This document shows, piece after piece, positions 1-64,000 of a stretch of 64,000 nt of DNA (the stretch's first letter is position 1; each line of letters begins with the position of its first letter). Both the position numbers and the translations under genes were made by a program. The notes under the pieces were generated by a model, which did not search any database, had not been told where the DNA came from, and saw only the letters and a list, made by a program, of their open reading frames with translations. The stretch is taken from positions 6,386,001 through 6,450,000 of the forward strand of contig NZ_CP107796.1 in NCBI RefSeq assembly GCF_036345995.1, given 5' to 3'. The DNA is from Streptomyces sp. NBC_00557. Lineage in GTDB: Bacteria > Actinomycetota > Actinomycetes > Streptomycetales > Streptomycetaceae.

Positions 1-706
1 GGCTGGTGATGAAGCCGGTCAGGAAGACGGGGGCGGTCTCGGCGACCACGCCCGTGAGGACCCGGGCGAACAGCAGCTCGTTCCAGCTGAAGATGAAGCA
101 GATCAGGGCCGTGGCGGCGATGCCGGGCAGGGCGATCGGGGTGACCACGCGCGTGAGGATCGTCGGCAGCCGGGCGCCGTCGATCTGCGCCGCCTCGATC
201 ACCGCGACGGGGACCTCGGCGAGGAACGACTGCATCATCCACACCGCGATCGGCAGGTTCATGGAGGTGTAGAGGATGACCAGGAGCCAGATGTTGTCGA
301 GCATCCCGGTGTTCTTCGCGAACAGGTAGACCGGCAGCAGGCCGGCCACCACCGGCAGCATCTTCGTGGACAGGAAGAAGAACAGCACGTCCGTCCACTT
401 GCGCACCCGGCGGATCGAGAGCGCGTACGCGGCCGGCAGGGCCAGGAGCAGCACGCACAGCGTCGAGACGACCGAGGCCACGGTGGAGTTGATCAGCGCG
501 GGCCAGGGGCTCGCGCCGCCGCCCGACCCGAAGAACTCGCGGTAGCCGTCGAGGGTGAGCGACGCGGCGAAGGACGGCGGGTTGGTGGCCGCGTCCGCCT
601 CGGAGTGGAAGGACGTCAGCGCCATCCAGGCGATGGGCAGGAAGAACGCGATGCCGGTCAGCCAGGCCAGCAGGCCCAGCCCGTTGCGGCGCAGTGCGGC
701 GTTCAT
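1..706 (-). CDS. Carbohydrate (polyol-type) ABC transporter permease, 3' end outside window
   Basis: Inner-membrane permease of a carbohydrate importer, the last gene seen of an SBP-permease-permease set. The reverse-strand translation starts at ATG 706 and has successive hydrophobic helices and the ABC-permease EAA loop (EAAQIDGARLP), which docks the ATPase. Its ATG overlaps the TGA of the upstream permease by 4 nt, so the two are translationally coupled. The gene runs off the left edge, so about 235 codons are visible of a usual 270-290. Similarity of the set to mannitol/sorbitol (Smo/Mtl) importers is from recognition, so substrate is an inference. No ATPase gene is visible; it may lie outside, or a shared MsiK-type ATPase may serve it. 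Confidence 0.9.
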   Translation of the reverse strand, partial: MNAALRRNGLGLLAWLTGIAFFLPIAWMALTSFHSEADAATNPPSFAASLTLDGYREFFGSGGGASPWPALINSTVASVVSTLCVLLLALPAAYALSIRRVRKWTDVLFFFLSTKMLPVVAGLLPVYLFAKNTGMLDNIWLLVILYTSMNLPIAVWMMQSFLAEVPVAVIEAAQIDGARLPTILTRVVTPIALPGIAATALICFIFSWNELLFARVLTGVVAETAPVFLTGFITS

Positions 707-1638
707 GCGCGGGACACCTCCTCGCGGAACAGGGACGACACCACGCGCAGGGCGAAGGTCGCGATGATGATCGAGCCGATGACCACCAGGACGCCGGCGG
801 CCGAGGCGAGGCCGTTCTCGTGGGCCTGGTAGAAGCTCTGGTAGACGGTGTAGGGCAGGTTGGCCGTGCCGAGGCCGCCGGACGTGATGGTGAACACCGC
901 GTCGAAGTTCTGGACGATGTAGATCGAGCCCAGCAGGGCGCCGAGTTCGAGGTAGCGGCGCAGGTGCGGGAGAGTCAGATGGCGGAAGATCTGCCAGTCG
1001 TTGGCGCCGTCCACCCGCGCGGCCTCGATCTGCTGGTGGTCGCGGCTCTGCAGTCCGGCGAGCAGGATCAGCATCATGAACGGCGTCCACTGCCACACCA
1101 GGGAGGCCTCGACGGCGAGCAGCGGGGTGTTGGAGATCCAGTCCGGCTGGGGGCCGCCCACATAGTGCAACAACCCGTTGAGCAGGCCGTATTCAGGGTT
1201 GTAGAGCACATGCTTCCAGAGCAGGGCGGCGGCCACCGGGACGACGAGGAACGGTGCGATGAGCAGGGTGCGGACGATGCCCCGGCCGCGGAACTTCCGG
1301 TCCAGAAGCAGGGCCAGCACGAGGCCCAGGACCAGGCTGACCAGCACCACCGTCACGGTGAGCAGCACGGTCGTCCAGACCGAGTGGCGCAGGTCCGCGT
1401 CGGTGAGGACCTGGCGGTAGTTGTCCAGGCCGGTGAAGCGGCGGGCCTTGGGATAGAGGGCGTTCCAGTCGAAGAAGGAGATCACCAGCGTGGCCACGAA
1501 CGGCAGCTGGGTCACGACGATCAGGAAGACGAGGGCGGGCATGAGGGGGGCCCGGGTGGCCCAGGCGCGCAGGCGGGCGGAGGGCTGCCGCGCGGCGCGT
1601 ACCGGAGCGGTGGCGAGGGGTGCTGTGGTCGCGGTCAT
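703..1638 (-). CDS. Carbohydrate (polyol-type) ABC transporter permease
   Basis: First permease subunit of the importer, 311 aa. It has an N-terminal cytoplasmic tail of about 30 residues, then a first helix followed by the periplasmic FFDWNALYP stretch typical of MalF-like sugar permeases, about six helices in all, and the EAA loop (IEAARVDGANDWQIF). Start is ATG 1638, overlapping the solute-binding-protein stop by 4 nt; its own stop overlaps the next permease. This strict coupling makes one operon SBP-permease-permease. The family imports sugars or sugar alcohols with an extracellular binding lipoprotein; the exact substrate is not determined by sequence alone. Confidence 0.92.
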   Translation of the reverse strand: MTATTAPLATAPVRAARQPSARLRAWATRAPLMPALVFLIVVTQLPFVATLVISFFDWNALYPKARRFTGLDNYRQVLTDADLRHSVWTTVLLTVTVVLVSLVLGLVLALLLDRKFRGRGIVRTLLIAPFLVVPVAAALLWKHVLYNPEYGLLNGLLHYVGGPQPDWISNTPLLAVEASLVWQWTPFMMLILLAGLQSRDHQQIEAARVDGANDWQIFRHLTLPHLRRYLELGALLGSIYIVQNFDAVFTITSGGLGTANLPYTVYQSFYQAHENGLASAAGVLVVIGSIIIATFALRVVSSLFREEVSRA

Positions 1639-3002
1639 CGTCCCTCGTACTCCTTGGAGATCTTCTCGGCGAGCTTCTGGGACTTCTTCAGGGCCGACTC
1701 GACGGACTGGCGTCCGGCGACGGCCGCGCTGATCTCCTGGGAGACCTTGGTGCCCAGGTCGGTGAACTCGGGGATGTCGACGAACTGGATGCCGGGCGCG
1801 GGGCGCGGCTGCACCCCGGGGTCGGTGGGCCGGGCGCTCTCGATGGCCTGCTTCGTCATGTCCTGGAAGGCGGCGGCCGACTTGCGGTACTCGGGGTTGC
1901 TGTACGTCGAGGCCCGCTTGCCCGCCGGGACGTCGGGCCAGCCGCTGGTCTCGCCGACCAGCTGCTCGTAGCCCTTGCCGGACGCCCAGGACACGAACTT
2001 CCAGGCCTTGTCGGGGTTGCGGGAGGCCTTCTGGATGCCCCAGGCCCAGGTGTAGAGCCAGCCGGAGGAGGGGGTCTTCTCCACGGGGGCGGGGGCGTAG
2101 CCGAGCTTGCCCTTGACGGGGGAGCCCTTCGCCTCCAGCAGGCCGGCCGCGGACGTGGCGTCGTACCACATGGCGACCTTGCCCTGGGTCATGTCGTTGA
2201 GGCACTCGGCGAAGCCGGACTGGGCGGCGCCGGACTCGCCGTGCTTGCGTACGAGGTCGACATAGAACTTCGTCGCCTTCTCGAACTCGGGGGAGTCCAG
2301 GCGGGCCTTCCAGTTCTTGTCGAACCAGGTCCCGCCGAAGGTGTTCACCACCGTGGTCAGCGGCGCCATCATCTCGCCCCAGCCGGGCAGGCCGCGCAGG
2401 CAGATGCCCTTCATGCCCGGTTTGGCGCCGTCCACCCGGGCCGCGAGGTCGGCGACCTGCTGCCAGGTGGGGTGGGCCGGCATGGTCAGGCCCTTCGCCG
2501 TGAACACGTCCTTGCGGTACATCAGGAAGGACGACTCGCCGTAGAAGGGCTGGCCGTAGAGCTTGCCGTCGGAGGCGGTCAGGGACTGGCGCATGGGGGC
2601 CAGCACGTCCTTCTCGTCGTACGACGGGTCCTTGGCGACGTACGAGTTCATCTCGTGCAGCCAGCCGTTGCGGGCGTAGATCGGTATCTCGTAGTTGCTC
2701 AGGGTCGCCACGTCGTACTGGCCCGCCTGGTTGGCGAAGTCCTGGCTGATCTTGTCGCGGACGTCGTTCTCGGGCAGGACCGTGAAGTTGACCTTGATGC
2801 CGGTCTCCTTGGTGAAGTGCGCGGCGGTCAGCTTCTGCAGCTCGGTCATCTGGGGGTTGTTGACCATCAGGACGTTGATGGAGTCACCACCGCCGGTCCC
2901 GCCCGCGCCGACCCAGCAGCCGGAGAGCAGCGGGGCGAGCAGCGTCCCTGCGGCGGCCAGGGCGAGCGTGGCTCGCGGCCTCCGTCGGCTCTGGGTTCGC
3001 AT
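1635..3002 (-). CDS. Extracellular solute-binding lipoprotein, sugar/polyol ABC transporter
   Basis: Binding protein of the importer, 455 aa. The N-terminus has twin basic residues, a hydrophobic stretch and a lipobox (LLSGC), so it should be acylated on Cys and anchored outside the membrane. The body resembles the family 1 sugar-binding proteins, especially mannitol/sorbitol binders. Start ATG 3002 is chosen because AGGAG sits just upstream and it puts the lipobox near residue 30; an upstream in-frame start at 3062 would add 20 residues with no ribosome site. It lies 77 bp downstream of the deoR gene in the same direction, and a hairpin-like GGGCG/CGCCC and AT-rich stretch in that gap could hold its own promoter. 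Confidence 0.93.
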   Translation of the reverse strand: MRTQSRRRPRATLALAAAGTLLAPLLSGCWVGAGGTGGGDSINVLMVNNPQMTELQKLTAAHFTKETGIKVNFTVLPENDVRDKISQDFANQAGQYDVATLSNYEIPIYARNGWLHEMNSYVAKDPSYDEKDVLAPMRQSLTASDGKLYGQPFYGESSFLMYRKDVFTAKGLTMPAHPTWQQVADLAARVDGAKPGMKGICLRGLPGWGEMMAPLTTVVNTFGGTWFDKNWKARLDSPEFEKATKFYVDLVRKHGESGAAQSGFAECLNDMTQGKVAMWYDATSAAGLLEAKGSPVKGKLGYAPAPVEKTPSSGWLYTWAWGIQKASRNPDKAWKFVSWASGKGYEQLVGETSGWPDVPAGKRASTYSNPEYRKSAAAFQDMTKQAIESARPTDPGVQPRPAPGIQFVDIPEFTDLGTKVSQEISAAVAGRQSVESALKKSQKLAEKISKEYEGR

Positions 3003-3079
3003 CGATCGCTCCTGGAGATATCGGTATATAAGGGGCACTTCGAGGGCGTGAAGCGCCCGCAAGGGGGGTGAGTTGACTT

Positions 3080-3850
3080 TCAGACCCGGATGACCTGCGG
3101 GCCCAGCAGGGAGTAGCGGTGGGCCTCGGCGGCCGGGAGCTGGGTGCTCGTCACGATCGTCTCCAGCGCGCCGACCTCGGCGAACCGGCAGAAGCTGACC
3201 GCGCCGAACTTGGTGTGCACGCCCACGAAGACGGTCCGGCGCGCGGCCCGCATCGCCTGCGCCTTGACCTCGCTGACCGCCGGGTCGGGGGTGGTCAGGC
3301 CGTGCTCGCGGGAGATGCCGTTGGCGCCGATGTAGGCGAGGTCGATGACGAAGCCGGCGAGCATCTTCGTCGTCCAGTGGTCCACGGTGGCCAGCGTGCC
3401 CGCCCGGACCCGGCCACCGAGGAGCAGCACCTGGGTGTTCCCGGCCTCGGCGAGGGCGCCCGCGACCGGCAGGGAGGCGGTGACCACGGTCAGCGGCCGG
3501 TCGGCGGGCAGGGCCTCGGCGATGAGCTGCGGGGTGAAGCCCTCGTCCACGAAGACCGTCTCGGCGTCGCCGACCAGCTCGGCCGCGGCGGCCGCGATCC
3601 GGCGCTTCTCGGGCACGTGGCTGGTGGCGCGGAAGGCGAGCGTCGTCTCGAAGCCGGCGCTCTCCACCGGGTAGGCGCCGCCGTGCGTGCGGCGGACCAG
3701 CCCGTGGTCCTCCAGGGCACGCAGGTCGCGCCGGATGGTCTCCTTGGCCACGCCCAGCTCGACGGCGAGCGCGGTGACGTCGACCGAGCCGGTGGCGCGC
3801 GCGGCCCGCACGATCTCGCGCTGGCGTTCTTCCGCCGTCCTTGCGCCCAT
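3080..3850 (-). CDS. DeoR/GlpR-family transcriptional regulator
   Basis: DNA-binding repressor of sugar catabolism, 256 aa from the chosen ATG. Residues about 5-60 form the DeoR helix-turn-helix (ELGVAKETIRRDLRALE) followed by the family signature RRTHGGA. The remainder is the DeoR C-terminal sensor domain, with a conserved DEG motif (VFVDEGFTP) and a GANGIS motif typical of sugar-phosphate binding. Start at 3850 has GGAAGGTGGGTGA upstream; an alternative ATG at 3892 would add 14 residues but has no ribosome site. It directly precedes the sugar importer in the same direction, so control of that operon is the natural inference. Repeated TGCCCGTT boxes upstream are candidate autoregulatory operators. 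Confidence 0.9.
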   Translation of the reverse strand: MGARTAEERQREIVRAARATGSVDVTALAVELGVAKETIRRDLRALEDHGLVRRTHGGAYPVESAGFETTLAFRATSHVPEKRRIAAAAAELVGDAETVFVDEGFTPQLIAEALPADRPLTVVTASLPVAGALAEAGNTQVLLLGGRVRAGTLATVDHWTTKMLAGFVIDLAYIGANGISREHGLTTPDPAVSEVKAQAMRAARRTVFVGVHTKFGAVSFCRFAEVGALETIVTSTQLPAAEAHRYSLLGPQVIRV

Positions 3851-3874
3851 GTCGTCACCCACCTTCCGCGGAAC

Positions 3875-4065
3875 TGCCCGTTCGGGCTTCATGGGGGAAG
3901 TTCTACAGCGAGGGGGCGGCAGTGACCAGGTCTGTTACGGGCCCGATACTGCCCGTTTGTGTCCGTTCACGGACGGCGGTGCCCGGCGCGGACCTGCGCG
4001 GCCGTGTCCGGCCGTGCGGGAACGGGCACCTCTCATGCCCGAACACGCCGACGGGCGGGCCCGTT
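3875..4065. promoter_or_regulatory. Cluster of TGCCCGTT boxes upstream of the deoR gene
   Basis: The octamer TGCCCGTT occurs at 3875-3882 and 3950-3957 and in inverse form (AACGGGCA) at 4021-4028. Looser copies are TGCCCGAA at 4036-4043 and GCCCGTTCGG from 4059. Three exact copies in about 150 bp is far more than chance in this base composition. They lie between the deoR start and the next gene, where an autoregulated DeoR promoter would be. Which protein binds them is inference. The rest of the 3851-4122 gap shows no gene. Confidence 0.4.
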
Positions 4066-4122
4066 CGGTGCCCGCCCGTGCGCTGAGCGATCGTTTTCCG
4101 TCGTGCGGAGCCTCCGGCGGGC

Positions 4123-4932
4123 TCAGTGCGGCCAGATCGGCGGGTCGGTCACGAAGTGCCCGCCGAGGCGGCTGTGCGCCGGGTTCTGCGGGTCCAGCTC
4201 GCCCTGCTCGGCGATCAGCTTCCCGGCGTACGGCTCGGAGTCGTCCTGCGGCTCGTAGCCGAGCGCCCGCGCGCTGGTGAGGTCCCACCACAGCCGGGTG
4301 TTGGCGGAGGAGCCGTAGACGACCGTGTGGCCGACGTTCTCGGCGGTCAGGGCCGCGTGGAAGAGGCGGGCGCCGTCGGCCGGGCTCATCCACAGCGAGA
4401 GCATGCGCACGCTGGTCGGCTCCGGGAAGCAGGAGCCGATGCGCACCGAGACCGTCTCCAGGCCGTGCTTGTCCCAGTACAGCTGGGCGAGGTCCTCGCC
4501 GAAGGACTTGGACAGGCCGTAGAAGGTGTCCGGGCGGCGCGGGGTGTCTACCGGGATCGGCGGCTCGCCCGGGCGGGGGGCCGGGGTGAAGCCGACGGCG
4601 TGGTTGGAGGAGGCGAACACGATCCGGGGCACGCCCTCCTGCCGGGCGGCCTCGTAGAGGTTGTAGGTGCCCTCGATGTTCGACTTCAGGATCTTCTCGA
4701 AGGGGGCCTCCAGGGAGATGCCCGCGAGATGCAGGACGGCGTCCACGCCTCGTACGGCCTCGCGCAGCGCCGCCGTGTCGGCGAGGTCGGCGGTGACGGC
4801 GTCCGGCTCGCCCTCGACGGGGCGTACGTCGAACAGGCGGAGCGTGTAGCCGTACTGGGGCAGCAGGGACCGCATCAGGGTGCCGAGGCCGCCGGCGGCG
4901 CCGGTGAGCAGAACGGTGCGGGGAGCGGGCAT
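4123..4932 (-). CDS. udh: NAD-dependent uronate dehydrogenase (SDR/epimerase family)
   Basis: Short-chain dehydrogenase of 269 aa expected to oxidise D-glucuronate or D-galacturonate to the aldarolactone with NAD. It has the Rossmann GxxGxxG at residues 11-17 (GAAGGLG), a GISLEAPFE substrate loop, the catalytic serine in SSNH (108-111) and the YxxxK pair Y138/K142. Length and motifs match bacterial uronate dehydrogenases rather than sugar-nucleotide epimerases. It is divergent from kdgD, the later enzyme of the same oxidative uronate/aldarate route, which supports the call. A generic NAD-dependent epimerase/dehydratase is the fallback. Confidence 0.82.
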   Translation of the reverse strand: MPAPRTVLLTGAAGGLGTLMRSLLPQYGYTLRLFDVRPVEGEPDAVTADLADTAALREAVRGVDAVLHLAGISLEAPFEKILKSNIEGTYNLYEAARQEGVPRIVFASSNHAVGFTPAPRPGEPPIPVDTPRRPDTFYGLSKSFGEDLAQLYWDKHGLETVSVRIGSCFPEPTSVRMLSLWMSPADGARLFHAALTAENVGHTVVYGSSANTRLWWDLTSARALGYEPQDDSEPYAGKLIAEQGELDPQNPAHSRLGGHFVTDPPIWPH

Positions 4933-5051
4933 CCTCGGTTCTCCTTGTGGCCGATATTCACATACGTGGACACGCTAGAGACTCTCCCCGTGCACCGTCA
5001 AGTGTCGCGTGATCTCCGTGAATTCGCCCCGACTGTTGCGAGTTCGACCGC

Positions 5052-5081
5052 TTGACCTGCGGTGAAAAGGCCCCGTAGCGT
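5052..5081 (+). promoter_or_regulatory. Sigma-70-like promoter of kdgD
   Basis: TTGACC at 5052-5057 and TAGCGT at 5076-5081 with an 18-bp spacer give a good vegetative Streptomyces promoter, with transcription expected to start near 5088 and a leader of about 58 nt before the GTG at 5146. The stretch from 5089 (GTTCAGAAATATAGAC) shares its first six bases and end with the IclR-type palindrome found in front of the semialdehyde dehydrogenase gene at 20115. Confidence 0.55.
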
Positions 5082-5145
5082 GGTCGCGTTCAGAAATATA
5101 GACGTGGATCAGAGACATGCACCGGCGTGTCCCAAGGGAGAGTCC

Positions 5146-6087
5146 GTGACGCCAGCCCCTCTCACCGAACGGCTCAGCGCACCGCGCGGGCCGCTCTTCT
5201 TCCCCGTCACGGCCTACGGCCCCGACGGCTCCGTCGACCTCGACGTCTACCGCACCCATGTCCGCCGGGGCGTCGCCGCCGGCGCCGCCGCCGTGTTCGC
5301 CTGCTGCGGCACCGGGGAGTTCCACGCGCTGCTGCCGGAGGAGTTCGAGGCCTGCGTCCGGGTGGCCGTGGAGACGGCCGAGGGGCGCATCCCGGTGGTC
5401 GCGGGCGCCGGCTACGGCACCGCGCTCGCCGTACGCTACGCCCGGCTCGCCGAGCGGGCCGGCGCCGACGGCCTCCTCGCCATGCCGCCGTACCTCGTAC
5501 TCGCCGGCCAGGAAGGGCTGCTGCGGCACTACCGGGAGCTCGCCGCGGGCACCGCGCTGCCGGTGATCGTCTACCAGCGCGACAACGCCGTGTTCACCCC
5601 GCCGACGGTGGTGGAACTCGCCCGCACCGACGGGATCGCCGGCCTCAAGGACGGCCTCGGCGACCTGGACCTGATGCAGCGGATCATCAGCGCCCAGCGC
5701 ACCGAGGCCCCCGGCGGCTTCCTGTACTTCAACGGCCTGCCCACCGCCGAGCAGACCCAGCTCGCCTACCGCGCCCTCGGCGTCACCCTGTACTCCTCTG
5801 CCGTCTTCTGCTTCGCCCCCGAGATCGCCCTCGCGTACTTCCGGGCGCTGGAAACGGGCGACACAGCGACCGTACGACGCCTGCTGGACGGCTTCTACCG
5901 CCCGTTCGCCGAGCTGCGCGCCCAGGGCCGCGGCTACGCCGTCTCGCTCGTCAAGGCGGGCGTACGGCTGCGCGGCCTGGACGTCGGCGAGGTCCGGCCC
6001 CCGCTGCACGAGCCGGCGGAGGACCACGTCAAACAACTCGCCCAGCTCATCGAGCGGGGCTACGAGCTGCTGGAGGAGGACGCGTGA
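5146..6087 (+). CDS. kdgD: 5-dehydro-4-deoxyglucarate dehydratase (DHDPS superfamily)
   Basis: Class I aldolase-fold enzyme of 313 aa that dehydrates and decarboxylates 5-dehydro-4-deoxy-D-glucarate to 2,5-dioxopentanoate (alpha-ketoglutarate semialdehyde), CO2 and water. The (beta/alpha)8 sequence carries the conserved Tyr143 (VYQRDN) and Schiff-base Lys168 (GLKDGLGD), the latter motif being characteristic of KdgD rather than of dihydrodipicolinate synthase. Start is GTG 5146, five bases after AAGGGAG; an in-frame ATG at 5062 lacks a ribosome site. It is divergent from udh, giving two enzymes of one aldarate route at one locus. Its product would be the substrate of the dehydrogenase at 20183-21712. 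Confidence 0.9.
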   Translation: MTPAPLTERLSAPRGPLFFPVTAYGPDGSVDLDVYRTHVRRGVAAGAAAVFACCGTGEFHALLPEEFEACVRVAVETAEGRIPVVAGAGYGTALAVRYARLAERAGADGLLAMPPYLVLAGQEGLLRHYRELAAGTALPVIVYQRDNAVFTPPTVVELARTDGIAGLKDGLGDLDLMQRIISAQRTEAPGGFLYFNGLPTAEQTQLAYRALGVTLYSSAVFCFAPEIALAYFRALETGDTATVRRLLDGFYRPFAELRAQGRGYAVSLVKAGVRLRGLDVGEVRPPLHEPAEDHVKQLAQLIERGYELLEEDA

Positions 6088-6118
6088 GCGCAGGTCCGTG
6101 CGGCGTGCGGGAGGCCGC

Positions 6119-7282
6119 GTGAAGGCGTCGGCGTTCGTCTACCCCTGGGACGTCAACGGGGACCCCGAGGCCCCCGCGCGCATCGCCGGGCTCGGCGTGG
6201 CACAGGTGACCCTCGCCGCCGCCTACCACTCCACCCGCGCCCTGACCCCCCGCCACCCCCGCCACCGCATCGTCACCGCCGAGTACGCGGCCGTCCTCTA
6301 CCCCCCGGGCGACCGCTGGGCGGGCCGGGGACTGAGGCCGTACCGCGCCGGCCGCTGGGCCCTGGGCGACGCCTACGGCGAGGCGGCGCGCGCCCTTGCC
6401 GCGGCCGGCCTGGAGGTGCACACCTGGGTGGTGCTCGCCCACAACTCCCGCATGGGCGCCGAGCACCCGGACACCTCGGTGGTCAACGCCTACGGCGACC
6501 GCTACCCGTGGGCGCCCTGCATCGCCCAGCCCGCCACGCGCGCGTACCTGGTCGACCTGGCCGCCGAGGCCGCCGTACGCCCCGGCGCGCACGGCACCGA
6601 GCTGGAGTCCCTCGGCTGGTACGGGCTGCAGCACCTGCACGCCCACGACAAGACCTCCGGGGTCGCCCTCGGCGAGGCCGGGCAGTACCTGATGTCCCTG
6701 TGCTTCTGCCCGTCCTGCCGCGCCGGGTACGGCGGACAGGGCCTGGACGCCGACGAGTTGGCGGCCTCGGTGCGGGCCGCGCTGGAGCCGCTGTGGCGGG
6801 GCGCGGCGGACGACGCGGGCTGGCCGACGGTCGCGAAGCTGCTCGGCGAGGACACGGCGGCCCGCACGCGCGCGTGGCGCGACGAGGTCGCCGGCAGCCT
6901 CCAGGAGGAGGCCGTCGCCGCCGTGCGCGCCGCCGCGCCCGCCGGCTTCCAGGTCCTGCTGCACGCCGACCCGGTCTCCTACCACTGCGGCGCCAACGCC
7001 GGCGTCGACCCCGCCCGCGTCCTCGCCGCCGCCGACGGCGTGGTGGTGCCCTGCACGGACGGTACGGCCCTGCTGGCGCCCTTCGCCGAGCAGGCCCGGC
7101 AGCAGACGGTGCTGGCCGCCAACCTCACCGTCGTCTCCGGCATGGGCGGCAGCCCCGGAACGCTCGCGGCGGACGCGGCACGCGCGCGTGCCCGGGGCGC
7201 GACGGAACTGCGGCTCTATCACGCCGGGTTGGCGTCGGACGACGACCTCGCAGCGGTGCGCGAGGCGCTGTCGGCGCGCTGA
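6119..7282 (+). CDS. Conserved hypothetical protein, possibly TIM-barrel glycosidase-like
   Basis: Protein of 387 aa that I cannot assign. It has no signal peptide or membrane helix. Visible features are an Asn/His-rich central part with patterns seen in barrel glycosidases (VVLAHNSRMG, WYGLQHLHAHDK) and a compact cysteine motif, CFCPSC, near residue 200, which may bind metal. GTG 6119 is chosen because GGGAGG sits four bases before it. It starts 31 bp after kdgD in the same direction, so a role in uronate or aldarate use is plausible, for example on an oligouronide or lactone. Its last 64 bp overlap the 3' end of the convergent MFS gene. Confidence 0.75.
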   Translation: MKASAFVYPWDVNGDPEAPARIAGLGVAQVTLAAAYHSTRALTPRHPRHRIVTAEYAAVLYPPGDRWAGRGLRPYRAGRWALGDAYGEAARALAAAGLEVHTWVVLAHNSRMGAEHPDTSVVNAYGDRYPWAPCIAQPATRAYLVDLAAEAAVRPGAHGTELESLGWYGLQHLHAHDKTSGVALGEAGQYLMSLCFCPSCRAGYGGQGLDADELAASVRAALEPLWRGAADDAGWPTVAKLLGEDTAARTRAWRDEVAGSLQEEAVAAVRAAAPAGFQVLLHADPVSYHCGANAGVDPARVLAAADGVVVPCTDGTALLAPFAEQARQQTVLAANLTVVSGMGGSPGTLAADAARARARGATELRLYHAGLASDDDLAAVREALSAR

Positions 7283-8451
7283 GCCAGCGAGGCCGCCGTC
7301 AGCAGCAGGGCCACGGCGTACAGCGGCAGCAGCAGGACGGGGGAGGCGAGTTCGATCAGACCCGCGCCCGCGCCCAGGCCGATCACGTTGGGCGTGAAGA
7401 CCAGGGTGCCGGCGGTGGCCGTCGCCCGGCCGAGCAGCGGGCCGGGCGTCTCCCGCTGCACGGCGGTGAACGCCGCGACGAGCACACAGGGCAGGCCCAG
7501 CCCGCCCGCCAGGGACGCCGCGAGCGCCTCCGCGTCCGCGGGCACGGCACGCGCGGCCACCGACAGCGCCGTCAGCACGATCCCCGCCGCCGCGAACCGG
7601 CGCGCGCCCAGCCGGCGCAGCGCGGCTCCCGAGAACAGCCCGGCCGTCACCGAACCGGCGCCCTGGACGGAGTAGAGCACGCCCGTGTAGGCGGGGGAGT
7701 GGCCGAGCCGGTCGACGACGGCGTACAGCGTCGTGCTGCTCAGGGAGGCGAGGAGCATGGCCGCCCCGGCCGCCCGGACCAGCGGGCGCAGTCGCGGGTG
7801 CCCCCACAGGTGCCGTACGCCCTCCGCGGTCTCCTCGCGCCAGGTGCCGCCCGCCCGGGCCGGGGGTTCCTCGCCCACCCTGAGCAGGGCGTACAGCACG
7901 GCGGCGACCGCGAAGGTGGCCGCGTCCAGGCAGGCGACGGCCGGACCGCCGAAGGCCGTGTAGAGGCCGGCGCCGGTCAGCGGGGCGACGAGCTTCATGC
8001 CCTCCGTGACGGCCATGCGCAGCCCGTTGAAGTCGCCGAGGCGCTGCGCGCCGACGGCCGCGGTCACCAGCGCCGACTCGGCCGCGTCGTGCACGACCTC
8101 GGCGGCGCCGTAGGCCAGCAGCACCGCGAAGAGCAGCCACACGCCGCCCGCGGAGCGCACGGTGCACAAGATGGGCAGCAGGGCCGCCAGGCCCGCGTTC
8201 AGGCCCACCAGCAGCGGCACCCGCCGCACGCGGTCGGCGATCGTGCCGAGCAGCGGGCCGGCCAGGGTGGGGGCCCACATGGCGAGCATGCACAGCGCGG
8301 CCAGGCCGTCGGACCCGGTGAGGTCCTTCACCCACACGCCCGAGGCCAGGAACAGCGCGGAGTTGCCGAAACCCGACACCACCACGGCTGCCAGATACAG
8401 CCCCGCGTTGCGGTCACGCAGCACGCGGAGCAGGGTCCAGGAAGTCGTCAT
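7219..8451 (-). CDS. MFS transporter, drug-efflux-like
   Basis: Twelve-helix-type major facilitator of 410 aa. The first helices contain FGNSALFLASGVWVK, and the loop between helices 2 and 3 carries a GTIADRVRRVPLL stretch equivalent to the MFS signature. The organisation (NTD helices, about 25-residue central loop with WREETAEGVRHLW, CTD helices) matches the DHA-type exporter subgroup common in actinomycetes. It is convergent with the 6119 gene, overlapping it by 64 bp, so the two share no promoter and mutual antisense transcription at the ends is possible. Substrate is unknown; the context gives no firm hint. Confidence 0.85.
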   Translation of the reverse strand: MTTSWTLLRVLRDRNAGLYLAAVVVSGFGNSALFLASGVWVKDLTGSDGLAALCMLAMWAPTLAGPLLGTIADRVRRVPLLVGLNAGLAALLPILCTVRSAGGVWLLFAVLLAYGAAEVVHDAAESALVTAAVGAQRLGDFNGLRMAVTEGMKLVAPLTGAGLYTAFGGPAVACLDAATFAVAAVLYALLRVGEEPPARAGGTWREETAEGVRHLWGHPRLRPLVRAAGAAMLLASLSSTTLYAVVDRLGHSPAYTGVLYSVQGAGSVTAGLFSGAALRRLGARRFAAAGIVLTALSVAARAVPADAEALAASLAGGLGLPCVLVAAFTAVQRETPGPLLGRATATAGTLVFTPNVIGLGAGAGLIELASPVLLLPLYAVALLLTAASLAQRADSASRTAARSSSDANPA

Positions 8452-8911
8452 GCCCGCTCATCGTGGGTCTGAGGAGGGCGGGCGCGGATCGGTAAGGTGC
8501 CTTATCCGGCCGGGCGCGGCGGCGACAATCCGCCGGAACCCGTCAGTCATGTGCCTGGGGCGCGCGGTGGCCGCTGCATACGGTCATCCGCATGCGCTAC
8601 CTCGCCCCGATCGTGATCGGTCTCGTCTCGCTCGACCGGGCGGTGCCCCCATCCGCGCTGAAGCGGCGCCGGTGCGGCTCCGGTATCAGGGACATCAGCA
8701 GGACGACGCCGTGCACCGCCTCAAGGGCCACCCGATCATCCCGTTCGCACACGACTCCTCCTTCGGCTGCGCGCTGTGCGACCCGGTGATCGCGGTCTGG
8801 TGCCTCGGCGGCGGCCGCTCGCCGTGGGCGCGGCGGCGGGGGACCGATGAGTTCCGGGGCGCCGGCCGGTCTTCCCTGCGGAACAGGAGCGCGATCGTGA
8901 AGGAGTGAGCC
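8452..8911. other. Gap between MFS gene and 8912 gene; possible coding remnant
   Basis: This 460-bp stretch has no confident full-length gene. The part next to 8451 should contain the MFS promoter. On the plus strand, 8711-8908 reads as an open frame from a GTG with coding-like third-position GC (VHRLKGHPIIPFAHDSSFG and on), ending in a TGA that overlaps the ribosome site of the next gene. A second short frame begins at ATG 8592. Together they look like either a 65-aa gene or pieces of a decayed one. I do not recognise the product. Confidence 0.3.
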
Positions 8912-9493
8912 ATGACGATGGTGGACCTCGGCCCGCAGACCCGGATCCTGGCGCATCTCGCCGAGTCCGTCACCGACGACCGGCTGGCGGCCCCCACCCC
9001 GTGCCCGAAGTACGCGGTGCGGCATCTGCTGGGCCACCTCCACATGCTCTCGATGGCCTTCCGGGACGCCGCCCGCAAGGATCTCGGCGCGGGGACCGGC
9101 ACCAGCCCGGACGCCGCCGTACCGGACATCGGCCCCGGCTGGCGGGCTCAGCTGCCCAAGGCCCTGGACGAGCTGGCCGACGCCTGGCGCGATCCGGACG
9201 CCTGGACCGGCATGACCCGCGCGGGCGGGGTGGAGCTGCCCGGTGACGTCGCCGGCGCCGTCGTCGCCGACGAACTGGTCGTCCACGGCTGGGACCTGGC
9301 CCGCGCCCTCGGCCGGCCCTACGCCCCCGACCCCGCCGCCCTGGAGGCGGCCCACCGCTTCCTGCTCGCGGCCGCGGAGGACCCGCACCGTGGCGGCGGC
9401 CTCTTCGGCCCGGTCGTCCCGGTGCCGCAGGACGCGCCGCTGCTGGAACGGGCGGTGGGACTGAGCGGCCGGGACCCGATGTGGCGTCCATGA
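8912..9493 (+). CDS. TIGR03086/DinB-like maleylpyruvate isomerase-family protein
   Basis: 193-aa four-helix-bundle protein of the mycothiol-dependent maleylpyruvate isomerase / DinB_2 superfamily, common in actinomycetes. The N-terminal pattern (TPCPKYAVRHLLGHL) is the usual start of the metal-binding bundle, with His in LLGHLHM and the later DELVVHGWDLARALG motif, the standard second half of the site. These enzymes use mycothiol or act as metal-dependent transferases; the particular substrate is not predictable. GAAGGAG lies eight bases before ATG 8912. It starts three bases after the stop of the small upstream frame. Confidence 0.85.
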   Translation: MTMVDLGPQTRILAHLAESVTDDRLAAPTPCPKYAVRHLLGHLHMLSMAFRDAARKDLGAGTGTSPDAAVPDIGPGWRAQLPKALDELADAWRDPDAWTGMTRAGGVELPGDVAGAVVADELVVHGWDLARALGRPYAPDPAALEAAHRFLLAAAEDPHRGGGLFGPVVPVPQDAPLLERAVGLSGRDPMWRP

Positions 9494-9568
9494 CCGAGTA
9501 GGAGGGCAGGGGCGGCCTGAGTACGTGCACGGGTGCGGCGGCCCGCTCCGCGCCGGTTCACTGCTCGC

Positions 9569-9946
9569 ATGACGACACAGCGCATCGCACCGTTGCCGGG
9601 GCCGGCCGACCGGGATGAGCGGGATCCCCGGGCCTGGGTCGCGCCGGTGATCGCCACCGTCCTGATGGGCGTGCTCGGCCCGGCCGCCGTCGTGTTCGCC
9701 GGGTTCTCCGTGATGGCGACGGACAGCTGCGGACCCGACGACTGCTCGGCCGCGCTGAACACCGCCCTGTCCTGGATCTTCGGCCTGCTCCTTTTCGGCG
9801 GCCCCCTGTGCCTCGCCGCCCTGGCCACGGCCTGGGCCCTGCCCTGGAAACGCCGCTGGGCCGTGACGCGCGCCTGGACGGCGGCCCTCGCACTGGTGCC
9901 GCCCGCCGGGGTGCTGTGCCTGGTGTTCACCCTGCCCGCACCGTGA
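9569..9946 (+). CDS. Small membrane protein of unknown function
   Basis: 125-aa protein with three predicted membrane helices: about residues 27-48 (VIATVLMGVLGPAAVVFAGF), 65-88 and 100-120. The loop after helix 1 has two cysteines (CGPDDC), which could form a disulfide outside the membrane. Start is ATG 9569; an upstream in-frame start at 9533 adds twelve non-conserved-looking residues. No ribosome site is obvious, so it may be weakly translated. No family is recognised, and the neighbours give no functional link. Confidence 0.65.
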   Translation: MTTQRIAPLPGPADRDERDPRAWVAPVIATVLMGVLGPAAVVFAGFSVMATDSCGPDDCSAALNTALSWIFGLLLFGGPLCLAALATAWALPWKRRWAVTRAWTAALALVPPAGVLCLVFTLPAP

Positions 9947-10028
9947 GCGGGGCACGGCCGCCGAAAGCCCCGGTACCGCTTGTCCGGTCGGGCGACGGCG
10001 GCGCCGCCCGGGGCCGTAATCTCCCCCC

Positions 10029-10781
10029 ATGCCTCTCACGCTCACCGTCCTCGGCACCGCGTCCCCGCACCCCGGCCCCGGCCGGCCCTGCTCCGGATAC
10101 CTGCTCGCCGGCGGGGGCGCCGAGGTGTGGGTGGACGCGGGCCCCGGCACGTTCGCCGCGTTGCAGCAGCACACGGACCCGGCGCGGCTGACCGCGATCT
10201 GGATCTCCCATCTGCACGCCGACCACAGCTCCGATCTGCTGTCGGCCGCCTACGCGTTCGCCCACGGCGGGATGACCCCGCCCGCACCCGTCCCGGTGTA
10301 CGCCCCGCAGGACTGCGCCCGCCGCCTGGCCGGCTTCCTCGGGCGGGCGGACGTGGACTTCCTCAAGGACGTCCTCGACTTCCGGGCCCTGTACGACGGC
10401 CATGACGTGCGGCACTGGAACCTCCGCCTCACGGCCCGCGCCGTCGCCCACGACACCGAGGCGTACGGGCTGCGCGCCGAGTGCCAGGGCAGCGTCCTCG
10501 CGTACTCGGGCGACAGCGGACCGTGCCCCGCGCTCGGCGAACTCGCCGTGCGCGCCGATCTGTTCCTGTGCGAGGCGGACCTCGACGCCCATCGCGAAGG
10601 CGAACAGGTCCACCTGACCCCGGAGGACGCCGGGCGCATCGCCCACCAGGCCCGCGTGCGCCGGCTGCTCGTCACCCATGTCGGCCCCACGCTCACCCGA
10701 GAGACGGCCACCGCCCGCGCCGCCGCGGTCTCCGGCCGGCCCACGGACGCCGCGATGGAAGGCGAGACCCACACCTGCTGA
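10029..10781 (+). CDS. MBL-fold metal-dependent hydrolase (RNase Z-like)
   Basis: Metallo-beta-lactamase-fold hydrolase of 250 aa. The zinc-binding HxHxDH motif is HLHADH at residues 61-66, followed by SSDL; the strand AYSGDSGPC and the terminal LVTHVGPTL supply the remaining ligands. The N-terminal LTVLGTASPHP stretch and the size are typical of the RNase Z / ElaC-like subgroup, which in actinomycetes includes many proteins of unknown substrate. It stands alone upstream of the GntR operon. Phosphodiesterase or tRNA 3' processing activity cannot be told apart here. Confidence 0.85.
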   Translation: MPLTLTVLGTASPHPGPGRPCSGYLLAGGGAEVWVDAGPGTFAALQQHTDPARLTAIWISHLHADHSSDLLSAAYAFAHGGMTPPAPVPVYAPQDCARRLAGFLGRADVDFLKDVLDFRALYDGHDVRHWNLRLTARAVAHDTEAYGLRAECQGSVLAYSGDSGPCPALGELAVRADLFLCEADLDAHREGEQVHLTPEDAGRIAHQARVRRLLVTHVGPTLTRETATARAAAVSGRPTDAAMEGETHTC

Positions 10782-10799
10782 GGCTCGTCCGCACGTACA

Positions 10800-10810
10800 G
10801 AAAGCGTTTC
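10800..10810. promoter_or_regulatory. LacI/cre-like operator upstream of the sugar-acid operon
   Basis: GAAAGCGTTTC is a near palindrome with the central CG typical of LacI-family and catabolite-control (cre-like) operators. It lies 12 bp upstream of the -35 box of the gntR promoter. No LacI-family gene is present in the window, so the binding protein is unknown. Confidence 0.4.
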
Positions 10811-10822
10811 CTGTCAGAAGCA

Positions 10823-10851
10823 TTGACGAAACCCGGGCCCCCTCCTACCTT
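10823..10851 (+). promoter_or_regulatory. Sigma-70-like promoter of the gntR operon
   Basis: TTGACG at 10823-10828 and TACCTT at 10846-10851 are separated by 17 bp, a good vegetative promoter. Transcription should begin near 10858, which places the perfect palindrome TCATATATGA (10874-10883) just downstream of the start, a common position for an autorepressor operator of FadR-type GntR proteins. Confidence 0.6.
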
Positions 10852-10873
10852 CAACCGCGTCGTATTTCGTACG

Positions 10874-10883
10874 TCATATATGA
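10874..10883. promoter_or_regulatory. Palindromic candidate GntR operator
   Basis: TCATATATGA is a perfect 10-bp palindrome, extended imperfectly by flanking CG(T) and AGACG, in an otherwise GC-rich sequence 31 bp before the gntR start codon. It sits between the predicted transcription start and the ribosome site (GAGAGGG), so occupancy would block the operon. Confidence 0.45.
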
Positions 10884-10913
10884 GACGCGATATGTGAGAT
10901 CCGAGAGGGCCGC

Positions 10914-11579
10914 ATGACCTCTGTGCCCACCCCTATCCCGTCCCGCACCCAGTACGTGCTGGACGCGATCAGACACCGCATCCTGACCGGGCGGCTGACA
11001 CCCGGTCAGGCGCTGGTCGAGACGGAACTGGCCGCGCAGTTCGGGGTGTCGAAGACCCCCGTGCGCGAGGCGCTGAAGACGCTCGCCGGCACCGGACTCG
11101 TCGTGATGAGCCAGTACAAGGGCGCCACGGTGCGCATGGTGGACGCGGACATGGCACGCGAGGTCTACGACGTGCGGCTGCTGCTGGAACCGGAGGCGCT
11201 GCGCAGGACCGTCCGGCGGGGCGCCTCCCTGGAGGCCGCGCGCGACGCGCTGCACCGGGCCGACGCCGCCACCGACACCGCCGAACGCTCCCTCGCCAAC
11301 CGGGAGTTCCACCGCGCCCTGTACCTGCCGTGCGGCAACCCGCTGCTCGGCCGGATGCTGGACGAGGTGCGGGACCAGGCCGCCCTGGTCTCCGCCGTCG
11401 CCTGGGCCGCCGACCCCTCCTGGGAGCGGGAGGCCGCCGAGCACCGGGAGATCCTCCGGCTCGCCCTCGGCGGGGACGCCGACGGCGCCGCGAGCGCCCT
11501 GCACGCCCACATCGCCTCCTTCGTGGAGCGCGCGTTCCCCTCGGACACCGGCCCCCACCCACAGGAAGGTCATTCATGA
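10914..11579 (+). CDS. GntR-family (FadR subfamily) transcriptional regulator
   Basis: 221-aa regulator with an N-terminal winged helix-turn-helix (residues about 10-75: AAQFGVSKTPVREALKTL) and an all-helical FCD ligand-binding domain behind it (YDVRLLLEPEALR, and a histidine-bearing NREFHRALY segment that in the family chelates metal for organic-acid binding). Such regulators sense sugar acids or other carboxylates. It is the first gene of a tightly overlapping operon: its TGA overlaps the ATG of the aldolase gene by 4 nt. It most likely represses this operon and is relieved by a pathway acid. Confidence 0.9.
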   Translation: MTSVPTPIPSRTQYVLDAIRHRILTGRLTPGQALVETELAAQFGVSKTPVREALKTLAGTGLVVMSQYKGATVRMVDADMAREVYDVRLLLEPEALRRTVRRGASLEAARDALHRADAATDTAERSLANREFHRALYLPCGNPLLGRMLDEVRDQAALVSAVAWAADPSWEREAAEHREILRLALGGDADGAASALHAHIASFVERAFPSDTGPHPQEGHS

Positions 11580-12487
11580 ACAGCGTGACGTTCGAGACCG
11601 GGCGGGCGGCCCTGGCCGACGTGGTGGCCATCCCGGTGACCCCCTTCGCCGAGGACGGCTCCGTCGACACCGGCACCCTCCGGGCGCTGCTGCGTCGCCT
11701 GCTCGACGGCGGGATCCGCACCCTCACCCCGAACGGCAACACCGGCGAGTTCTACGCCCTCACCCCCGAAGAGCGCCGCCTGGTCACCGAGACGACCGTC
11801 GACGAGGCCGGCGACCGGGCCGCGGTCCTGGTCGGCGTCGGCCACGACGTGCCCACCGCCGTGGCCTCCGCCCGGCACGCCCGCGACGTCGGCGCCGGGA
11901 TGGTCATGGTCCACCAGCCCGTCCACCCCTATGTGTCGGCGGCCGGCTGGGTCGACTACCACCGCGCCATCGCCGAGGCGGTGCCCGAACTGGGCGTGGT
12001 GCCGTACGTCCGCAACGACCGGCTGCCCGGCGCCCGGCTCGCCGAACTCGCCGGCCACTGCCCGAACGTCATCGGGGTCAAGTACGCCGTCCCGGACGCC
12101 GCCCGCTTCGCCGCCTTCGCCCGCGACGCCGGCCTCGACCGGTTCACCTGGGTCGCCGGCCTCGCCGAGCCGTACGCCCCCTCCTACTTCTCGGCCGGCG
12201 CCACCGGCTTCACCTCCGGCCTCGTGAACGTCGCCCCGGCCGTCTCCCTGAACATGATCGAGGCGCTGCGATCGGGCGACTACCCGGCCGCCATGAAGGT
12301 CTGGGAGCAGATCCGCCGCTTCGAGGAACTCCGCGCCGCCGACGGCTCCGCGAACAACGTCACCGTCGTCAAGGAGGCCCTCGCCGCGCTGGGCCTGTGC
12401 CGCCGGGACGTCCGCCCGCCCAGCAAGCCGCTGCCCGAGGACGAGCGCGCCGAGGTCGCCGCCATCGCCGCCGGGTGGTCGATGTGA
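11576..12487 (+). CDS. Dihydrodipicolinate synthase-family dehydratase/aldolase (sugar-acid catabolism)
   Basis: 303-aa class I aldolase-fold enzyme with the family's Tyr144 (VVPYVRND) and Schiff-base Lys169 (VIGVKYAV), and the GNTGEFYALT substrate loop in place of the DHDPS GTTGE. Because the next gene encodes a sugar-acid dehydratase and the first a GntR sensor, it probably acts on the 2-keto-3-deoxy acid the dehydratase makes. It would either dehydrate it to alpha-ketoglutarate semialdehyde (L-2-keto-3-deoxyarabonate dehydratase) or cleave it. The choice is inference. Coupled at both ends by 4-nt overlaps. Confidence 0.83.
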   Translation: MNSVTFETGRAALADVVAIPVTPFAEDGSVDTGTLRALLRRLLDGGIRTLTPNGNTGEFYALTPEERRLVTETTVDEAGDRAAVLVGVGHDVPTAVASARHARDVGAGMVMVHQPVHPYVSAAGWVDYHRAIAEAVPELGVVPYVRNDRLPGARLAELAGHCPNVIGVKYAVPDAARFAAFARDAGLDRFTWVAGLAEPYAPSYFSAGATGFTSGLVNVAPAVSLNMIEALRSGDYPAAMKVWEQIRRFEELRAADGSANNVTVVKEALAALGLCRRDVRPPSKPLPEDERAEVAAIAAGWSM

Positions 12488-14196
12488 GGAAGCTGAGAAG
12501 CCATCAGTGGTACGGCACCGACGGGCTGCGCTCCTTCAGCCACCGGGCCCGGACCCGTCAGCTCGGCTACCTCCCCGAGGAGCACCTCGGCAAGCCGGTC
12601 ATCGCGATCCTCAACACCTGGTCCGACATCAACCCCTGCCACGTCCACCTGCGCGACCGCGCCCAGGCGGTGAAGCGGGGGGTCTGGCAGGCGGGCGGGT
12701 TCCCGCTGGAGTTCCCGGTCTCCACGCTGAGCGAGACCTTCCAGAAGCCGACCCCAATGCTCTACCGCAACCTGCTCGCGATGGAGACCGAGGAACTCCT
12801 GCGGTCCTATCCGATCGACGGGGCCGTGCTGATGGGCGGCTGCGACAAGTCCACGCCCGCCCTGCTGATGGGCGCGGCCAGCGCCGACCTGCCCGCCGTC
12901 TTCGTGCCCGCCGGACCCATGCTGCCCGGGCACTGGCGCGGCGAGGTGCTCGGCTCCGGCACGGACATGTGGAAGTACTGGGACGACAAGCGGGCGGGCC
13001 TCATCGGCGACTGCGAGATGACCGAGCTGGAGAGCGGGCTCGCGCGCTCCCCGGGGCACTGCATGACCATGGGCACGGCGTCCACGCTGACCGCCGCCGC
13101 CGAGGCCCTCGGGGTGACCGTGCCGGGCGCGTCCAGCATCCCCGCCGTCGACTCCGGGCACGACCGGATGGCCGCCAAGGCCGGGATGACGGCCGTGGAG
13201 CTGGTACGCAACGACCGCAGGCTGTCGCGGATCCTCACCCGGGAGGCCTTCGAGGACGCGGTCACCACCGTCCTCGGGCTCGGCGGCTCCACCAACGCCG
13301 TCATCCATCTGATCGCCATGGCCGGCCGCGCCGGGGTGCGGCTCACCCTGGACGACTTCGACCGCATCGCCCGGACCGTGCCCGTCCTCGCCAACGTCCG
13401 CCCCGGCGGACAGAAGTACCTGATGGAGGACTTCCACTTCGCGGGCGGCCTGCCCGGCTTCCTGTCCCGGATCACCGACCTGCTCCACCTGGACCGGCCG
13501 ACGGTGGCGCACGACACCCTGCGCGAGCAGCTGGACGGCGCCCGGGTGTACGACGACGACGTCATCCGCCCCCGCGACAACCCGGTGGCGAGCGAGGGCG
13601 GGGTCGCGGTGCTGCGCGGCAACCTCTGCCCGGACGGCGCGGTCATCAAGCACATCGCCGCCGAACCGCACCTGCTCAAGCACACCGGCCCGGCGGTCGT
13701 CTTCGACGACTACAAGACCATGCAGCGCACCATCAACGACCCCGGGCTCGGCATCACCGCCGACAGCGTCCTGGTCCTGCGCAACGCCGGCCCCAAGGGC
13801 GGCCCCGGCATGCCCGAGTACGGCATGCTGCCCATCCCCGACCATCTGCTGAAGCAGGGCGTGCGGGACATGGTCCGGATCTCCGACGCCCGGATGAGCG
13901 GCACGAGTTACGGCGCCTGCGTGCTGCACGTGGCCCCGGAGTCGTACGTCGGCGGCCCGCTGGCGCTCGTGCGCACCGGCGACCTCATCACCCTGGACGT
14001 CGAGGCCCGCAGCCTCCGTCTCCACGTGGACGACGCGGAGCTGGAGCGCCGGCGCGCCGCGTGGACCCCGCCGCCCGCCCGCTACGAGCGCGGCTACGGC
14101 GTCCTCTACAACGGCCAGATCACCCAGGCCGACACCGGCTGCGACTTCGAGTTCCTGGCCCGTCCGGGCCACGTGCCGGACCCGTACGCCGGCTGA
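12484..14196 (+). CDS. IlvD/Edd-family sugar-acid dehydratase (arabinonate dehydratase-like)
   Basis: 570-aa iron-sulfur dehydratase. The three cluster cysteines are visible as NPCH (early), GGCDKSTP and GHCMTMGTAST, the arrangement seen in the [2Fe-2S] L-arabinonate and D-xylonate dehydratases. The C-terminal half has the conserved serine region (RMSGTSYGACVLH). Start is GTG 12484, overlapping the aldolase stop as GTGA; the protein then opens with the family's typical KLRSHQWY...GL(R)SF. In this operon it should convert a pentonate or hexonate to its 2-keto-3-deoxy acid. Dihydroxy-acid dehydratase of branched amino acids is unlikely given the neighbours. Confidence 0.87.
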   Translation: MRKLRSHQWYGTDGLRSFSHRARTRQLGYLPEEHLGKPVIAILNTWSDINPCHVHLRDRAQAVKRGVWQAGGFPLEFPVSTLSETFQKPTPMLYRNLLAMETEELLRSYPIDGAVLMGGCDKSTPALLMGAASADLPAVFVPAGPMLPGHWRGEVLGSGTDMWKYWDDKRAGLIGDCEMTELESGLARSPGHCMTMGTASTLTAAAEALGVTVPGASSIPAVDSGHDRMAAKAGMTAVELVRNDRRLSRILTREAFEDAVTTVLGLGGSTNAVIHLIAMAGRAGVRLTLDDFDRIARTVPVLANVRPGGQKYLMEDFHFAGGLPGFLSRITDLLHLDRPTVAHDTLREQLDGARVYDDDVIRPRDNPVASEGGVAVLRGNLCPDGAVIKHIAAEPHLLKHTGPAVVFDDYKTMQRTINDPGLGITADSVLVLRNAGPKGGPGMPEYGMLPIPDHLLKQGVRDMVRISDARMSGTSYGACVLHVAPESYVGGPLALVRTGDLITLDVEARSLRLHVDDAELERRRAAWTPPPARYERGYGVLYNGQITQADTGCDFEFLARPGHVPDPYAG

Positions 14197-14208
14197 CCCA
14201 CGCAGAGA

Positions 14209-14224
14209 GGTGAAGCGCTTCACC
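14209..14224. promoter_or_regulatory. Perfect 16-bp LacI-type palindrome after the dehydratase gene
   Basis: GGTGAAGCGCTTCACC is a perfect palindrome with the central CG of LacI-family operators, located 13 bp after the dehydratase stop. It could instead fold as a 6-bp hairpin with a GCGC loop and serve as a weak terminator. A related half-perfect site lies at 10800 in front of the same operon. Confidence 0.45.
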
Positions 14225-14471
14225 CTCCAGGGCGACGTCGACTTCGTCTCCGCCCGGGCGACGGCGGTGTAATCACCGTCCCGGAGAACCATCCCCAGCT
14301 CACCGACGCCGAGGCGGCCCGGCGCACCCCCGCCGCAGACCTCGGCGACCGGCACCCGACACCGGCGCTCTGTGTATCGATCGGGTAACAGGGCTCGCAG
14401 TGGGAGTTGTTATGCGCGTAGACAGTCCCTGGCCTGGTACATCCACTCTCCTCACCAGATCCGGAGAATCC
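14225..14471. other. Intergenic stretch with possible short gene remnants
   Basis: From a GTG at 14210 a frame reads 20 residues (VKRFTLQGDVDFVSARATAV) to TAA at 14270. It is followed in another frame by a further coding-looking run (VITVPENHPQLTDAEAARR) from about 14268. The pattern suggests the remains of a deleted and frameshifted gene. The last 80 bp should hold the promoter of the phosphatase gene. No product is recognised. Confidence 0.25.
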
Positions 14472-15269
14472 ATGCGGAAGTCCCACAGAGTCGTCGCCGC
14501 CGGTGCCGCCTGTGCCCTCGCCGGTGTCGCACTGTACGGCGCGGGTGCGGCCACCGCCGGGCAGTCGACGGCGAACTCCACCCACGAGCCCTACAACATC
14601 GGGCAGTTGGTGAAGGACATCGACACCTACTACGGCACGAAGGCCGACAGCAACGGCGTCTACCAGGCGTCCCCGGACAGCCCGTACGCCAAGGACCTGG
14701 CGGACATCGACGCGGACGCCAGGCGGTACATCGACAAGGCCGCGCGCCAGGCGCACCGGCACGGCGAGAAGCCGGCCGTGGTGTTCGACATCGACGACAC
14801 GCTGCTGCTCAGCCTCGACTACGAGAAGCGCTACAACTACACGTACAACTCCACCACGTGGAACGACTACGTGAACCGCGCCGACCGCCCGGCCGTCTTC
14901 GGCAGCCCCGAACTGGTGCAGTACGCCGAGTCCAAGGGCGTCGAGGTCTTCTACAACTCCGGCCTGAGCGAGGCCCAGCGCACCGCCGCCGTCGAGAACC
15001 TGAAGAAGGTCGGCGCCGATGTGAACCTCGACGCCGACCACATGTTCCTCAAGGACAAGGCCAACCCGCCGGCCTACCTGAGCGACTGCGCCACCCCGAA
15101 CGCCTGGAACTGCACGACCGTGCAGTACAAGTCCGGGACGCGCAAGCACATCGAGGACGACCTGGGGTACGAGATCATCGCCGACTTCGGCGACCAGTAC
15201 TCGGACCTCGACGGCGGCTACGCCGACCGCACCTACAAGCTGCCGAACCCGACGTACTTCGTCAGCTGA
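14472..15269 (+). CDS. Secreted HAD-family (subclass IIIB) acid phosphatase
   Basis: 265-aa protein with an N-terminal signal peptide (basic start MRKSHR, hydrophobic core, Ala-x-Ala-type end near residue 35), so it is exported. The mature domain has the HAD nucleophile motif FDIDDTLLLS, with the first Asp as nucleophile, the FYNSGLSEAQR motif II region, the conserved Lys in FLKDK and the acidic IIADFGDQYSDLDGG motif. This is the pattern of class B/plant-type acid phosphatases. Likely role is release of phosphate from phosphomonoesters outside the cell. Start ATG 14472 follows CGGAGAA; the in-frame start at 14400 has no ribosome site. Monocistronic, with a hairpin after it. Confidence 0.88.
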   Translation: MRKSHRVVAAGAACALAGVALYGAGAATAGQSTANSTHEPYNIGQLVKDIDTYYGTKADSNGVYQASPDSPYAKDLADIDADARRYIDKAARQAHRHGEKPAVVFDIDDTLLLSLDYEKRYNYTYNSTTWNDYVNRADRPAVFGSPELVQYAESKGVEVFYNSGLSEAQRTAAVENLKKVGADVNLDADHMFLKDKANPPAYLSDCATPNAWNCTTVQYKSGTRKHIEDDLGYEIIADFGDQYSDLDGGYADRTYKLPNPTYFVS

Positions 15270-15271
15270 GC

Positions 15272-15304
15272 CCCGCCCGTACGGCCTGATCGGCCGGAGG
15301 CGGG
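15272..15304 (+). terminator. Rho-independent-like hairpin after the phosphatase gene
   Basis: CCCGCC at 15272-15277 pairs with GGCGGG at 15299-15304, and an inner GGCC/GGCC stem can extend it. It begins three bases after the stop codon. No U-tract follows, as is usual in Streptomyces. Confidence 0.5.
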
Positions 15305-15434
15305 TCAGGCGGAGCGCGGCAGCCCCGGGGGACGGGGGACCGGGGCGCCGGTGCGAGGGCACCCGGAGGGGATGGGAGCCTTCCTCGCGCCGGCCTCCGC
15401 GGTCGGCTACGGCCCTCGTCGATTCGCCGGCGGA

Positions 15435-15642
15435 ATGCTCTCCCGCCGTGCGCACTTCGCCGTCGTCACGTTCCTCGGCCGGCTGGGCGGCCTCCTCTTC
15501 GCGGGGACGGCCGCCCTCGCCGTACCCGCACACGCGGTGCGCTTCCCGGACCTGCTGTGGGGGCGCCCTGTCCGGCGCCGTCGTCCTCGCCTCCCTGTAC
15601 CCGGCCGTCCCGACGGTTCTCGGGCTCGCCGTGCTGGGATGA
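15435..15642 (+). pseudogene. Frameshifted small membrane-protein gene
   Basis: From ATG 15435 the frame gives a membrane-like protein (MLSRRAHFAVVTFLGRLGG..., then a helix ending FPDLLWG). At a GGGGG run near 15559 the sense moves to the next frame, which continues with another convincing helix (GALSGAVVLASLYPAVP) and stops at 15642. Removing one G from the run joins the halves into one protein of about 68 aa with two helices. It is either a real one-base insertion or a homopolymer sequencing error. Family unknown. The remaining parts of 15305-15759 show nothing else except the upstream region of the permease gene. Confidence 0.5.
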
Positions 15643-15759
15643 GCCGCTGGTCCGCCGAAGCCGATTCCGTAACACGGGGAAAACCTGAAACCGGTTGAAC
15701 AGGGGAACAATCCAGCCAGCATCCGCACGCCGATCATCAGGTGACGAGGAGTGGGACTC

Positions 15760-17157
15760 ATGTCAGTGGACCGGTACTTCAGGATCTCCGAGCGGGGATC
15801 CACGTTCGGGCGGGAGATACGCGGCGGCTTCGCCACGTTCTTCACCATGGCCTACATCCTGGTCCTGAACCCGGTCATCCTGGGCAGCGCCAAGGACAAG
15901 TACGGCCACGCCCTGGACACCGGCCAACTGGTCACCGCCACCGCGCTGGTGGCGTGCGTGATGACGATCGTGATGGGCGTCGGCGGCAACCTCCCGCTCG
16001 CCATCGCCGCCGGCCTCGGCCTCAACGCCGTCGTCGCCTTCCAGCTGGCCCCGCTGATGAGCTGGGCCGACGCGATGGGCCTGGTGGTCCTGGAGGGTCT
16101 GGTCATCTGCCTGCTGGTGCTCACCGGGCTGCGGCAGGCCATCATGAACGCCATCCCGCAGCAGCTGAAGCAGGCCATCGGCGTCGGCATCGGCCTGTTC
16201 ATCGCGTTCATCGGCTTCGTCGACGCCGGGTTCGTCAGCCGCATCCCGGACGCCGCGCACACCACCGTGCCCGTCCAGCTGGGCGCCGTCGGACGCCTCA
16301 CCGGCTGGCCCGTGCTCGTGTTCTGCCTCGGTGTGCTGCTGACCATCGCGCTGCTCGCCCGGAAGGTGAAGGGCGCGATCCTCATCAGCATCGTCACGAT
16401 GACCGTCGTGGCGATCGTCATCGACGCCGTCGCGGACGTCAGAAGCTGGGGCCTGACCACGCCCAAGGTCCCCGAAAAGGTCGTCGCCGCCCCGGACTTC
16501 GGGCTCATCGGTCACGTCAGCCTCTTCGGCGGCTTCGCCAAGGCGGGCGTCCTCACCGCGGTCCTGCTCGTGTTCACCCTGGTGCTGTCCGACTTCTTCG
16601 ACGCCATGGGCACCATCGTCGGCATCAGCGCGGAGGCCGGGCTGCTCGACGAGCAGGGACAGGTGCCCGGCATCGGCCGGGTGCTGTTCATCGACGGCGC
16701 CGCGGCCGTCGCCGGCGGGCTCGGCTCCGCCTCCTCCAACACCGCCTACATCGAGTCCGCCGCCGGCGTCGGCGAGGGCGCCCGCACCGGCCTCGCCAAC
16801 GTCGTCACCGGCGGCCTGTTCGGCCTCGCGCTCTTCCTCACCCCGCTGCTCACCATCGTCCCGCTCCAGGCGGCGGCGCCCGCACTGATCGCCGTGGGCT
16901 TCCTGATGATGACCCACGTCAAGCACATCGACTGGGACCGCTACGACATCGCCATCCCGGCGTTCCTCACCATCGCCGCGATGCCGTTCACCTACTCCAT
17001 CACCGACGGGATCGGCGCGGGTTTCCTGTCCTACGTCGTCATCAAGACGGTGCTGGGCAGGGCACGCGAGGTGAACTGGCTGCTGTGGGGGGTCTCGGCG
17101 CTGTTCCTCGTGTACTTCGCCATCGACCCCGTCGAGCAGGTGCTCGGGGTGAAGTGA
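15760..17157 (+). CDS. NCS2-family purine (adenine/guanine/hypoxanthine) permease
   Basis: 465-aa integral membrane protein of the AzgA-like branch of nucleobase/cation symporter-2. Hallmarks are the start ISERGSTFGREIRGGFATFFTMAYIL, the NPxIL motif, GLGLNAVVAF, the segment FFDAMGTIVGISAEAGLLD and the GSASSNTAYIESAAGV loop, all characteristic of purine transporters in this branch. It imports hypoxanthine, guanine or adenine by proton symport. ATG 15760 is preceded by GAGGAG at proper distance; a GTG at 15751 is a worse choice. It is a single gene, convergent with the PBP gene. Confidence 0.92.
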   Translation: MSVDRYFRISERGSTFGREIRGGFATFFTMAYILVLNPVILGSAKDKYGHALDTGQLVTATALVACVMTIVMGVGGNLPLAIAAGLGLNAVVAFQLAPLMSWADAMGLVVLEGLVICLLVLTGLRQAIMNAIPQQLKQAIGVGIGLFIAFIGFVDAGFVSRIPDAAHTTVPVQLGAVGRLTGWPVLVFCLGVLLTIALLARKVKGAILISIVTMTVVAIVIDAVADVRSWGLTTPKVPEKVVAAPDFGLIGHVSLFGGFAKAGVLTAVLLVFTLVLSDFFDAMGTIVGISAEAGLLDEQGQVPGIGRVLFIDGAAAVAGGLGSASSNTAYIESAAGVGEGARTGLANVVTGGLFGLALFLTPLLTIVPLQAAAPALIAVGFLMMTHVKHIDWDRYDIAIPAFLTIAAMPFTYSITDGIGAGFLSYVVIKTVLGRAREVNWLLWGVSALFLVYFAIDPVEQVLGVK

Positions 17158-17203
17158 GGGGGCCGAGGCGAGGGGGCGAAGCCACGGGGTGAGGCGAGCG
17201 GCG

Positions 17204-18658
17204 CTACTTCAGCGCCGCCTGCATCATCGCCCTCGCCACCGGTGCCGCCAGGCCGTTGCCGCTGACCTCCGACCGGGCCGCGTCGGACTGCTCCACCATC
17301 ACGGCGACGGCCACCTCCTTGCCGTTGGTCCCGGACTTGGCGAACGACGTGAACCAGGCGTACGGCGTCTTGCTGTTGTTCTCGCCGTGCTGCGCGGTGC
17401 CGGTCTTGCCGCCGACCGTGGCCCCGTCGATCAGGGCGTTGGTGCCCGTCCCCTCCTTGACCACCGTCTCCATCGCCGACTGGAGCTGCTCGGCGGTGGA
17501 GGCGCTGACGATCTGCCGGGTGTCCGCGCTGTCGTCGTAGTTCCGCAGCACATCGCCGCCGCTGTCGGTGATCTGCGCCACCATGTGCGGCGAGACCAGC
17601 TTGCCGCCGTCGGCTATCGCCGCGGACACCATGGCCATCTGCAGCGGGGTGGCGGTGACGTCGAACTGGCCGATGCCGGACAGCGCGGTCTGCGCCTTGT
17701 CCATGCCCGAGGGGTAGACGCTGGCGTAGGCCCGCACCGGCACGTCCTGCTTGTCGTCGTCGAAGCCGAACTTCTCGGCCATCGCCCGCACCTTGTCCTG
17801 GCCGAGCTGGACGGCCATGTGGCCGAAGACGTTGTTGCAGGAGTACTGCAGGGCCACGCGGATCGGCGCGTTCCTGCACGGCGCCGACTTGTTCTCGTTC
17901 TCCAGCACGTGCGTCGTGCCCGGCGGGGTGTAGGGGTCGGGGCTGTCGGTCGGTTCGTCCACGTTCTTGTACAGCCCGTCCTCCAGCGCGGCCGCGGCGA
18001 CGACCAGCTTGAAGGTGGAGCCCGGCGGCAGCGGCTGGCGCAGCGCGCGGTTGGTGAGCGGCTTGTCCTTGTCCGCGTTGAGCCGCTTCCATGCGGCCCC
18101 GGCGGTGTTCGCGTCGGTCAGCGCGGACGGGTCGTACGACGGCGTGGACACCACCGCGAGGATCCTGCCGGTCTTCGGGTCGATCGCGACGGCTCCGCCC
18201 TTCTTGCCGTCGAGCGCGCGATAGCCCGCCTTCTGCACGTCCGGGTCGATCGTGGTGAGCACGTCGCCCGGATCGGCGCGCTCGCCGGTGAGCGTGTCCA
18301 TCACCGTCTTCAGCCGGTTGTCCGTGCCGTTCAGCAGGTCCTGGTAGACGCCCTCCAGCTGCGTGGGGGCGTAGGCCTGCGAGGCGTAGCCCGTCACCGG
18401 CGCGTACAGCGGGCCGTCCGTGTACGTCCGCTTGTACGCGAGGTCGCTCCCCTTCGTCCGCGTGGAGCCGGTGATCGCGTTTCCGGCCACGATGATGTTG
18501 CCGAGCGGCCGCGAGTACGTCTGGATCGCGTTCCGCCGGTTGTCGTTGTCGTCCGCGAGGGCCTTGCCGTCGTAGAACTGCACCCATGTCGCCCTGGCCA
18601 GCAGGGCGAGCACGAGCAGCAGTGCGAAGACGGACGCCCGCCTGATCGTCTTGTTCAT
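17204..18658 (-). CDS. Class B penicillin-binding protein (transpeptidase, PBP2-like)
   Basis: 484-aa cell-wall DD-transpeptidase. One N-terminal membrane helix (residues 8-22) anchors it. A dimerisation domain precedes the transpeptidase, whose three motifs are intact: STFK at 214-217 with the acyl-enzyme serine, SCN at 273-275, and KTGT at 418-421. It lacks a PASTA tail and has the ETP-like SRPLGNIIVAGNAITGS start seen in actinobacterial PbpA. It is not next to an ftsW/rodA gene here, so it is probably one of the several accessory PbpA-like proteins that streptomycetes carry, for sporulation or lateral wall growth. Confidence 0.92.
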   Translation of the reverse strand: MNKTIRRASVFALLLVLALLARATWVQFYDGKALADDNDNRRNAIQTYSRPLGNIIVAGNAITGSTRTKGSDLAYKRTYTDGPLYAPVTGYASQAYAPTQLEGVYQDLLNGTDNRLKTVMDTLTGERADPGDVLTTIDPDVQKAGYRALDGKKGGAVAIDPKTGRILAVVSTPSYDPSALTDANTAGAAWKRLNADKDKPLTNRALRQPLPPGSTFKLVVAAAALEDGLYKNVDEPTDSPDPYTPPGTTHVLENENKSAPCRNAPIRVALQYSCNNVFGHMAVQLGQDKVRAMAEKFGFDDDKQDVPVRAYASVYPSGMDKAQTALSGIGQFDVTATPLQMAMVSAAIADGGKLVSPHMVAQITDSGGDVLRNYDDSADTRQIVSASTAEQLQSAMETVVKEGTGTNALIDGATVGGKTGTAQHGENNSKTPYAWFTSFAKSGTNGKEVAVAVMVEQSDAARSEVSGNGLAAPVARAMMQAALK

Positions 18659-18756
18659 CCCGCTCCGAAGACGAGCGGGAGGGGGCCGGTCGTTCCCGTA
18701 CGCCCCGATTTCTCATCCTGTGCTCAGAAAACCCGCCTCGTACGCAGTGGCGGGGT

Positions 18757-19227
18757 TCAGGCCTCCAGGACGAGCACGACCTCCTCGATCTCCCGGCCCC
18801 GCCCGCTCGCGTACCCGCGGGCCCGGGCCGTCTCGCGGAAGCCGCACTTGTGCAGAACCCGCAGCGACGCGGCGTTGTCGGCCGCCGCCCGCGCGTACAG
18901 CGGCCGTTCGGGCACCTCGGCGAGCAGGGCCCGCAGCGCCGCCGTGGCGACACCGCGGCCCCAGTAGGAGCGGTCGATCCAGTACGTCACCTCGCGCTCG
19001 CCGGCCGCTCCGTAGACCGCCGCGGTGCCCACCACGTGTCCGTCGGCCAGGACCGTGCGCCGGACGTCGGCGGTCGTGCGCAGCCGTTCCCAGTGGGCCG
19101 CGAAGGACTCCTCGTCGTAGGGCCGCTCCGGTCCGAACGCGGCCATCTCGACGGACTCCGGGTCGGTCATCTGCCGGAAGACCGCCGGCAGATCGCTGTC
19201 CTGGACGGCACGCAGTGCGATCTCCAT
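18757..19227 (-). CDS. GNAT-family N-acetyltransferase
   Basis: 156-aa acetyltransferase of the RimJ/RimL-like branch of GNAT. It has the family's AcCoA-binding motif A (YWGRGVATAALRALL) and motif B near DNAASLRVLHKCGF, with the usual VTYWIDRSYWG strand before. It transfers an acetyl group from acetyl-CoA to an amine; the substrate may be a small molecule or a protein N-terminus. It lies about 100 bp upstream of the PBP gene in the same direction without evident coupling. ATG 19227 is the only reasonable start. Confidence 0.88.
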   Translation of the reverse strand: MEIALRAVQDSDLPAVFRQMTDPESVEMAAFGPERPYDEESFAAHWERLRTTADVRRTVLADGHVVGTAAVYGAAGEREVTYWIDRSYWGRGVATAALRALLAEVPERPLYARAAADNAASLRVLHKCGFRETARARGYASGRGREIEEVVLVLEA

Positions 19228-19276
19228 GGGCCCGAGCCTACGACGGCCCGGGCGCGGCGCTCACCACCGCGCGCGC

Positions 19277-20050
19277 TCAGAGCCGGCGGGTGGCCAGCGT
19301 GAGCCGGTCGCGGGCGTCGAACAGCGCGTCCTTGATCATCTGTTCGTGGGCGGGGGTGAGCCGGGCCACCGGCACCGAGCAGCTGATCGCGTCCCGGGCC
19401 GGGGTGCGGTACGGGATCGCCACGCCGAAGCAGCGCAGGCCCAGCGTGTTCTCCTCGCGGTCCACCGCGAAGCCCTGCTCGCGCACCTGGTGCAGCTCCT
19501 CGATGAGCTTCTCCCGGTCGGTGATGGTGTTCTCGGTGAGCGCGGGCAGCGTCTCGGGCAGCAGCTTGCGCACCTGCTCGTCGCTGTAGGTGGCGAGGAT
19601 GGCCTTGCCGAGGGAGGTGGAGTGGGCCGGGAGCCGGCGGCCGACCCGGGTGAAGGGACGCAGATAGTGCTGGGACTGGCGGGTGGCCAGGTAGACGACG
19701 TTGGTGCCGTCGAGCCGGGCCAGGTGGATGGTCTCCGTGGTGTCGTCGGAGAGCCGGTCCAGGGTCGGCCGGGCGGCGGCCACCACCTCGTCGCCGTCGA
19801 TGTAGGAGGTGCCGACCAGCAGCGCCCGCACCCCGATGCCGTACCGCGTGCCCGTCGCGTCCGTCTCCACCCAGCCCAGCTCCACGAGCGTGCGCAGCAG
19901 CATGTACAGGCTGGACTTGGGATAGCCCACGGCCTCCTGCACCGCCGCCAGGGAGTGCATTCCGGGCTTTCCGGCGAAGTACTCGAGCAGTTCCACCGTC
20001 CGCACCGCGGACTTGACCTGCGCCCCGCCGCCTGTCTCGGCTGCCGACAT
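19277..20050 (-). CDS. IclR-family transcriptional regulator
   Basis: 257-aa repressor. The N-terminal winged helix-turn-helix (residues about 12-70: VQEAVGYPKSSLYMLLRTL) is followed by the IclR effector domain with its GTSYIDGDEV, LPAHSTSLGKAILA and REENTLGLRCFGVAI segments. It is divergent from the semialdehyde dehydrogenase gene and shares a 130-bp regulatory region containing a GTTC-N8-GAAC palindrome, so it very likely controls that gene and itself. Start 20050 is chosen because it gives the usual short tail before the HTH; ATGs at 20080 and 20104 are alternatives that would reach into the operator. Confidence 0.9.
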   Translation of the reverse strand: MSAAETGGGAQVKSAVRTVELLEYFAGKPGMHSLAAVQEAVGYPKSSLYMLLRTLVELGWVETDATGTRYGIGVRALLVGTSYIDGDEVVAAARPTLDRLSDDTTETIHLARLDGTNVVYLATRQSQHYLRPFTRVGRRLPAHSTSLGKAILATYSDEQVRKLLPETLPALTENTITDREKLIEELHQVREQGFAVDREENTLGLRCFGVAIPYRTPARDAISCSVPVARLTPAHEQMIKDALFDARDRLTLATRRL

Positions 20051-20114
20051 CGCCCTTGACCCCTTCGTTGGACGCCACATAGTCTCCGACAGCATATTCA
20101 TCATCAGAGACAGC

Positions 20115-20130
20115 GTTCAGTATATCGAAC
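20115..20130. promoter_or_regulatory. Palindromic IclR-type operator in the divergent promoter
   Basis: GTTCAGTATATCGAAC is an inverted repeat (GTTC..TA/TA..GAAC, two mismatches in the arms), of the size IclR dimers bind. It lies between the iclR start (20050) and the dehydrogenase start (20183), so one site could control both. Confidence 0.5.
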
Positions 20131-20182
20131 ACCGCTGATGGATGAGCCAGTACTGCGGCATGACATGTGGAGGGATCCCGCG

Positions 20183-21712
20183 GTGGCAGCAGCACCAGTC
20201 TGGAGTGTCGACCCGCGTACCGGGAAGCAGCGTGAACAGGTTGCGGTGGAGGCCACAGCCCAGGAGGTGGACGCCGTGGTCAGGGCGGCCCACGCCGCGC
20301 GCGGCGCCCTCGCCGACCGGGCGGTGCGCTCCGCGTTCCTGCGCTCGGCCGCCGCGGGCCTGGACGCGGCCAGGGACGGCCTGGTGGACACCGCCGACGC
20401 GGAGACCGCGCTCGGCCCGGTCCGGCTGACCGGCGAACTCGCCCGCACCAGCTTCCAGCTGCGGGCCTTCGCCGGCATCGTCGACGAGGGCGCCTTCCTC
20501 GACGTCGTCATCGACCACCCCGACGCGACCGCGACCCCGCCCATCCCGGACCTGCGCCGCTACAAGGTCCCGCTCGGCGTCGTCGCCGTCTACTCCGCCT
20601 CCAACTTCCCCTTCGCCTTCTCCGTCGCGGGCGGCGACACCGCGAGCGCGCTGGCCGCGGGCTGCCCGGTCGTCGTCAAGGCCCACCCCGACCACCCGGC
20701 CCTGTCCGAGCTGGTCGCCAAGGTGCTGCGCCGGGCCGCCGCCGAGCACGGCATCCCCGACGGCGTCGTCGGACTCGTGCACGGCTTCGAGGCGGGCGTC
20801 GAGCTGATCAAGCACCCGCTGGTCGCCGCGGCCGGCTTCACCGGCTCCGTGCGGGGCGGCCGGGCCCTGTTCGACGCCGCCGCCGCGCGTCCCGTGCCGA
20901 TCCCGTTCCACGGCGAACTCGGCTCGCTGAACCCGGTGCTGGTCACCGAGGCCGCCGCCGCCGAGCGCGCCGAGGAGATCGGCGCCGGTCTCGCCGGGTC
21001 CATGACGATGGGCGTCGGGCAGTTCTGCGTCAAGCCCGGCCTGGTGCTCGTGCCGTCCGGCGCGGCGGGCGACGGCCTCGTGAAGTCCCTGACGGACGCG
21101 GTGAGCGACACCGAGGCGGGCGTGCTGCTCGACCACCGGATGCGGGACAACTTCCTCGCCGGGGTCGCCGAGCGCCTCCGGCTCCCCGAGGTGGACTCCC
21201 CGGTCACCCCGGGCGCGGGCGGCGAGCACTCGGTGAGCGCCGGCTTCCTCACCGTGCCGGCGAGCCGGCTCGTGGACGAGGGCGCCCACGACCTGCTGCT
21301 GGAGGAGTGCTTCGGGCCGGTCACCGTGGTGGCCCGGTACGCCGACGAGGAGGAGGCCGCGGCGGTGCTGTCCCGGCTGCCGGGCAACCTCACGGCCACG
21401 GTCCAGCTGTCCTCGCAGGAGGCCGCCGGGCACGGGCGGGGGCCGGAACTGCTCGCCCGGCTGACCCCGTTGGCGGGGCGCGTGGTGGTCAACGCCTGGC
21501 CGACCGGGGTCGCGGTCGCGCCGGCCCAGCACCACGGAGGGCCGTACCCGGCGACGACCTCGACGTCCACGTCCGTGGGCGGTACGGCCATCGAGCGGTG
21601 GCTGCGGCCGGTCGTGTACCAGAACGCGCCCACCGCGCTGCTGCCGGCCGAGCTGAGGGACGAGAACCCGCTGGGGCTTCCCCGGCGGTTCAACGGCCGC
21701 CTCGAACGCTGA
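20183..21712 (+). CDS. NADP-dependent alpha-ketoglutarate semialdehyde dehydrogenase
   Basis: 509-aa aldehyde dehydrogenase of the KGSADH / 2,5-dioxovalerate dehydrogenase type, oxidising alpha-ketoglutarate semialdehyde to 2-oxoglutarate. Catalytic Asn141 (SASNFPFAFS), Glu245 (HGELGSLNP) and Cys282 (GVGQFCVKPG) are all present, and the phrases ASNFPFAFSVAGGDTASALA and FCVKPG are characteristic of this subfamily. GTG 20183 is selected: GGAGGG precedes it by eight bases and the protein opens at the usual SVDPRTGK; an ATG at 20138 adds 15 residues without a ribosome site. It completes the uronate/arabinonate routes whose earlier enzymes are at 4-6 and 11-14 kb. Confidence 0.9.
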   Translation: MAAAPVWSVDPRTGKQREQVAVEATAQEVDAVVRAAHAARGALADRAVRSAFLRSAAAGLDAARDGLVDTADAETALGPVRLTGELARTSFQLRAFAGIVDEGAFLDVVIDHPDATATPPIPDLRRYKVPLGVVAVYSASNFPFAFSVAGGDTASALAAGCPVVVKAHPDHPALSELVAKVLRRAAAEHGIPDGVVGLVHGFEAGVELIKHPLVAAAGFTGSVRGGRALFDAAAARPVPIPFHGELGSLNPVLVTEAAAAERAEEIGAGLAGSMTMGVGQFCVKPGLVLVPSGAAGDGLVKSLTDAVSDTEAGVLLDHRMRDNFLAGVAERLRLPEVDSPVTPGAGGEHSVSAGFLTVPASRLVDEGAHDLLLEECFGPVTVVARYADEEEAAAVLSRLPGNLTATVQLSSQEAAGHGRGPELLARLTPLAGRVVVNAWPTGVAVAPAQHHGGPYPATTSTSTSVGGTAIERWLRPVVYQNAPTALLPAELRDENPLGLPRRFNGRLER

Positions 21713-21753
21713 ACACCGCAAGCCGCAGGGCGGGAACCTGAGAGACTCACCCC

Positions 21754-22362
21754 ATGGACGTGGAGCTCCCCGAACTGCCCTTCGCGCTGCGCACCTACGG
21801 CCCCGACGGGCACTGGTCGTACGAGGACGGCGTGCTCACCGGGTGGGCCGGGCCCCGGCACGACCGGTTCGTGCCGCCCACCGGGGAGGCGCTGGACCCC
21901 GCCTGCGACGCCCCCCGGCTGCTGGGGGCGCCCGACGGGGACTTCCAGCTGATCGCCCGGGTGACCGTGGGGTTCCGGGCCGCCTTCGACGCCGGCGTGC
22001 TGTACGTCCACGTCGGCGACCGGGCCTGGGCCAAGCTCTGCCTGGAGTACTCCCCGGACGTGCCCACCGTCTGCACCGTGGTCACCCGGGGCCACTCCGA
22101 CGACGCCAACTCCTTCACCGTCGAGGGCAGTTCCGTCTGGCTGCGGGTCAGCCGGACCGGGCGGGCCTTCGCCTTCCACGCCTCCCGGGACGGCGCACGC
22201 TGGACCTTCGTCCGGCTGTTCACCCTCGGCGACGAGAAGGAGACCGGCGACGCGCTGGTCGGCTTCATGACCCAGTCCCCCCTGGGAGAGGGCTGCGTGG
22301 TGACCTACGACCACCTCACCTACCACCCCGCCTGGCCGAACGACCTCCGGGACGGCAGCTGA
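21754..22362 (+). CDS. DUF1349-domain protein (concanavalin-like fold)
   Basis: 202-aa protein that is a single DUF1349 domain, related to the concanavalin A-like lectin/glucanase fold. Typical phrases are FQLIARVTVGFRAAFDAGVLYVHVGDR, WAKLCLEYSPD, and NSFTVEGSSVWLRVSRTG near the C-terminus. No signal peptide, so cytoplasmic. Members are found beside sugar-catabolic genes and may bind carbohydrate, but no reaction is known. It begins 41 bp after the dehydrogenase, so it may be co-transcribed with it. Confidence 0.88.
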   Translation: MDVELPELPFALRTYGPDGHWSYEDGVLTGWAGPRHDRFVPPTGEALDPACDAPRLLGAPDGDFQLIARVTVGFRAAFDAGVLYVHVGDRAWAKLCLEYSPDVPTVCTVVTRGHSDDANSFTVEGSSVWLRVSRTGRAFAFHASRDGARWTFVRLFTLGDEKETGDALVGFMTQSPLGEGCVVTYDHLTYHPAWPNDLRDGS

Positions 22363-22442
22363 CCCCGGACACGCCTGGCGGGCCCCGGCTGAGTGGCCGG
22401 GCCGAGTTCCGGGGCGCTTCGCACGGAGCGGCGACGGCGGCT

Positions 22443-22485
22443 CCCCAGGGGCGCGGGGAACTGCGCGACCAGCCACGACGAACCC
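22443..22485. repeat. Dispersed Streptomyces-type intergenic repeat
   Basis: The stretch containing CAGGGGCGCGGGGAACTGCG followed by CGACCAGCCACGACG resembles a short sequence scattered in many copies between genes in Streptomyces genomes. Only one copy is seen in this window, so repeat status rests on recalled knowledge of the genus. It sits at the front of the broken acetyltransferase. Confidence 0.5.
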
Positions 22486-22551
22486 CACGCTCGCCCACCG
22501 ACCAGGACCCCACGGCGCTGCGCCTGGTCCGCACCAGCGACCGCGGCCCCG

Positions 22552-22785
22552 CGTCGGCACCGCCCTGCACGCCGCCTGTGTCGAGCAGTGGCGCGCCGAC
22601 GGCAAGCGGACGGCCGTCCTCGACGTACACGTGGACAACCGCCGCGCCCAGGCCTTCTGCACCCGCCAGGGCTGGGTCCCGGACCCCGCCGGCCCGCCCG
22701 CCGAGGGCGACCACCACCTCCTCCTGCGGTACGAGGTACCGGGCAGGGAATGGAACCGGCTGATTGAACGTTCACGTACCGGTCG
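22552..22785 (+). pseudogene. C-terminal remnant of a GNAT acetyltransferase gene
   Basis: One frame from about 22552 reads as the second half of a GNAT protein: RVGTALHAACVEQW (AcCoA-binding motif A), then VLDVHVDNRRAQAFCTRQGW (motif B) and a final LLLRYEV strand. A matching beginning (TALRLVRTSDRG) lies just upstream but in another frame, and most of the N-terminal domain is missing. The truncation lies about 65 bp downstream of a dispersed repeat, which may mark the breakpoint. Boundaries are approximate. Confidence 0.5.
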
Positions 22786-22830
22786 TGGAGAGAGCCTCCG
22801 CACCCGTACGACCCGGAGAGAGCCGAAGAC

Positions 22831-23547
22831 ATGCGCGTCGAGATCTGGAGCGACATCGCCTGCCCCTGGTGCTACGTGGGCAAGGCCCGCTTCGAGAAGG
22901 CGCTGGCGGCCTTCCCGCACCGCGACCAGGTCGAGGTCGTGCACCGCTCCTTCGAGCTGGACCCGGACCGCGCCAAGGGCGACGTGCAGCCGGTGATCAC
23001 CATGCTGACCCGGAAGTACGGCATGAGCCAGGCGCAGGCCGAGGCCGGTGAGGACAACCTCGGCGCCCAGGCCGCCGCCGAGGGCCTGGACTACCGCACC
23101 CGGGGCCGCGACCACGGCAGCACTTTCGACATGCACCGCCTGCTGCACTTCGCCAAGGAGCACGGCCGGCAGGACGAGCTGATCCAGATCCTGTACCGGG
23201 CCAACTTCGCCGAGGAGCGGTCCGTCTTCACCGAGGGCGACGAGCGGCTCGTCGAGCTGGCCGTGGAGGCCGGGCTGGACGCCGACGCCGCCCGCACGGT
23301 GCTCGCCGACCCGTCCCGCTACGCCGACGACGTCCGCGCCGACGAACGCGAGGCCGCCCGGCTCGGTGCGACCGGCGTGCCCTTCTTCGTCCTCGACCGG
23401 ACCTACGGCGTCTCCGGCGCCCAGCCCGCCGAGGTGTTCGCCCGGGCGCTGGCCCAGGCCTGGGGCGAACGCGCCCCGCTGAAGCAGGCCGAGGAGAGGG
23501 GCGCCGACGCCTGCGGGCCGGACGGGTGCGCGGTGCCGCGGGGCTGA
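22831..23547 (+). CDS. DsbA-family (FrnE-like) thiol oxidoreductase
   Basis: 238-aa thioredoxin-fold protein with the active-site CPWC at residues 11-14, right after the first strand (VEIWSDIA), the helical insertion domain, and the cis-proline region GATGVPFFVLD. This is the FrnE / HCCA-isomerase-like DsbA class, cytoplasmic in actinomycetes and linked to oxidative-stress or polyketide tailoring roles in various species. An extra feature is the cysteine pair at the C-terminus (CGPDGC), which could act as a second redox pair. GAGAG lies ahead of ATG 22831. Single gene. Confidence 0.9.
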   Translation: MRVEIWSDIACPWCYVGKARFEKALAAFPHRDQVEVVHRSFELDPDRAKGDVQPVITMLTRKYGMSQAQAEAGEDNLGAQAAAEGLDYRTRGRDHGSTFDMHRLLHFAKEHGRQDELIQILYRANFAEERSVFTEGDERLVELAVEAGLDADAARTVLADPSRYADDVRADEREAARLGATGVPFFVLDRTYGVSGAQPAEVFARALAQAWGERAPLKQAEERGADACGPDGCAVPRG

Positions 23548-23642
23548 AACCGCAGGTCGGGGCGGATGTATAACGAGTCCTAGGCGGAGCCACGCAAAAA
23601 ATCGCAATGGACGGGGACTTCGCAGGGCCGCAGAGTGGACGC

Positions 23643-24713
23643 ATGAAGACCACGGAGTCCACGGAGACCTTCGACCGCCTCGTCCGCGCCGAGTTCGCCC
23701 CCGAGAACACCTACCTGAACACCGCGAGCAGCGGCCTGCTCCCGGCCCGTACGGTCGCCGCGCTGCACGAGGCGGTGGCCATCCGGGCCGCGGGCCGGCC
23801 GCTCGATCCGCTGTTCGACGACGTGGAGGCCGCCCGGGCCGCGTTCGCCCGGCTCGCCGGAGTGCCGACCGAGCGGGTGGCGGCGGGCCCGTCGGTCTCC
23901 GCCCAGACCGGCCTGATCGCGGCCTCCCTGCCCGCCGGCGCCGAAGTGCTCACCGCCGAGGACGACTTCACCTCCGTGCTGAACCCGTTCCATGTGCGTG
24001 GCGACCTCAAGGTGCGCGCCGTGCCGCTGGAACGGCTCGCCGAGTCGGTCCGTCCCGGCACCGCCCTGGTCGCGGTCAGCGCCGCCCAGTCCGCCGACGG
24101 GCGGATCGCCGACCTGCCGGCCCTGCGCGAGGCGGCCCGCACGCACGGTGCCCGTACCTACGTCGACTTCTCCCAGGCCGCCGGCTGGCTCCCGATCGAG
24201 GCCGAGGCCTACGACTTCACCGTCTCCACCACCTTCAAGTGGCTGCTCGGCCCGCACGGGGCCGCCTTCCTCGTCGTCCCCGAGGACTTCGGCGCGCTGT
24301 CGCCGCTGCTGGCCGGCTGGGTCGCGGCCGAGGAGCCGTGGAACAGCTGCTACGGCCCGGTGACCCGACTCGCCCACTCCGCACGGCGGTTCGACGTCAG
24401 CCCGGCCCTGTTCACCTATACCGGGGTGGCCTGCTCGCTCGCCCTGATCGAGGAGCTGGGCGTGGCCGCCGTACAGGCGCACGACCTGGCCCTGGCCGAC
24501 CGGTTCCGCACCGGGCTCGTCTCGCTCGGCCACGAACCGCTGCCCGCGCCCGGCTCGGCCATCGTCTCCGTGCCCGGACTCGGCGTCCGTCAGCCCGAGT
24601 TGAGCCGTGCCGGCATCGAGGTCTCCAACCGCGCCGGCAACCTCCGCGCGTCCTTCCACCTGTACAACACGGAAGCGGATGTGGACCGTCTGCTGGACGT
24701 CCTGGCCGGCTGA
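23643..24713 (+). CDS. Class V aminotransferase (cysteine desulfurase/kynureninase-like fold)
   Basis: 356-aa PLP enzyme of aminotransferase class V. Lys199 (TTFKWLLGPHG) should carry PLP, with Asp175 (YVDFSQAAGW) contacting the pyridine nitrogen and Gln178 beside it. The early NTASSGLLP loop matches the substrate-binding NNAGxxxxP of the family. Physiological substrate is unknown: members include isopenicillin N epimerase-like and cysteine desulfurase-like proteins; no scaffold protein gene is adjacent. ATG 23643 is preferred over an upstream in-frame start at 23607. It converges on ectD, with a strong hairpin between. Confidence 0.85.
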   Translation: MKTTESTETFDRLVRAEFAPENTYLNTASSGLLPARTVAALHEAVAIRAAGRPLDPLFDDVEAARAAFARLAGVPTERVAAGPSVSAQTGLIAASLPAGAEVLTAEDDFTSVLNPFHVRGDLKVRAVPLERLAESVRPGTALVAVSAAQSADGRIADLPALREAARTHGARTYVDFSQAAGWLPIEAEAYDFTVSTTFKWLLGPHGAAFLVVPEDFGALSPLLAGWVAAEEPWNSCYGPVTRLAHSARRFDVSPALFTYTGVACSLALIEELGVAAVQAHDLALADRFRTGLVSLGHEPLPAPGSAIVSVPGLGVRQPELSRAGIEVSNRAGNLRASFHLYNTEADVDRLLDVLAG

Positions 24714-24720
24714 CGGCATG

Positions 24721-24766
24721 ACCGGGCCGGAGCCCCCCGTCCCGCACGAGGAGGCCCCGGCCCGGT
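24721..24766. terminator. Bidirectional hairpin between aminotransferase and ectD
   Basis: ACCGGGCCGG at 24721-24730 pairs exactly with CCGGCCCGGT at 24757-24766, giving a 10-bp GC stem with a 26-nt loop. It lies between two convergent stop codons (24713 and 24779), so it can end both transcripts. Confidence 0.65.
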
Positions 24767-24778
24767 GCCGGAAGGGGA

Positions 24779-25672
24779 TCAACGCACCGGGGTGAAGTCC
24801 CTGGCGCCGATGAACTCCGGGCGCCGTACGGGCGCCGCGAACGGCTCGACGGCCTTGTTCTCCACGCTGTTGAACACGATGAACACGTTGCTGCGCGGGT
24901 AGGGCGTGATGTTGTCGCCGGAGCCGTGCATGCAGTTGCAGTCGAACCAGGTCGCCGAGCCGGCCTTGCCGGTGAACAGCCGGATGCCGTACTCGCTCGC
25001 CAGCTGCGTCAGCGCCTCGTCGGACGGCGTGCCCGCGTCCTGCATCTGCAGCGACTTCTTGTAGTTGTCCTCGGGCGTGGCGCCGGCGCAGCCCAGGAAC
25101 GTCCGGTGCGAGCCCGGCATGATCATCAGGCCGCCGTTGGTGTCGAAGTTCTCGGTCAGCGCGATCGAGACGGACACCGTGCGCATGTTCGGCAGGCCGT
25201 CCTCGGCGTGCCAGGTCTCGAAGTCCGAGTGCCAGTAGAAGCCGCTCGCGCCGAAGCCGGGCTTGACGTTGATCCGGGACTGGTGGACGTACACGTCGGA
25301 GCCGAGGATCTGCCGGGCGCGGCCGACCACGCGCGGATCGCGCACCAGGTTCGCGAACACCTCGCTGATCTTGTGGACCTCGAAGACCGAGCGGATCTCC
25401 TTCGACTTGGGCTCCACGATGGAGCGCTCGTCGGCGCGGATCGCCGGGTCGGAGACCAGCCGGTCCAGCTCGCGCTTGTAGACCTCGACCTCGTCGGGGG
25501 TGAGCAGCTGGTCGATGGCGAGGAAGCCGTCACGCTCGTACGCCTGCAGGTCGGCCGTGCTGATCGGGCCCGGCGTGTCCGGGGAGCCCCAGACGACCGG
25601 GTCCTGGCGCGGGACGGTCACCTCGGTGGTGCCGCGGGTCGGGTAGAGATCCTTCACGGGGGCAGTGGTCAT
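24779..25672 (-). CDS. ectD: Ectoine hydroxylase
   Basis: 297-aa Fe(II)/2-oxoglutarate dioxygenase that converts ectoine to 5-hydroxyectoine. The iron-binding H-x-D is in FYWHSDFETWH, and the distal His is in FDCNCMHGSGDN; the family fingerprint WHSDFETWHAEDG(L/M)P is present. Length equals that of known EctD proteins. It is the last gene of ectABCD on the minus strand, its start lying a few bases after the ectC stop, so the cell can make hydroxyectoine under salt or heat stress. Confidence 0.97.
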   Translation of the reverse strand: MTTAPVKDLYPTRGTTEVTVPRQDPVVWGSPDTPGPISTADLQAYERDGFLAIDQLLTPDEVEVYKRELDRLVSDPAIRADERSIVEPKSKEIRSVFEVHKISEVFANLVRDPRVVGRARQILGSDVYVHQSRINVKPGFGASGFYWHSDFETWHAEDGLPNMRTVSVSIALTENFDTNGGLMIMPGSHRTFLGCAGATPEDNYKKSLQMQDAGTPSDEALTQLASEYGIRLFTGKAGSATWFDCNCMHGSGDNITPYPRSNVFIVFNSVENKAVEPFAAPVRRPEFIGARDFTPVR

Positions 25673-25678
25673 GGGTTC

Positions 25679-26083
25679 TCACACCTCCTCGGGCTCGGTG
25701 AGCAGCGGGTAGACGCCGTTCTCGTCGTGGTCCTCCCGTCCGGTCACCGGCGGGTTGAACACGCAGATGCAGTGGAAGTCCTCCTTGACGCGCAGGGTGT
25801 GCCGCTCGTGCCCGTCGAGGAGGTACATGGTGCCGGGCGTGATGGTGTACGTCTTCCCGGCCTCGTGGTCGGTGAGTTCGGCCTCGCCCTTGGTGCAGAC
25901 GACGGCCTCGATGTGGTTGGCGTACCACATCGACGTCTCGGTGCCGGCGTAGAGGATGGTCTCGTGCAGCGAGAAGCCGACCCGCTCCTTGGCGAGGACG
26001 ATCCGCTTGCTCTCCCAGGTACCGGACTTGGACTTGACGTGCCGGTCGGTGCCTTCGATGTCCTTGAACGATCGGACGATCAC
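25679..26083 (-). CDS. ectC: L-ectoine synthase
   Basis: 134-aa single-domain cupin that cyclises N-gamma-acetyl-2,4-diaminobutyrate to ectoine. It has the EctC start [17 protein letters not shown] and the cupin metal-site strands ([34 protein letters not shown]). Third gene of the ectABCD operon; 30 bp separate it from ectB and 6 bp from ectD. GGAGGAAG lies before its ATG. Confidence 0.97.
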
Positions 26084-26113
26084 GGTGGTGCTTCCTCCTG
26101 GTCGGCTCGCGGT

Positions 26114-27385
26114 TCAGACGGTTTCCCGGACGGCGCGGGCGAGGACGCTCAGGCCCTCGTCCAACTCGTCGGGGGTGACGGTGAGGGCGGGCAGCAGCTT
26201 GACGACCTCGCCCTCCGGGCCGGACGTCTCGATCAGCAGCCCGAGTTCGAAGGCCCGCCGGGCGACCTTCGAGGCGCGGCTCTTGTCGTGGAACTCCATG
26301 CCCCACACCAGGCCCCGGCCGCGGTACTCCTTGACGTCGGCGAGGTTCTCCTCGGTGATGGCGATCAGCGCCTGCTCGACCTGCTCACCCCGGGTGCGGG
26401 TCTGCTTCTCCATGGCCGAGCCGTCGGTCCAGTACGTTTCCAGGGCCGCGGCGGCGGTGACGAACGCCGGGTTGTTGCCCCGGAAGGTGCCGTTGTGCTC
26501 GCCCGGCTCCCAGATGTCCAGCTCCGGCTTGAACAGGCACAGCGACATCGGCAGCCCGTAGCCGCTGATCGACTTGGACACCGTGACGATGTCGGGCACG
26601 ATCCCGGCCTCCTCGAAGGAGAAGAAGGCGCCGGTGCGGCCGCAGCCCATCTGGATGTCGTCGACGATCAGCAGCATGTCCTGCCGCTCGCACAGCTCCT
26701 TCAGGGCGCGCAGCCACTCCGGCCGGGCCACGTTGATGCCGCCCTCGCCCTGCACGGTCTCCACGATCACGGCGGCGGGCTTGTTCAGGCCGGACCCCTG
26801 GTCCTCCAGCAGCCGCTCGAACCACAGGAAGTCGGGGACCTTGCCGTCGAAGTAGTTGTCGAACGGCATCGGCGTGCCGTGCACCAGCGGGATCCCGGCG
26901 CCGGCCCGCTTGAAGGCGTTGCCGGTCACGGCGAGCGAGCCCAGCGACATGCCGTGGAAGGCGTTGGTGAACGACACGATCGACTCCCGGCCCTTCACCT
27001 TGCGGGCCAGCTTCAGCGCCGACTCCACGGCGTTGGTGCCGGTCGGGCCCGGGAACATGACCTTGTACGGCAGATCGCGGGGGCGCAGCACCAGGTCCTG
27101 GAAGGCCTGCAGGAAGGAGCGCTTGGCCGTGGTGGACATGTCCAGGCCGTGGGTCACCCCGTCCCGGGACAGATAGTCGATCAGCGCCCGTTTGAGCACC
27201 GGGTTGTTGTGGCCGTAGTTGAGTGAGCCGGCCCCGGCGAAGAAGTCGAGGTAGGCATGGCCGTCCTCGTCGAACATCCGGCTGCCCTGCGCGCGGTCGA
27301 AGACCGTGGGCCAGCCGCGGCAGTAGCTGCGCACCTCGGACTCGAGGGTCTCGAAAACGCTGAGGTCGGGCTGGGTGATGGTCAC
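26114..27385 (-). CDS. ectB: Diaminobutyrate-2-oxoglutarate transaminase
   Basis: 423-aa class III aminotransferase that forms L-2,4-diaminobutyrate from aspartate semialdehyde with glutamate. Seen are the PLP-binding region FPGPTGTNAVESALKLAR, the Asp of IVDDIQMGCGRTG, and the Schiff-base Lys in VTVSKSISGYGLPMS. The opening FETLESEVRSYCR is typical of EctB. Second gene of ectABCD, 12 bp after ectA. GABA transaminases share the fold but not this context. Confidence 0.97.
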   Translation of the reverse strand: MTITQPDLSVFETLESEVRSYCRGWPTVFDRAQGSRMFDEDGHAYLDFFAGAGSLNYGHNNPVLKRALIDYLSRDGVTHGLDMSTTAKRSFLQAFQDLVLRPRDLPYKVMFPGPTGTNAVESALKLARKVKGRESIVSFTNAFHGMSLGSLAVTGNAFKRAGAGIPLVHGTPMPFDNYFDGKVPDFLWFERLLEDQGSGLNKPAAVIVETVQGEGGINVARPEWLRALKELCERQDMLLIVDDIQMGCGRTGAFFSFEEAGIVPDIVTVSKSISGYGLPMSLCLFKPELDIWEPGEHNGTFRGNNPAFVTAAAALETYWTDGSAMEKQTRTRGEQVEQALIAITEENLADVKEYRGRGLVWGMEFHDKSRASKVARRAFELGLLIETSGPEGEVVKLLPALTVTPDELDEGLSVLARAVRETV

Positions 27386-27397
27386 GGTGGTCGCTCC

Positions 27398-27916
27398 TCA
27401 GTGGGGGGTGGAGGCGGTCAGCGGGCCGATGCGGTACAGGACTTCGGGGTCGTGCGGGCCGTCCGGGAACAGCTCGGAGGGAAACAGCACCTCACGCTCC
27501 AGGCGCGCGCCGTGCCGGGCGGCGAACGAGGTGAACAGCCGCTCGGAGGCGGTGTTGCCGGGGGTGATGGTGGTCTCCACGTCGGTGACGCCGCGCTCGG
27601 CGGTGAGCCGTGCGGCCAGCCCGTCCAGCAGCCTGGCGGCGATGCCGCGGCCCCGCTGGGCGGAGTCGACGGCCACCTGCCAGACGAGCAGCGTGCGGGG
27701 GCGCTCCGGCCGTACGTAGCCGGTGACGAATCCGACCGGCTCCCCGTCCGCACCGCGCGCCACCGCTGAGGTGCCGGCGAAGTCCCGGCACCACAGCAGA
27801 TAGCTGTACGAAGAGTTCAGGTCGAGGGTTTTCGAGTCCTTGGCGAGACGCCAGAGCGCTGCTCCGTCGCTCAGCGCCGGCTGTTCGACGATCAGTTCTG
27901 CGGGTGCGGCAGTCAT
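27398..27916 (-). CDS. ectA: L-2,4-diaminobutyrate N-acetyltransferase
   Basis: 172-aa GNAT enzyme that acetylates the gamma-amino group of 2,4-diaminobutyrate. It contains the EctA phrases LDLNSSYSYLLWCRDFAGTS and VTGYVRPERPRTLLVWQVAVD and the AcCoA motif QRGRGIAARLLDG. It is the first gene of the operon; the promoter must lie in the AT-richer gap 27917-28203. Start ATG 27916 is the usual position. Confidence 0.97.
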   Translation of the reverse strand: MTAAPAELIVEQPALSDGAALWRLAKDSKTLDLNSSYSYLLWCRDFAGTSAVARGADGEPVGFVTGYVRPERPRTLLVWQVAVDSAQRGRGIAARLLDGLAARLTAERGVTDVETTITPGNTASERLFTSFAARHGARLEREVLFPSELFPDGPHDPEVLYRIGPLTASTPH

Positions 27917-28203
27917 GCGGCACGAATTTAGCGAGGCGAATTAGGAAATGCACGGGCGCCGTCGCTGTGCTGTACCGGAAGAGCGGAGAAATGCCCGAGT
28001 TATCCCGCTGCAAACCGGGACATAGCGACCCTACTGTGGAGTACGTCACACCACGGAAACCGCTCGAAACCTGCCGGAAAACTTCCCTGTTTAGCCTCGC
28101 AAAAAGCGGGCAGAAGAAGACGGGAAGCTATCACCGAGAAAATTGGCGGGAATTGTGAAATCAATCTGAATTTTGAATTCGGAATGCGATGGCGCCGTCG
28201 AAT
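27917..28203 (-). promoter_or_regulatory. AT-richer leader/promoter region of ectABCD
   Basis: This 287-bp gap is visibly less GC-rich than anything around it, with runs such as AATTTAGC, GGCGAATTAGG and TGAATTTTGAATTCGG. It must contain the ect promoter reading leftward. I see no unambiguous -35/-10 pair. The segment GCCCGC-TTTTT-GCGAGGC (28096-28112 on the minus strand) could fold into a hairpin ending the upstream pseudogene transcript. A plus-strand open frame at 27904-28158 has no coding character. Confidence 0.5.
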
Positions 28204-29216
28204 TCAGACGCCGAGCGCCGCACCGATGGCAGCCAGACACCTCTCCACGGTCTCCTGCGAGGCGTCCGCCCCGTAGTGGTAGACCCGGATCATCTCCTTG
28301 GCCAGCGCCCCGCCGCCGGCGGCGACCGGCAGCGCGGGATCGCTCGCGAGCACCCGGGCCACCAGCTCCGACGCCACCACCCCGGAGGGCACCCGCAATG
28401 TCGTCGCCACCGGCGCCGCGTCCTTCTCCTCGTACACGTACGGCTCGAGGCCCCCGGCCCAGGGCGAGAGCGCCCGCCCGCGCCGCCCGGGCGGCCTCCC
28501 GGTGCCGGGCCATCACCGTCTCCAGGCCCACCGACTCGATCCGCTCCAGGCACGCTTCGAGCGCCAGCATCTCCAGCTGCGCCGGAGCGTGCGGCAGCGC
28601 CCTGCGGCCCGCATCGATCCAGCGCTCCTTCCAGTCCGGCAGGGACAGACAGGAGCGGCGCGGCGCGTTCGGATTCGCCGCCATCCGCGGCCAGGCCCGC
28701 TCGCTCACCGAGATCGCCGACACCCCCGCGGGGCCGCCCATCGCCTTCTGCGCGCCGATCACGCACAGGTCCACACCCCACGCGTCCGGCAGCACCGGCT
28801 CGGCGCCCACCGAGGCGACCGCGTCCAGACGGAACAGCGCGCCCTGCTCCCGCACCGCCTCGCCGATCTCCGCGACCGGGTTGGTGTTGCCGGTCGCCGC
28901 CTCCGCGTGGACCAGGGACACGAAGTCGATCTCGGGGTGCTCGGCGAACGCCTCCCGGATCTGCCCGGCGGTCACCGCCGTGTGGAAGGGGACGGCGAGG
29001 TCGTACACCGTCGCGCCGGAGTCCCGCAGCCAGTTGCCGAAGGTCTGCCCGTACGGACCGGTGATCACGTTCAGGGCCACCGTGCCCGGACCGGCCGCGG
29101 CCCGGATCGCGCCCTCCAGCGGCAGCAGCGCCTCGCCCTGGGTGATCAGCACGTCCTGCCGGGTGCCCAGCAGCCCTCTCTTCGTTTCTCGGGGCCGATG
29201 CCGGGGCGAACTCCAC
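28204..29216 (-). pseudogene. Frameshifted class V (alanine-glyoxylate-type) aminotransferase gene
   Basis: Most of an alanine-glyoxylate-type aminotransferase is readable in one frame: DVLITQGEALLPLEGAI, then ITGPYGQTFGNWL, then LCVIGAQKAMGGPAGVS with the PLP lysine. At a GGGGG run near 28462 sense moves to another frame, which finishes the protein (LEPYVYEEKD to the stop at 28204). The start is also out of frame: VEFAPASAPR from GTG 29216 rejoins LLGTRQ only if one G is dropped near 29183. Two one-base insertions in G runs would explain everything, so either the gene is dead or the sequence has homopolymer errors. It lies beside an amino-acid importer read in the other direction. Confidence 0.75.
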
Positions 29217-29318
29217 CGATCTTAGGTCCGACGCCCCGGTGACCATCGGTTTGATTTGAGACCCTCAAACTCTTCCTTATAATCGGAACCCACCGTTCCC
29301 CCACAGAGAAGATCCCCC

Positions 29319-30173
29319 ATGAAAACGCTCCTCGGACGCCGGACCCGCCTGCTGGCTGCCACCACCGCGACCGCCGGCCTCGTGCTCGTCGCGGCCGGCT
29401 GCTCCTCCAGCGGATCGGGGAGCGGCAAGACCACCGTCCACGGGGTCCACCTGGTCAAGGCCGGGCAGCTGACCACCTGCACCCACCTGCCGTACCCGCC
29501 GTTCCAGTCGGAGATCAACGGCAAGGTCCAGGGCTTCGACGTCTCCCTGATCGACCTGGTCGCCAAGAACCTCGGCGTGAAGCAGCAGATCCTCGACACG
29601 CCGTTCGAGAACTTCAAGACCGGCGCCTTCCTCAACTCCGGCCAGTGCGACCTGGCCGCCGCCGGCATGACGATCACGCCGGAGCGCAAGAAGAACGTCG
29701 ACTTCTCCGACCCGTACTTCGAGGCCACCCAGGCCGTGCTCGTCGGCAAGAGCAGCGGCATCACCTCGCTCGCCGACGTCAAGGCCAAGGGCAGGAAGCT
29801 CGGCGCCCAGGCGCAGACCACCGGCGAGGACTTCGCCAAGAGCAAGGGCTTCGACCCGGTCTCCTTCGCCTCCTCCGACGCGGTCCTCAACGGCCTGCGC
29901 ACCGGGCAGGTCCAGGCCGTGATCATCGACTACCCGGTGGTCCAGGGCTGGCTGAAGGACAAGGACAACGCGGCGAAGTTCAAGGTCGTCGACAACCTCA
30001 AGACCGGCGAGCAGTACGGCTTCACGGTGAAGAAGGGCAACAAGGCCCTGCTCGACGCCATCAACAAGGCCCTGCGGGACGCCAAGGCCGACGGCACCTA
30101 CAAGAAGATCTACGAGCAGTGGATCGGCCCGTACAACTCCTCCGCCGCCTCCCCGGCCCCCTCCGCCTCCTGA
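29319..30173 (+). CDS. Amino-acid ABC transporter substrate-binding lipoprotein
   Basis: 284-aa family 3 solute-binding protein. A signal peptide with lipobox (VAAGC followed by SSSGSGSG) anchors it to the membrane. The mature part has the family signature GFDVSLIDLVAKNLG and AAAGMTITPERKKNVDFSDPY. It binds a polar amino acid or related compound for the permease and ATPase encoded next, five bases downstream. Which amino acid cannot be read from motifs. First gene of a three- or four-gene operon. Confidence 0.93.
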   Translation: MKTLLGRRTRLLAATTATAGLVLVAAGCSSSGSGSGKTTVHGVHLVKAGQLTTCTHLPYPPFQSEINGKVQGFDVSLIDLVAKNLGVKQQILDTPFENFKTGAFLNSGQCDLAAAGMTITPERKKNVDFSDPYFEATQAVLVGKSSGITSLADVKAKGRKLGAQAQTTGEDFAKSKGFDPVSFASSDAVLNGLRTGQVQAVIIDYPVVQGWLKDKDNAAKFKVVDNLKTGEQYGFTVKKGNKALLDAINKALRDAKADGTYKKIYEQWIGPYNSSAASPAPSAS

Positions 30174-30177
30174 CCCC

Positions 30178-31014
30178 ATGACCACCGACACGGACACCCC
30201 CATACAGCCCAGGAAGAGCGGCCTGACACGCCGTCAGAAGCAGCGGCTGTCGCGCGGGGCGCAGTACGTGGTCTTCGCCGCCGCGGTGATCGCCTTCGCG
30301 GTCACCGCGGACTGGGGCCGGCTGCAGAACCAGTTCGCGCAGGGCCGCATCGCCAGACAGCTGTTCCCGGACCTCATCACGGTGGCCATGAAGAACACCG
30401 TGCTGTACACCCTGTCCGGGTTCGCCGTCGGCCTCGCCCTCGGCATGCTCATCGCCCTGATGCGCCTGTCGTCCGTGGGGCCGTACCGCTGGCTCGCCGG
30501 CGTCTACATCGAGGTCTTCCGCGGCCTGCCCGCGCTGCTGATCTTCATCTTCGTGGGCACCGGCGTGCCCCTGGCCTTCCCCAGCATCGAGTACCCGGGC
30601 GGTGTCTACGGCAAGGTGGCCGTCGCCCTCGGACTGGTCTCCGCCGCCTACATGGCGGAGACGATCCGCGCGGGCATCCAGGCCGTGCCCAAGGGGCAGA
30701 TGGAGGCGGCCCGTTCGCTCGGGTTCTCGCCCGGGCGGGCCATGGTCTCCATCATCCTGCCGCAGGCCTTCCGGATCATCCTGCCGCCGCTGACCAACGA
30801 ACTCGTCCTGCTCTTCAAGGACTCCTCGCTGGTGCTGTTCCTCGGCGTCACCCTGGAACAGCGCGAACTGTCCAAGTTCGGCAACGACCTGGCCAGTTCG
30901 ACCGCCAACTCCACCCCGATCCTGGTCGCGGGCCTGTGCTACCTGCTGATCACGATCCCGCTCAGCCTCGTCGTGCGCCGCATGGAAACCAGGGCGCGGA
31001 GGGAGATCCGGTGA
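30178..31014 (+). CDS. Amino-acid ABC transporter permease
   Basis: 278-aa HisMQ-type permease. A 30-residue basic cytoplasmic tail precedes the helices; the central region [19 protein letters not shown] is the classic polar-amino-acid permease signature, and the EAA loop is [15 protein letters not shown]. It starts four bases after the binding-protein stop and its TGA overlaps the ATPase GTG. It forms a homodimer or works alone with the ATPase, since no second permease gene is present. Confidence 0.94.
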
Positions 31015-31805
31015 CCCGCCCCGAGATCCGCGTGACGGATCTGCACAAGTCCTTCGGCGACAACCACGTCCTGCGCGGCATCGACCTGGAGATCGGCCAG
31101 GGCGAGGTCGTCTGCGTCATCGGCCCCTCCGGCTCCGGCAAGTCCACGCTGCTGCGCTGCGTGAACCTGCTGGAGGAGCCCACCAAGGGCCAGGTCTTCG
31201 TCGGCGGCACCGAGCTGACCGACCCGGACGTCGACATCGACGCCGTACGCCGCCGGATCGGCATGGTCTTCCAGCAGTTCAACCTCTTCCCGCACCTCAG
31301 CGTCACCGAGAACCTCACGCTGCCGCAGCGCCGGGTGCTCGGCCGGGACAAGGCGACCGCCGCGAGGATCGCCGCCGAGAACCTGGCCCGGGTCGGCCTG
31401 GCCGAGAAGGCGGACGCCTACCCGTCCTCCCTCTCCGGCGGGCAGCAGCAGCGCGTGGCCATCGCCCGGGCGCTGGCGATGGGCCCGGAGGTGATGCTCT
31501 TCGACGAGCCGACCTCCGCGCTCGACCCCGAGCTGGTCGGCGACGTCCTGGCCGTCATGCGGATGCTCGCGCAGGACGGCATGACGATGATGGTCGTCAC
31601 CCACGAGATGACCTTCGCCCGCGAGGTCGCCGACCGGGTCGTCTTCATGGACGGCGGCGTGATCGTCGAGGACGGCAGCCCCGAACAGGTCATCGGCGCC
31701 CCGCGGCACGAACGCACCCGCCACTTCCTCTCCCGCCTGCTCGACCCGGCGATGGCCGAGGTGGAGGAGGAGACCTCCGACCAGGTGGGTGACGGGCAGC
31801 CGTAG
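31011..31805 (+). CDS. Amino-acid ABC transporter ATP-binding protein
   Basis: 264-aa ATPase of the polar amino-acid uptake (GlnQ/HisP) class. Walker [11 protein letters not shown]-loop FQQFNLFPH, signature [16 protein letters not shown], Walker [12 protein letters not shown] and the switch His in VVTHEM are intact. GTG 31011 overlaps the permease stop as GTGA. It completes a binding protein-permease-ATPase importer. A glutamate-rich C-terminal tail (EVEEETSDQ) is longer than in GlnQ. Confidence 0.95.
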
Positions 31806-31823
31806 CTCGTTAAGGTCGGGGGC

Positions 31824-32915
31824 ATGAGCGATGGCGCCGTGCTGCACGTGAAGGGGCGGGTCCTGGCCGGACCCGAGGACGTCCGCGACGAGCTGTGGGT
31901 GGTCGGGGGCCGGGTGTCGTACGACCGCCCCGCCGGCGCCCGTGACGTCCGTACCGTCGAGGGCTGGGCGCTGCCCGGCCTGGTCGACGCGCACTGCCAT
32001 GTGGGCCTCGGCGCCGAGGGCCCCGTCGACGCCGCGACCGCGGAGAAGCAGGCGCTCACCGACCGGGAGGCCGGCACCCTGCTGATCAGGGACGCCGGCT
32101 CGCCCTCCGACACCCGCTGGGTCGACGACCGGGAGGACCTCCCGAAGATCATCCGGGCCGGCCGGCACATCGCCCGCACCCGCCGCTACATCCGCAACTT
32201 CGCCTGGGAGATCGAGCCCGGCGACCTCGTCGCGTACGTCGCCCAGGAGGCCCGGCGCGGCGACGGCTGGGTCAAGCTGGTCGGCGACTGGATCGACCGC
32301 GACCTCGGCGACCTCGCCCCCTGCTGGCCGCGCGAGGCGGTCGAGGCCGCCATCGCCGAGGCGCACCGGCTCGGCGCCCGCGTCACCGCGCACTGCTTCG
32401 CCGAGAGCTCCCTGCGCGACCTGGTCGAGGCGGGCATCGACTGCATCGAGCACGCCACCGGCCTGACCGAGGACCTGATCCCGCTGTTCGCCGAGCGGGG
32501 CGTCGCGATCGTGCCGACCCTCGTCAACATCGCCACGTTCCCGCAGCTCGCCGCGGGCGGCGAGAGCCGGTACCCGCGCTGGTCCGCGCACATGCGCCGG
32601 CTGCACGAGCGCCGCTACGACACCGTGCGCGGCGCCTACGACGCCGGGATCCCGGTGTACGTCGGCACGGACGCCGGCGGCTCACTGGCCCACGGCCTGG
32701 TCGCGGCCGAGGTGGCCGAGCTGGTCGCCGCGGGCATCCCCGCCGTGGACGCCGTCTCCGCGACCAGCTGGGGCGCCCGCGCCTGGCTCGGCCGCCCCGG
32801 CCTCGAGGAGGGCGCACCGGCCGACCTGGTGGTGTACGAGGGCGACCCGCGGGCGGACGTACGGGTGCTGGCGGCGCCGCGCCGGGTGGTGCTGAACGGC
32901 ATCGTCGTCGAGTAG
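31824..32915 (+). CDS. Amidohydrolase-family (imidazolonepropionase-like) metal hydrolase
   Basis: 363-aa amidohydrolase. The first metal ligands are in GLVDAHCHVG (H-x-H), further His ligands in VTAHCFAE and CIEHATG, and the catalytic Asp in VYVGTDAGGSLAHG. This pattern fits the peptidase/imidazolonepropionase-like branch (prolidase- or Xaa-Arg dipeptidase-like). It begins 18 bp after the amino-acid ATPase gene, so it may hydrolyse an imported peptide or amino-acid derivative. Specific substrate unknown. Confidence 0.87.
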   Translation: MSDGAVLHVKGRVLAGPEDVRDELWVVGGRVSYDRPAGARDVRTVEGWALPGLVDAHCHVGLGAEGPVDAATAEKQALTDREAGTLLIRDAGSPSDTRWVDDREDLPKIIRAGRHIARTRRYIRNFAWEIEPGDLVAYVAQEARRGDGWVKLVGDWIDRDLGDLAPCWPREAVEAAIAEAHRLGARVTAHCFAESSLRDLVEAGIDCIEHATGLTEDLIPLFAERGVAIVPTLVNIATFPQLAAGGESRYPRWSAHMRRLHERRYDTVRGAYDAGIPVYVGTDAGGSLAHGLVAAEVAELVAAGIPAVDAVSATSWGARAWLGRPGLEEGAPADLVVYEGDPRADVRVLAAPRRVVLNGIVVE

Positions 32916-32926
32916 CCCCCAGGGGC

Positions 32927-32944
32927 GCACGGGAACGCCCGTGC
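32927..32944 (+). terminator. Hairpin after the amidohydrolase gene
   Basis: GCACGGG at 32927-32933 and CCCGTGC at 32938-32944 form a perfect 7-bp stem with the four-base loop AACG, 12 bp after the stop codon. It ends the amino-acid importer/amidohydrolase transcript. From here to 33072 is the promoter region of the next gene. Confidence 0.6.
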
Positions 32945-33072
32945 CCGGTGATTCGAATCGGCGTGCGGGAAATCCACGTTTGAGTGAAGTGACCCAGGAT
33001 AGCTGACCGTTCACCCACAGTGCGTACAAGGTTGACGGGTCCCAAGCCGGTTTCCACTGGGGGTCCCACGCC

Positions 33073-33975
33073 TTGAACAGCGACACCTTCCGCATGCCCG
33101 CACACCGTACGGCCGCCCTGGCGATCGCCGCCGCCCTCGCCCTGGCGCCCGCGGTGCTGGGCGCGAGCGCCGCGCACGCGACCACCGACCACGGTCGCGC
33201 CTCCGCCGTCGTGCTCCGCACCGGCCTCGACGTCTCCCTGCTGAACAAGACCGTCGACGTCCCGCTCGCGGTCTCCCTCAACGAGGTCCAGGCACCGCGG
33301 AGCGCCGACCGGACCGCGCTGTCCGCCCGGCTCGACGGCGTGGCCGGCGGCAGACCGTTCTCGGTCCTCCGCGCCGACGCCGCCTCCGCGAAGGCCACCG
33401 TGACCGCGCGGCGCGCCGAGGGCTCGGTCCGGCTGGTGAACGCCCGCCTGCACGTCCCCGGACTGCCCCTGCTGTCCCTGATCGAGGTCGGCACCGTCAC
33501 CGCCGACGCGACCTGCGAGGCCGGCAGGGCGCCGGCGGCCTCGGCGAACGTCCTCGGCGCTGTCACGGTGCTCGGCAAGCGCGTCACGCTCACCGCCGGC
33601 GGCCCCACCGAGGTCAAGGTGCCCGGCGTCGGCGAGGTCCGCCTCGACCTCGCCCAGCGCCGCACCACGACCCGCACCGCCGCCGCCACCGCCCTCGAAC
33701 TCCGGGTCTCCGTCAACCCGTTGAAGCTCAACGTGGCCGACGTCGAGGGCACCGTCACCCTGGCCAAGGCCACCTGCGAGTCCCCGATGGTGCCGCCCAC
33801 CGGCCACCCGGCGCCGAGCCACGACCCGGCCGCCGCCGTGCAGCCCCAGGGCGCCCGCAACGACCTCGCCGAGACCGGCGGCAGCTCCGCGACCCCGTAC
33901 ATCGCGGGCGCCGCCCTGGCGCTGGTACTGGTCGGCGGGGGAGCGGCGACACTGGCCCGCCGCCGCAGGGGCTGA
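33073..33975 (+). CDS. SCO1860-family LAETG cell-wall-anchored protein
   Basis: 300-aa exported surface protein. The N-terminus has a signal peptide (basic HRT, long Ala/Leu core, ASAAHA end). The C-terminus is a complete sortase-E sorting signal: LAETG, a hydrophobic helix, and the charged tail ARRRRG. The middle is an Ala/Thr/Val-rich beta-type domain with one cysteine pair region (TCEAG, TCESP). The name-giving family is known in Streptomyces next to cobalamin genes, as here; function unknown, perhaps a wall adhesin. TTG 33073 is the likely start; ATG 33094 is the alternative. The final codons run into a 31-bp tandem repeat. Confidence 0.88.
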   Translation: MNSDTFRMPAHRTAALAIAAALALAPAVLGASAAHATTDHGRASAVVLRTGLDVSLLNKTVDVPLAVSLNEVQAPRSADRTALSARLDGVAGGRPFSVLRADAASAKATVTARRAEGSVRLVNARLHVPGLPLLSLIEVGTVTADATCEAGRAPAASANVLGAVTVLGKRVTLTAGGPTEVKVPGVGEVRLDLAQRRTTTRTAAATALELRVSVNPLKLNVADVEGTVTLAKATCESPMVPPTGHPAPSHDPAAAVQPQGARNDLAETGGSSATPYIAGAALALVLVGGGAATLARRRRG

Positions 33976-34116
33976 CCCCGCCGCCGGGAGCCGCCGCAAG
34001 GGCTGGCTTCGGTGCGGCCGGCTGCCGCAACGGCTGACCTCGGTGCGGGTGGCTGCCGCACTGGCTGGCCTCGGTGCGGCCGGCCGTCGCAAGGGCCGCT
34101 TTGACGCCGGAGGCCG
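33962..34116. repeat. 31-bp tandem repeat array, about five copies
   Basis: Units begin at 33962, 33993, 34024, 34055 and 34086, each 31 bp, with the core GCCGCAAGGGCTGGCTTCGG and then TGCGGCCGGCT in the best copies. Outer copies are more diverged. The first unit overlaps the stop codon region of the LAETG gene. The unit length is not a multiple of three, so it does not encode a peptide repeat. Slippage or recombination origin is likely. Confidence 0.8.
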
Positions 34117-34140
34117 CCGCATGAACCGCCATGCCGTGCC

Positions 34141-34317
34141 CAGCGGGGCGTACTCCGCCTGAACCACCCCACGGGCCCCGAACTCAGGCTCACCCGGGAG
34201 ATGTTGGACGCCTCGGCGGACGCCCGGCAACTCGTGGTGTTCCTGCCGGCGGACGAGGAGACGGCGACAGCGGTCGAGCGGCTCCGGGAACGCCCGCGGC
34301 TCAGGGTGATCTCGTAG
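34141..34317 (+). pseudogene. C-terminal remnant of a MmyB-like XRE regulator gene
   Basis: The frame 34141-34317 reads GVLRLNHPTGPELRLTREML, then ADARQLVVFLPADEETA and stops at TAG 34315. This matches the end of the ligand-binding domain of XRE/MmyB-like regulators (LNHPxxGELxL...LVVYxxxPG). No helix-turn-helix is left upstream, where the 31-bp repeats begin, so it is a truncated relic. Confidence 0.5.
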
Positions 34318-34337
34318 TCTCCTTCGGCTTCGCCTTC

Positions 34338-35411
34338 TCAGCCGGAGGCTCCGGGCCACGGGAGCGCTGCCGACAGGGCCTTCAGGAAGCCGCTCGCCGT
34401 CACCCGGTCCCGCACGGCCACCCGTACCCATTCCTCGCCGAGCCCCGGGAACGTGTCTCCCCGCCGGACCGCGTACCCCAGGTCCCGCAGCCGGTGCCGC
34501 ACACCCCCCGCGTCCGGCATGCGCACCAGTACGAAGGGCCCCTCCGCAGGCGACACCACCCGCACGCCGCGCGCAGCCAGCTCCGACAGTCCCGCCACCA
34601 GGTGACCCCGGTCCGCCGCGATGCGGTGCGCCGCGTGTCCCGCCTCCGCCAGCGCCCGAGGCGTGACACACGCCTCCGCCGCGGCCAGCGCCGGCGTGGA
34701 GACCGGCCAGAGCGGCTGCGCCCGCTCCAGCGCGGTGATGATCTCGGCGGCAGCCAGCACGTACCCGATCCGCAGCCCGGCCAGCCCCCACGTCTTGGTG
34801 AGGCTGCGCAGCACGACCAGCCCCGGCACATCGGTCCGCCCGGCCAGCGCCTCCCGCTCACCCGGCACCGCGTCCATGAACGCCTCGTCGACGACCAGCA
34901 CCCGTCCAGGGCGGGCGAGTTGCGTGATGGTCGACGCCGGATGCAGTACCGACGTCGGATTGGTCGGGTTTCCGATCACCACCAGGTCGGCGTCCCGCGG
35001 CACCGCCGCCGGGTCCAGCCGGAACCCGTCCTCCTCCCGCAGCAGCACCCGGTCCACGGTGTGCCCGGCGTCCCTGAGCGCCGCCTCCGGCTCGGTGAAC
35101 TGCGGATGCACCACGACCGGCCGCCGTACCTTCAGCGCCCGCGCGAGCAGCACGAACGCCTCCGCCGCGCCCGCGGTCAGCAGCACCCGCTCCACCGGCA
35201 GCCCGTGCCGCGCCGCCACCGCCGCCCGCGCGGCCCGCCCGTCCGGGTAGGCCGCGAGGGACGACAGCGAGGCGGCGATCTCCTCCCGCAGCCACGACGG
35301 GGGCGTGTCCGCGCGGACGTTGACGGCGAGGTCGACCAGCGCGGCCCCGTCGTCCCGCACCTCCGCGTCCCCGTGGTGCCGCAGATCCGGTTCCGTGCCC
35401 TCAGTGCGCAT
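34338..35411 (-). CDS. cobC: CobC-like PLP-dependent aminotransferase/decarboxylase (Rv2231c family)
   Basis: 357-aa class I/II aminotransferase-fold enzyme. The PLP lysine lies in SLTKTWGLAGLRIGY, and IGNPTNPTS and VVDEAFMD are the usual cofactor contacts. In cobalamin clusters this protein (named CobC or CobD in different systems) supplies the aminopropanol arm from threonine phosphate or its analogue. It is the last gene of the cobM-to-cobC run. ATG 35411 overlaps the cbiX end by 11 nt; a further start at 35465 is possible but lies inside the His-rich codons of cbiX. Confidence 0.83.
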   Translation of the reverse strand: MRTEGTEPDLRHHGDAEVRDDGAALVDLAVNVRADTPPSWLREEIAASLSSLAAYPDGRAARAAVAARHGLPVERVLLTAGAAEAFVLLARALKVRRPVVVHPQFTEPEAALRDAGHTVDRVLLREEDGFRLDPAAVPRDADLVVIGNPTNPTSVLHPASTITQLARPGRVLVVDEAFMDAVPGEREALAGRTDVPGLVVLRSLTKTWGLAGLRIGYVLAAAEIITALERAQPLWPVSTPALAAAEACVTPRALAEAGHAAHRIAADRGHLVAGLSELAARGVRVVSPAEGPFVLVRMPDAGGVRHRLRDLGYAVRRGDTFPGLGEEWVRVAVRDRVTASGFLKALSAALPWPGASG

Positions 35412-36327
35412 GGCTGTGCGAGTGCCCCCCGTGATGGTGGTGCCCGTGGCCGTGTCCGTGGTCATGCCCGTGGCCGTCGTCGTCGGGGTGGTAGTGCGGC
35501 TGCTGCGGCAGCCCCACCTTGTCCTCGAAGCCCGGCAGCGCGATCCGGTACACGCACGCGTCGCAGTTCATCCGCAGATCGCCCTTGACGGCCTCCGCGT
35601 ACCGCTCCAGCACCAGGTCGAGCAGCTCCGGCTCGGGCCCGATGACCTCCGCCGACCGCACCTCGGTCTCCGGGTGCGCGGCGGCCCACTCCTCGGTCTG
35701 CCGTCGCACCCGGTCCGGCAGCACGCCGGTGAACAGGAAGTACGGCAGTACGACGATCCGGCGCGCCCCCAGCGCCCGGCACCGGTCGAGGCCGCTCGGC
35801 ACGTCCGGCGCCGCCAGCGACACGAACGCCGTCTCCACCCCGGCGTACCCGCGGCCCTCCCACAGCAGCCGCGCCGCCTTGAACACCTCGGCGTTGGCGT
35901 CGGGGTCCGTCGAGCCGCGCCCGACCAGCAGCACGGTCACCTCCCCGCGCGGCACGGAGCCCAGCGCCTCGTCCAGCCGCCGCTCCAGCACGCGCAGCAG
36001 CGCCGGGTGCGGGCCCAGCGGACGGCCGTAGGTGTACGAGATGCCCGGGTGCCGTTCCTTCTCGCGGGCCAGCGCGGCCGGGATGTCGCCCTTGGCGTGC
36101 CCGGCGGACACCAGCATCAGCGGCACGGTGGCGAACCGCCGTACCCCTCGCGCCACCAGCCCGGCGACGGCCTCGCCCAGCGGCGGCGCGGACAGCTCGA
36201 TGAAGCCGCCCGCGACGGGCATGTCGGAGCGCAGCTGCAGCCGGCGTACGAAGTCGCGGAACGCCTCGGCTCCGGCGTCGTCACGGGTGCCGTGTCCGGC
36301 GATGAGCAGGGCGGGCGGGGTGGTCAC
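35401..36327 (-). CDS. cbiX: Sirohydrochlorin chelatase with His-rich tail
   Basis: 308-aa class II chelatase with two CbiX repeats: the first opens with LLIAGHGTRDDAGAEAF and the second with VLLVGRGSTDPDANAEV. Metal-site histidines are in AGHGT and VSAGHAKGD. After about residue 270 comes a tail rich in His, Asp and Gly (GHGHDHGHGHGHHHHGG), probably a cobalt or nickel store that feeds the chelatase. It inserts Co2+ into sirohydrochlorin, or Fe2+ for siroheme in related proteins. It is coupled to cobH by a 4-nt overlap. Confidence 0.9.
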   Translation of the reverse strand: MTTPPALLIAGHGTRDDAGAEAFRDFVRRLQLRSDMPVAGGFIELSAPPLGEAVAGLVARGVRRFATVPLMLVSAGHAKGDIPAALAREKERHPGISYTYGRPLGPHPALLRVLERRLDEALGSVPRGEVTVLLVGRGSTDPDANAEVFKAARLLWEGRGYAGVETAFVSLAAPDVPSGLDRCRALGARRIVVLPYFLFTGVLPDRVRRQTEEWAAAHPETEVRSAEVIGPEPELLDLVLERYAEAVKGDLRMNCDACVYRIALPGFEDKVGLPQQPHYHPDDDGHGHDHGHGHGHHHHGGHSHSHAH

Positions 36328-36911
36328 GGGGTCTCCTCAGGTGAAACGGGGTGGTACAGCAGGGCGTTGAGCGCGGCGGCGGCGACCGCCGAGCCGCCCT
36401 TCTCGGACACGTTGCTCACGGCGGGCAGCCCGCTCGCGCGCAGTGCGGCCTTGGACTCGGCCGCGCCGACGAAGCCGACGGGCAGGCCGATGACGAGTGC
36501 GGGGGAGGCGTCCAGGGTGAGCAGCTCCTCCAGGGCGGTCGGCGCACAGCCGATCACCCAGAGCGCGCCCGGCCCGACCTGCTCGTAGGCGAGCCGCACG
36601 GCGTGGGCCGAACGGGTCAGCCCCGGGCCGGACTTCGCGTCCTTGAGCCGGCAGACCGTCTCCCGGCGGGTGATGCCGGCCGCGACCATCTCCACGTCGA
36701 CCACGACGGGCGCCCCGGCGTGCAGCGCCGCGTGCGCCGTCACCAGGTCGTCCTCGGCCATGACGAGATCGGTCGCGTACTCCAGGTCGGCGGCGGAGTG
36801 GATGACCCGCTCCACCACCGCCCGGGTCAGCGGCGGGAAGTGCGAGGTGTCCAGCCGGGCGCGCAGCCGCCGGAAGGACTCCTGCTCGATGGGGTGCACG
36901 ATCCGGTTCAC
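36324..36911 (-). CDS. cobH: Precorrin-8X methylmutase
   Basis: 195-aa CobH/CbiC enzyme that moves the methyl group from C-11 to C-12 to give hydrogenobyrinate. It has the opening HPIEQESFRRLRARLD, the conserved RVIHSAADLEYA segment, with the catalytic His, and the VIGLPVGFVGAAESK loop near the end. GTG 36911 overlaps the stop of the CbiG-CobJ gene as GTGA. Slightly shorter than the usual 208-210 aa at the N-terminus. Confidence 0.93.
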   Translation of the reverse strand: MNRIVHPIEQESFRRLRARLDTSHFPPLTRAVVERVIHSAADLEYATDLVMAEDDLVTAHAALHAGAPVVVDVEMVAAGITRRETVCRLKDAKSGPGLTRSAHAVRLAYEQVGPGALWVIGCAPTALEELLTLDASPALVIGLPVGFVGAAESKAALRASGLPAVSNVSEKGGSAVAAAALNALLYHPVSPEETP

Positions 36912-38578
36912 CGGTTGCCCTCCTGCCAGCGGTAGCCGCGCGGGGTCACCATGCGCCCGGCGATGGTCCGGGTGGCCGTGTTGCCCACGGTGACGACCGT
37001 CATCATGTCGACGGTCGCCGGGTCCAGTGCGGCGAGCGTGGTCACCCGGCTCGACTCGTCCGGCCGGGAGGCGTTGCGCACCACCCCGACGGGCGTCGTC
37101 GGCTCGCGGTGCCCGGCGAGGATGCCGAGCGCCTTCGGCAGCTGCCAGTCGCGGCCCCGGGAGCGCGGGTTGTAGAAGGTGACGACGAGGTCCGCCTCGG
37201 CCGCCGCCCGCACCCGCCGCTCGATGACCTCCCACGGGGTGTGCAGGTCGGACAGGCTGATGGACACGTGGTCGTGGCCCAGCGGCGCGCCCAGGATCGC
37301 CCCGGCGGCCAGCGCGGCCGTCACCCCGGGCACCCCGACCACGTCGATGTCGTCGGAGGCCTCGGCGAGCGCCGGGGAGGCCATGGCGTACACGCCCGCG
37401 TCCCCGCTGCCGATCAGCGCCACCGCGTGCCCCTCGCGCGCCTCGGCTACCGCCGTGCGCGCCCGCTCCTCCTCCGCGCCGAGCCCCGACTCCAGCACCC
37501 GGGTGCCCGGCCGCAGCAGGTCGCGGATCTGGTCGACGTACTGGTCGAGCCCCACCACCACCGACGCCCGGCGCAGCTCGGCCGCCGCGCGCAGGGTGAG
37601 CAGGTCCCGGGCGCCGGGACCGAGCCCGACCACGGCGAGCCGCCCGCGCCCCGGACGCCGTACGACGGCACAGGTCGCCATGGCCGACTTCCGCTTGGGC
37701 ACGAGGAGTTCCCCGCCGCGCAGCAGGGCGGCGGCCTCCGCCACGGACGGCGTGCCGACGGCCGCGAGCGGCGCCGCGGAGGGGTTGGGCACCGCCACCG
37801 CCGCCAGCTCGTCGGCGCCGTACGTCACCAGCGGCACCCCCAGCCGCCCGGCGGCGGCCACGATGCCCGCCTCGTCCGCCTTGGCGTCCACGGTGGCGAC
37901 TTCGGCCACCGACTTCGGGGAGAGCCCCGCCTGCGCCAGCGACTCCTCGATCAGCCCCAGGATCTCCTCCGCCGGCGCCCCCTTGGACGCGCCGACCCCG
38001 ACCACCAGGGACGGCGGCCTGAGCAGCACTTCCCGCTCGCCGGGCGCGACGTCCCGGTCGGTGACCCGGATGGTGTACGCCCCCTGCGGCGAGACCGGCA
38101 GCGGCGGCAGCGGCCACGGCACCTCGGCCTCGAGGACGACCGGTTCGCCGTCCAGCAGCGCCCGGGAGACCTGGGCGACCGCACCCTCGTACGGCAGTCC
38201 CAGCGTGTCCAGGCCCGGCAGTCCGACGGAGTCCGTCGCGGTCGTCACCACCGGCTCGGCGCCCAGCAACGCGCCGACCTCGCGGGCGAGTTCGTTGGCG
38301 CCGCCGCCGTGCCCGCCGACCAGCGACACCGCGAACCGGCCGCCCTCGTCCACGCACACCACACCCGGGTCGGCCGTCTTGTCGCCGAGCAGCGGCGCGA
38401 GCAGCCGCACCACCGCGCCCGTCGCCAGGAAACACACCAGCTGCTCGCACTCGGCGAACGCGGCCCGCACCGCCTCCCCGACGGGCCCCTCGTACACCCG
38501 CGTCCGGTCCGGCCAGGCCGCGGCCAGCCGGTCGCGTGCCGCCGCGCCCGCCGCGGTGGCGGAAATCAGGCCGATCAC
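36908..38578 (-). CDS. cobJ: CbiG-CobJ fusion: cobalt-precorrin-5A hydrolase / precorrin-3B C17-methyltransferase
   Basis: 556-aa fusion protein. Residues 1 to about 300 are CbiG (start MIGLISATAAGAAARDRL, then GGHGGGANELARE and VVGVGASKGAPAEEI), which opens the lactone of cobalt-precorrin-5A. From about 310 a SAM methyltransferase (LAVVGLGPGARDLLTLRA, GSGDAGVYAMASP, FYNPRSRGRDWQL) is CobJ/CbiH, which contracts the ring. Start GTG 38578 overlaps the cobL stop. CbiG belongs to the early-cobalt route while other genes here belong to the aerobic one, so the cluster is mixed. Confidence 0.93.
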   Translation of the reverse strand: MIGLISATAAGAAARDRLAAAWPDRTRVYEGPVGEAVRAAFAECEQLVCFLATGAVVRLLAPLLGDKTADPGVVCVDEGGRFAVSLVGGHGGGANELAREVGALLGAEPVVTTATDSVGLPGLDTLGLPYEGAVAQVSRALLDGEPVVLEAEVPWPLPPLPVSPQGAYTIRVTDRDVAPGEREVLLRPPSLVVGVGASKGAPAEEILGLIEESLAQAGLSPKSVAEVATVDAKADEAGIVAAAGRLGVPLVTYGADELAAVAVPNPSAAPLAAVGTPSVAEAAALLRGGELLVPKRKSAMATCAVVRRPGRGRLAVVGLGPGARDLLTLRAAAELRRASVVVGLDQYVDQIRDLLRPGTRVLESGLGAEEERARTAVAEAREGHAVALIGSGDAGVYAMASPALAEASDDIDVVGVPGVTAALAAGAILGAPLGHDHVSISLSDLHTPWEVIERRVRAAAEADLVVTFYNPRSRGRDWQLPKALGILAGHREPTTPVGVVRNASRPDESSRVTTLAALDPATVDMMTVVTVGNTATRTIAGRMVTPRGYRWQEGNR

Positions 38579-40086
38579 TGAGCAACTCCTTCTCTAGACG
38601 CCGGGGTTCTGTCGCCCCAGAGCAGAAACACGGGATTGGTCGCCGCGAGCCGGGTCACGTCCCCGGGCAGCGGCGCCAGGCGCGACGACTGCAGCAGCAC
38701 CCCGTCGCAGGCGAACCCGGCGGCCGTCAGCGCCTCGCGCGCCGCCGGCACCCGGTCGAGCGCGGCCATGGCGACGACCACGGTCCGCCGGGCCCGCCGC
38801 GCGCACGCGTCCACGACGGCGGGCAGGTCGCGGCCGCCCCCGCCGACGAACACCGCGTCGGGATCGTCGAGCCCGTCCAGGGCCTCCGGCGCCGCACCGT
38901 GCACCACCCGCACGTCGACACCGTGGGCGCGGGCGTTGGCGTGGATCCGCCGCACCCCGTCCGCCGCCTTCTCCACGGCGACGACGGCCGCGCCGAGCCG
39001 GGCGCACTCCACCGCCACCGAGCCCGAGCCGGCGCCCACGTCCCACACCAGGTCGCCCAGGCGCGGCCCCAGCCGGGCCAGCGCCAGCGCCCGCACCTCG
39101 AACTTGGTGATCATCGAGTCCCGGTACGCGAACTCGCTCTCGTCCAGCGCCCATCGGCCGGGTCCGGCCGGCGCCCCGGCGACCGTCCGCACCCCGCCGA
39201 GCGCGCGCGTCTCGTCGAGGCACAGCACCACGCTGACGTCCGGGCCCCAGTCCCGGGCGGCGGCCTCGGCGGGGGTGACCCGTTCGACGCGCTCGTGCGG
39301 GGAGCCGAGGGCGGAGGCGACGACGAGCACACGCCCCGGCGCGACCGGGGCGACCGGCGTGGCCGGGGTGGCAGGCGCGGGCAAGGGGGCAGGGGCGGCC
39401 CGGTCAGCAGGCGCGGCTGAGGTGGCCCGGGTGGCTGAGGTGGCTCGGTCAGCAGGCGCGGCCGGGGTGGCAGGCGCGGCCGGGGTGGCAGGCGCGGCGG
39501 ACTCGGCCGTGGGGCCGGCCTCCGATGTGGTGGCTCCGGCCCCCGGTCCCGGCACGCGGCCCGCTTCGGCGGGTTTGGCCCCCGGTTCGGGTGGTGCGGC
39601 TCCCGGCTCGGCCGTCTCGTGGAGCAGCGCCGCGCCCAGTTCCGCCGGGCCGGCGCCCGGGCCCGTCAGCACCGCCGTCTTCGGACGCGCCCGGCACACG
39701 TTGACCGCCGTGCGCAGATCCCGGCCGTGTGCGCTGACGACCACGGCGTCGTCCCACGGCAGCCCCGCCCGCGCGAACGCGGCGGCGACGGACGAGACAC
39801 CGGGGCGCACCCGCAGCCGCCGCGACCCGAACCGCTCGGTCAGCGCCCGCACGATCCCGAAGAACCCCGGGTCCCCGGAGGCCAGCACCAGCACCGGAAG
39901 CTCTTTGTCGACGTACTCGGCGATCGTGTCCAGGGCGGGCGCCAGCGGCCCGAGCACGACCCGCTCGGCGCCGTCGGGCAGCCGTACCGCGTCCAGGTGC
40001 CGGCGCCCGCCGACGACGAGGGCGGCCCCGGCGAGGAGATCCTCCGGAACCGGCGCCCCCGTCCCCGTGCCGACGACCGTGATCAC
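38575..40086 (-). CDS. cobL: CobL: precorrin-6Y C5,15-methyltransferase (decarboxylating), CbiE-CbiT fusion
   Basis: 503-aa bifunctional enzyme. Residues 1-160 are the CbiE-type C5 methylase (VVGTGTGAPVPE, ASGDPGFFGIVR), and from about 330 on the CbiT-type C15 methylase/decarboxylase (ITKFEVRALALARL, VWDVGAGSGSVAVE). Between them, residues about 160-250 form an unusual Ala/Pro/Thr linker with repeated APATPA, encoded by GC-rich repeat DNA (39337-39609). CobL proteins normally run about 400-430 aa, so the extra length is this linker. GTG 40086 overlaps the cobM stop. Confidence 0.93.
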   Translation of the reverse strand: MITVVGTGTGAPVPEDLLAGAALVVGGRRHLDAVRLPDGAERVVLGPLAPALDTIAEYVDKELPVLVLASGDPGFFGIVRALTERFGSRRLRVRPGVSSVAAAFARAGLPWDDAVVVSAHGRDLRTAVNVCRARPKTAVLTGPGAGPAELGAALLHETAEPGAAPPEPGAKPAEAGRVPGPGAGATTSEAGPTAESAAPATPAAPATPAAPADRATSATRATSAAPADRAAPAPLPAPATPATPVAPVAPGRVLVVASALGSPHERVERVTPAEAAARDWGPDVSVVLCLDETRALGGVRTVAGAPAGPGRWALDESEFAYRDSMITKFEVRALALARLGPRLGDLVWDVGAGSGSVAVECARLGAAVVAVEKAADGVRRIHANARAHGVDVRVVHGAAPEALDGLDDPDAVFVGGGGRDLPAVVDACARRARRTVVVAMAALDRVPAAREALTAAGFACDGVLLQSSRLAPLPGDVTRLAATNPVFLLWGDRTPASREGVAQ

Positions 40087-40901
40087 CTGCTCGCCCCCCG
40101 CTCGCGCAGGGCCCGCCGGGCCTCCGGGTCCGCCTTGCGGTACCCGTGGAAGTGACCCGGGTGGTACAGGTGCGAGCGCGTGCCGTGTGCGTCCAGCGCC
40201 GGGCCGACCAGGAACAGCGTGTGCTTCCAGAGCTTGTGCTCCTTGACCGTCTCCTCCAGCGTGCCGACCGTGCACTTCACGATCAGCTCCTCCGGCCAGG
40301 TCGCCTGGTAGGCGACGATCACGGGGGTGTCCGTGGGGTAGCCGCCCTCCAGCAGCTCGCGCACCAGCTGCCCGCTGCGCGCGGCGGAGAGGAAGACCGC
40401 CATCGTCGTCCCGTGCCGGGCGAACTCCCGTACCTCCTCGCCGGGCGGCATCGGCGTCTTGCCGCCGCCCAGCCGGGTGAGCACCACGGACTGCGCGATC
40501 TCGGGGATGGTCAGCTCGCGCTGCGCGAGCGCGGCGACCGCGGAGAACGACGAGACCCCCGGTACGACCTCGGTGGCGATCCCGATCTCGGCGCACCGGT
40601 CGAGCTGCTCCTGCGTGCCGCCCCACAGCGCGGGGTCGCCGGAGTGGATCCGGGCCACCTTCAGGCCCTCGGCGTGGGCACGGCGGTAGACGGCGACGAC
40701 CTCCTCCAGGGGCATGGTCGCCGAGTCCAGGATCTCGGCGTCCGCGCGCGCGTGCTCCAGGACCTCCGCCTGGACCAGGCTCGCCGCCCAGATCACCACG
40801 TCCGCCTCCGCGATGGCGCGGGCGGCGCGGAACGTCAGCAGATCGGCGGCGCCGGGGCCGGCACCGACGAACGTCACCTTGCCGGTGGGGGCAACGGCCA
40901 T
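40083..40901 (-). CDS. cobM: Precorrin-4 C11-methyltransferase
   Basis: 272-aa SAM-dependent methyltransferase that methylates C-11 of precorrin-4 (CobM/CbiF). Motifs are VTFVGAGPGAADLLT near the start, IHSGDPALWGGTQEQ, and the MPPGEEVREFARHGTTMA segment typical of this member. ATG 40901 is used, with GAGAGGA ahead; the upstream frame from 40973 encodes only 9-bp repeats (VPAVPAVP). It is the first gene of the second coupled run of cob genes. Confidence 0.94.
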   Translation of the reverse strand: MAVAPTGKVTFVGAGPGAADLLTFRAARAIAEADVVIWAASLVQAEVLEHARADAEILDSATMPLEEVVAVYRRAHAEGLKVARIHSGDPALWGGTQEQLDRCAEIGIATEVVPGVSSFSAVAALAQRELTIPEIAQSVVLTRLGGGKTPMPPGEEVREFARHGTTMAVFLSAARSGQLVRELLEGGYPTDTPVIVAYQATWPEELIVKCTVGTLEETVKEHKLWKHTLFLVGPALDAHGTRSHLYHPGHFHGYRKADPEARRALRERGASR

Positions 40902-41107
40902 GGGAAGGGTCCTCTCGTACGGAGACTGCGGAACTGCGGGAACTGCGGGAACTGCGGGGACTTCGGCGACCACGGGAACGGCGACAGCCCGCGGGGGCCA
41001 CCGGAACCGGGAAGACGCGAGGCGGAATCGGCGAAATGTCAGGGTCTGGGGGAGTGCGGCAGGCGCCCGATGTGCGCGAAGGCCCCTCGATCGGATAGCA
41101 AGGGCCT
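40902..41107. promoter_or_regulatory. Divergent promoter region between cobM and the ZIP gene
   Basis: This 206-bp region must hold promoters for the leftward cobM run and the rightward transporter gene. Next to cobM a 9-bp unit, AACTGCGGG, is repeated three times (40932-40958). On the minus strand there is a stretch GCCGCACTCCCCCAGACCC that faintly recalls the cobalamin riboswitch core, but the B12-box and the paired elements are not convincing, so I do not call a riboswitch here. Confidence 0.45.
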
Positions 41108-41842
41108 ATGGCGGTCTTCGTCGCGCTCGGCGCGTTCCTGATGACGCTGGCCGGCGGCTGGACGGCACAGCGCGTGACCGACCGTCGCCATCTCGTCCTG
41201 GGCCTGGCCGGCGGCCTGATGCTGGGCGTGGTCGGCCTGGACCTGCTGCCGGAGGCGCTGCACGCCGCCCGCCGCTCGGTCTTCGGCGTACCCGTCGCCC
41301 TGCTGCTGTTCGTGGCCGGCTTTCTGGTGGCCCATCTGGTGGAGCACACGCTCGCCGCCCGCAAGGCCGCGCACGGCGGCGCCGAGGGGCACAACCACCG
41401 GGCGCCCGAGGTGGGCCTGGCGGCGGCCGGGGCGATGGTGGGGCACAGCGCCATGGACGGCGTGGCGATCGGCGCGGCCTTCCAGGTGGGCGGCGGCATG
41501 GGCGCGGCCGTCGCGCTCGCGGTGATCGCGCACGACTTCGCCGACGGCTTCAACACCTTCACCATCACCAGCCTGTACGGCAACGCCCGCCGCCGTGCGG
41601 TGGCGATGCTGGTGGCCGACGCCTGCGCACCCCTGCTGGGCGCCCTGTCGACCGCCTTCTTCCGCATCCCCGAAGCGCTGCTGGGCGGCTATCTGGGCTT
41701 CTTCGGCGGCGTCCTGCTCTATCTCGCCGCCGCCGAGATCCTCCCCGAGGCGCACCACGAACACCCCTCCCGCTCCACCCTGCTGTGCACGGTCGCGGGC
41801 GCGGCCTTCATCTGGCTGGTGGTTGGCCTGTCGGGCGGCTGA
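41108..41842 (+). CDS. ZIP-family metal transporter inside the cobalamin cluster
   Basis: 244-aa integral membrane protein with about eight helices and the ZIP metal-path motifs: AMVGHSAMDGVAIGAAF (helix 4, His/Asp) and AVIAHDFADGFNTF (helix 5, His/Asp). A cytoplasmic loop carries a short His stretch (GAEGHNHRAPE). ZIP proteins import zinc, iron or other divalent metals. It is the only plus-strand gene within the cob cluster, located between cobI and cobM, so cobalt uptake for the chelatases is a reasonable inference. Confidence 0.85.
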   Translation: MAVFVALGAFLMTLAGGWTAQRVTDRRHLVLGLAGGLMLGVVGLDLLPEALHAARRSVFGVPVALLLFVAGFLVAHLVEHTLAARKAAHGGAEGHNHRAPEVGLAAAGAMVGHSAMDGVAIGAAFQVGGGMGAAVALAVIAHDFADGFNTFTITSLYGNARRRAVAMLVADACAPLLGALSTAFFRIPEALLGGYLGFFGGVLLYLAAAEILPEAHHEHPSRSTLLCTVAGAAFIWLVVGLSGG

Positions 41843-41852
41843 GCCGCCCGGC

Positions 41853-42017
41853 CGCCCGGCACATCCGCCGGCCTCCGGCCCCGGCCGCCCGGCGCATCCG
41901 TCGGCTTCCCGTCCGGGCTGCCTGGTGTATCCGTTGGCTTCCCGTCCGGGCTGCCTGGTGCATCCGCCGGCCTCCGGCCCCGGCCGCCCGGCACATCCGC
42001 CGGCTTCCCGTCCCGGC
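41853..42017. repeat. 33-bp tandem repeat array, five copies
   Basis: Units start at 41853, 41886, 41919, 41952 and 41985; each is 33 bp with a core such as GGCACATCCGCCGGCCTCCG, and copies differ by a few substitutions. A partial sixth copy begins at 42018. The array fills the gap between the convergent ZIP and cobI stops. Because 33 is a multiple of three it gives an 11-residue repeat frame on the minus strand, but that frame has no start or ribosome site linked to a gene. Confidence 0.85.
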
Positions 42018-42030
42018 CGCCTGGTGCCTG

Positions 42031-42762
42031 TCACAGCTTTCCGCCCCGTCCGGCGTCCCGACGCGGGGGCGCGATCAGCGTCGACAGATACGGCAGCGGC
42101 GTCCCGTCCAGCTCGGCGGCCGGCCGCACCGACTCCTCCGGCAGACCCAGCGCCGACCCCCACACGGCGTCGGCCAGCCGCCCGGTCTCCTTCAGCACCT
42201 CGGCGACCTCGCCGGCCTGCCGCCCGAACTTGTACGCCACGACGGTCCCGGGCCCGGCCAGCGCCTCCTTCAGCACGGCCGACCCGGCCGTCACCGGCAC
42301 CAGGGTGAGCGGCTCGGTGCCCTCGGTCAGCACCGCGCCGGAACGCGCCGCGAGATCCTGCATGGCGGTGATCCCGGGCACGGTCTCCACGGCCGTGCCG
42401 GGCACCAGCCCGGCGATCGTCTGCGCGAGGTAGGTGAACGTCGAGTACACGTTGGGGTCGCCGATCGTCGCGAAGGCCACCGTGCCGTGCTGCCGCAGCA
42501 GCGCCGCCACCCGCTCCCCGGCCGCGTCCCAGGCCGCCTCCCGGCGCGCCCGGTCGGTGCGCTCGTTCAGCGCGAAGACGACCCGGACCACCTTGTCCTC
42601 GGGCACGTAGTGCAACACGGTCGCCTCGGCCCGCCCGCGCTCCCCGGTGTCCATCACGGGGACGACGACCACGTCGGCGGCCCGCAGGGCGTTGACCCCC
42701 TTGACGGTCACCAGTTCCGGATCGCCCGGACCGACTCCGACCCCGATCAGCCTGCTGCTCAT
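42031..42762 (-). CDS. cobI: Precorrin-2 C20-methyltransferase
   Basis: 243-aa SAM methyltransferase that methylates C-20 of precorrin-2 (CobI/CbiL). Key motifs are LIGVGVGPGDPELVTVKG at the start, the AFATIGDPNVYSTFTY segment, and VPGITAMQDLAARSG. ATG 42762 overlaps the cobB stop by 4 nt. It is the last gene of the riboswitch-led run and ends just before the 33-bp repeats. Confidence 0.95.
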   Translation of the reverse strand: MSSRLIGVGVGPGDPELVTVKGVNALRAADVVVVPVMDTGERGRAEATVLHYVPEDKVVRVVFALNERTDRARREAAWDAAGERVAALLRQHGTVAFATIGDPNVYSTFTYLAQTIAGLVPGTAVETVPGITAMQDLAARSGAVLTEGTEPLTLVPVTAGSAVLKEALAGPGTVVAYKFGRQAGEVAEVLKETGRLADAVWGSALGLPEESVRPAAELDGTPLPYLSTLIAPPRRDAGRGGKL

Positions 42763-44105
42763 GACGTCCGGCACCTCTCCACGAACCGACGGGCGACACC
42801 GGGCTCGGACGCCCAGTGGGTGTGCAGATAGCTCGCGTGCACACCGCCCTGTACGAAACCTTCGACCCGCCTGGCAGGGTGGCGGACCCCCCAGGCGGGA
42901 GCCGCGCTGGCGCCGGGCTCCACGGCCGTGCGATGGAACTCGTGCCCCCGCATCCGCGTCCCGGCGACGGCCAGCGAACTGTCCGTGACGGCCACGGCGT
43001 CCCGGTAGCCGAGCGTGAGCCGCTCGGTCATCCGCGCGGTGGCGTCCAGCACCCCGCACATCGGCTGCCCGTCCAGCTCGCGGCACAGATAGAGCAGCCC
43101 GGCGCACTCGGCTGCGACCGGGGCGCCGGACAGCGCGAGGTCGGCGACGGCCTTGCGCAGCGGCTCGTTGGCGGACAGCTCGGCGGCGTACACCTCGGGG
43201 AACCCGCCGCCGACGACCAGCCCGGCGGTCCCTTCGGGCAGTTGCTCGTCGCGCAGCGGATCGAAGGTGACGACGTCGGCGCCGGCGGCGGCGAGCAGCT
43301 CGGTGTGCTCGGCATAGGAGAAGGTGAACGCGGGACCACCGGCGACGGCGACGACCTCACGCTTGTCCGCCGTGCCCGCGGGCGGTTCCCACGCAGTGCC
43401 GGACAACGCCCCCGCGCTGCGGGCCAGCGCCAGCAGAGCCTCGAGATCACAGCCCTGCTCGACCTGCGCGGCCATCGCCGCCACCGCGTCCACGGCGTCG
43501 GACCGCCGCTCGGCCACGGGTACGAGGCCGAGGTGCCGCGAGGGCGTGTCCACCCGGGCCGCCCGCCGCAGCGCACCCAGCACCGGCACACCCGCCGAGT
43601 CCAGCGCCTCCCGCAGCAGCTCCTCGTGCCGGTCGGACGCGACCTTGTTCAGGATCACGCCCCCGACCCGCACCCGCGGATCCCAGGAGGCGAACCCGTG
43701 CACCAGCGCCGCCACCGAACGCGACTGCGACGACGCGTCCACGACCAGCACCACCGGCGCGCCCAGCAGCTTGGCCACCTGCGCGGTGGAGGCCAGTTCG
43801 CCTTCCCCGGCCGCCCCGTCGTACAGCCCCATCACGCCCTCGACCACGGCCAGGTCGCAGCCCCGCGCCCCGTGCAGGAACAGCGGGGCGACCAGTTCCG
43901 GCCCGCACAGGTACGCGTCCAGGTTGCGGCCCGGCCGCCCGGTGGCGAGCGCGTGGTACCCGGGGTCGATGTAGTCCGGCCCGACCTTGTGCGGGGACAC
44001 GGCGAGCCCCCGCGCGGCGAACGCGGCCATGAGCCCCGTGGCGACGGTGGTCTTGCCGCTGCCGGACGACGGCGCGGCGACGACCAGCCGGGGGACGGAG
44101 GTCAC
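42759..44105 (-). CDS. cobB: Cobyrinic acid / hydrogenobyrinic acid a,c-diamide synthase
   Basis: 448-aa glutamine-dependent amidotransferase. The N-terminal part is the ATP-binding domain with P-loop PSSGSGKTT and the SPHKVGPDYIDPGYH loop; the C-terminal part is a class I glutaminase-like domain with the Cys in AAECAGLLYL and a final His in HASYLHTHW. It amidates the a and c side chains. GTG 44105 overlaps the cobO stop. In an aerobic-type cluster its substrate would be hydrogenobyrinate. Confidence 0.95.
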   Translation of the reverse strand: MTSVPRLVVAAPSSGSGKTTVATGLMAAFAARGLAVSPHKVGPDYIDPGYHALATGRPGRNLDAYLCGPELVAPLFLHGARGCDLAVVEGVMGLYDGAAGEGELASTAQVAKLLGAPVVLVVDASSQSRSVAALVHGFASWDPRVRVGGVILNKVASDRHEELLREALDSAGVPVLGALRRAARVDTPSRHLGLVPVAERRSDAVDAVAAMAAQVEQGCDLEALLALARSAGALSGTAWEPPAGTADKREVVAVAGGPAFTFSYAEHTELLAAAGADVVTFDPLRDEQLPEGTAGLVVGGGFPEVYAAELSANEPLRKAVADLALSGAPVAAECAGLLYLCRELDGQPMCGVLDATARMTERLTLGYRDAVAVTDSSLAVAGTRMRGHEFHRTAVEPGASAAPAWGVRHPARRVEGFVQGGVHASYLHTHWASEPGVARRFVERCRTS

Positions 44106-44701
44106 CACTCGATGCCCTTCTGGCCCTTCTGCCCCACGTCCATGGGGTGCTTGACCTTGGACATGTCGGTGACGAGATCCGCGAAGTCGACGAGCTTCCC
44201 GGGTGCGTTCCGTCCGGTGATCACCACATGCTGGGTGCCCGGCCGGTTCCGCAGCACGTCGACGACCTCGTCGGTGTCCACCCACCCCCAGTGCATCGGG
44301 TAGGCGAACTCGTCCAGCACGTACAGCCGGTACGTCTCGGCGGCCAGGTCCCGCTTGACCTGCTCCCAGCCCTCGCGGGCCTTCTCCTCGTTGTCCATCT
44401 GGGCGTCCCGCTGGACCCAGGACCAGCCCTCGCCCATCTTGTGCCAGGCGACGGTGCCGCCCTCGCCGGAGTCGCCGAGCACGCGCAGCGCCCGCTCCTC
44501 GCCGACCCGCCACTTCGCCGACTTGACGAACTGGAACACCCCGATCGGCCACCCCTGGTTCCAGGCGCGCAGCGCGAGCCCGAACGCGGCCGTCGACTTG
44601 CCCTTGCCGACCCCGGTGTGCACGACGACGAGCGGCCGGTTGCGCCGCTGACGCGTCGTCAGACCGTCGTCGGGGATGACACTCGGCTGTCCCTGCGGCA
44701 T
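44102..44701 (-). CDS. cobO: Cob(I)yrinic acid a,c-diamide adenosyltransferase
   Basis: 199-aa CobO/BtuR-type adenosyltransferase that adds the adenosyl ligand to the reduced corrinoid. It has the P-loop HTGVGKGKSTAAFG, the conserved QFVKSAKWRVGEE and VLDEFAYPMHWGW segments and VVITGRNAP. ATG 44701 shares one base with the TAA of the chelatase gene (TAATG). Translationally coupled on both sides. Confidence 0.96.
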   Translation of the reverse strand: MPQGQPSVIPDDGLTTRQRRNRPLVVVHTGVGKGKSTAAFGLALRAWNQGWPIGVFQFVKSAKWRVGEERALRVLGDSGEGGTVAWHKMGEGWSWVQRDAQMDNEEKAREGWEQVKRDLAAETYRLYVLDEFAYPMHWGWVDTDEVVDVLRNRPGTQHVVITGRNAPGKLVDFADLVTDMSKVKHPMDVGQKGQKGIEW

Positions 44702-46688
44702 TACGCGGCCCTCCTGCTCTGCATGCCCTTCACCAGCCCGGCGATCGAGTCCGCCCGCAGCTCGTCCAGCGTGACGGCCGTACCGCCCAGCTCACCGGCG
44801 AGCTGCCCGGCGAGCCCCAGCCGCACCGGCCCCGACTCGCAGTCCAGGACCACCGACGCGACGCCCTCGGCCGCGAACATCCGCGCGGCCCGCCCCGCCA
44901 GCGCCACCGGCTCCGGACCACCCGTGGCCCGCCCGTCGGTCACCACCACGACCAGCGCGCGCCGCGCCGGATCCCGCAGCCGCTCCACCCGCAGCACCTC
45001 GTGCGCCTTCAGCAGCCCGGCGGCCAGCGGTGTACGGCCGCCGGTCGGCAGCGACTCCAGCCGTGCGGCGGCGGCGTCGACGGAGGAGGTCGGCGGCAGC
45101 GCCACCTCGGCGCCGGAGCCCCGGAAGGTCACCAGCCCCACCTTGTCCCGCCGCTGATAGGCGTCCAGCAGCAGCGACAGCACGGCGCCCTTCACCGCGC
45201 TCATCCGCTGCCGCGCCGCCATCGACCCGGAGGCGTCCACCACGAACAGCACGAGGTTGCCCTCGCGCCCCTCCCGGGTCGCCTGCCGCAGATCGTCCCG
45301 GCGGATCACCAGACCCGGCCCGGACCGGCCCCGGGCCCGCTGGTGCGGGGCGGCGGCCTGCACGGTCGCCGCCAGATGCAGCTTGGTCAGCGCACCCTGC
45401 GGCCGGCGCGCCCCGGTGGTGCGCCCGTGCTCGGTGCGCGCCCGGGAACGCCGCCCGGCCGCACCCTCGCCGATCCCGGGAACGCTCAGCACCTTGGTGC
45501 GGAACGGTTCGGCGGCCCGTACGGCGGACTGCTCCCGTGCGCCGGACGCCTGCGGCTCGCCGCCCTCGCCGGCCTCGGGGCGGGCGGAGGCGTCCCCGCC
45601 GCCCTGCGGACCGGAATCCGGCTGCGGCTGCCCGCCGCCCCCGCCCGGCCCGTCCGGGCCGGGATCGTCGTCCGGGGACTCCCCGGAGAACTCCTCCAGC
45701 GTCTGGTCGAGCTTGTCCTCGTCCAGACCCGGCGCGTCGAAGGGGTTACGACGGCGCCGGTGCGGCAGCGCCAGCAGCGCCGCCTGCCGGACGTCCTCGG
45801 CGAGCACGTCGGTCCGTCCCGCCCACGCGGCCAGCGCCGTCGCCGTACGGGCCATCACGATGTCGGCGCGCATGCCGTCCACCTCGAAGGCCGCGCAGGT
45901 CGCCGCGATCTGCCGGAGCGCGCCGTCGCCGAGGCGCACCTGCGGCAGCAACTCCCGTGCCGCGACGATCCGTCGCCGTACGGCGGCCTCCTCCTCGGCC
46001 CACCGGGCGGCGAAACCTGCCGGGTCGTCGTCGTACGCCAGCCGGCGCCGCACCACCTCGACCCGCTTCTCCGGCTCCCGCGAGGCGGCGACCTCCACGG
46101 TCAGCCCGAACCGGTCCAGCAACTGCGGCCGCAGCTCGCCCTCTTCGGGGTTCATGGTGCCGACGAGCAGGAAGCGGGCGGCGTGCCGCACGGAGACGCC
46201 CTCCCGCTCGACGTACGAGGCGCCCATCGCCGCCGCGTCCAGCAGCAGGTCGACCAGGTGGTCGTGGAGCAGGTTGACCTCGTCGACGTACAGGATCCCG
46301 CGGTGCGCGTCGGCCAGCAGGCCCGGCTGATACGCCTTCACGCCCTCGGCGAGTGCCCGCTCGATGTCCAGGGCGCCGACGAGACGGTCCTCGGAGGCGC
46401 CGACCGGCAGCTCGACCATCCGCGCGGGCCGGTGCGCGCCCGGCCCCGGCTCGTGCGGGCCGTCGGGACAGGACGGGTCCGGGGCCGCCGGGTCGCAGGA
46501 GAACCGGCAGCCGGGCACGACGGCGACCTCCGGCAGCAGCGCCGACAGGGCACGCACGGCCGTGGACTTCGCGGTGCCCTTCTCGCCGCGCACCAGCACA
46601 CCGCCGACCGCCGGGGACACGGCGTTCAGCAGCAGCGCGAGCCGCAGGTCGTCCTGGCCGACAACGGCCGTGAAGGGGAAGGGGGTGG

Positions 46689-46692
<4 letters not shown>
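44701..46692 (-). CDS. ChlI/ChlD-type fused AAA+/VWA subunit of cobaltochelatase
   Basis: 663-aa fusion of the two small chelatase subunits (the BchI/BchD or CobS/CobT-like role). Residues 1 to about 330 are the AAA+ ATPase: Walker A GEKGTAKST, Walker B ILYVDEVNLL and sensor-1 LVGTMNPEEGELRPQLLDRFGL. An acidic Gly/Pro/Asp linker (about 335-410) leads to the integrin-like domain with MIDAS VVDASGSMAARQRM. It should power metal insertion by the CobN protein encoded next to it. GTG 46692 overlaps the cobN stop. Magnesium chelatase is the database default name, but there are no chlorophyll genes. Confidence 0.92.
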
Positions 46693-50338
<3,646 letters not shown>

Positions 50339-50342
<4 letters not shown>

Positions 50343-51850
50343 GCAGGCGCTCCCGGTGGGATGAAAGGCAGTCCTTGCGGCGCGCCCGACTCGATGAGCC
50401 GCCACAGCGCGTCCGTGTCCGCGTGCTGTTCGATCAGGTCGCCGAGCCGGTCGAGCTGCTCCTCGCGCAGCGCGGCGAAGGAGGTGTCCGGCGCGGGCAC
50501 GAAGCGGCGGCCCGCGGCGGCGGCCACCTCGCGCAGGAAGGCCCGCCGGAAGCCGTCCGACTCCAGCGAACCGTGCCAGTGGGTGCCCCAGGTCTGGCCG
50601 ACCCGGCAGCCGTCGAGGAAGGGCTCCCCGCTGTCGACCGTGGCCACCCCGTGGTGGATCTCGTATCCCTCGACCCGCTCGCCGAGGGCCTCGCCGGCCG
50701 GCCGGGTCAGGGTCTTCTCGCGGGCGAACCGCACCCGTACGGGCAGCACACCGAGGCCGTCGACCGCGCCGGCCCGCGACTCGACCTCGTCCTCGATGTG
50801 CTCGCCGAGGATCTGGAAGCCGCCGCAGATGCCGAGGACCGGGCGTCCTTCCGCGGCCCTGCGCACCAGGGCCTGAGCGAGCCCCCGCTCCCGCAGCCAC
50901 TGCAGCGCCCGTACGGTCCCGCGGGTGCCCGGGATCACCGCCAGGTCGGCGTCGGCCAGCTCCTCCGGGCGGTCCACGAACCGCACCACGACGCCCGGTT
51001 CGGCGGCCAGCGCGTCCACGTCCGTGAAGTTGGACATCAGCGGGATCGCGCACACGGCGACGCGCAGCACGTCCTCGCCGACCGGGGGAGCCACGGCGGA
51101 CTCGCGGACGGTGCCGCGCAGCGACACCCTGAGGCCGTCCTCCTCGTCGATGCCGAGACCGTGCCGGAACGGCAGCACGCCGTACGCACGACGCCCGGTG
51201 AGGCCCTTGAGCATCTCCAACCCCGGCTCCAGCAGCGAGACATCGCCCCGGAACTTGTTCACCAGGAACCCGGCGACCAGCTCCTGGTCCTCCCGCGACA
51301 GCAGGGCCACGGTCCCGAAGAAGGAGGCGAAGACGCCGCCGCGGTCGATGTCGCCGACCACCAGCACGGGCAGCCGCGCGTTCCGCGCGATCCCCATGTT
51401 CACGATGTCGGTCCGGCGCAGGTTGATCTCGGCCGGGCTGCCCGCCCCCTCACAGATCACCGCGTCATACGTGCCCCGCAACTCGGCGAGGCAGTCCAGC
51501 ACCGTGCCGAGCAGCCGCTGCTGGCGCCCGCCGTGGTAGCCGCGCGCGCTCAGCTCGCCCACCGGCCTGCCCAGCAGCACCACCTGGCTGCTCTGCTCGC
51601 CGCCCGGCTTGAGCAGCACCGGGTTCATCAGCGCGGTCGGCTCGATCCGGCAGGCCTGGGCCTGCATGGCCTGCGCCCGGCCGATCTCCGCGCCCTCGCG
51701 GGTCACGAAGGAGTTGAGCGACATGTTCTGCGCCTTGAACGGCGCGACCTTCACGCCCTGACGCACCAGCCACCGGCAGATCCCGGCCGTCACGACGCTC
51801 TTCCCGGCGTCGGAGGTGGTCCCGGCGACCAGCAGCCCGCCCCCTGTCAT
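50339..51850 (-). CDS. cobQ: Cobyric acid synthase (glutamine-hydrolysing)
   Basis: 503-aa amidotransferase that amidates side chains b, d, e and g of adenosylcobyrinic acid diamide. The N-terminal ATPase domain has VAGTTSDAGKSVVTAGICRW and APFKAQNMSLNSFVT; the glutaminase domain has the nucleophile in LGICGGFQILGEHIED and the His in GTHWHGSLESDGFRR. ATG 51850 overlaps the cobD stop. It sits in the usual order D-Q-N. Confidence 0.96.
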
Positions 51851-52791
51851 GCCGTGTGTCCCTTCACGAGTCGGCGCGCGGCGAGGGTGACGCCGAGCGC
51901 GAGCAGGCCGACGCGGCGCGAGAGCCGTACGGCCCGGTCGATGTCGGTGACCCGGACGGCGCGCCCGGCGGCCCCGTTGAGGACCGGCCGGTGCTCGATC
52001 CGGCCGCCGTAGGAGAGGGTTCCGCCCAGCCGGACGCCGAGGGCGCCCGCGAACGACGCCTCCACCGGGCCGGCGTTGGGGCTCGGGTGCCGGGCCGCGT
52101 CGGCCTTCCAGGCGCGCAGGGCGCCGCGCGGGTCGGGGCCGGCGACGGCGGCGAGGACGGCGGTCAGCCGCGCCCCCGGCCAGCCGGCCACGTCGTCGAG
52201 GCGGGCGGAAGCCCAGCCGTAGCGCCGGTAGCGGGGGGACCTGTGACCCACCATCGCGTCCAGGGTGTTGACGGCCCGGAAGCCCAGCAGCCCCGGCACC
52301 CCGGCCACGGCCCCCCACACCAGGGCGCCCACGACGGCGTCGGAGGTGTTCTCGGCGACGGACTCCACCACGGCCCGGGCGATTCCGTCGGCGTCCAGCG
52401 CCTGCGGGTCCCGGCCGCACAGATGCGGCAGCCGCGCCCGCGCCGCCTCGACGTCCCCGGACTCCAGCGCGCGGCCGATCGCGCGGGCCTCGCGGGCGAG
52501 CGAGGTGCCGCCGACGACCGCCCAGGTGGCGGCGGCGGTCAGCGCGACGGAGGCGGCGGGGGAGGGGCGTACGACGCGTGCGGCCAGCGTGCCGAGTGCG
52601 ACGGCGCCACCGGCGCACACGGTGGTGTGCAGGGCGCCCCAGCCGCGGTGGTCGTGCCACAACGCGCGGTCCACGGCAGCGGCCGCACGCCCGAACACGG
52701 CGACCGGATGCCCGCGGCGCGGATCGCCGAGGAGCAGGTCTCCGAGAAGGCCGGCGGCGGCGCCGTACGCGTACGTGCGATCGGCACCCAT
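51847..52791 (-). CDS. cobD: Adenosylcobinamide-phosphate synthase
   Basis: 314-aa polytopic membrane protein (CobD/CbiB) that joins the aminopropanol (phosphate) arm to adenosylcobyric acid. Typical phrases are GLLGDLLLGDPRRGHPV, then VVESVAENTSDAVVGAL, then NTLDAMVGHRSPRYRRYGWA, and PSPNAGPVEASFAGALGVRLGG. First gene behind the cobalamin riboswitch, with ATG 52791 about 115 nt downstream of the riboswitch end. Its stop is coupled to cobQ. Confidence 0.95.
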   Translation of the reverse strand: MGADRTYAYGAAAGLLGDLLLGDPRRGHPVAVFGRAAAAVDRALWHDHRGWGALHTTVCAGGAVALGTLAARVVRPSPAASVALTAAATWAVVGGTSLAREARAIGRALESGDVEAARARLPHLCGRDPQALDADGIARAVVESVAENTSDAVVGALVWGAVAGVPGLLGFRAVNTLDAMVGHRSPRYRRYGWASARLDDVAGWPGARLTAVLAAVAGPDPRGALRAWKADAARHPSPNAGPVEASFAGALGVRLGGTLSYGGRIEHRPVLNGAAGRAVRVTDIDRAVRLSRRVGLLALGVTLAARRLVKGHTA

Positions 52792-52904
52792 CGGCTCAGC
52801 CGGCCGTGGGGTGAAGTGCGGGCCTGGTAGCGGTCCTTGTCCTTCGGCAGCCGGGCATGGCGATCGATGTCCTCACTCAGGGTGTCCGCGCCCTGGTTCG
52901 ACGA

Positions 52905-53006
52905 GATTCGGCGGTGAGAGTTCCTGGCTCCCGGGTTCTTCCCCGGTGACAGTGGCGGGACCGCGCCGGATTCGCACCGGCTTCCTCTCTTGCCGCCGTA
53001 CATGGC
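52905..53006 (-). ncRNA. Cobalamin (AdoCbl/B12) riboswitch controlling cobD and following genes
   Basis: On the minus strand the leader contains the invariant core GCCGGTGCGAATCCGG, then CGCGGTCCCGCCACTGT, including the B12-box, then a stem CCGGGG...CCCGGG and the closing GAGCCAGGAACTCTCACCG. The outer P1 helix can be drawn between GGCGG (near 52997) and CCGCC (near 52910). This matches the cobalamin riboswitch family and lies between promoter and cobD. When B12 is plentiful it should switch off the run cobD-to-cobI. Confidence 0.9.
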
Positions 53007-53012
53007 CTGGGC

Positions 53013-53042
53013 AGTCCACCACGGGCCCGGAACGGCCGTCAA
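53013..53042 (-). promoter_or_regulatory. Candidate promoter of the riboswitch-led cob operon
   Basis: Reading the minus strand, TTGACG (53042-53037) and TGGACT (53018-53013) are 18 bp apart. Transcription would then start near 53006, right at the 5' edge of the riboswitch. Confidence 0.45.
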
Positions 53043-53114
53043 CTTGCCGTTGACCTGCGCGGGGAGAGTGTGCCGATCCCCACACTGCGGGACGCCCGTG
53101 ACGGCTGGGCACGG

Positions 53115-53153
53115 CGAAGGCTCCCCTCCGTCAGCGGCGGAGGGGAGCCTTCG
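53115..53153. terminator. Strong hairpin terminator after the pit-associated small gene
   Basis: CGAAGGCTCCCCTCCG (53115-53130) and CGGAGGGGAGCCTTCG (53138-53153) are perfect 16-bp complements around a seven-base loop. It lies about 70 bp downstream of the small membrane-protein stop on the minus strand and insulates the cob promoter from the phosphate-permease transcript. Confidence 0.85.
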
Positions 53154-53175
53154 GGATGCCCGATGCGTGCGGCTC

Positions 53176-53244
53176 GGCCAGGACGCGGAGACGACTCCGG
53201 TCAGGACGTGGAGACGATGACGGTCAGGACTTGGAGACGATGAG
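53176..53244. repeat. 23-bp tandem repeat, three copies, over the end of the small membrane gene
   Basis: Copies start at 53176, 53199 and 53222, with core GGTCAGGACGTGGAGACGAT and a variable end. The last copy contains the stop codon and the final codons (VSKS) of the small membrane gene on the minus strand; the other two lie just beyond it. Unit length is not a multiple of three. Confidence 0.75.
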
Positions 53245-53451
53245 GACGATGCCGTACGCCACCGCCGCCGCGCACGCGGCGAAGCAGACGTAGGCGGCGG
53301 TGACCGCGAGGGCGGCGGAGCCGCCCTGCGCCGCGGCCTTCTCGCGCCGCGCCAGACCGTTGACGCCGAGGGTGAACAGGGCGACCAGGCCCACCGTGAA
53401 CGCGAGGCTGACGCCGAAGACGGAGCCGAGGGCCGACCAGTCGATCTTCAT
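53224..53451 (-). CDS. Small two-helix membrane protein paired with the phosphate permease
   Basis: 75-aa protein with two hydrophobic helices (residues about 10-32 and 47-71) joined by a short basic loop (ARREKAAAQ). It follows the PiT permease gene by 34 bp on the minus strand, and a gene of this kind stands next to a pit gene in other Streptomyces, so a helper or regulatory role for the permease is plausible. No domain is recognised. The gene end is built from a 23-bp repeat. Confidence 0.8.
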   Translation of the reverse strand: MKIDWSALGSVFGVSLAFTVGLVALFTLGVNGLARREKAAAQGGSAALAVTAAYVCFAACAAAVAYGIVLIVSKS

Positions 53452-53485
53452 GGGGTTGCTTCCTTGGGTACCGGTGTGGCCGGGG

Positions 53486-54736
53486 TCAGACGGTGGCGGC
53501 CGGCGGGACGGCCTCGGGCGTGGGCTCGGCGGCGGCCGGGGCCGGGATGGTGGCCGTCAGGTCCTCGCCGATCGTGCCCGCCGGGGGCGGGGTCACGGCG
53601 GCGATGGCGGTGGTCACCACACCGGCCGGCTCCGCGGACGGGTCCACGACGTTGGTGTGGTCGATGACCTCGCGGCGGGAGAGCTTCCAGATCCCGGCGC
53701 TCGCGGCGACGAGGAAGACGGCGACCACCGCAGTGCCCCAGTCGCCGAGAGCCGTGACGGTCTCGGCGCCCGCGCCGACCAGCGCGGCGGCCGGGAGGGT
53801 GAGCACCCAGGCTACGGCCATGCGGGTCGCGGTGGACCAGCGGACCACCCCGCCCTTGCGGCCGAGGCCCGCGCCCATGACCGAGCCGGAGACGACGTGC
53901 GTGGTGGACAGCGAGAAGCCCAGGTGGGAGGAGGCGAGGATGGCGGTGGCGGCGCTGGTCTGGGCGGCGAAGCCCTGGCGCGGCTCCAGCTCGGTCAGGC
54001 CCGTGCCCATGGTGCGGATGATCCGCCAGCCGCCGATGTAGGTGCCGAGCGCGATGGCCAGGCCGGCGGAGAGGATGACCCAGGTGGGAGGGTTCGAGCC
54101 CGGCGCGATGGCGCCGCCGGCGATCAGCGCGAGCGTGATGACGCCCATCGTCTTCTGGGCGTCGTTGGTGCCGTGGGCGAGGGAGACCAGGCCGGCGGAG
54201 GCGATCTGGCCGGCGCGGTAGCCCTTGCGGGTGGCCTCGCCCTCGGCCTTGCCGCCGATGCCGTAGGAGAACCGGGTGGCCACCATCGAGGCGACGCCGG
54301 CCACGACCGGCGCGGCGACCGCGGGCAGCAGCACCTTGGTGACCAGGACGTCACCGTGCACGGCGCCGAAGCCGGCGGAGGCGACGGCGGCGCCGATCAG
54401 ACCGCCCATCAGGGCGTGCGAGGAGCTGGAGGGCAGGCCCACCAGCCAGGTCACGAGATTCCAGAGGATCGCGCCGACCAGGGCGGCGAAGATGACCTCG
54501 GGACGGATGCCGGTCTCGTCGACGAGACCCTTGGAGATCGTGTTCGCGACCTCCACGGAGAGGAAGGCGCCCACCAGGTTGAGGGCGGCGGACATGGCCA
54601 CCGCGATCTTGGGCTTCAGAGCGCCGGTGGAGATGGTTGTCGCCATCGCGTTCGCGGTGTCGTGGAAACCGTTCGTGAAATCGAACGCGAGAGCGGTCAC
54701 CACCACTATCGCGAGGATCAGCGAGAAGCTTTCCAT
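53486..54736 (-). CDS. PiT-family low-affinity inorganic phosphate transporter
   Basis: 416-aa membrane permease. The duplicated PiT signature is visible: FTNGFHDTANAMAT near the start and VSLAHGTNDAQKTMG in the second half, with GLPSSSSHALMGGLIGA and LGFSLSTTHVVSGSVMGAG as the paired later motifs. It carries metal-phosphate with protons. S. coelicolor has two such genes, pitH1 and pitH2; context (small membrane gene, cob cluster next door) suggests the pitH2 type. ATG 54736 is used instead of a TTG at 54748. A PHO box lies upstream. Confidence 0.93.
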   Translation of the reverse strand: MESFSLILAIVVVTALAFDFTNGFHDTANAMATTISTGALKPKIAVAMSAALNLVGAFLSVEVANTISKGLVDETGIRPEVIFAALVGAILWNLVTWLVGLPSSSSHALMGGLIGAAVASAGFGAVHGDVLVTKVLLPAVAAPVVAGVASMVATRFSYGIGGKAEGEATRKGYRAGQIASAGLVSLAHGTNDAQKTMGVITLALIAGGAIAPGSNPPTWVILSAGLAIALGTYIGGWRIIRTMGTGLTELEPRQGFAAQTSAATAILASSHLGFSLSTTHVVSGSVMGAGLGRKGGVVRWSTATRMAVAWVLTLPAAALVGAGAETVTALGDWGTAVVAVFLVAASAGIWKLSRREVIDHTNVVDPSAEPAGVVTTAIAAVTPPPAGTIGEDLTATIPAPAAAEPTPEAVPPAATV

Positions 54737-54783
54737 TTGCCCAGGCAATCGTTCGAGGTCATTGGCTGGACGAACGTAGGCAA

Positions 54784-54805
54784 CCTGGGTGAACGGAAGA
54801 TGAAC
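54784..54805 (-). promoter_or_regulatory. PHO box (PhoP binding site) upstream of the phosphate permease
   Basis: On the minus strand two adjoining 11-nt units, GTTCATCTTCC (54805-54795) and GTTCACCCAGG (54794-54784), follow the Streptomyces PHO-box direct-repeat pattern (GTTCA then pyrimidines). The second unit fits fully and the first at nine of eleven positions. The site ends 47 bp before the start codon, overlapping where the promoter should be, so PhoP control is expected. Confidence 0.75.
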
Positions 54806-54889
54806 TGAGGCAGGCGTGGGGGTGTCGAAAGGGGAGGGTCGGGCTTCCGCTTTCCCCGGCCCGGCCTCATCGGCCCAGGCGCCCCTTGG

Positions 54890-55645
54890 CTACCGGCCCC
54901 GGGCGAGGATCTTCAGCCGGCTCGCGGACCCGTTGAAGAGATTCTGGTCACCCGGCAGCCGGCCCTTGGTCGCGAACTGCCAGAAGGTCCAGTACCGCCA
55001 CCCGCCGGGCAGCCTGCCCGGCCCCGAGGCGCTGTGCCGGGCGATCCACAGGGCGTGGTTCTTCGAGAACGCGTGGCTGTCGCCGGTGCACTGCCGCCAC
55101 CACTGGGCGGTCGTGTAGATCACCGGGCGGCGGCCGGTCTCCTGCCTGACCTCGTCGCTGAACGACCGGATCCAGCCGACCATCCGCTTCCAGCCCAGCC
55201 CGTAGCACCGGTGCTTGCTGCTGTAGGGGTTGTACTCGATGTCCAGCGCGGGCGGCAGGGTGCGGCCGTCCGCCGCCCAGTCACCGCCGTGCTGCACGAA
55301 GTAGGCGGCCTGCCGGGCGCCGGAGGACCTGTCCGGCAGCGCGAAGTGGTACGCGCCCCGGTACAGGCCCGCGCCGCCCGCGCCGTCGTACTGCCCGGAG
55401 AAGTAGGGGTTGGCGTAGTCCGTGGACTCGGTCGCCTTGACGTAGACGAACCGCGCGCCCGCGGACCGGGCGCCCTGCCAGTCGACGTACTTCTGGTGCG
55501 ACGAGACGTCGTGCCCCCGCGGCAGTCCCGCGACCAGCGCCGGAGGTCCGGCGGCGGCGGACGCGGTGCCCGCGAGAGCGAGCGCCGCCATGGCCGCCGC
55601 GAGGACACCGGCGCGGCGACGGAGCAGGGTGCGTTCACGGGCCAT
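54890..55645 (-). CDS. Secreted GH25 lysozyme (N-acetylmuramidase)
   Basis: 251-aa exported muramidase. Start ATG 55645 gives a signal peptide: ARERTLLRRR then a hydrophobic core and ASAAAG. The GH25 domain opens with GHDVSSHQ and carries the catalytic DxE in ALDIEYNPYSS, with the usual FVYVKATEST and YHFALPDRSSGARQAAYF strands and a terminal WTFWQFATKG. It cleaves beta-1,4 bonds in peptidoglycan. Single gene, upstream in-frame start at 55690 is unlikely. Confidence 0.93.
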   Translation of the reverse strand: MARERTLLRRRAGVLAAAMAALALAGTASAAAGPPALVAGLPRGHDVSSHQKYVDWQGARSAGARFVYVKATESTDYANPYFSGQYDGAGGAGLYRGAYHFALPDRSSGARQAAYFVQHGGDWAADGRTLPPALDIEYNPYSSKHRCYGLGWKRMVGWIRSFSDEVRQETGRRPVIYTTAQWWRQCTGDSHAFSKNHALWIARHSASGPGRLPGGWRYWTFWQFATKGRLPGDQNLFNGSASRLKILARGR

Positions 55646-55690
55646 GTGTCTCCCCGGGGTCTGCGGACGGACGGGTCGTCCGGCGGGCAA

Positions 55691-56399
55691 GAGGGACCAT
55701 TGAAGGCCTGCTGATCATCCGAAACGGTGGCTATTTACGGCGATTCAGACTGATTTCGCCCGATCGGGGGTGCGGCTTTGTGGTGGCTGGACGGGGGGTC
55801 CTACGGGGGCACGGCCGACGCAACGCTGTGCTCGGCGGAAGCCGGGAACGCCGGGGGCTGCGCTCCTCCCGTGGATGCGCCCGACGGCGGCGGGCCGGCG
55901 CCGTGGCGGTCAACCCCGGACCGCCCGCATACGCCGGGCCCGGCCGGCAGGATCGCCGCGCGCGGCCGGAAGAACGGTGCTCCGCACTCGCGGCGCGGCG
56001 GGCTGCGGAACCGCGCTCGCGGCCGGGCGACAACAGCCCGCGCTCTTCCCGTGGGTGCGGTTGGCGCCGAGTGCGGTCGTGGCTGGCAGGCGATGTCCGG
56101 CCTGTGGGTGCGGCCTGCGGGGTCGTCGGTGGCGGCCGGAGAGAGACCGTCCGCGCTCTTACCGTGGACGCGGTCGGCGAGAAGCGCCGCCCGCGGCCCG
56201 AAGGTCACGGTTCGTGCTCCTGTGCAGGCTCGCCCCGCGGCCCGAAGCTCACGGCCCGTGCTCCCCTGCAGCCCCGCTCGCGGCCGGAAGGGCACCCGGC
56301 GTGCTCCTCCTCATGGACGCCGCCGGCGGGACCGTGCTCGCGGCCGGAGAAATCAGGGTCCGCCTCCCTCCCGCGGGCCCTGACTGGCAAGATCGCTGT
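55691..56399. other. Gene-poor stretch filled with degenerate short repeats
   Basis: About 700 bp without a credible gene. From 55961 onward the motif CGCGGCC(G/C)GAAG recurs at about 55961, 56017, 56131, 56191, 56236, 56278 and 56339, each followed by a variable stretch and a CGTGCTC(C/T) or GCGCTCTT-CCGTGG(A/G)TGCG element. Spacing is 43-60 bp apart from one wider gap. All frames translate to low-complexity Arg/Pro/Ala protein, which argues against coding. The left 60 bp hold the lysozyme promoter, and the last bases the aldolase start. Confidence 0.6.
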
Positions 56400-57062
56400 A
56401 TGGCTGAGCAGCGGCGGGACGCGGAGCAGGAGCGGATCTGGGCGGAGCTGGTCGCGACGGCGCGGCGGAGTGTGGCCGACGGGCTGGTGGTCGGCACCTC
56501 CGGGAACGTCTCCGCGCGCGTGGGCGACCTGGTGCTGGTCACCCCCTCCGGAGTGCCGTACGACCGGCTGACCCCGGAGGACATCACCGGCGTCGACCTC
56601 ACCGGGCGACAGGTGCTCGGCACCCTGGTGCCGACCAGCGAGCTGCCCATGCACCTCGCCGTGTACCGCACCACCGACGCCCGCGCGGTCGTCCACACCC
56701 ACGCCGTGCACGCGACGGCGGTGTCCACGCTCGTGCCCGAGCTGCCCCTGGTCCACTACATGGCCGCGGCCCTCGGCGGCCCCGTCCGCGTCGCCCCCTA
56801 CGCCACGTACGGCACCGACGAACTCGCCGAGAACATGCTGCGCGCCCTGGCCGGCCGCTCCGGCTGCCTGCTGCAGAACCACGGCACGCTCACCTACGGC
56901 GCCGGCCTGGACCAGGCCTACGACCGCACCGCCCAGCTGGAGTGGATGTGCCGCCTGTGGCTGACGGCGTCCTCGGTGCCCGGCCTGACCCCGTCCCTGC
57001 TGACGGAGGCACAACTCGCCGAGACCGGGGAACGGTTGAGGGGGTACGGCCAACGGAGGTGA
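56400..57062 (+). CDS. Class II aldolase/adducin-family protein (fuculose-phosphate aldolase-like)
   Basis: 220-aa zinc-dependent class II aldolase. The catalytic Glu81 (TSELPMHLA) and metal ligands His99, His101 (VVHTHAVH) and His161 (LQNHGTL) are present in the order known for L-fuculose-1-phosphate aldolase. It also has GTSGNVSAR for phosphate binding. It would split a sugar phosphate to dihydroxyacetone phosphate and an aldehyde, or act in methionine salvage or nucleoside-derived 5-deoxyribose salvage. ATG 56400 follows a repeat-rich region. The next gene starts close by. Confidence 0.88.
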   Translation: MAEQRRDAEQERIWAELVATARRSVADGLVVGTSGNVSARVGDLVLVTPSGVPYDRLTPEDITGVDLTGRQVLGTLVPTSELPMHLAVYRTTDARAVVHTHAVHATAVSTLVPELPLVHYMAAALGGPVRVAPYATYGTDELAENMLRALAGRSGCLLQNHGTLTYGAGLDQAYDRTAQLEWMCRLWLTASSVPGLTPSLLTEAQLAETGERLRGYGQRR

Positions 57063-57270
57063 CACCTTGCCGCACAGCACCCTGCTCCGACGCCTCGTCG
57101 ACCGCCTCTCCCGCCGCCGGCGCCGCCTCACGCCGGTCCGCCGGATCCGCAACGGCGCCGGGCCGCGACGGACCACCCCGGCGGTTCCGGATCCGCCCGC
57201 ACCGCGACGCTCCTCACCTGCCCCCGCCGCTCCACTGGCCGGTGACGGCAACCCCCGGGACACTGGACCC

Positions 57271-58398
57271 GTGCGCCCCGTCAAAGCGACCGCCCTCACC
57301 ACGGCCATAGCCGCCGGCGTGGCCGTGGCGTCCGTCGCCGCCGGCCGCCTCGCCAGCGACGCCGCGCTGAAGGCGCCCGCCGGACGCCCGCTGCCCACCG
57401 AACCCCGCCTCACCGTGCACGGCACCGCCGCCGGCCAGATCACCCTCACCCGCGACCTGGCCTCGCTGCGCCCCGGCACCTACGGCCTCGCCGGCAACGG
57501 CTCCCACGCGGTCGTCGGCCCCGTCCTGGACAGCGCCCGGCACACCGCCGACACCGTCGTACGCCGCCTGGAGCGCGTCACGCACGGCACCCTCTCCTCC
57601 GGCGACGCGGTGTGGTTCACCCCGAACCTGTACGTCGGCGATCCGTCCGCCGCCCTCGGCCTCGACCACGCCGACGTCCAGGTGCCCGGCGAACTCGGCG
57701 ACCTGCCCGCCTGGTTCCTGCCCGGCGCCCGGGACACCTGGCTGATCGCCGTGCACGGCCTCGGCGCCACCCGCGAACAGGCCATGAACCTCATGCCCGC
57801 CCTGCACGCCCGCCGGATGCCGGTCCTCGCGCTCGCCTACCGCGGCGACCCCGGCGCCCCGCGCCCGCCGGACGGCCTGAACCACCTCGGCGAGACGGAG
57901 TGGCGCGACCTGGACGCGGCGATCCGCCACGCCGTCCGCAGCGGCGCCCGCCGGGTCGTCCTGCTCGGCTGGTCCACCGGCGCCACGATGGCCCTGCGCG
58001 CCGCCGAGCACTCCGCGCTGCGCGAGCACATCTCCGGACTGGTCCTGGACTCGCCGGTGCTCAGCTGGGAGGCCACGCTGCGCGCCCTCGCCCGCGCCCG
58101 GCACACCCCGCCGCCGCTGCTGCCGCTCGCCGTGCGCGCCGCCCAGGGCCGGACCGGCCTGTACGCCGACCGGGTCCCCGAGATCACCGACCCGGGCCGG
58201 CTCAGCGTGCCGACCCTGATCTTCCACGGCCCCGACGACCGGGTGGCCCCCTGGGAGTTCTCCCGCAGGCTCGCCCGCCGCCGACCCGACCTGGTCGCCC
58301 TGCACACCGTGCCCGAGGCCCCGCACGCGGCGATGTGGAACGCCGGCCCCGAGGAGTACCAGGAACGGCTGCGCCGCTTCCTCACCCCGCTGGTGTGA
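57271..58398 (+). CDS. Alpha/beta hydrolase, membrane-anchored
   Basis: 375-aa hydrolase. From GTG 57271 the protein starts VRPVKATALTTAIAAG, a single membrane helix or signal anchor, then a beta-rich linker and the hydrolase domain: oxyanion loop HGLGATREQAMNL, nucleophile Ser in GWSTGATMA, Asp in FHGPDDRVAP and His in PEAPHAAMW. Function likely lipolytic or peptidase-like; substrate unknown. An alternative TTG start at 57067 has a perfect GGAGGT site six bases ahead and would add a 68-residue Arg/Pro-rich tail, so the true start is open. Confidence 0.82.
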   Translation: MRPVKATALTTAIAAGVAVASVAAGRLASDAALKAPAGRPLPTEPRLTVHGTAAGQITLTRDLASLRPGTYGLAGNGSHAVVGPVLDSARHTADTVVRRLERVTHGTLSSGDAVWFTPNLYVGDPSAALGLDHADVQVPGELGDLPAWFLPGARDTWLIAVHGLGATREQAMNLMPALHARRMPVLALAYRGDPGAPRPPDGLNHLGETEWRDLDAAIRHAVRSGARRVVLLGWSTGATMALRAAEHSALREHISGLVLDSPVLSWEATLRALARARHTPPPLLPLAVRAAQGRTGLYADRVPEITDPGRLSVPTLIFHGPDDRVAPWEFSRRLARRRPDLVALHTVPEAPHAAMWNAGPEEYQERLRRFLTPLV

Positions 58399-58402
58399 CG
58401 GC

Positions 58403-58429
58403 GCCGGGCCCCGGCCCCGGCGGCCCGGC
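58403..58429 (+). terminator. Hairpin after the alpha/beta hydrolase gene
   Basis: GCCGGGCC (58403-58410) pairs with GGCCCGGC (58422-58429) over an 11-nt loop, four bases after the stop. Confidence 0.55.
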
Positions 58430-58569
58430 GGCGAGGATTCCGTTTACGGCCGTACGGCTGGCCTGATCCCCCTCCTCACCGGGCTCCGGACGCCGTGCTC
58501 TGGCCTGCCCCGTCGCCCGCCGTGACATTCCGTTTGGGTTTTCGGACCGTCAACCGGAAGACTGCACCC

Positions 58570-60102
58570 GTGACGTCCCGTATCCCGCGCGACTCCAGGC
58601 TCCGACTCGTCCGACCGCGACCCCTGGCCGCCGCCCCCAGAGCTGTGAACCAGCGGCGCCCACGCCGCCCCGCACCCCGGCCGCCGGAGGGCACCCCGGC
58701 CCCCGCGGAACTGGCCGGAATGGCCCGCGCCGGACTGGCCGGCCCGGTCCGGGTGGCCCGCTGGGCCGACGCCGCACTCGGCCCCGGCAGCGACGGCGCC
58801 ACCGCCGACGGCAAGGCCACCCTCTCCGACGCCACCGCCCGGCGCGCCGCCGCCGACCTCGGCCTGAGCGTCGCCCAGGTGCGGGCCGACTGGGACACGG
58901 CACGCCTCGCCGGACTCGTCGAGGTGCACGGCGACCGGGCGCGCCCCGGCTGGCGGCTGCGCGCCTGGGACCGCGACGACAGCGCCGTACTGCGCGGCTG
59001 GGTCGCCCTCTTCGACGCCTGGTCGCTCGCCTCCCCGGAACCCGAGGAGTTCGAGCCGGCAGCCGTCGCCGAGGTCGTCTCGGCCATGCCCCAGGTGCTC
59101 TCCTTCCTCCAGCTGTCCGCCGGGCCCGTCCCGGTCGAGCAGCTGCTCGACCTGCTCCAGCAGCGGGTCACCGAACTGCGCACCGAGCGCTGCGAGGTCC
59201 CCCTCGACCCCGGCACCGGCCGGCCCACCGACCCCGGCACCGCCCGGCCGGCGGTGCCGGGAGCCCGGCAGCCCGCCGAACCGGGCGCCGCGCGGCCCGC
59301 CGGCTCCGCGGCCACCCGCCCGGCCGTCGCGGCGGCCGGTGACCTCGCCGTGGCCGCACCGGAGGCCCCCGCCACCGGCGACGCCGCGCTCGCGCCGCTG
59401 CTCGACTGGGCGCTGCGGGCCCTCGCCGCCGTCGGCGCGCTGACCTACGGCGACGGCCAGGCCACCCTCACCCCGCTGGGCAGCTGGGCGGTGTGGGTCA
59501 AGCTGGAGCAGATCTGCGTGGCCGCGCAGAGCCCGGCCGGCAACATCGAGCAGTCCGCCGAGGACATGCTCCGCGGCTGCGCCCAGCTCCGCCCCAACGC
59601 CGCCCGCGCCGAGTACCGCGCCTGGCTCGCCGCCCGCACCGTCGGCGACGCCGTCACCGAACTGATCGACGCCGCACGCGGCGAGGACGCCCTCCTGCGC
59701 GGCCTGGCCTTCGAGGCGCTGCGCGTCGTGGGCGCCCCCGCCGAGCCCGACGTACGCGCCGTCGTGGACGAACCGGCGCTCAGGCCCTACGCCCTGCTGT
59801 GGCTCGCCGAGCACGACGGGATCGACCCGGAGGACGCCCACGAGGTCCTCACCCGGGAGGAGGCGACCTGGCTGTGGGTGGACACCGCCGCCGCCGTCGC
59901 CGACCACGGAGAGGCCTCGATGCTGGTCCGGCATCTGGAGGCCGCGGTGCAGCCCACCGTCCCGCAGCTGCTCGACGAGGTCCGCGCCGTCGGGCACCCG
60001 CGCACCGTGCAGGTCCTGGTCGCGCTCGCCGCCGCGCATCCCGACCCGGCCCTGGCCAAGGCCGTGCGCCGGGCCGCCTTCCAGGTGCACACCGGAGGCT
60101 GA
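58570..60102 (+). CDS. Conserved hypothetical protein with HEAT-like C-terminal part
   Basis: 510-aa soluble protein I do not recognise as an enzyme. From GTG 58570 it has a basic Pro-rich head (residues 1-45), a helical domain with a winged-helix feel (TARRAAADLGLSVAQVRADW), an Ala/Pro/Thr linker around residues 215-260 (repeated DPGTGRP/DPGTARP-like words), and a C-terminal alpha-helical domain with regularly spaced Leu/Ala helices suggesting HEAT-type repeats (LRGLAFEALRVVG, LRPYALLWLAEHDG, QVLVALAAAHPDPAL). GGAAG precedes the start. Found as a single gene between two hydrolase-like genes. Function unknown. Confidence 0.78.
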   Translation: MTSRIPRDSRLRLVRPRPLAAAPRAVNQRRPRRPAPRPPEGTPAPAELAGMARAGLAGPVRVARWADAALGPGSDGATADGKATLSDATARRAAADLGLSVAQVRADWDTARLAGLVEVHGDRARPGWRLRAWDRDDSAVLRGWVALFDAWSLASPEPEEFEPAAVAEVVSAMPQVLSFLQLSAGPVPVEQLLDLLQQRVTELRTERCEVPLDPGTGRPTDPGTARPAVPGARQPAEPGAARPAGSAATRPAVAAAGDLAVAAPEAPATGDAALAPLLDWALRALAAVGALTYGDGQATLTPLGSWAVWVKLEQICVAAQSPAGNIEQSAEDMLRGCAQLRPNAARAEYRAWLAARTVGDAVTELIDAARGEDALLRGLAFEALRVVGAPAEPDVRAVVDEPALRPYALLWLAEHDGIDPEDAHEVLTREEATWLWVDTAAAVADHGEASMLVRHLEAAVQPTVPQLLDEVRAVGHPRTVQVLVALAAAHPDPALAKAVRRAAFQVHTGG

Positions 60103-60115
60103 GCCGGCCCGGAGG

Positions 60116-60529
60116 TCAGCCGGCGATCTCCGGGGCGTACGTCCCGAAGCTCCACACGTTGCCCTCGACGTCCCGGGCCATGTAGTCCCGCGAGCCGTAG
60201 TCCTGGTCGGTCGGGGGCATCAGGATGTCCACGCCGTGCTCCACGGCCCGCTGGTGGTGGGCGTCCACGTCGTCCACGACCACGTACACCCCCGCGGGCC
60301 CCGCGTCCTTCATCACCGTGTCGAACAGGCCGCCGCGGCCCTTGGAGCCGATCATCACCGCGCCGTTGCCCTGGACCAGCTCGGCGTGCATCACCGTGCC
60401 GTCCTCCGTCTCGTACAGCGACAGCTCGGTGAAGCCGAGCGCCTCCGTCAGCTGCTTGATCGCCGCTTTCGCGTCCGCGTACAGCAGCGTGGGGTAGAGG
60501 CTCGGCCGTCCGCCGCTCGTCCCTGCCAT
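60116..60529 (-). CDS. VOC/glyoxalase-superfamily protein
   Basis: 137-aa vicinal-oxygen-chelate protein with two beta-alpha-beta-beta-beta units. The first has PTLLYADAKAAIKQLTEALGF and the later strand VYVVVDDVDAHHQRAVEHG, ending with RDVEGNVWSFGTY, the PhnB-like or bleomycin-resistance-like signature (ARDxxGNxWsFgty). Probable role is metal-dependent binding or isomerisation of a small molecule. GAGGGAG lies ahead of ATG 60529. It is convergent with the 58570 gene, 13 bp apart. Confidence 0.85.
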   Translation of the reverse strand: MAGTSGGRPSLYPTLLYADAKAAIKQLTEALGFTELSLYETEDGTVMHAELVQGNGAVMIGSKGRGGLFDTVMKDAGPAGVYVVVDDVDAHHQRAVEHGVDILMPPTDQDYGSRDYMARDVEGNVWSFGTYAPEIAG

Positions 60530-60714
60530 GCCGATCACTCCCTCGTGCCTCGGGTATGGGGCGTCCCGTTCAGTGTGGCAGCGGCCACTGACAACGCCCG
60601 GTGCGCGGCGCCCGCCTCGCCGCATGCCGCACGGATCCACCGCGCGCGCCCGCGACGATCTCCCGGGCCCTCACCGAACGCGCGGACGTAGAAAAACCGC
60701 TTGCACGGCCCCGT

Positions 60715-60720
60715 TAGACT
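60715..60720 (+). promoter_or_regulatory. -10 box placing transcription start at the leader ATG
   Basis: TAGACT is a good Streptomyces -10 hexamer and ends seven bases before the ATG at 60728. A transcript starting at the usual distance would begin at or within one base of that ATG, giving a leaderless mRNA. The -35 region is weak (TTGCAC is too close). Confidence 0.5.
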
Positions 60721-60727
60721 TCCTCCC

Positions 60728-60751
60728 ATGGCCATTCTCCTCGCGCATTAG
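60728..60751 (+). CDS. Leader peptide MAILLAH upstream of the ABC-F gene
   Basis: A complete 7-codon ORF, MAILLAH then TAG, lies 59 bp in front of the ABC-F gene. Its ATG appears to be the first base of the transcript (TAGACT -10 box seven bases before) and no ribosome site precedes it, fitting leaderless translation. Two overlapping pairing options for GGCGGG follow directly. Antibiotic-resistance ABC-F genes in several Gram-positive bacteria are controlled by ribosome stalling on such leaders, so translational or transcriptional attenuation is the inferred role here. Confidence 0.5.
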   Translation: MAILLAH

Positions 60752-60753
60752 AC

Positions 60754-60783
60754 GGCGGGAACGTCCTCAGCCGCCCACCCGCC
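60754..60783 (+). promoter_or_regulatory. Possible attenuator stem between leader ORF and ABC-F gene
   Basis: GGCGGG (60754-60759), three bases after the leader stop, can pair with CCCGCC (60778-60783); GGCGG can alternatively pair with CCGCC (60771-60775). A ribosome paused on the leader codons would cover the left arm. No poly-U follows, so it may act on translation or as a weak terminator. Confidence 0.35.
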
Positions 60784-60810
60784 AATCCCTGTACGCCCTG
60801 GAGTCTGTCC

Positions 60811-62409
60811 GTGATCTCCGCCTCCGGTATCGAGCTGCGCGCCGGTGCGCGCGTCCTCATCGAGAACGCCACCTTCCGTGTCGCCAAGGGCGACCGCATC
60901 GGCCTCGTCGGCCGCAACGGCGCCGGAAAGACCACCCTCACCAAGTGCCTGGCCGGTGAGGGCATCCCCGCCGCCGGCACCATCACCCGCTCCGGCGAGG
61001 TCGGCTACCTCCCGCAGGACCCCCGCACCGGCGACCTGGACGTGCTCGCCCGGGACCGGATCCTCTCCGCGCGCGGCCTCGACGTGCTGATCCGCAAGAT
61101 GCGGGAGAACGAGGAGCGGATCGCCAACGGCAAGGGCGCCACCCGCGAGAAGGCCCTCAGGCAGTACGAGCGCCAGGAGACGGAGTTCCTCACCAAGGGC
61201 GGGTACGCCGCCGAGGCCGAGGCCGCCACCATCGCCGCCGCGCTCAACCTGCCCGACCGCGTACTCGGCCAGCCGCTGCACACGCTCTCCGGCGGTCAGC
61301 GGCGCCGTATCGAGCTGGCCCGGATCCTGTTCTCCGACGCGGACACCCTCCTGCTGGACGAGCCGACCAACCACCTCGACGCGGACTCCATCATCTGGCT
61401 GCGGGACTACCTGAAGACCTACCGCGGCGGCTTCATCGTCATCTCCCACGACGTCGACCTGGTCGAGACGGTCGTCAACAAGGTGTTCTACCTGGACGCC
61501 AACCGGGCCACGATCGACATCTACAACATGGGCTGGAAGCTCTACCAGCAGCAGCGCGAGGCCGACGAGAAGCGCCGCAAGCGGGAGCGCGCCAACGCCG
61601 AGAAGAAGGCCGCCGCGCTCAACGCCCAGGCCGACAAGATGCGCGCCAAGGCCACCAAGACGGTCGCCGCGCAGAACATGGCCCGCCGTGCCGAGAAGCT
61701 GCTCGCCGGCCTCGAAGAGGTCCGCATGTCCGACAAGGTCGCCAAGCTCCGCTTCCCGGAGCCCGCGCCCTGCGGCAAGACCCCGCTGATGGCCGAGGGC
61801 CTGTCGAAGTCGTACGGCTCGCTGGAGATCTTCACCGACGTCGACCTGGCCATCGACAAGGGCTCGCGGGTCGTGATCCTCGGTCTCAACGGCGCGGGCA
61901 AGACCACCCTGCTGCGGCTCCTGGCGGGCGTCGAGCAGCCGGACACCGGCGCGGTCGTCCCCGGCCACGGCCTCAAGCTCGGCTACTACGCCCAGGAGCA
62001 CGAGACCCTGGACCCCGACCGCACGGTCCTGGAGAACATGCGCTCCGCCGCGCCCGACATGGACCTGGTCGAGGTGCGCAAGGTGCTGGGCTCGTTCCTG
62101 TTCTCCGGCGACGACGTCGACAAGCCCGCCGGGGTGCTCTCGGGCGGCGAGAAGACCCGGCTCGCGCTCGCCACCCTGGTCGTCTCCTCGGCGAACGTGC
62201 TCCTGCTCGACGAGCCGACCAACAACCTCGACCCGGCCAGCCGCGAGGAGATCCTCGGCGCCCTGCGCACCTACAAGGGCGCGGTCGTCCTCGTCACCCA
62301 CGACGAGGGCGCCGTCGAGGCGCTGCAGCCGGAGCGGATCATTCTGCTGCCGGACGGCGTCGAGGACCTGTGGGGCTCCGACTACGCGGACCTCGTCGCC
62401 CTGGCGTGA
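60811..62409 (+). CDS. ABC-F-family ribosome-associated ATPase
   Basis: 532-aa protein with two ABC domains and no membrane segment. Domain 1 has Walker A GRNGAGKTT and signature LSGGQRRRIELA; domain 2 has GLNGAGKTT and LSGGEKTRLALA; Walker B with DEPTN occurs twice (LLLDEPTNHLD, LLLDEPTNNLD). Between them is a long charged linker (DEKRRKRERANAEKKAAA), the P-site tRNA-interaction motif of the family. Such proteins enter the ribosomal E site and either protect against antibiotics or rescue stalled translation. GTG 60811 is preceded by CTGGAG. Which subfamily is not clear from reading alone. Confidence 0.93.
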   Translation: MISASGIELRAGARVLIENATFRVAKGDRIGLVGRNGAGKTTLTKCLAGEGIPAAGTITRSGEVGYLPQDPRTGDLDVLARDRILSARGLDVLIRKMRENEERIANGKGATREKALRQYERQETEFLTKGGYAAEAEAATIAAALNLPDRVLGQPLHTLSGGQRRRIELARILFSDADTLLLDEPTNHLDADSIIWLRDYLKTYRGGFIVISHDVDLVETVVNKVFYLDANRATIDIYNMGWKLYQQQREADEKRRKRERANAEKKAAALNAQADKMRAKATKTVAAQNMARRAEKLLAGLEEVRMSDKVAKLRFPEPAPCGKTPLMAEGLSKSYGSLEIFTDVDLAIDKGSRVVILGLNGAGKTTLLRLLAGVEQPDTGAVVPGHGLKLGYYAQEHETLDPDRTVLENMRSAAPDMDLVEVRKVLGSFLFSGDDVDKPAGVLSGGEKTRLALATLVVSSANVLLLDEPTNNLDPASREEILGALRTYKGAVVLVTHDEGAVEALQPERIILLPDGVEDLWGSDYADLVALA

Positions 62410-62693
62410 TCCACTGCGTATGGATCATTCGGCTCATCCGTGATCCATCATCTGTGTGAGATCTCCTCGTATCGGGGTGTGTCCTACACGCATTTTCCGG
62501 CCGATCCCTTGCGCGCCAAGGGGTCGGCCGTTTCGCGTCCCTGACCTGGCACTTCGCGAATCCACCCGTTCGGCCCCACCGACACCACCCTTTGGAATCC
62601 TTGATTCCGCTTGTGGGGATCCACTCCTGTCGTCACAACGATGTCTCACGGACCTTGCCGAATGGGTGGCCATCACGCCCGGGAGGGGTGATC
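62408..62693. promoter_or_regulatory. Cluster of seven GATC sites in the gbn upstream region
   Basis: GATC occurs at 62408, 62423, 62442, 62460, 62503, 62618 and 62690, seven times in 286 bp where about one is expected. Four lie within 56 bp, two of them in GGATCA/TGATCC contexts. The downstream gene encodes a Gbn-type protein, whose described target in S. coelicolor is GATC, so autoregulation is the obvious inference. The gap 62410-62732 contains no gene and must hold the gbn promoter. Confidence 0.55.
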
Positions 62694-62732
62694 ATGAGGA
62701 GACCAGAGCGCACTTCCCATGAGGAGGCACGG

Positions 62733-62954
62733 GTGGCCGAGACTCTGAAGAAGGGCAGCCGGGTGACCGGCGCCGCGCGCGACAAGCTCGCGGCAGACCT
62801 GAAGAAGAAGTACGACTCCGGTGCGAGCATCCGAGCACTGGCCGAGGAGACCGGCCGCTCGTATGGCTTCGTGCACCGGATGCTCAGTGAGTCGGGCGTC
62901 ACGCTTCGTGGGCGTGGCGGAGCGACCCGGGGCAAGAAGGCCGCATCGTCCTGA
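62733..62954 (+). CDS. gbn: Gbn-type GATC-binding nucleoid-associated protein
   Basis: 73-aa basic DNA-binding protein. It consists of a Lys-rich N-terminal helix (ETLKKGSRVTGAARDKLAADL) and a helix-turn-helix (ASIRALAEETGRSYGFVHRML) with a basic RGRGGATRGKK tail. Sequence, length and neighbours match SCO1839, described as Gbn, a small nucleoid-associated protein binding GATC-centred sites across the chromosome. GTG 62733 has GAGGAGG five bases ahead; the in-frame start at 62592 is too far upstream. Downstream lies the enoyl-CoA hydratase gene as in S. coelicolor. Confidence 0.92.
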   Translation: MAETLKKGSRVTGAARDKLAADLKKKYDSGASIRALAEETGRSYGFVHRMLSESGVTLRGRGGATRGKKAASS

Positions 62955-63117
62955 CCCCCGGGCGGCCCACCGGCTTCGATGGTGGCCATCCGGCCGGCCT
63001 CACCGCCGGGCCTGTGAGGGGCCCGGGGGCACTCCGGACCGGCCGGGTGGTTACTGTGCAGTCACTTAGCATGCCGTAACGGCACTGCGTGATGACCGCA
63101 CCCATCGGAGGCGCCCC

Positions 63118-63921
63118 ATGGCTTCGCCCGACCAGGACCTCGCTCCTGTACTCGACAAGGACGGCGTACGGCTCACCGTCGACGACGCGCTCGCCACGGT
63201 GACGCTGACCAACCCGGCCAAGCGCAACGCGCAGAGCCCCGCTCTGTGGCGGGCGCTGACCGAGGCCGGCCGGCTGCTGCCGGGCTCCGTCCGCGTCGTC
63301 GTGCTGCGCGGCGAGGGCACGTCCTTCTCCGCCGGGCTGGACCGGCAGATGTTCACCCCGGAGGGGATTCCGGGCGAGCCGACCTTCATCGAGCTCGCGC
63401 GCCGCGACGACGCCGGGCTCGACGCGACCATCGCCGAATACCAGGAGGCGTTCACCTGGTGGCGGCGCAGCGACATCGTGTCCATCGCCGCCGTCCAGGG
63501 GCACGCCATCGGGGCCGGCTTCCAGCTCGCGCTCGCCTGCGATCTTCGCGTCGTCGCGGACGACGTGCAGTTCGCCATGCGCGAGACCAGCCTCGGCCTC
63601 GTGCCCGACCTGACCGGCACGCACCCGCTGGTCGGTCTCGTCGGGTATGCCCGCGCGCTGGAGATCTGCGCGACCGGGCGGTTCGTCGGCGCCGAGGAGT
63701 CCGTGGCGTCCGGACTGGCCAACGTCGCCGTGCCCGCGGACCAACTCGACGACGCCGTACGGGACTTGGCGGCCGCGCTGCTGGCCGCACCGCGCGACGC
63801 CGTGGTGGAGACCAAGGCACTCCTGCGCGGTGCCCAGGACCGGGACTTCCAGGCCCAGCGCGCGGCCGAGCGCGCCGCTCAGGCCCGCCGCCTCAGGGAC
63901 CTGGCGGGCCTCGGCGAATGA
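63118..63921 (+). CDS. Enoyl-CoA hydratase/isomerase-family protein
   Basis: 267-aa crotonase-fold protein. The oxyanion-hole segments are RGEGTSFSAGLDRQMF and GHAIGAGFQLALACDLRV, and RETSLGLVPDLTG with an Asp/Thr in place of the usual catalytic Glu at the second position, so hydratase activity is not certain. It may act as an isomerase or hydrolase on acyl-CoA. ATG 63118 follows GGAGGCGCCCC. It ends at 63921; the last 79 bases of the window show nothing further. Confidence 0.9.
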   Translation: MASPDQDLAPVLDKDGVRLTVDDALATVTLTNPAKRNAQSPALWRALTEAGRLLPGSVRVVVLRGEGTSFSAGLDRQMFTPEGIPGEPTFIELARRDDAGLDATIAEYQEAFTWWRRSDIVSIAAVQGHAIGAGFQLALACDLRVVADDVQFAMRETSLGLVPDLTGTHPLVGLVGYARALEICATGRFVGAEESVASGLANVAVPADQLDDAVRDLAAALLAAPRDAVVETKALLRGAQDRDFQAQRAAERAAQARRLRDLAGLGE

Positions 63922-64000
63922 GCCCCGCACCGCAGACGGGCTGAGGCCGTCGTCCGGAACCGGCGGCGTTACGTCACGGCGCCTCCCGGCCGCCGGATCC

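Follow-up and report, generated by a model that had tools for sequence, protein, structure and literature searches.

In the window, a stretch of 64,000 nucleotides from Streptomyces sp. NBC_00557, an ABC-F gene is preceded by a conserved, probably leaderless upstream ORF (uORF) whose RNA is predicted to pair with the Shine-Dalgarno (SD) sequence and the start of that gene. We regard this leader as a probable translational attenuator with a leaderless sensor, in which the uORF itself would be the anti-SD. Computed directly were the conservation of the mini-ORF, its pairing with the ABC-F ribosome-binding site (RBS) beyond that of controls, and the covariation of an inner stem; the transcript start, the translation of the uORF, the opening of this structure by a ribosome and the class of drug involved are what we infer beyond these. 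A preliminary description of this DNA had listed a TAGACT box, a 7-nt gap, a MAILLAH ORF and the arms of a stem, all of which are present in the sequence. The leader is laid out as follows.

60691-60706, + strand: conserved box GAAAAAccgcTTGCAC upstream of the -10, resembling a WblC/WhiB7 motif plus -35, 8 bp from the -10
60715-60720, + strand: -10 hexamer TAGACT, read from the sequence, 7 nt 5' of the ATG at 60728
60728-60751, + strand: putative leaderless uORF, ATG GCC ATT CTC CTC GCG CAT TAG (MAILLAH-stop), from conservation and RBS pairing
60728-60731, + strand: AUGG at the uORF start, pairing with CCGU (60809-60812) at the ABC-F start in the predicted structure
60737-60740, + strand: CUCC in the Leu4-Leu5 codons, predicted to pair with the SD GGAG (60800-60803)
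60749-60751, + strand: uORF stop TAG, read from the sequence
60754-60759, + strand: GGCGGG, 5' arm of the inner stem, from the arm list and covariation
60771-60775, + strand: CCGCC, alternative complement, read from the sequence
60778-60783, + strand: CCCGCC, 3' arm of the inner stem, from the arm list and covariation
60800-60803, + strand: GGAG, ABC-F SD, read from the sequence
60811-62409, + strand: ABC-F gene, GTG start, 532 aa, probably of the OcrA/Rv1473 type, from family profile and gene order

From the end of the uORF to the GTG of the ABC-F gene the spacing in the window is 59 nt. TAGAMT occurs a single time in the window, both strands scanned, and this occurrence is the leader site.

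Results

Conservation of the uORF in Streptomyces

A short, -10-preceded uORF stands in the ABC-F leader of 158/160 upstream regions from the genus, 37/50 from other genera of the Streptomycetaceae and 24/77 from other families of the class. In the genus, a -10-like hexamer lies 6-7 nt before the ATG of an ORF of 7-14 codons, and the two exceptions are second gene copies (L129 and the truncated L176). This count rests on a first set of 147 upstream regions from 145 genus genomes, 145 of which matched the pattern (-10-like hexamer, 6-8 nt as the pattern counted, ATG, 7-14 codon ORF), and on 13 regions added by later searches (L181, L244-L255). A stricter finder, used for the controls, detects 156 of the 160 regions, missing two with TAGAGT; shuffled regions gave it a mean of 0.7 in the genus, 0.2 in the sister genera and 0.7 outside the family, and the reverse complement gave 0 in all three groups. 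The orthologue itself was found in 149 of 150 sampled genus genomes, the exception being G079, where nothing passed the threshold; the fetched upstream regions do not include those of the main copies in G017 (contig edge), G042, G106 and G212. A conserved, probably leaderless uORF with conserved structure in front of the ABC-F gene, as had been proposed for the window, is thus supported. The pattern that would speak against it, codons drifting between conserved flanks, was not seen in the genus, where the uORF is among the best-conserved parts of the leader.

All 158 genus uORFs start with ATG and end with TAG (155) or TAA (3). Among the 145 uORFs of the first set, the commonest peptides are MAILLAH (51), MAILLVH (24), MAFLLVH (10) and MANLLAD (10); residue 2 is Ala in 146/158 and the last residue is His in 132/158. 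Twenty-two of the 158 exceed seven codons, for example by a Trp insertion (MAILLWVH, MAVLLWVH), yet end near the stem. Variation in codon 3 falls mostly on the first two positions, and in codon 6 the second position varies with the third nearly fixed, so that across codons 3, 6 and 7 third positions are not favoured; this looks like a constraint on RNA pairing rather than on the peptide.

Pattern searches gave the same association. A degenerate 24-mer for MAILLAH-stop matched exactly in 39 of 199 genomes, the window genome included (39/121 in the genus, 0/78 outside it), with one match per genome and none for the reversed pattern; of these matches, 30 became loci, each within 200 nt upstream of an ABC-F gene. 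The exact pattern of -10 plus leader had at least 120 matches in named genomes, and among the 80 matches listed 79 are from Streptomyces and one is from 'Actinobacteria bacterium OV320'. Over three sets of leader loci, an ABC-F gene follows in 77/80, 30/30 and 29/30; the three misses of the first (L405, L424, L441) sit at the margin of the sequence stored for them.

Promoter and leaderless start

The -10 variants of the 145 first-set regions with a uORF are TAGACT (89), TAGAAT (42), TAAACT (5), TACACT (3) and others (6), and over all 158 genus uORFs the -10 is separated from the ATG by 6 nt (76) or 7 nt (82). In S. lividans, the mean distance from the -10 to the transcript start was reported as 6.3 nt (PMC8079986), and in WblC promoters of S. 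coelicolor transcripts start 7-8 bp downstream of the -10 (PMC7157823). Given this published spacing, the gap predicts a transcript that starts on the A of the ATG; the distance places it on the start codon in 158/158 genus uORFs, and in the window transcription would accordingly begin at 60728. The uORF is probably translated, since ATG and in-frame stop are retained and 22 leaders are longer by whole codons.

Upstream of the -10, the box at 60691-60706 is strongly conserved, with the consensus GAAAA-N3/4-TTGCNC. We considered a WblC/WhiB7-dependent promoter, for which GAAAWY, 3 bp, TKGMNN, 16-19 bp and TANNNT have been published (PMC7157823), and rejected it: a loose box (GAAANN-N2-4-TKGM) is found in 132/158 genus sequences, but the hexamer TTGSNN (form AAA-N3-7-TTGS) lies 8 bp from the -10 in 134/158 and 7 bp in 6, not 16-19 bp. 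A standard sigma-70 promoter scan of 60541-60900 in the window species returned no hit, and Rfam gave a single match, on the opposite strand and far under the gathering score of its family. In some orthologues a -10-like hexamer precedes the ABC-F start itself, by 6 nt in L191 and L300 and by 10-11 nt in L284-L286 and L292; there, the uORF may be absent and the ABC-F message may have no leader or hardly any.

The uORF as a predicted anti-SD

A consensus fold was computed from 125 of 142 distinct leaders of the genus, the 17 that exceeded 130 nt being dropped. It pairs CUCC of the uORF with GGAG of the SD and AUGG with CCGU at the ABC-F start; an inner stem lies in the interval from the uORF stop to the SD. 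CTCC is present in 154/158 genus uORFs, and GGAG lies within 20 nt of the ABC-F start in 158/158 regions. The probability of SD:uORF pairing is 1.00 in the window species (L031) and averages 0.92 in the genus, compared to 0.34 with a codon-permuted and 0.22 with a letter-permuted uORF; it exceeds 0.5 in 146 of 158 leaders and is below 0.5 in 12. Sister genera reach 0.41, barely more than the 0.36 of codon-shuffled uORFs (n=37, higher than the control in 19), and leaders outside the family 0.39 against 0.18 for codon-permuted ones (n=23). Thus, a leader structure closing the RBS, as in the translational type of attenuator, is predicted in the genus and weakly so in the sister genera; taken alone, the computed fold convinces in the genus, in part also beyond the family, and does not convince in the sister genera.

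The pairing was also assessed by swapping partners among 44 hand-chosen representatives, some of them close relatives (25 Streptomycetaceae orthologues, 2 paralogues and 17 from outside the family). uORFs paired with their own RBS at -12.9 kcal/mol compared to -10.7 kcal/mol with swapped ones (z -5.8, p 5e-5), and the 17 outside-family representatives alone gave p 1.5e-4. Controls yielded z 0.0 for promoter:RBS, z -1.5 (p 0.07) for uORF:coding region and z -0.4 for 5' arm:RBS; two further control rows, mid:RBS and uORF:mid, are invalid owing to an empty middle segment in at least one case. Some uORFs rank poorly with their own RBS, MPRRTP being last of the 44. Replacement of both partners is found in L282, which pairs GCACUCCCG with CGGGAGUGU, and in the paralogue L243, which pairs GACGCUCU with GGAGCGUC, each with one G-U pair.

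In the model, the RBS cost 10.9 kcal/mol to open on average in the free leader and 6.8 kcal/mol when a ribosome covered nt 1-16, the cost being lower in 156/158 leaders, and a ribosome at the uORF stop gave a mean of 7.3 kcal/mol; occupancy anywhere on the uORF would therefore help, and early stalling would be enough. Even when a ribosome is modelled on the AUG, the SD frequently has another pairing partner (unpaired at 0.08 in L031), so that the model predicts a partial opening.

Covariation of the inner stem

The inner stem starts at the uORF stop or right after it, as judged from a list of arms compiled without alignment, and its arms recur in changed sequence, as GACGGCG:CGCCGTC and CGTGCGTACG:CGTACGCACG in other leaders and as CTGACGGAC:GTCCGTCAG and TTCGAGGAC:GTCCTCGAA in the paralogue described below. 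In the swap test, the arms gave z -6.3. A covariance model, R1, was built from 9 leaders with 15 pairs and an alignment fitted to the structure. Of 100 loci chosen for the covariation count, 99 matched, all except L170; the 103 rows include four opposite-strand second matches (L113, L116, L117, L122), which were kept in the count. Eight of the 15 pairs change on both sides, compared to 1.9 in shuffles, none of 500 of which reached 8; six of these eight lie in the inner stem. The pairing AUGG:CCGU at the ABC-F start makes up four of the 15 pairs, and since the anti-SD and start-helix pairs hardly vary within the genus, covariation says little there. A MAFFT alignment of 24 divergent leaders (A1) misaligned the stems and was used for viewing alone.

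These data sharpen two earlier claims. GGCGGG and CCCGCC do form a stem, the covarying inner one, but the proposed switch of GGCGGG between CCCGCC and an overlapping CCGCC was not borne out: both complements are present in the window, and the arm list shows one recurring inner stem, with no second complement seen to be generally kept. Attenuation, which had been suggested too, remains the best reading of the leader, with the difference that the element predicted to hide the RBS is the uORF itself, by pairing with SD and start, and not the GGCGGG stem.

Other lineages and a paralogue

The 77 outside-family regions were hand-picked for family spread from 214 genomes with a match, excluding L331 at a contig edge; the family sample excludes G258 for the same reason. 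The mini-ORF is absent from 13/50 sister-genus and 53/77 outside-family regions. The 24 mini-ORFs outside the family start with ATG (12) or GTG (12), and one of them, L319, may well be a chance match. Their peptides are lineage-specific (MMPVAD, MRTPD, MPSVRTP, MSYYQRE, MLRCEG). Individual peptides recur among them: MMPVAD/MMTVAD in L271, L272 and L278, MRTPD/G in L282 and L283, MSYYQRE in L305 and L308, and MLRCEG/P in L309, L310 and L276.

A second ABC-F, 60-64% identical to that of the window (9 copies; L235-L243), has the leader peptide MSTPRIS or a close variant (MATPRIS, MSTPRVS, MSTLFIS) in 9/9 upstream regions. Together with the orthologue leaders, this gives two members of the ABC-F family with the same plan and different peptides. 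Matches to MSTPR(I/V)S occur in 46 of 249 family genomes, one each, and the reversed pattern has none; 30 of them became loci (L334-L363), and 29/30 precede an ABC-F gene. L362 has the MSTPRIS leader, a stem and an SD-like stretch, with no ABC-F frame behind. The -10/ORF finder detected 0/9 of the paralogue leaders, which were picked by motif, with a spacer of 7 entered rather than measured; their -10 boxes are weaker and their stem is different and covarying. SD:uORF pairing is 0.73 against 0.63 codon-shuffled and 0.67 letter-shuffled (n=9), which does not set it clearly apart from the controls.

The ABC-F gene and its neighbourhood

The ABC-F protein scores 394.8 bits against a cut-off of 380 with NCBIfam NF000355, 'ribosomal protection-like ABC-F', and its best-scoring solved chains are PoxtA, YbiT and YheS. 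A match at E<=1e-180 is present in 236 of 246 class-sample genomes, 22 of these 236 being from the genus. The window occupies 6.39-6.45 Mb of a 9.02-Mb genome of two contigs. Upstream of the ABC-F gene lies a glyoxalase-family gene on the opposite strand, and downstream, at 62592-63921, there are HTH_58 and enoyl-CoA hydratase (ECH) genes. L326, a relative from another family of the class (an ABC-F of 542 aa), has ECH upstream and HTH_58 downstream, and L325 has ECH upstream. The gene order with HTH_58 and hydratase is that of the OcrA/Rv1473 type, which we take to be the order Rv1472-Rv1473-Rv1473A; these neighbours, shared with L326, point to an old neighbourhood. The ABC-F protein of the window is likely to be orthologous to OcrA. 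rv1473 received the name ocrA in a study in which its knock-down was reported to increase sensitivity to linezolid (PMC9159947). Protection from oxazolidinones and phenicols has been described for OcrA and MAB_2736c (PMC9159947, PMC12633451), not for this protein.

Discussion

In the mechanism that we consider probable, the unoccupied leader would fold as a rod in which AUGG, CUCC and GCG of the uORF pair with the ABC-F start, the SD and its flank, held together by the inner stem behind the uORF stop, so that the RBS would be closed. A 70S ribosome loading on the 5'-terminal AUG and stalling within the first codons would occupy the anti-SD strand and free the RBS; a ribosome that finishes the seven codons fast would let the rod close again. 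The likely cause of stalling would be a drug at the peptidyl transferase centre, and the role of the ABC-F product would be to shield ribosomes from drugs of this kind. With chloramphenicol and linezolid, stalling occurs preferentially after Ala; this would fit Ala2 of the uORF, and we take it as no more than a lead. Drugs that halt ribosomes at the uORF start codon have been reported for tiaA and are5sc (PMC12421871).

That the uORF senses a signal other than a drug, be it the availability of 70S ribosomes, stalling at the start codon or the supply of leucine or branched-chain aminoacyl-tRNA, appears rather doubtful to us, although it has several points to its credit: 70S ribosomes are described as initiating on leaderless starts (PMC9031893), nearly all genomes of the class sample have the gene, as one would expect for a general translation factor, and Leu-Leu is present in 143/158 genus peptides. 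Leu-Leu occurs, however, in 1/24 of the peptides outside the family and in 0/9 of the paralogue leaders, with the layout unchanged.

Transcriptional attenuation, in which the inner stem would be a terminator or part of one and a stalled ribosome would let RNA polymerase through, we hold to be unlikely. The stem does set in directly at or behind the uORF stop, within reach of a terminating ribosome that would open it, and terminators in Streptomyces often have no T run. Precedents of this type exist in Streptomyces, reported for LmrC and supported for Are5sc (PMC8546547, PMC12421871). Yet a scan of 60541-60900 in the window species, in which terminators without a T run would be missed, found no terminator-like site, which favours translational over transcriptional attenuation, and under a terminator model the conserved uORF pairing to SD and start would have no function. 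Finally, an untranslated element whose fixed 5' structure sets a low rate of ABC-F translation, with ATG and stop incidental, would suit the RNA-like codon variation but is improbable, as ATG and an in-frame stop persist in all 158 genus uORFs, including the 22 leaders of changed uORF length, and other families replace the whole sequence but retain a short frame whose RTG stands 6-8 nt behind the -10 (24/77, compared to 0.7 when shuffled).

Several known systems come close to a translational attenuator of this kind. In erm and cat attenuators, a ribosome stalled in the leader opens the SD of the resistance gene; their leaders have an SD of their own, and the main SD is usually covered by a hairpin that arises from sequence surrounding or following the leader ORF. 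They would share with the window leader the opening of an SD by a stalled ribosome, and differ from it by the leader SD and the separate hairpin sequence. In Streptomyces, the attenuators of lmrC, tiaA and are5sc likewise have a short uORF before an ABC-F gene (PMC8546547, PMC12421871), and at the uORF start of tiaA and are5sc drugs stall ribosomes in toeprints (PMC12421871). Unlike the window leader, tiaA and are5sc are described with long 5'UTRs (194 and 232 bp) and ribosome-binding sites for their uORFs; for these three systems of the ARE5 subfamily, with peptides such as MLV and MVGDDDISG, terminators have been mapped (lmrC) or predicted. In the cplR attenuator of Clostridioides, the ABC-F SD is likewise hidden by leader RNA and translational attenuation is supported by mutants, but there a terminator hairpin hides the SD, the uORF is MRI and transcriptional attenuation operates too (PMC10201436); in the window leader, the leaderless uORF itself is the predicted pairing partner of the SD.

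Leaderless uORFs with hairpins behind them are likewise known from leuL, trpL, ilvL, thrL and metL of S. lividans (PMC8079986) and from the polycysteine ORFs of mycobacteria (described in PMC9031893). These differ in preceding amino-acid genes and are thought to sense the respective amino acid. The S. lividans survey, as described, covered amino-acid genes, and therefore says nothing for or against ABC-F genes; it does mean that leaderlessness alone is not new. Published work on Streptomyces thus already includes ABC-F genes controlled by uORFs as well as leader peptides of the leaderless kind. In the open-licence literature, supplements not included, we found no description of a leaderless uORF before this ABC-F gene and none of a uORF acting as an anti-SD in this manner; MAILLAH retrieved unrelated papers only, and MSTPRIS, MAILLVH, MAFLLVH and MANLLAD none.

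It is conceivable, and we suggest it tentatively, that these leaders form a class of sensor in which one leaderless mini-ORF serves simultaneously as ribosome trap, as reading frame and as anti-SD, rewritten lineage by lineage, with peptide and pairing differing and the layout the same, before a near-universal actinomycete ABC-F and its paralogue. Such a sensor would read a 70S ribosome stalled on the first codons and not a particular nascent peptide. If our reading is true, Actinomycetota possess a compact switch of ~80 nt that senses drugs or stalling with no leader, no uORF SD and no separate anti-SD, and in which a terminator is not seen. It would also explain why the first codons are conserved within a lineage though peptides differ between lineages, and the paralogue with its different peptide would be a natural test of whether the peptide or only the position of the ribosome counts. 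OcrA-type ABC-F proteins, in the reports cited here known from mycobacteria, are predicted by it to be translationally inducible in Streptomyces. In S. lincolnensis, two AAF4 proteins have been described, one of which is raised by clindamycin or by the lincomycin that is produced (PMC8546547).
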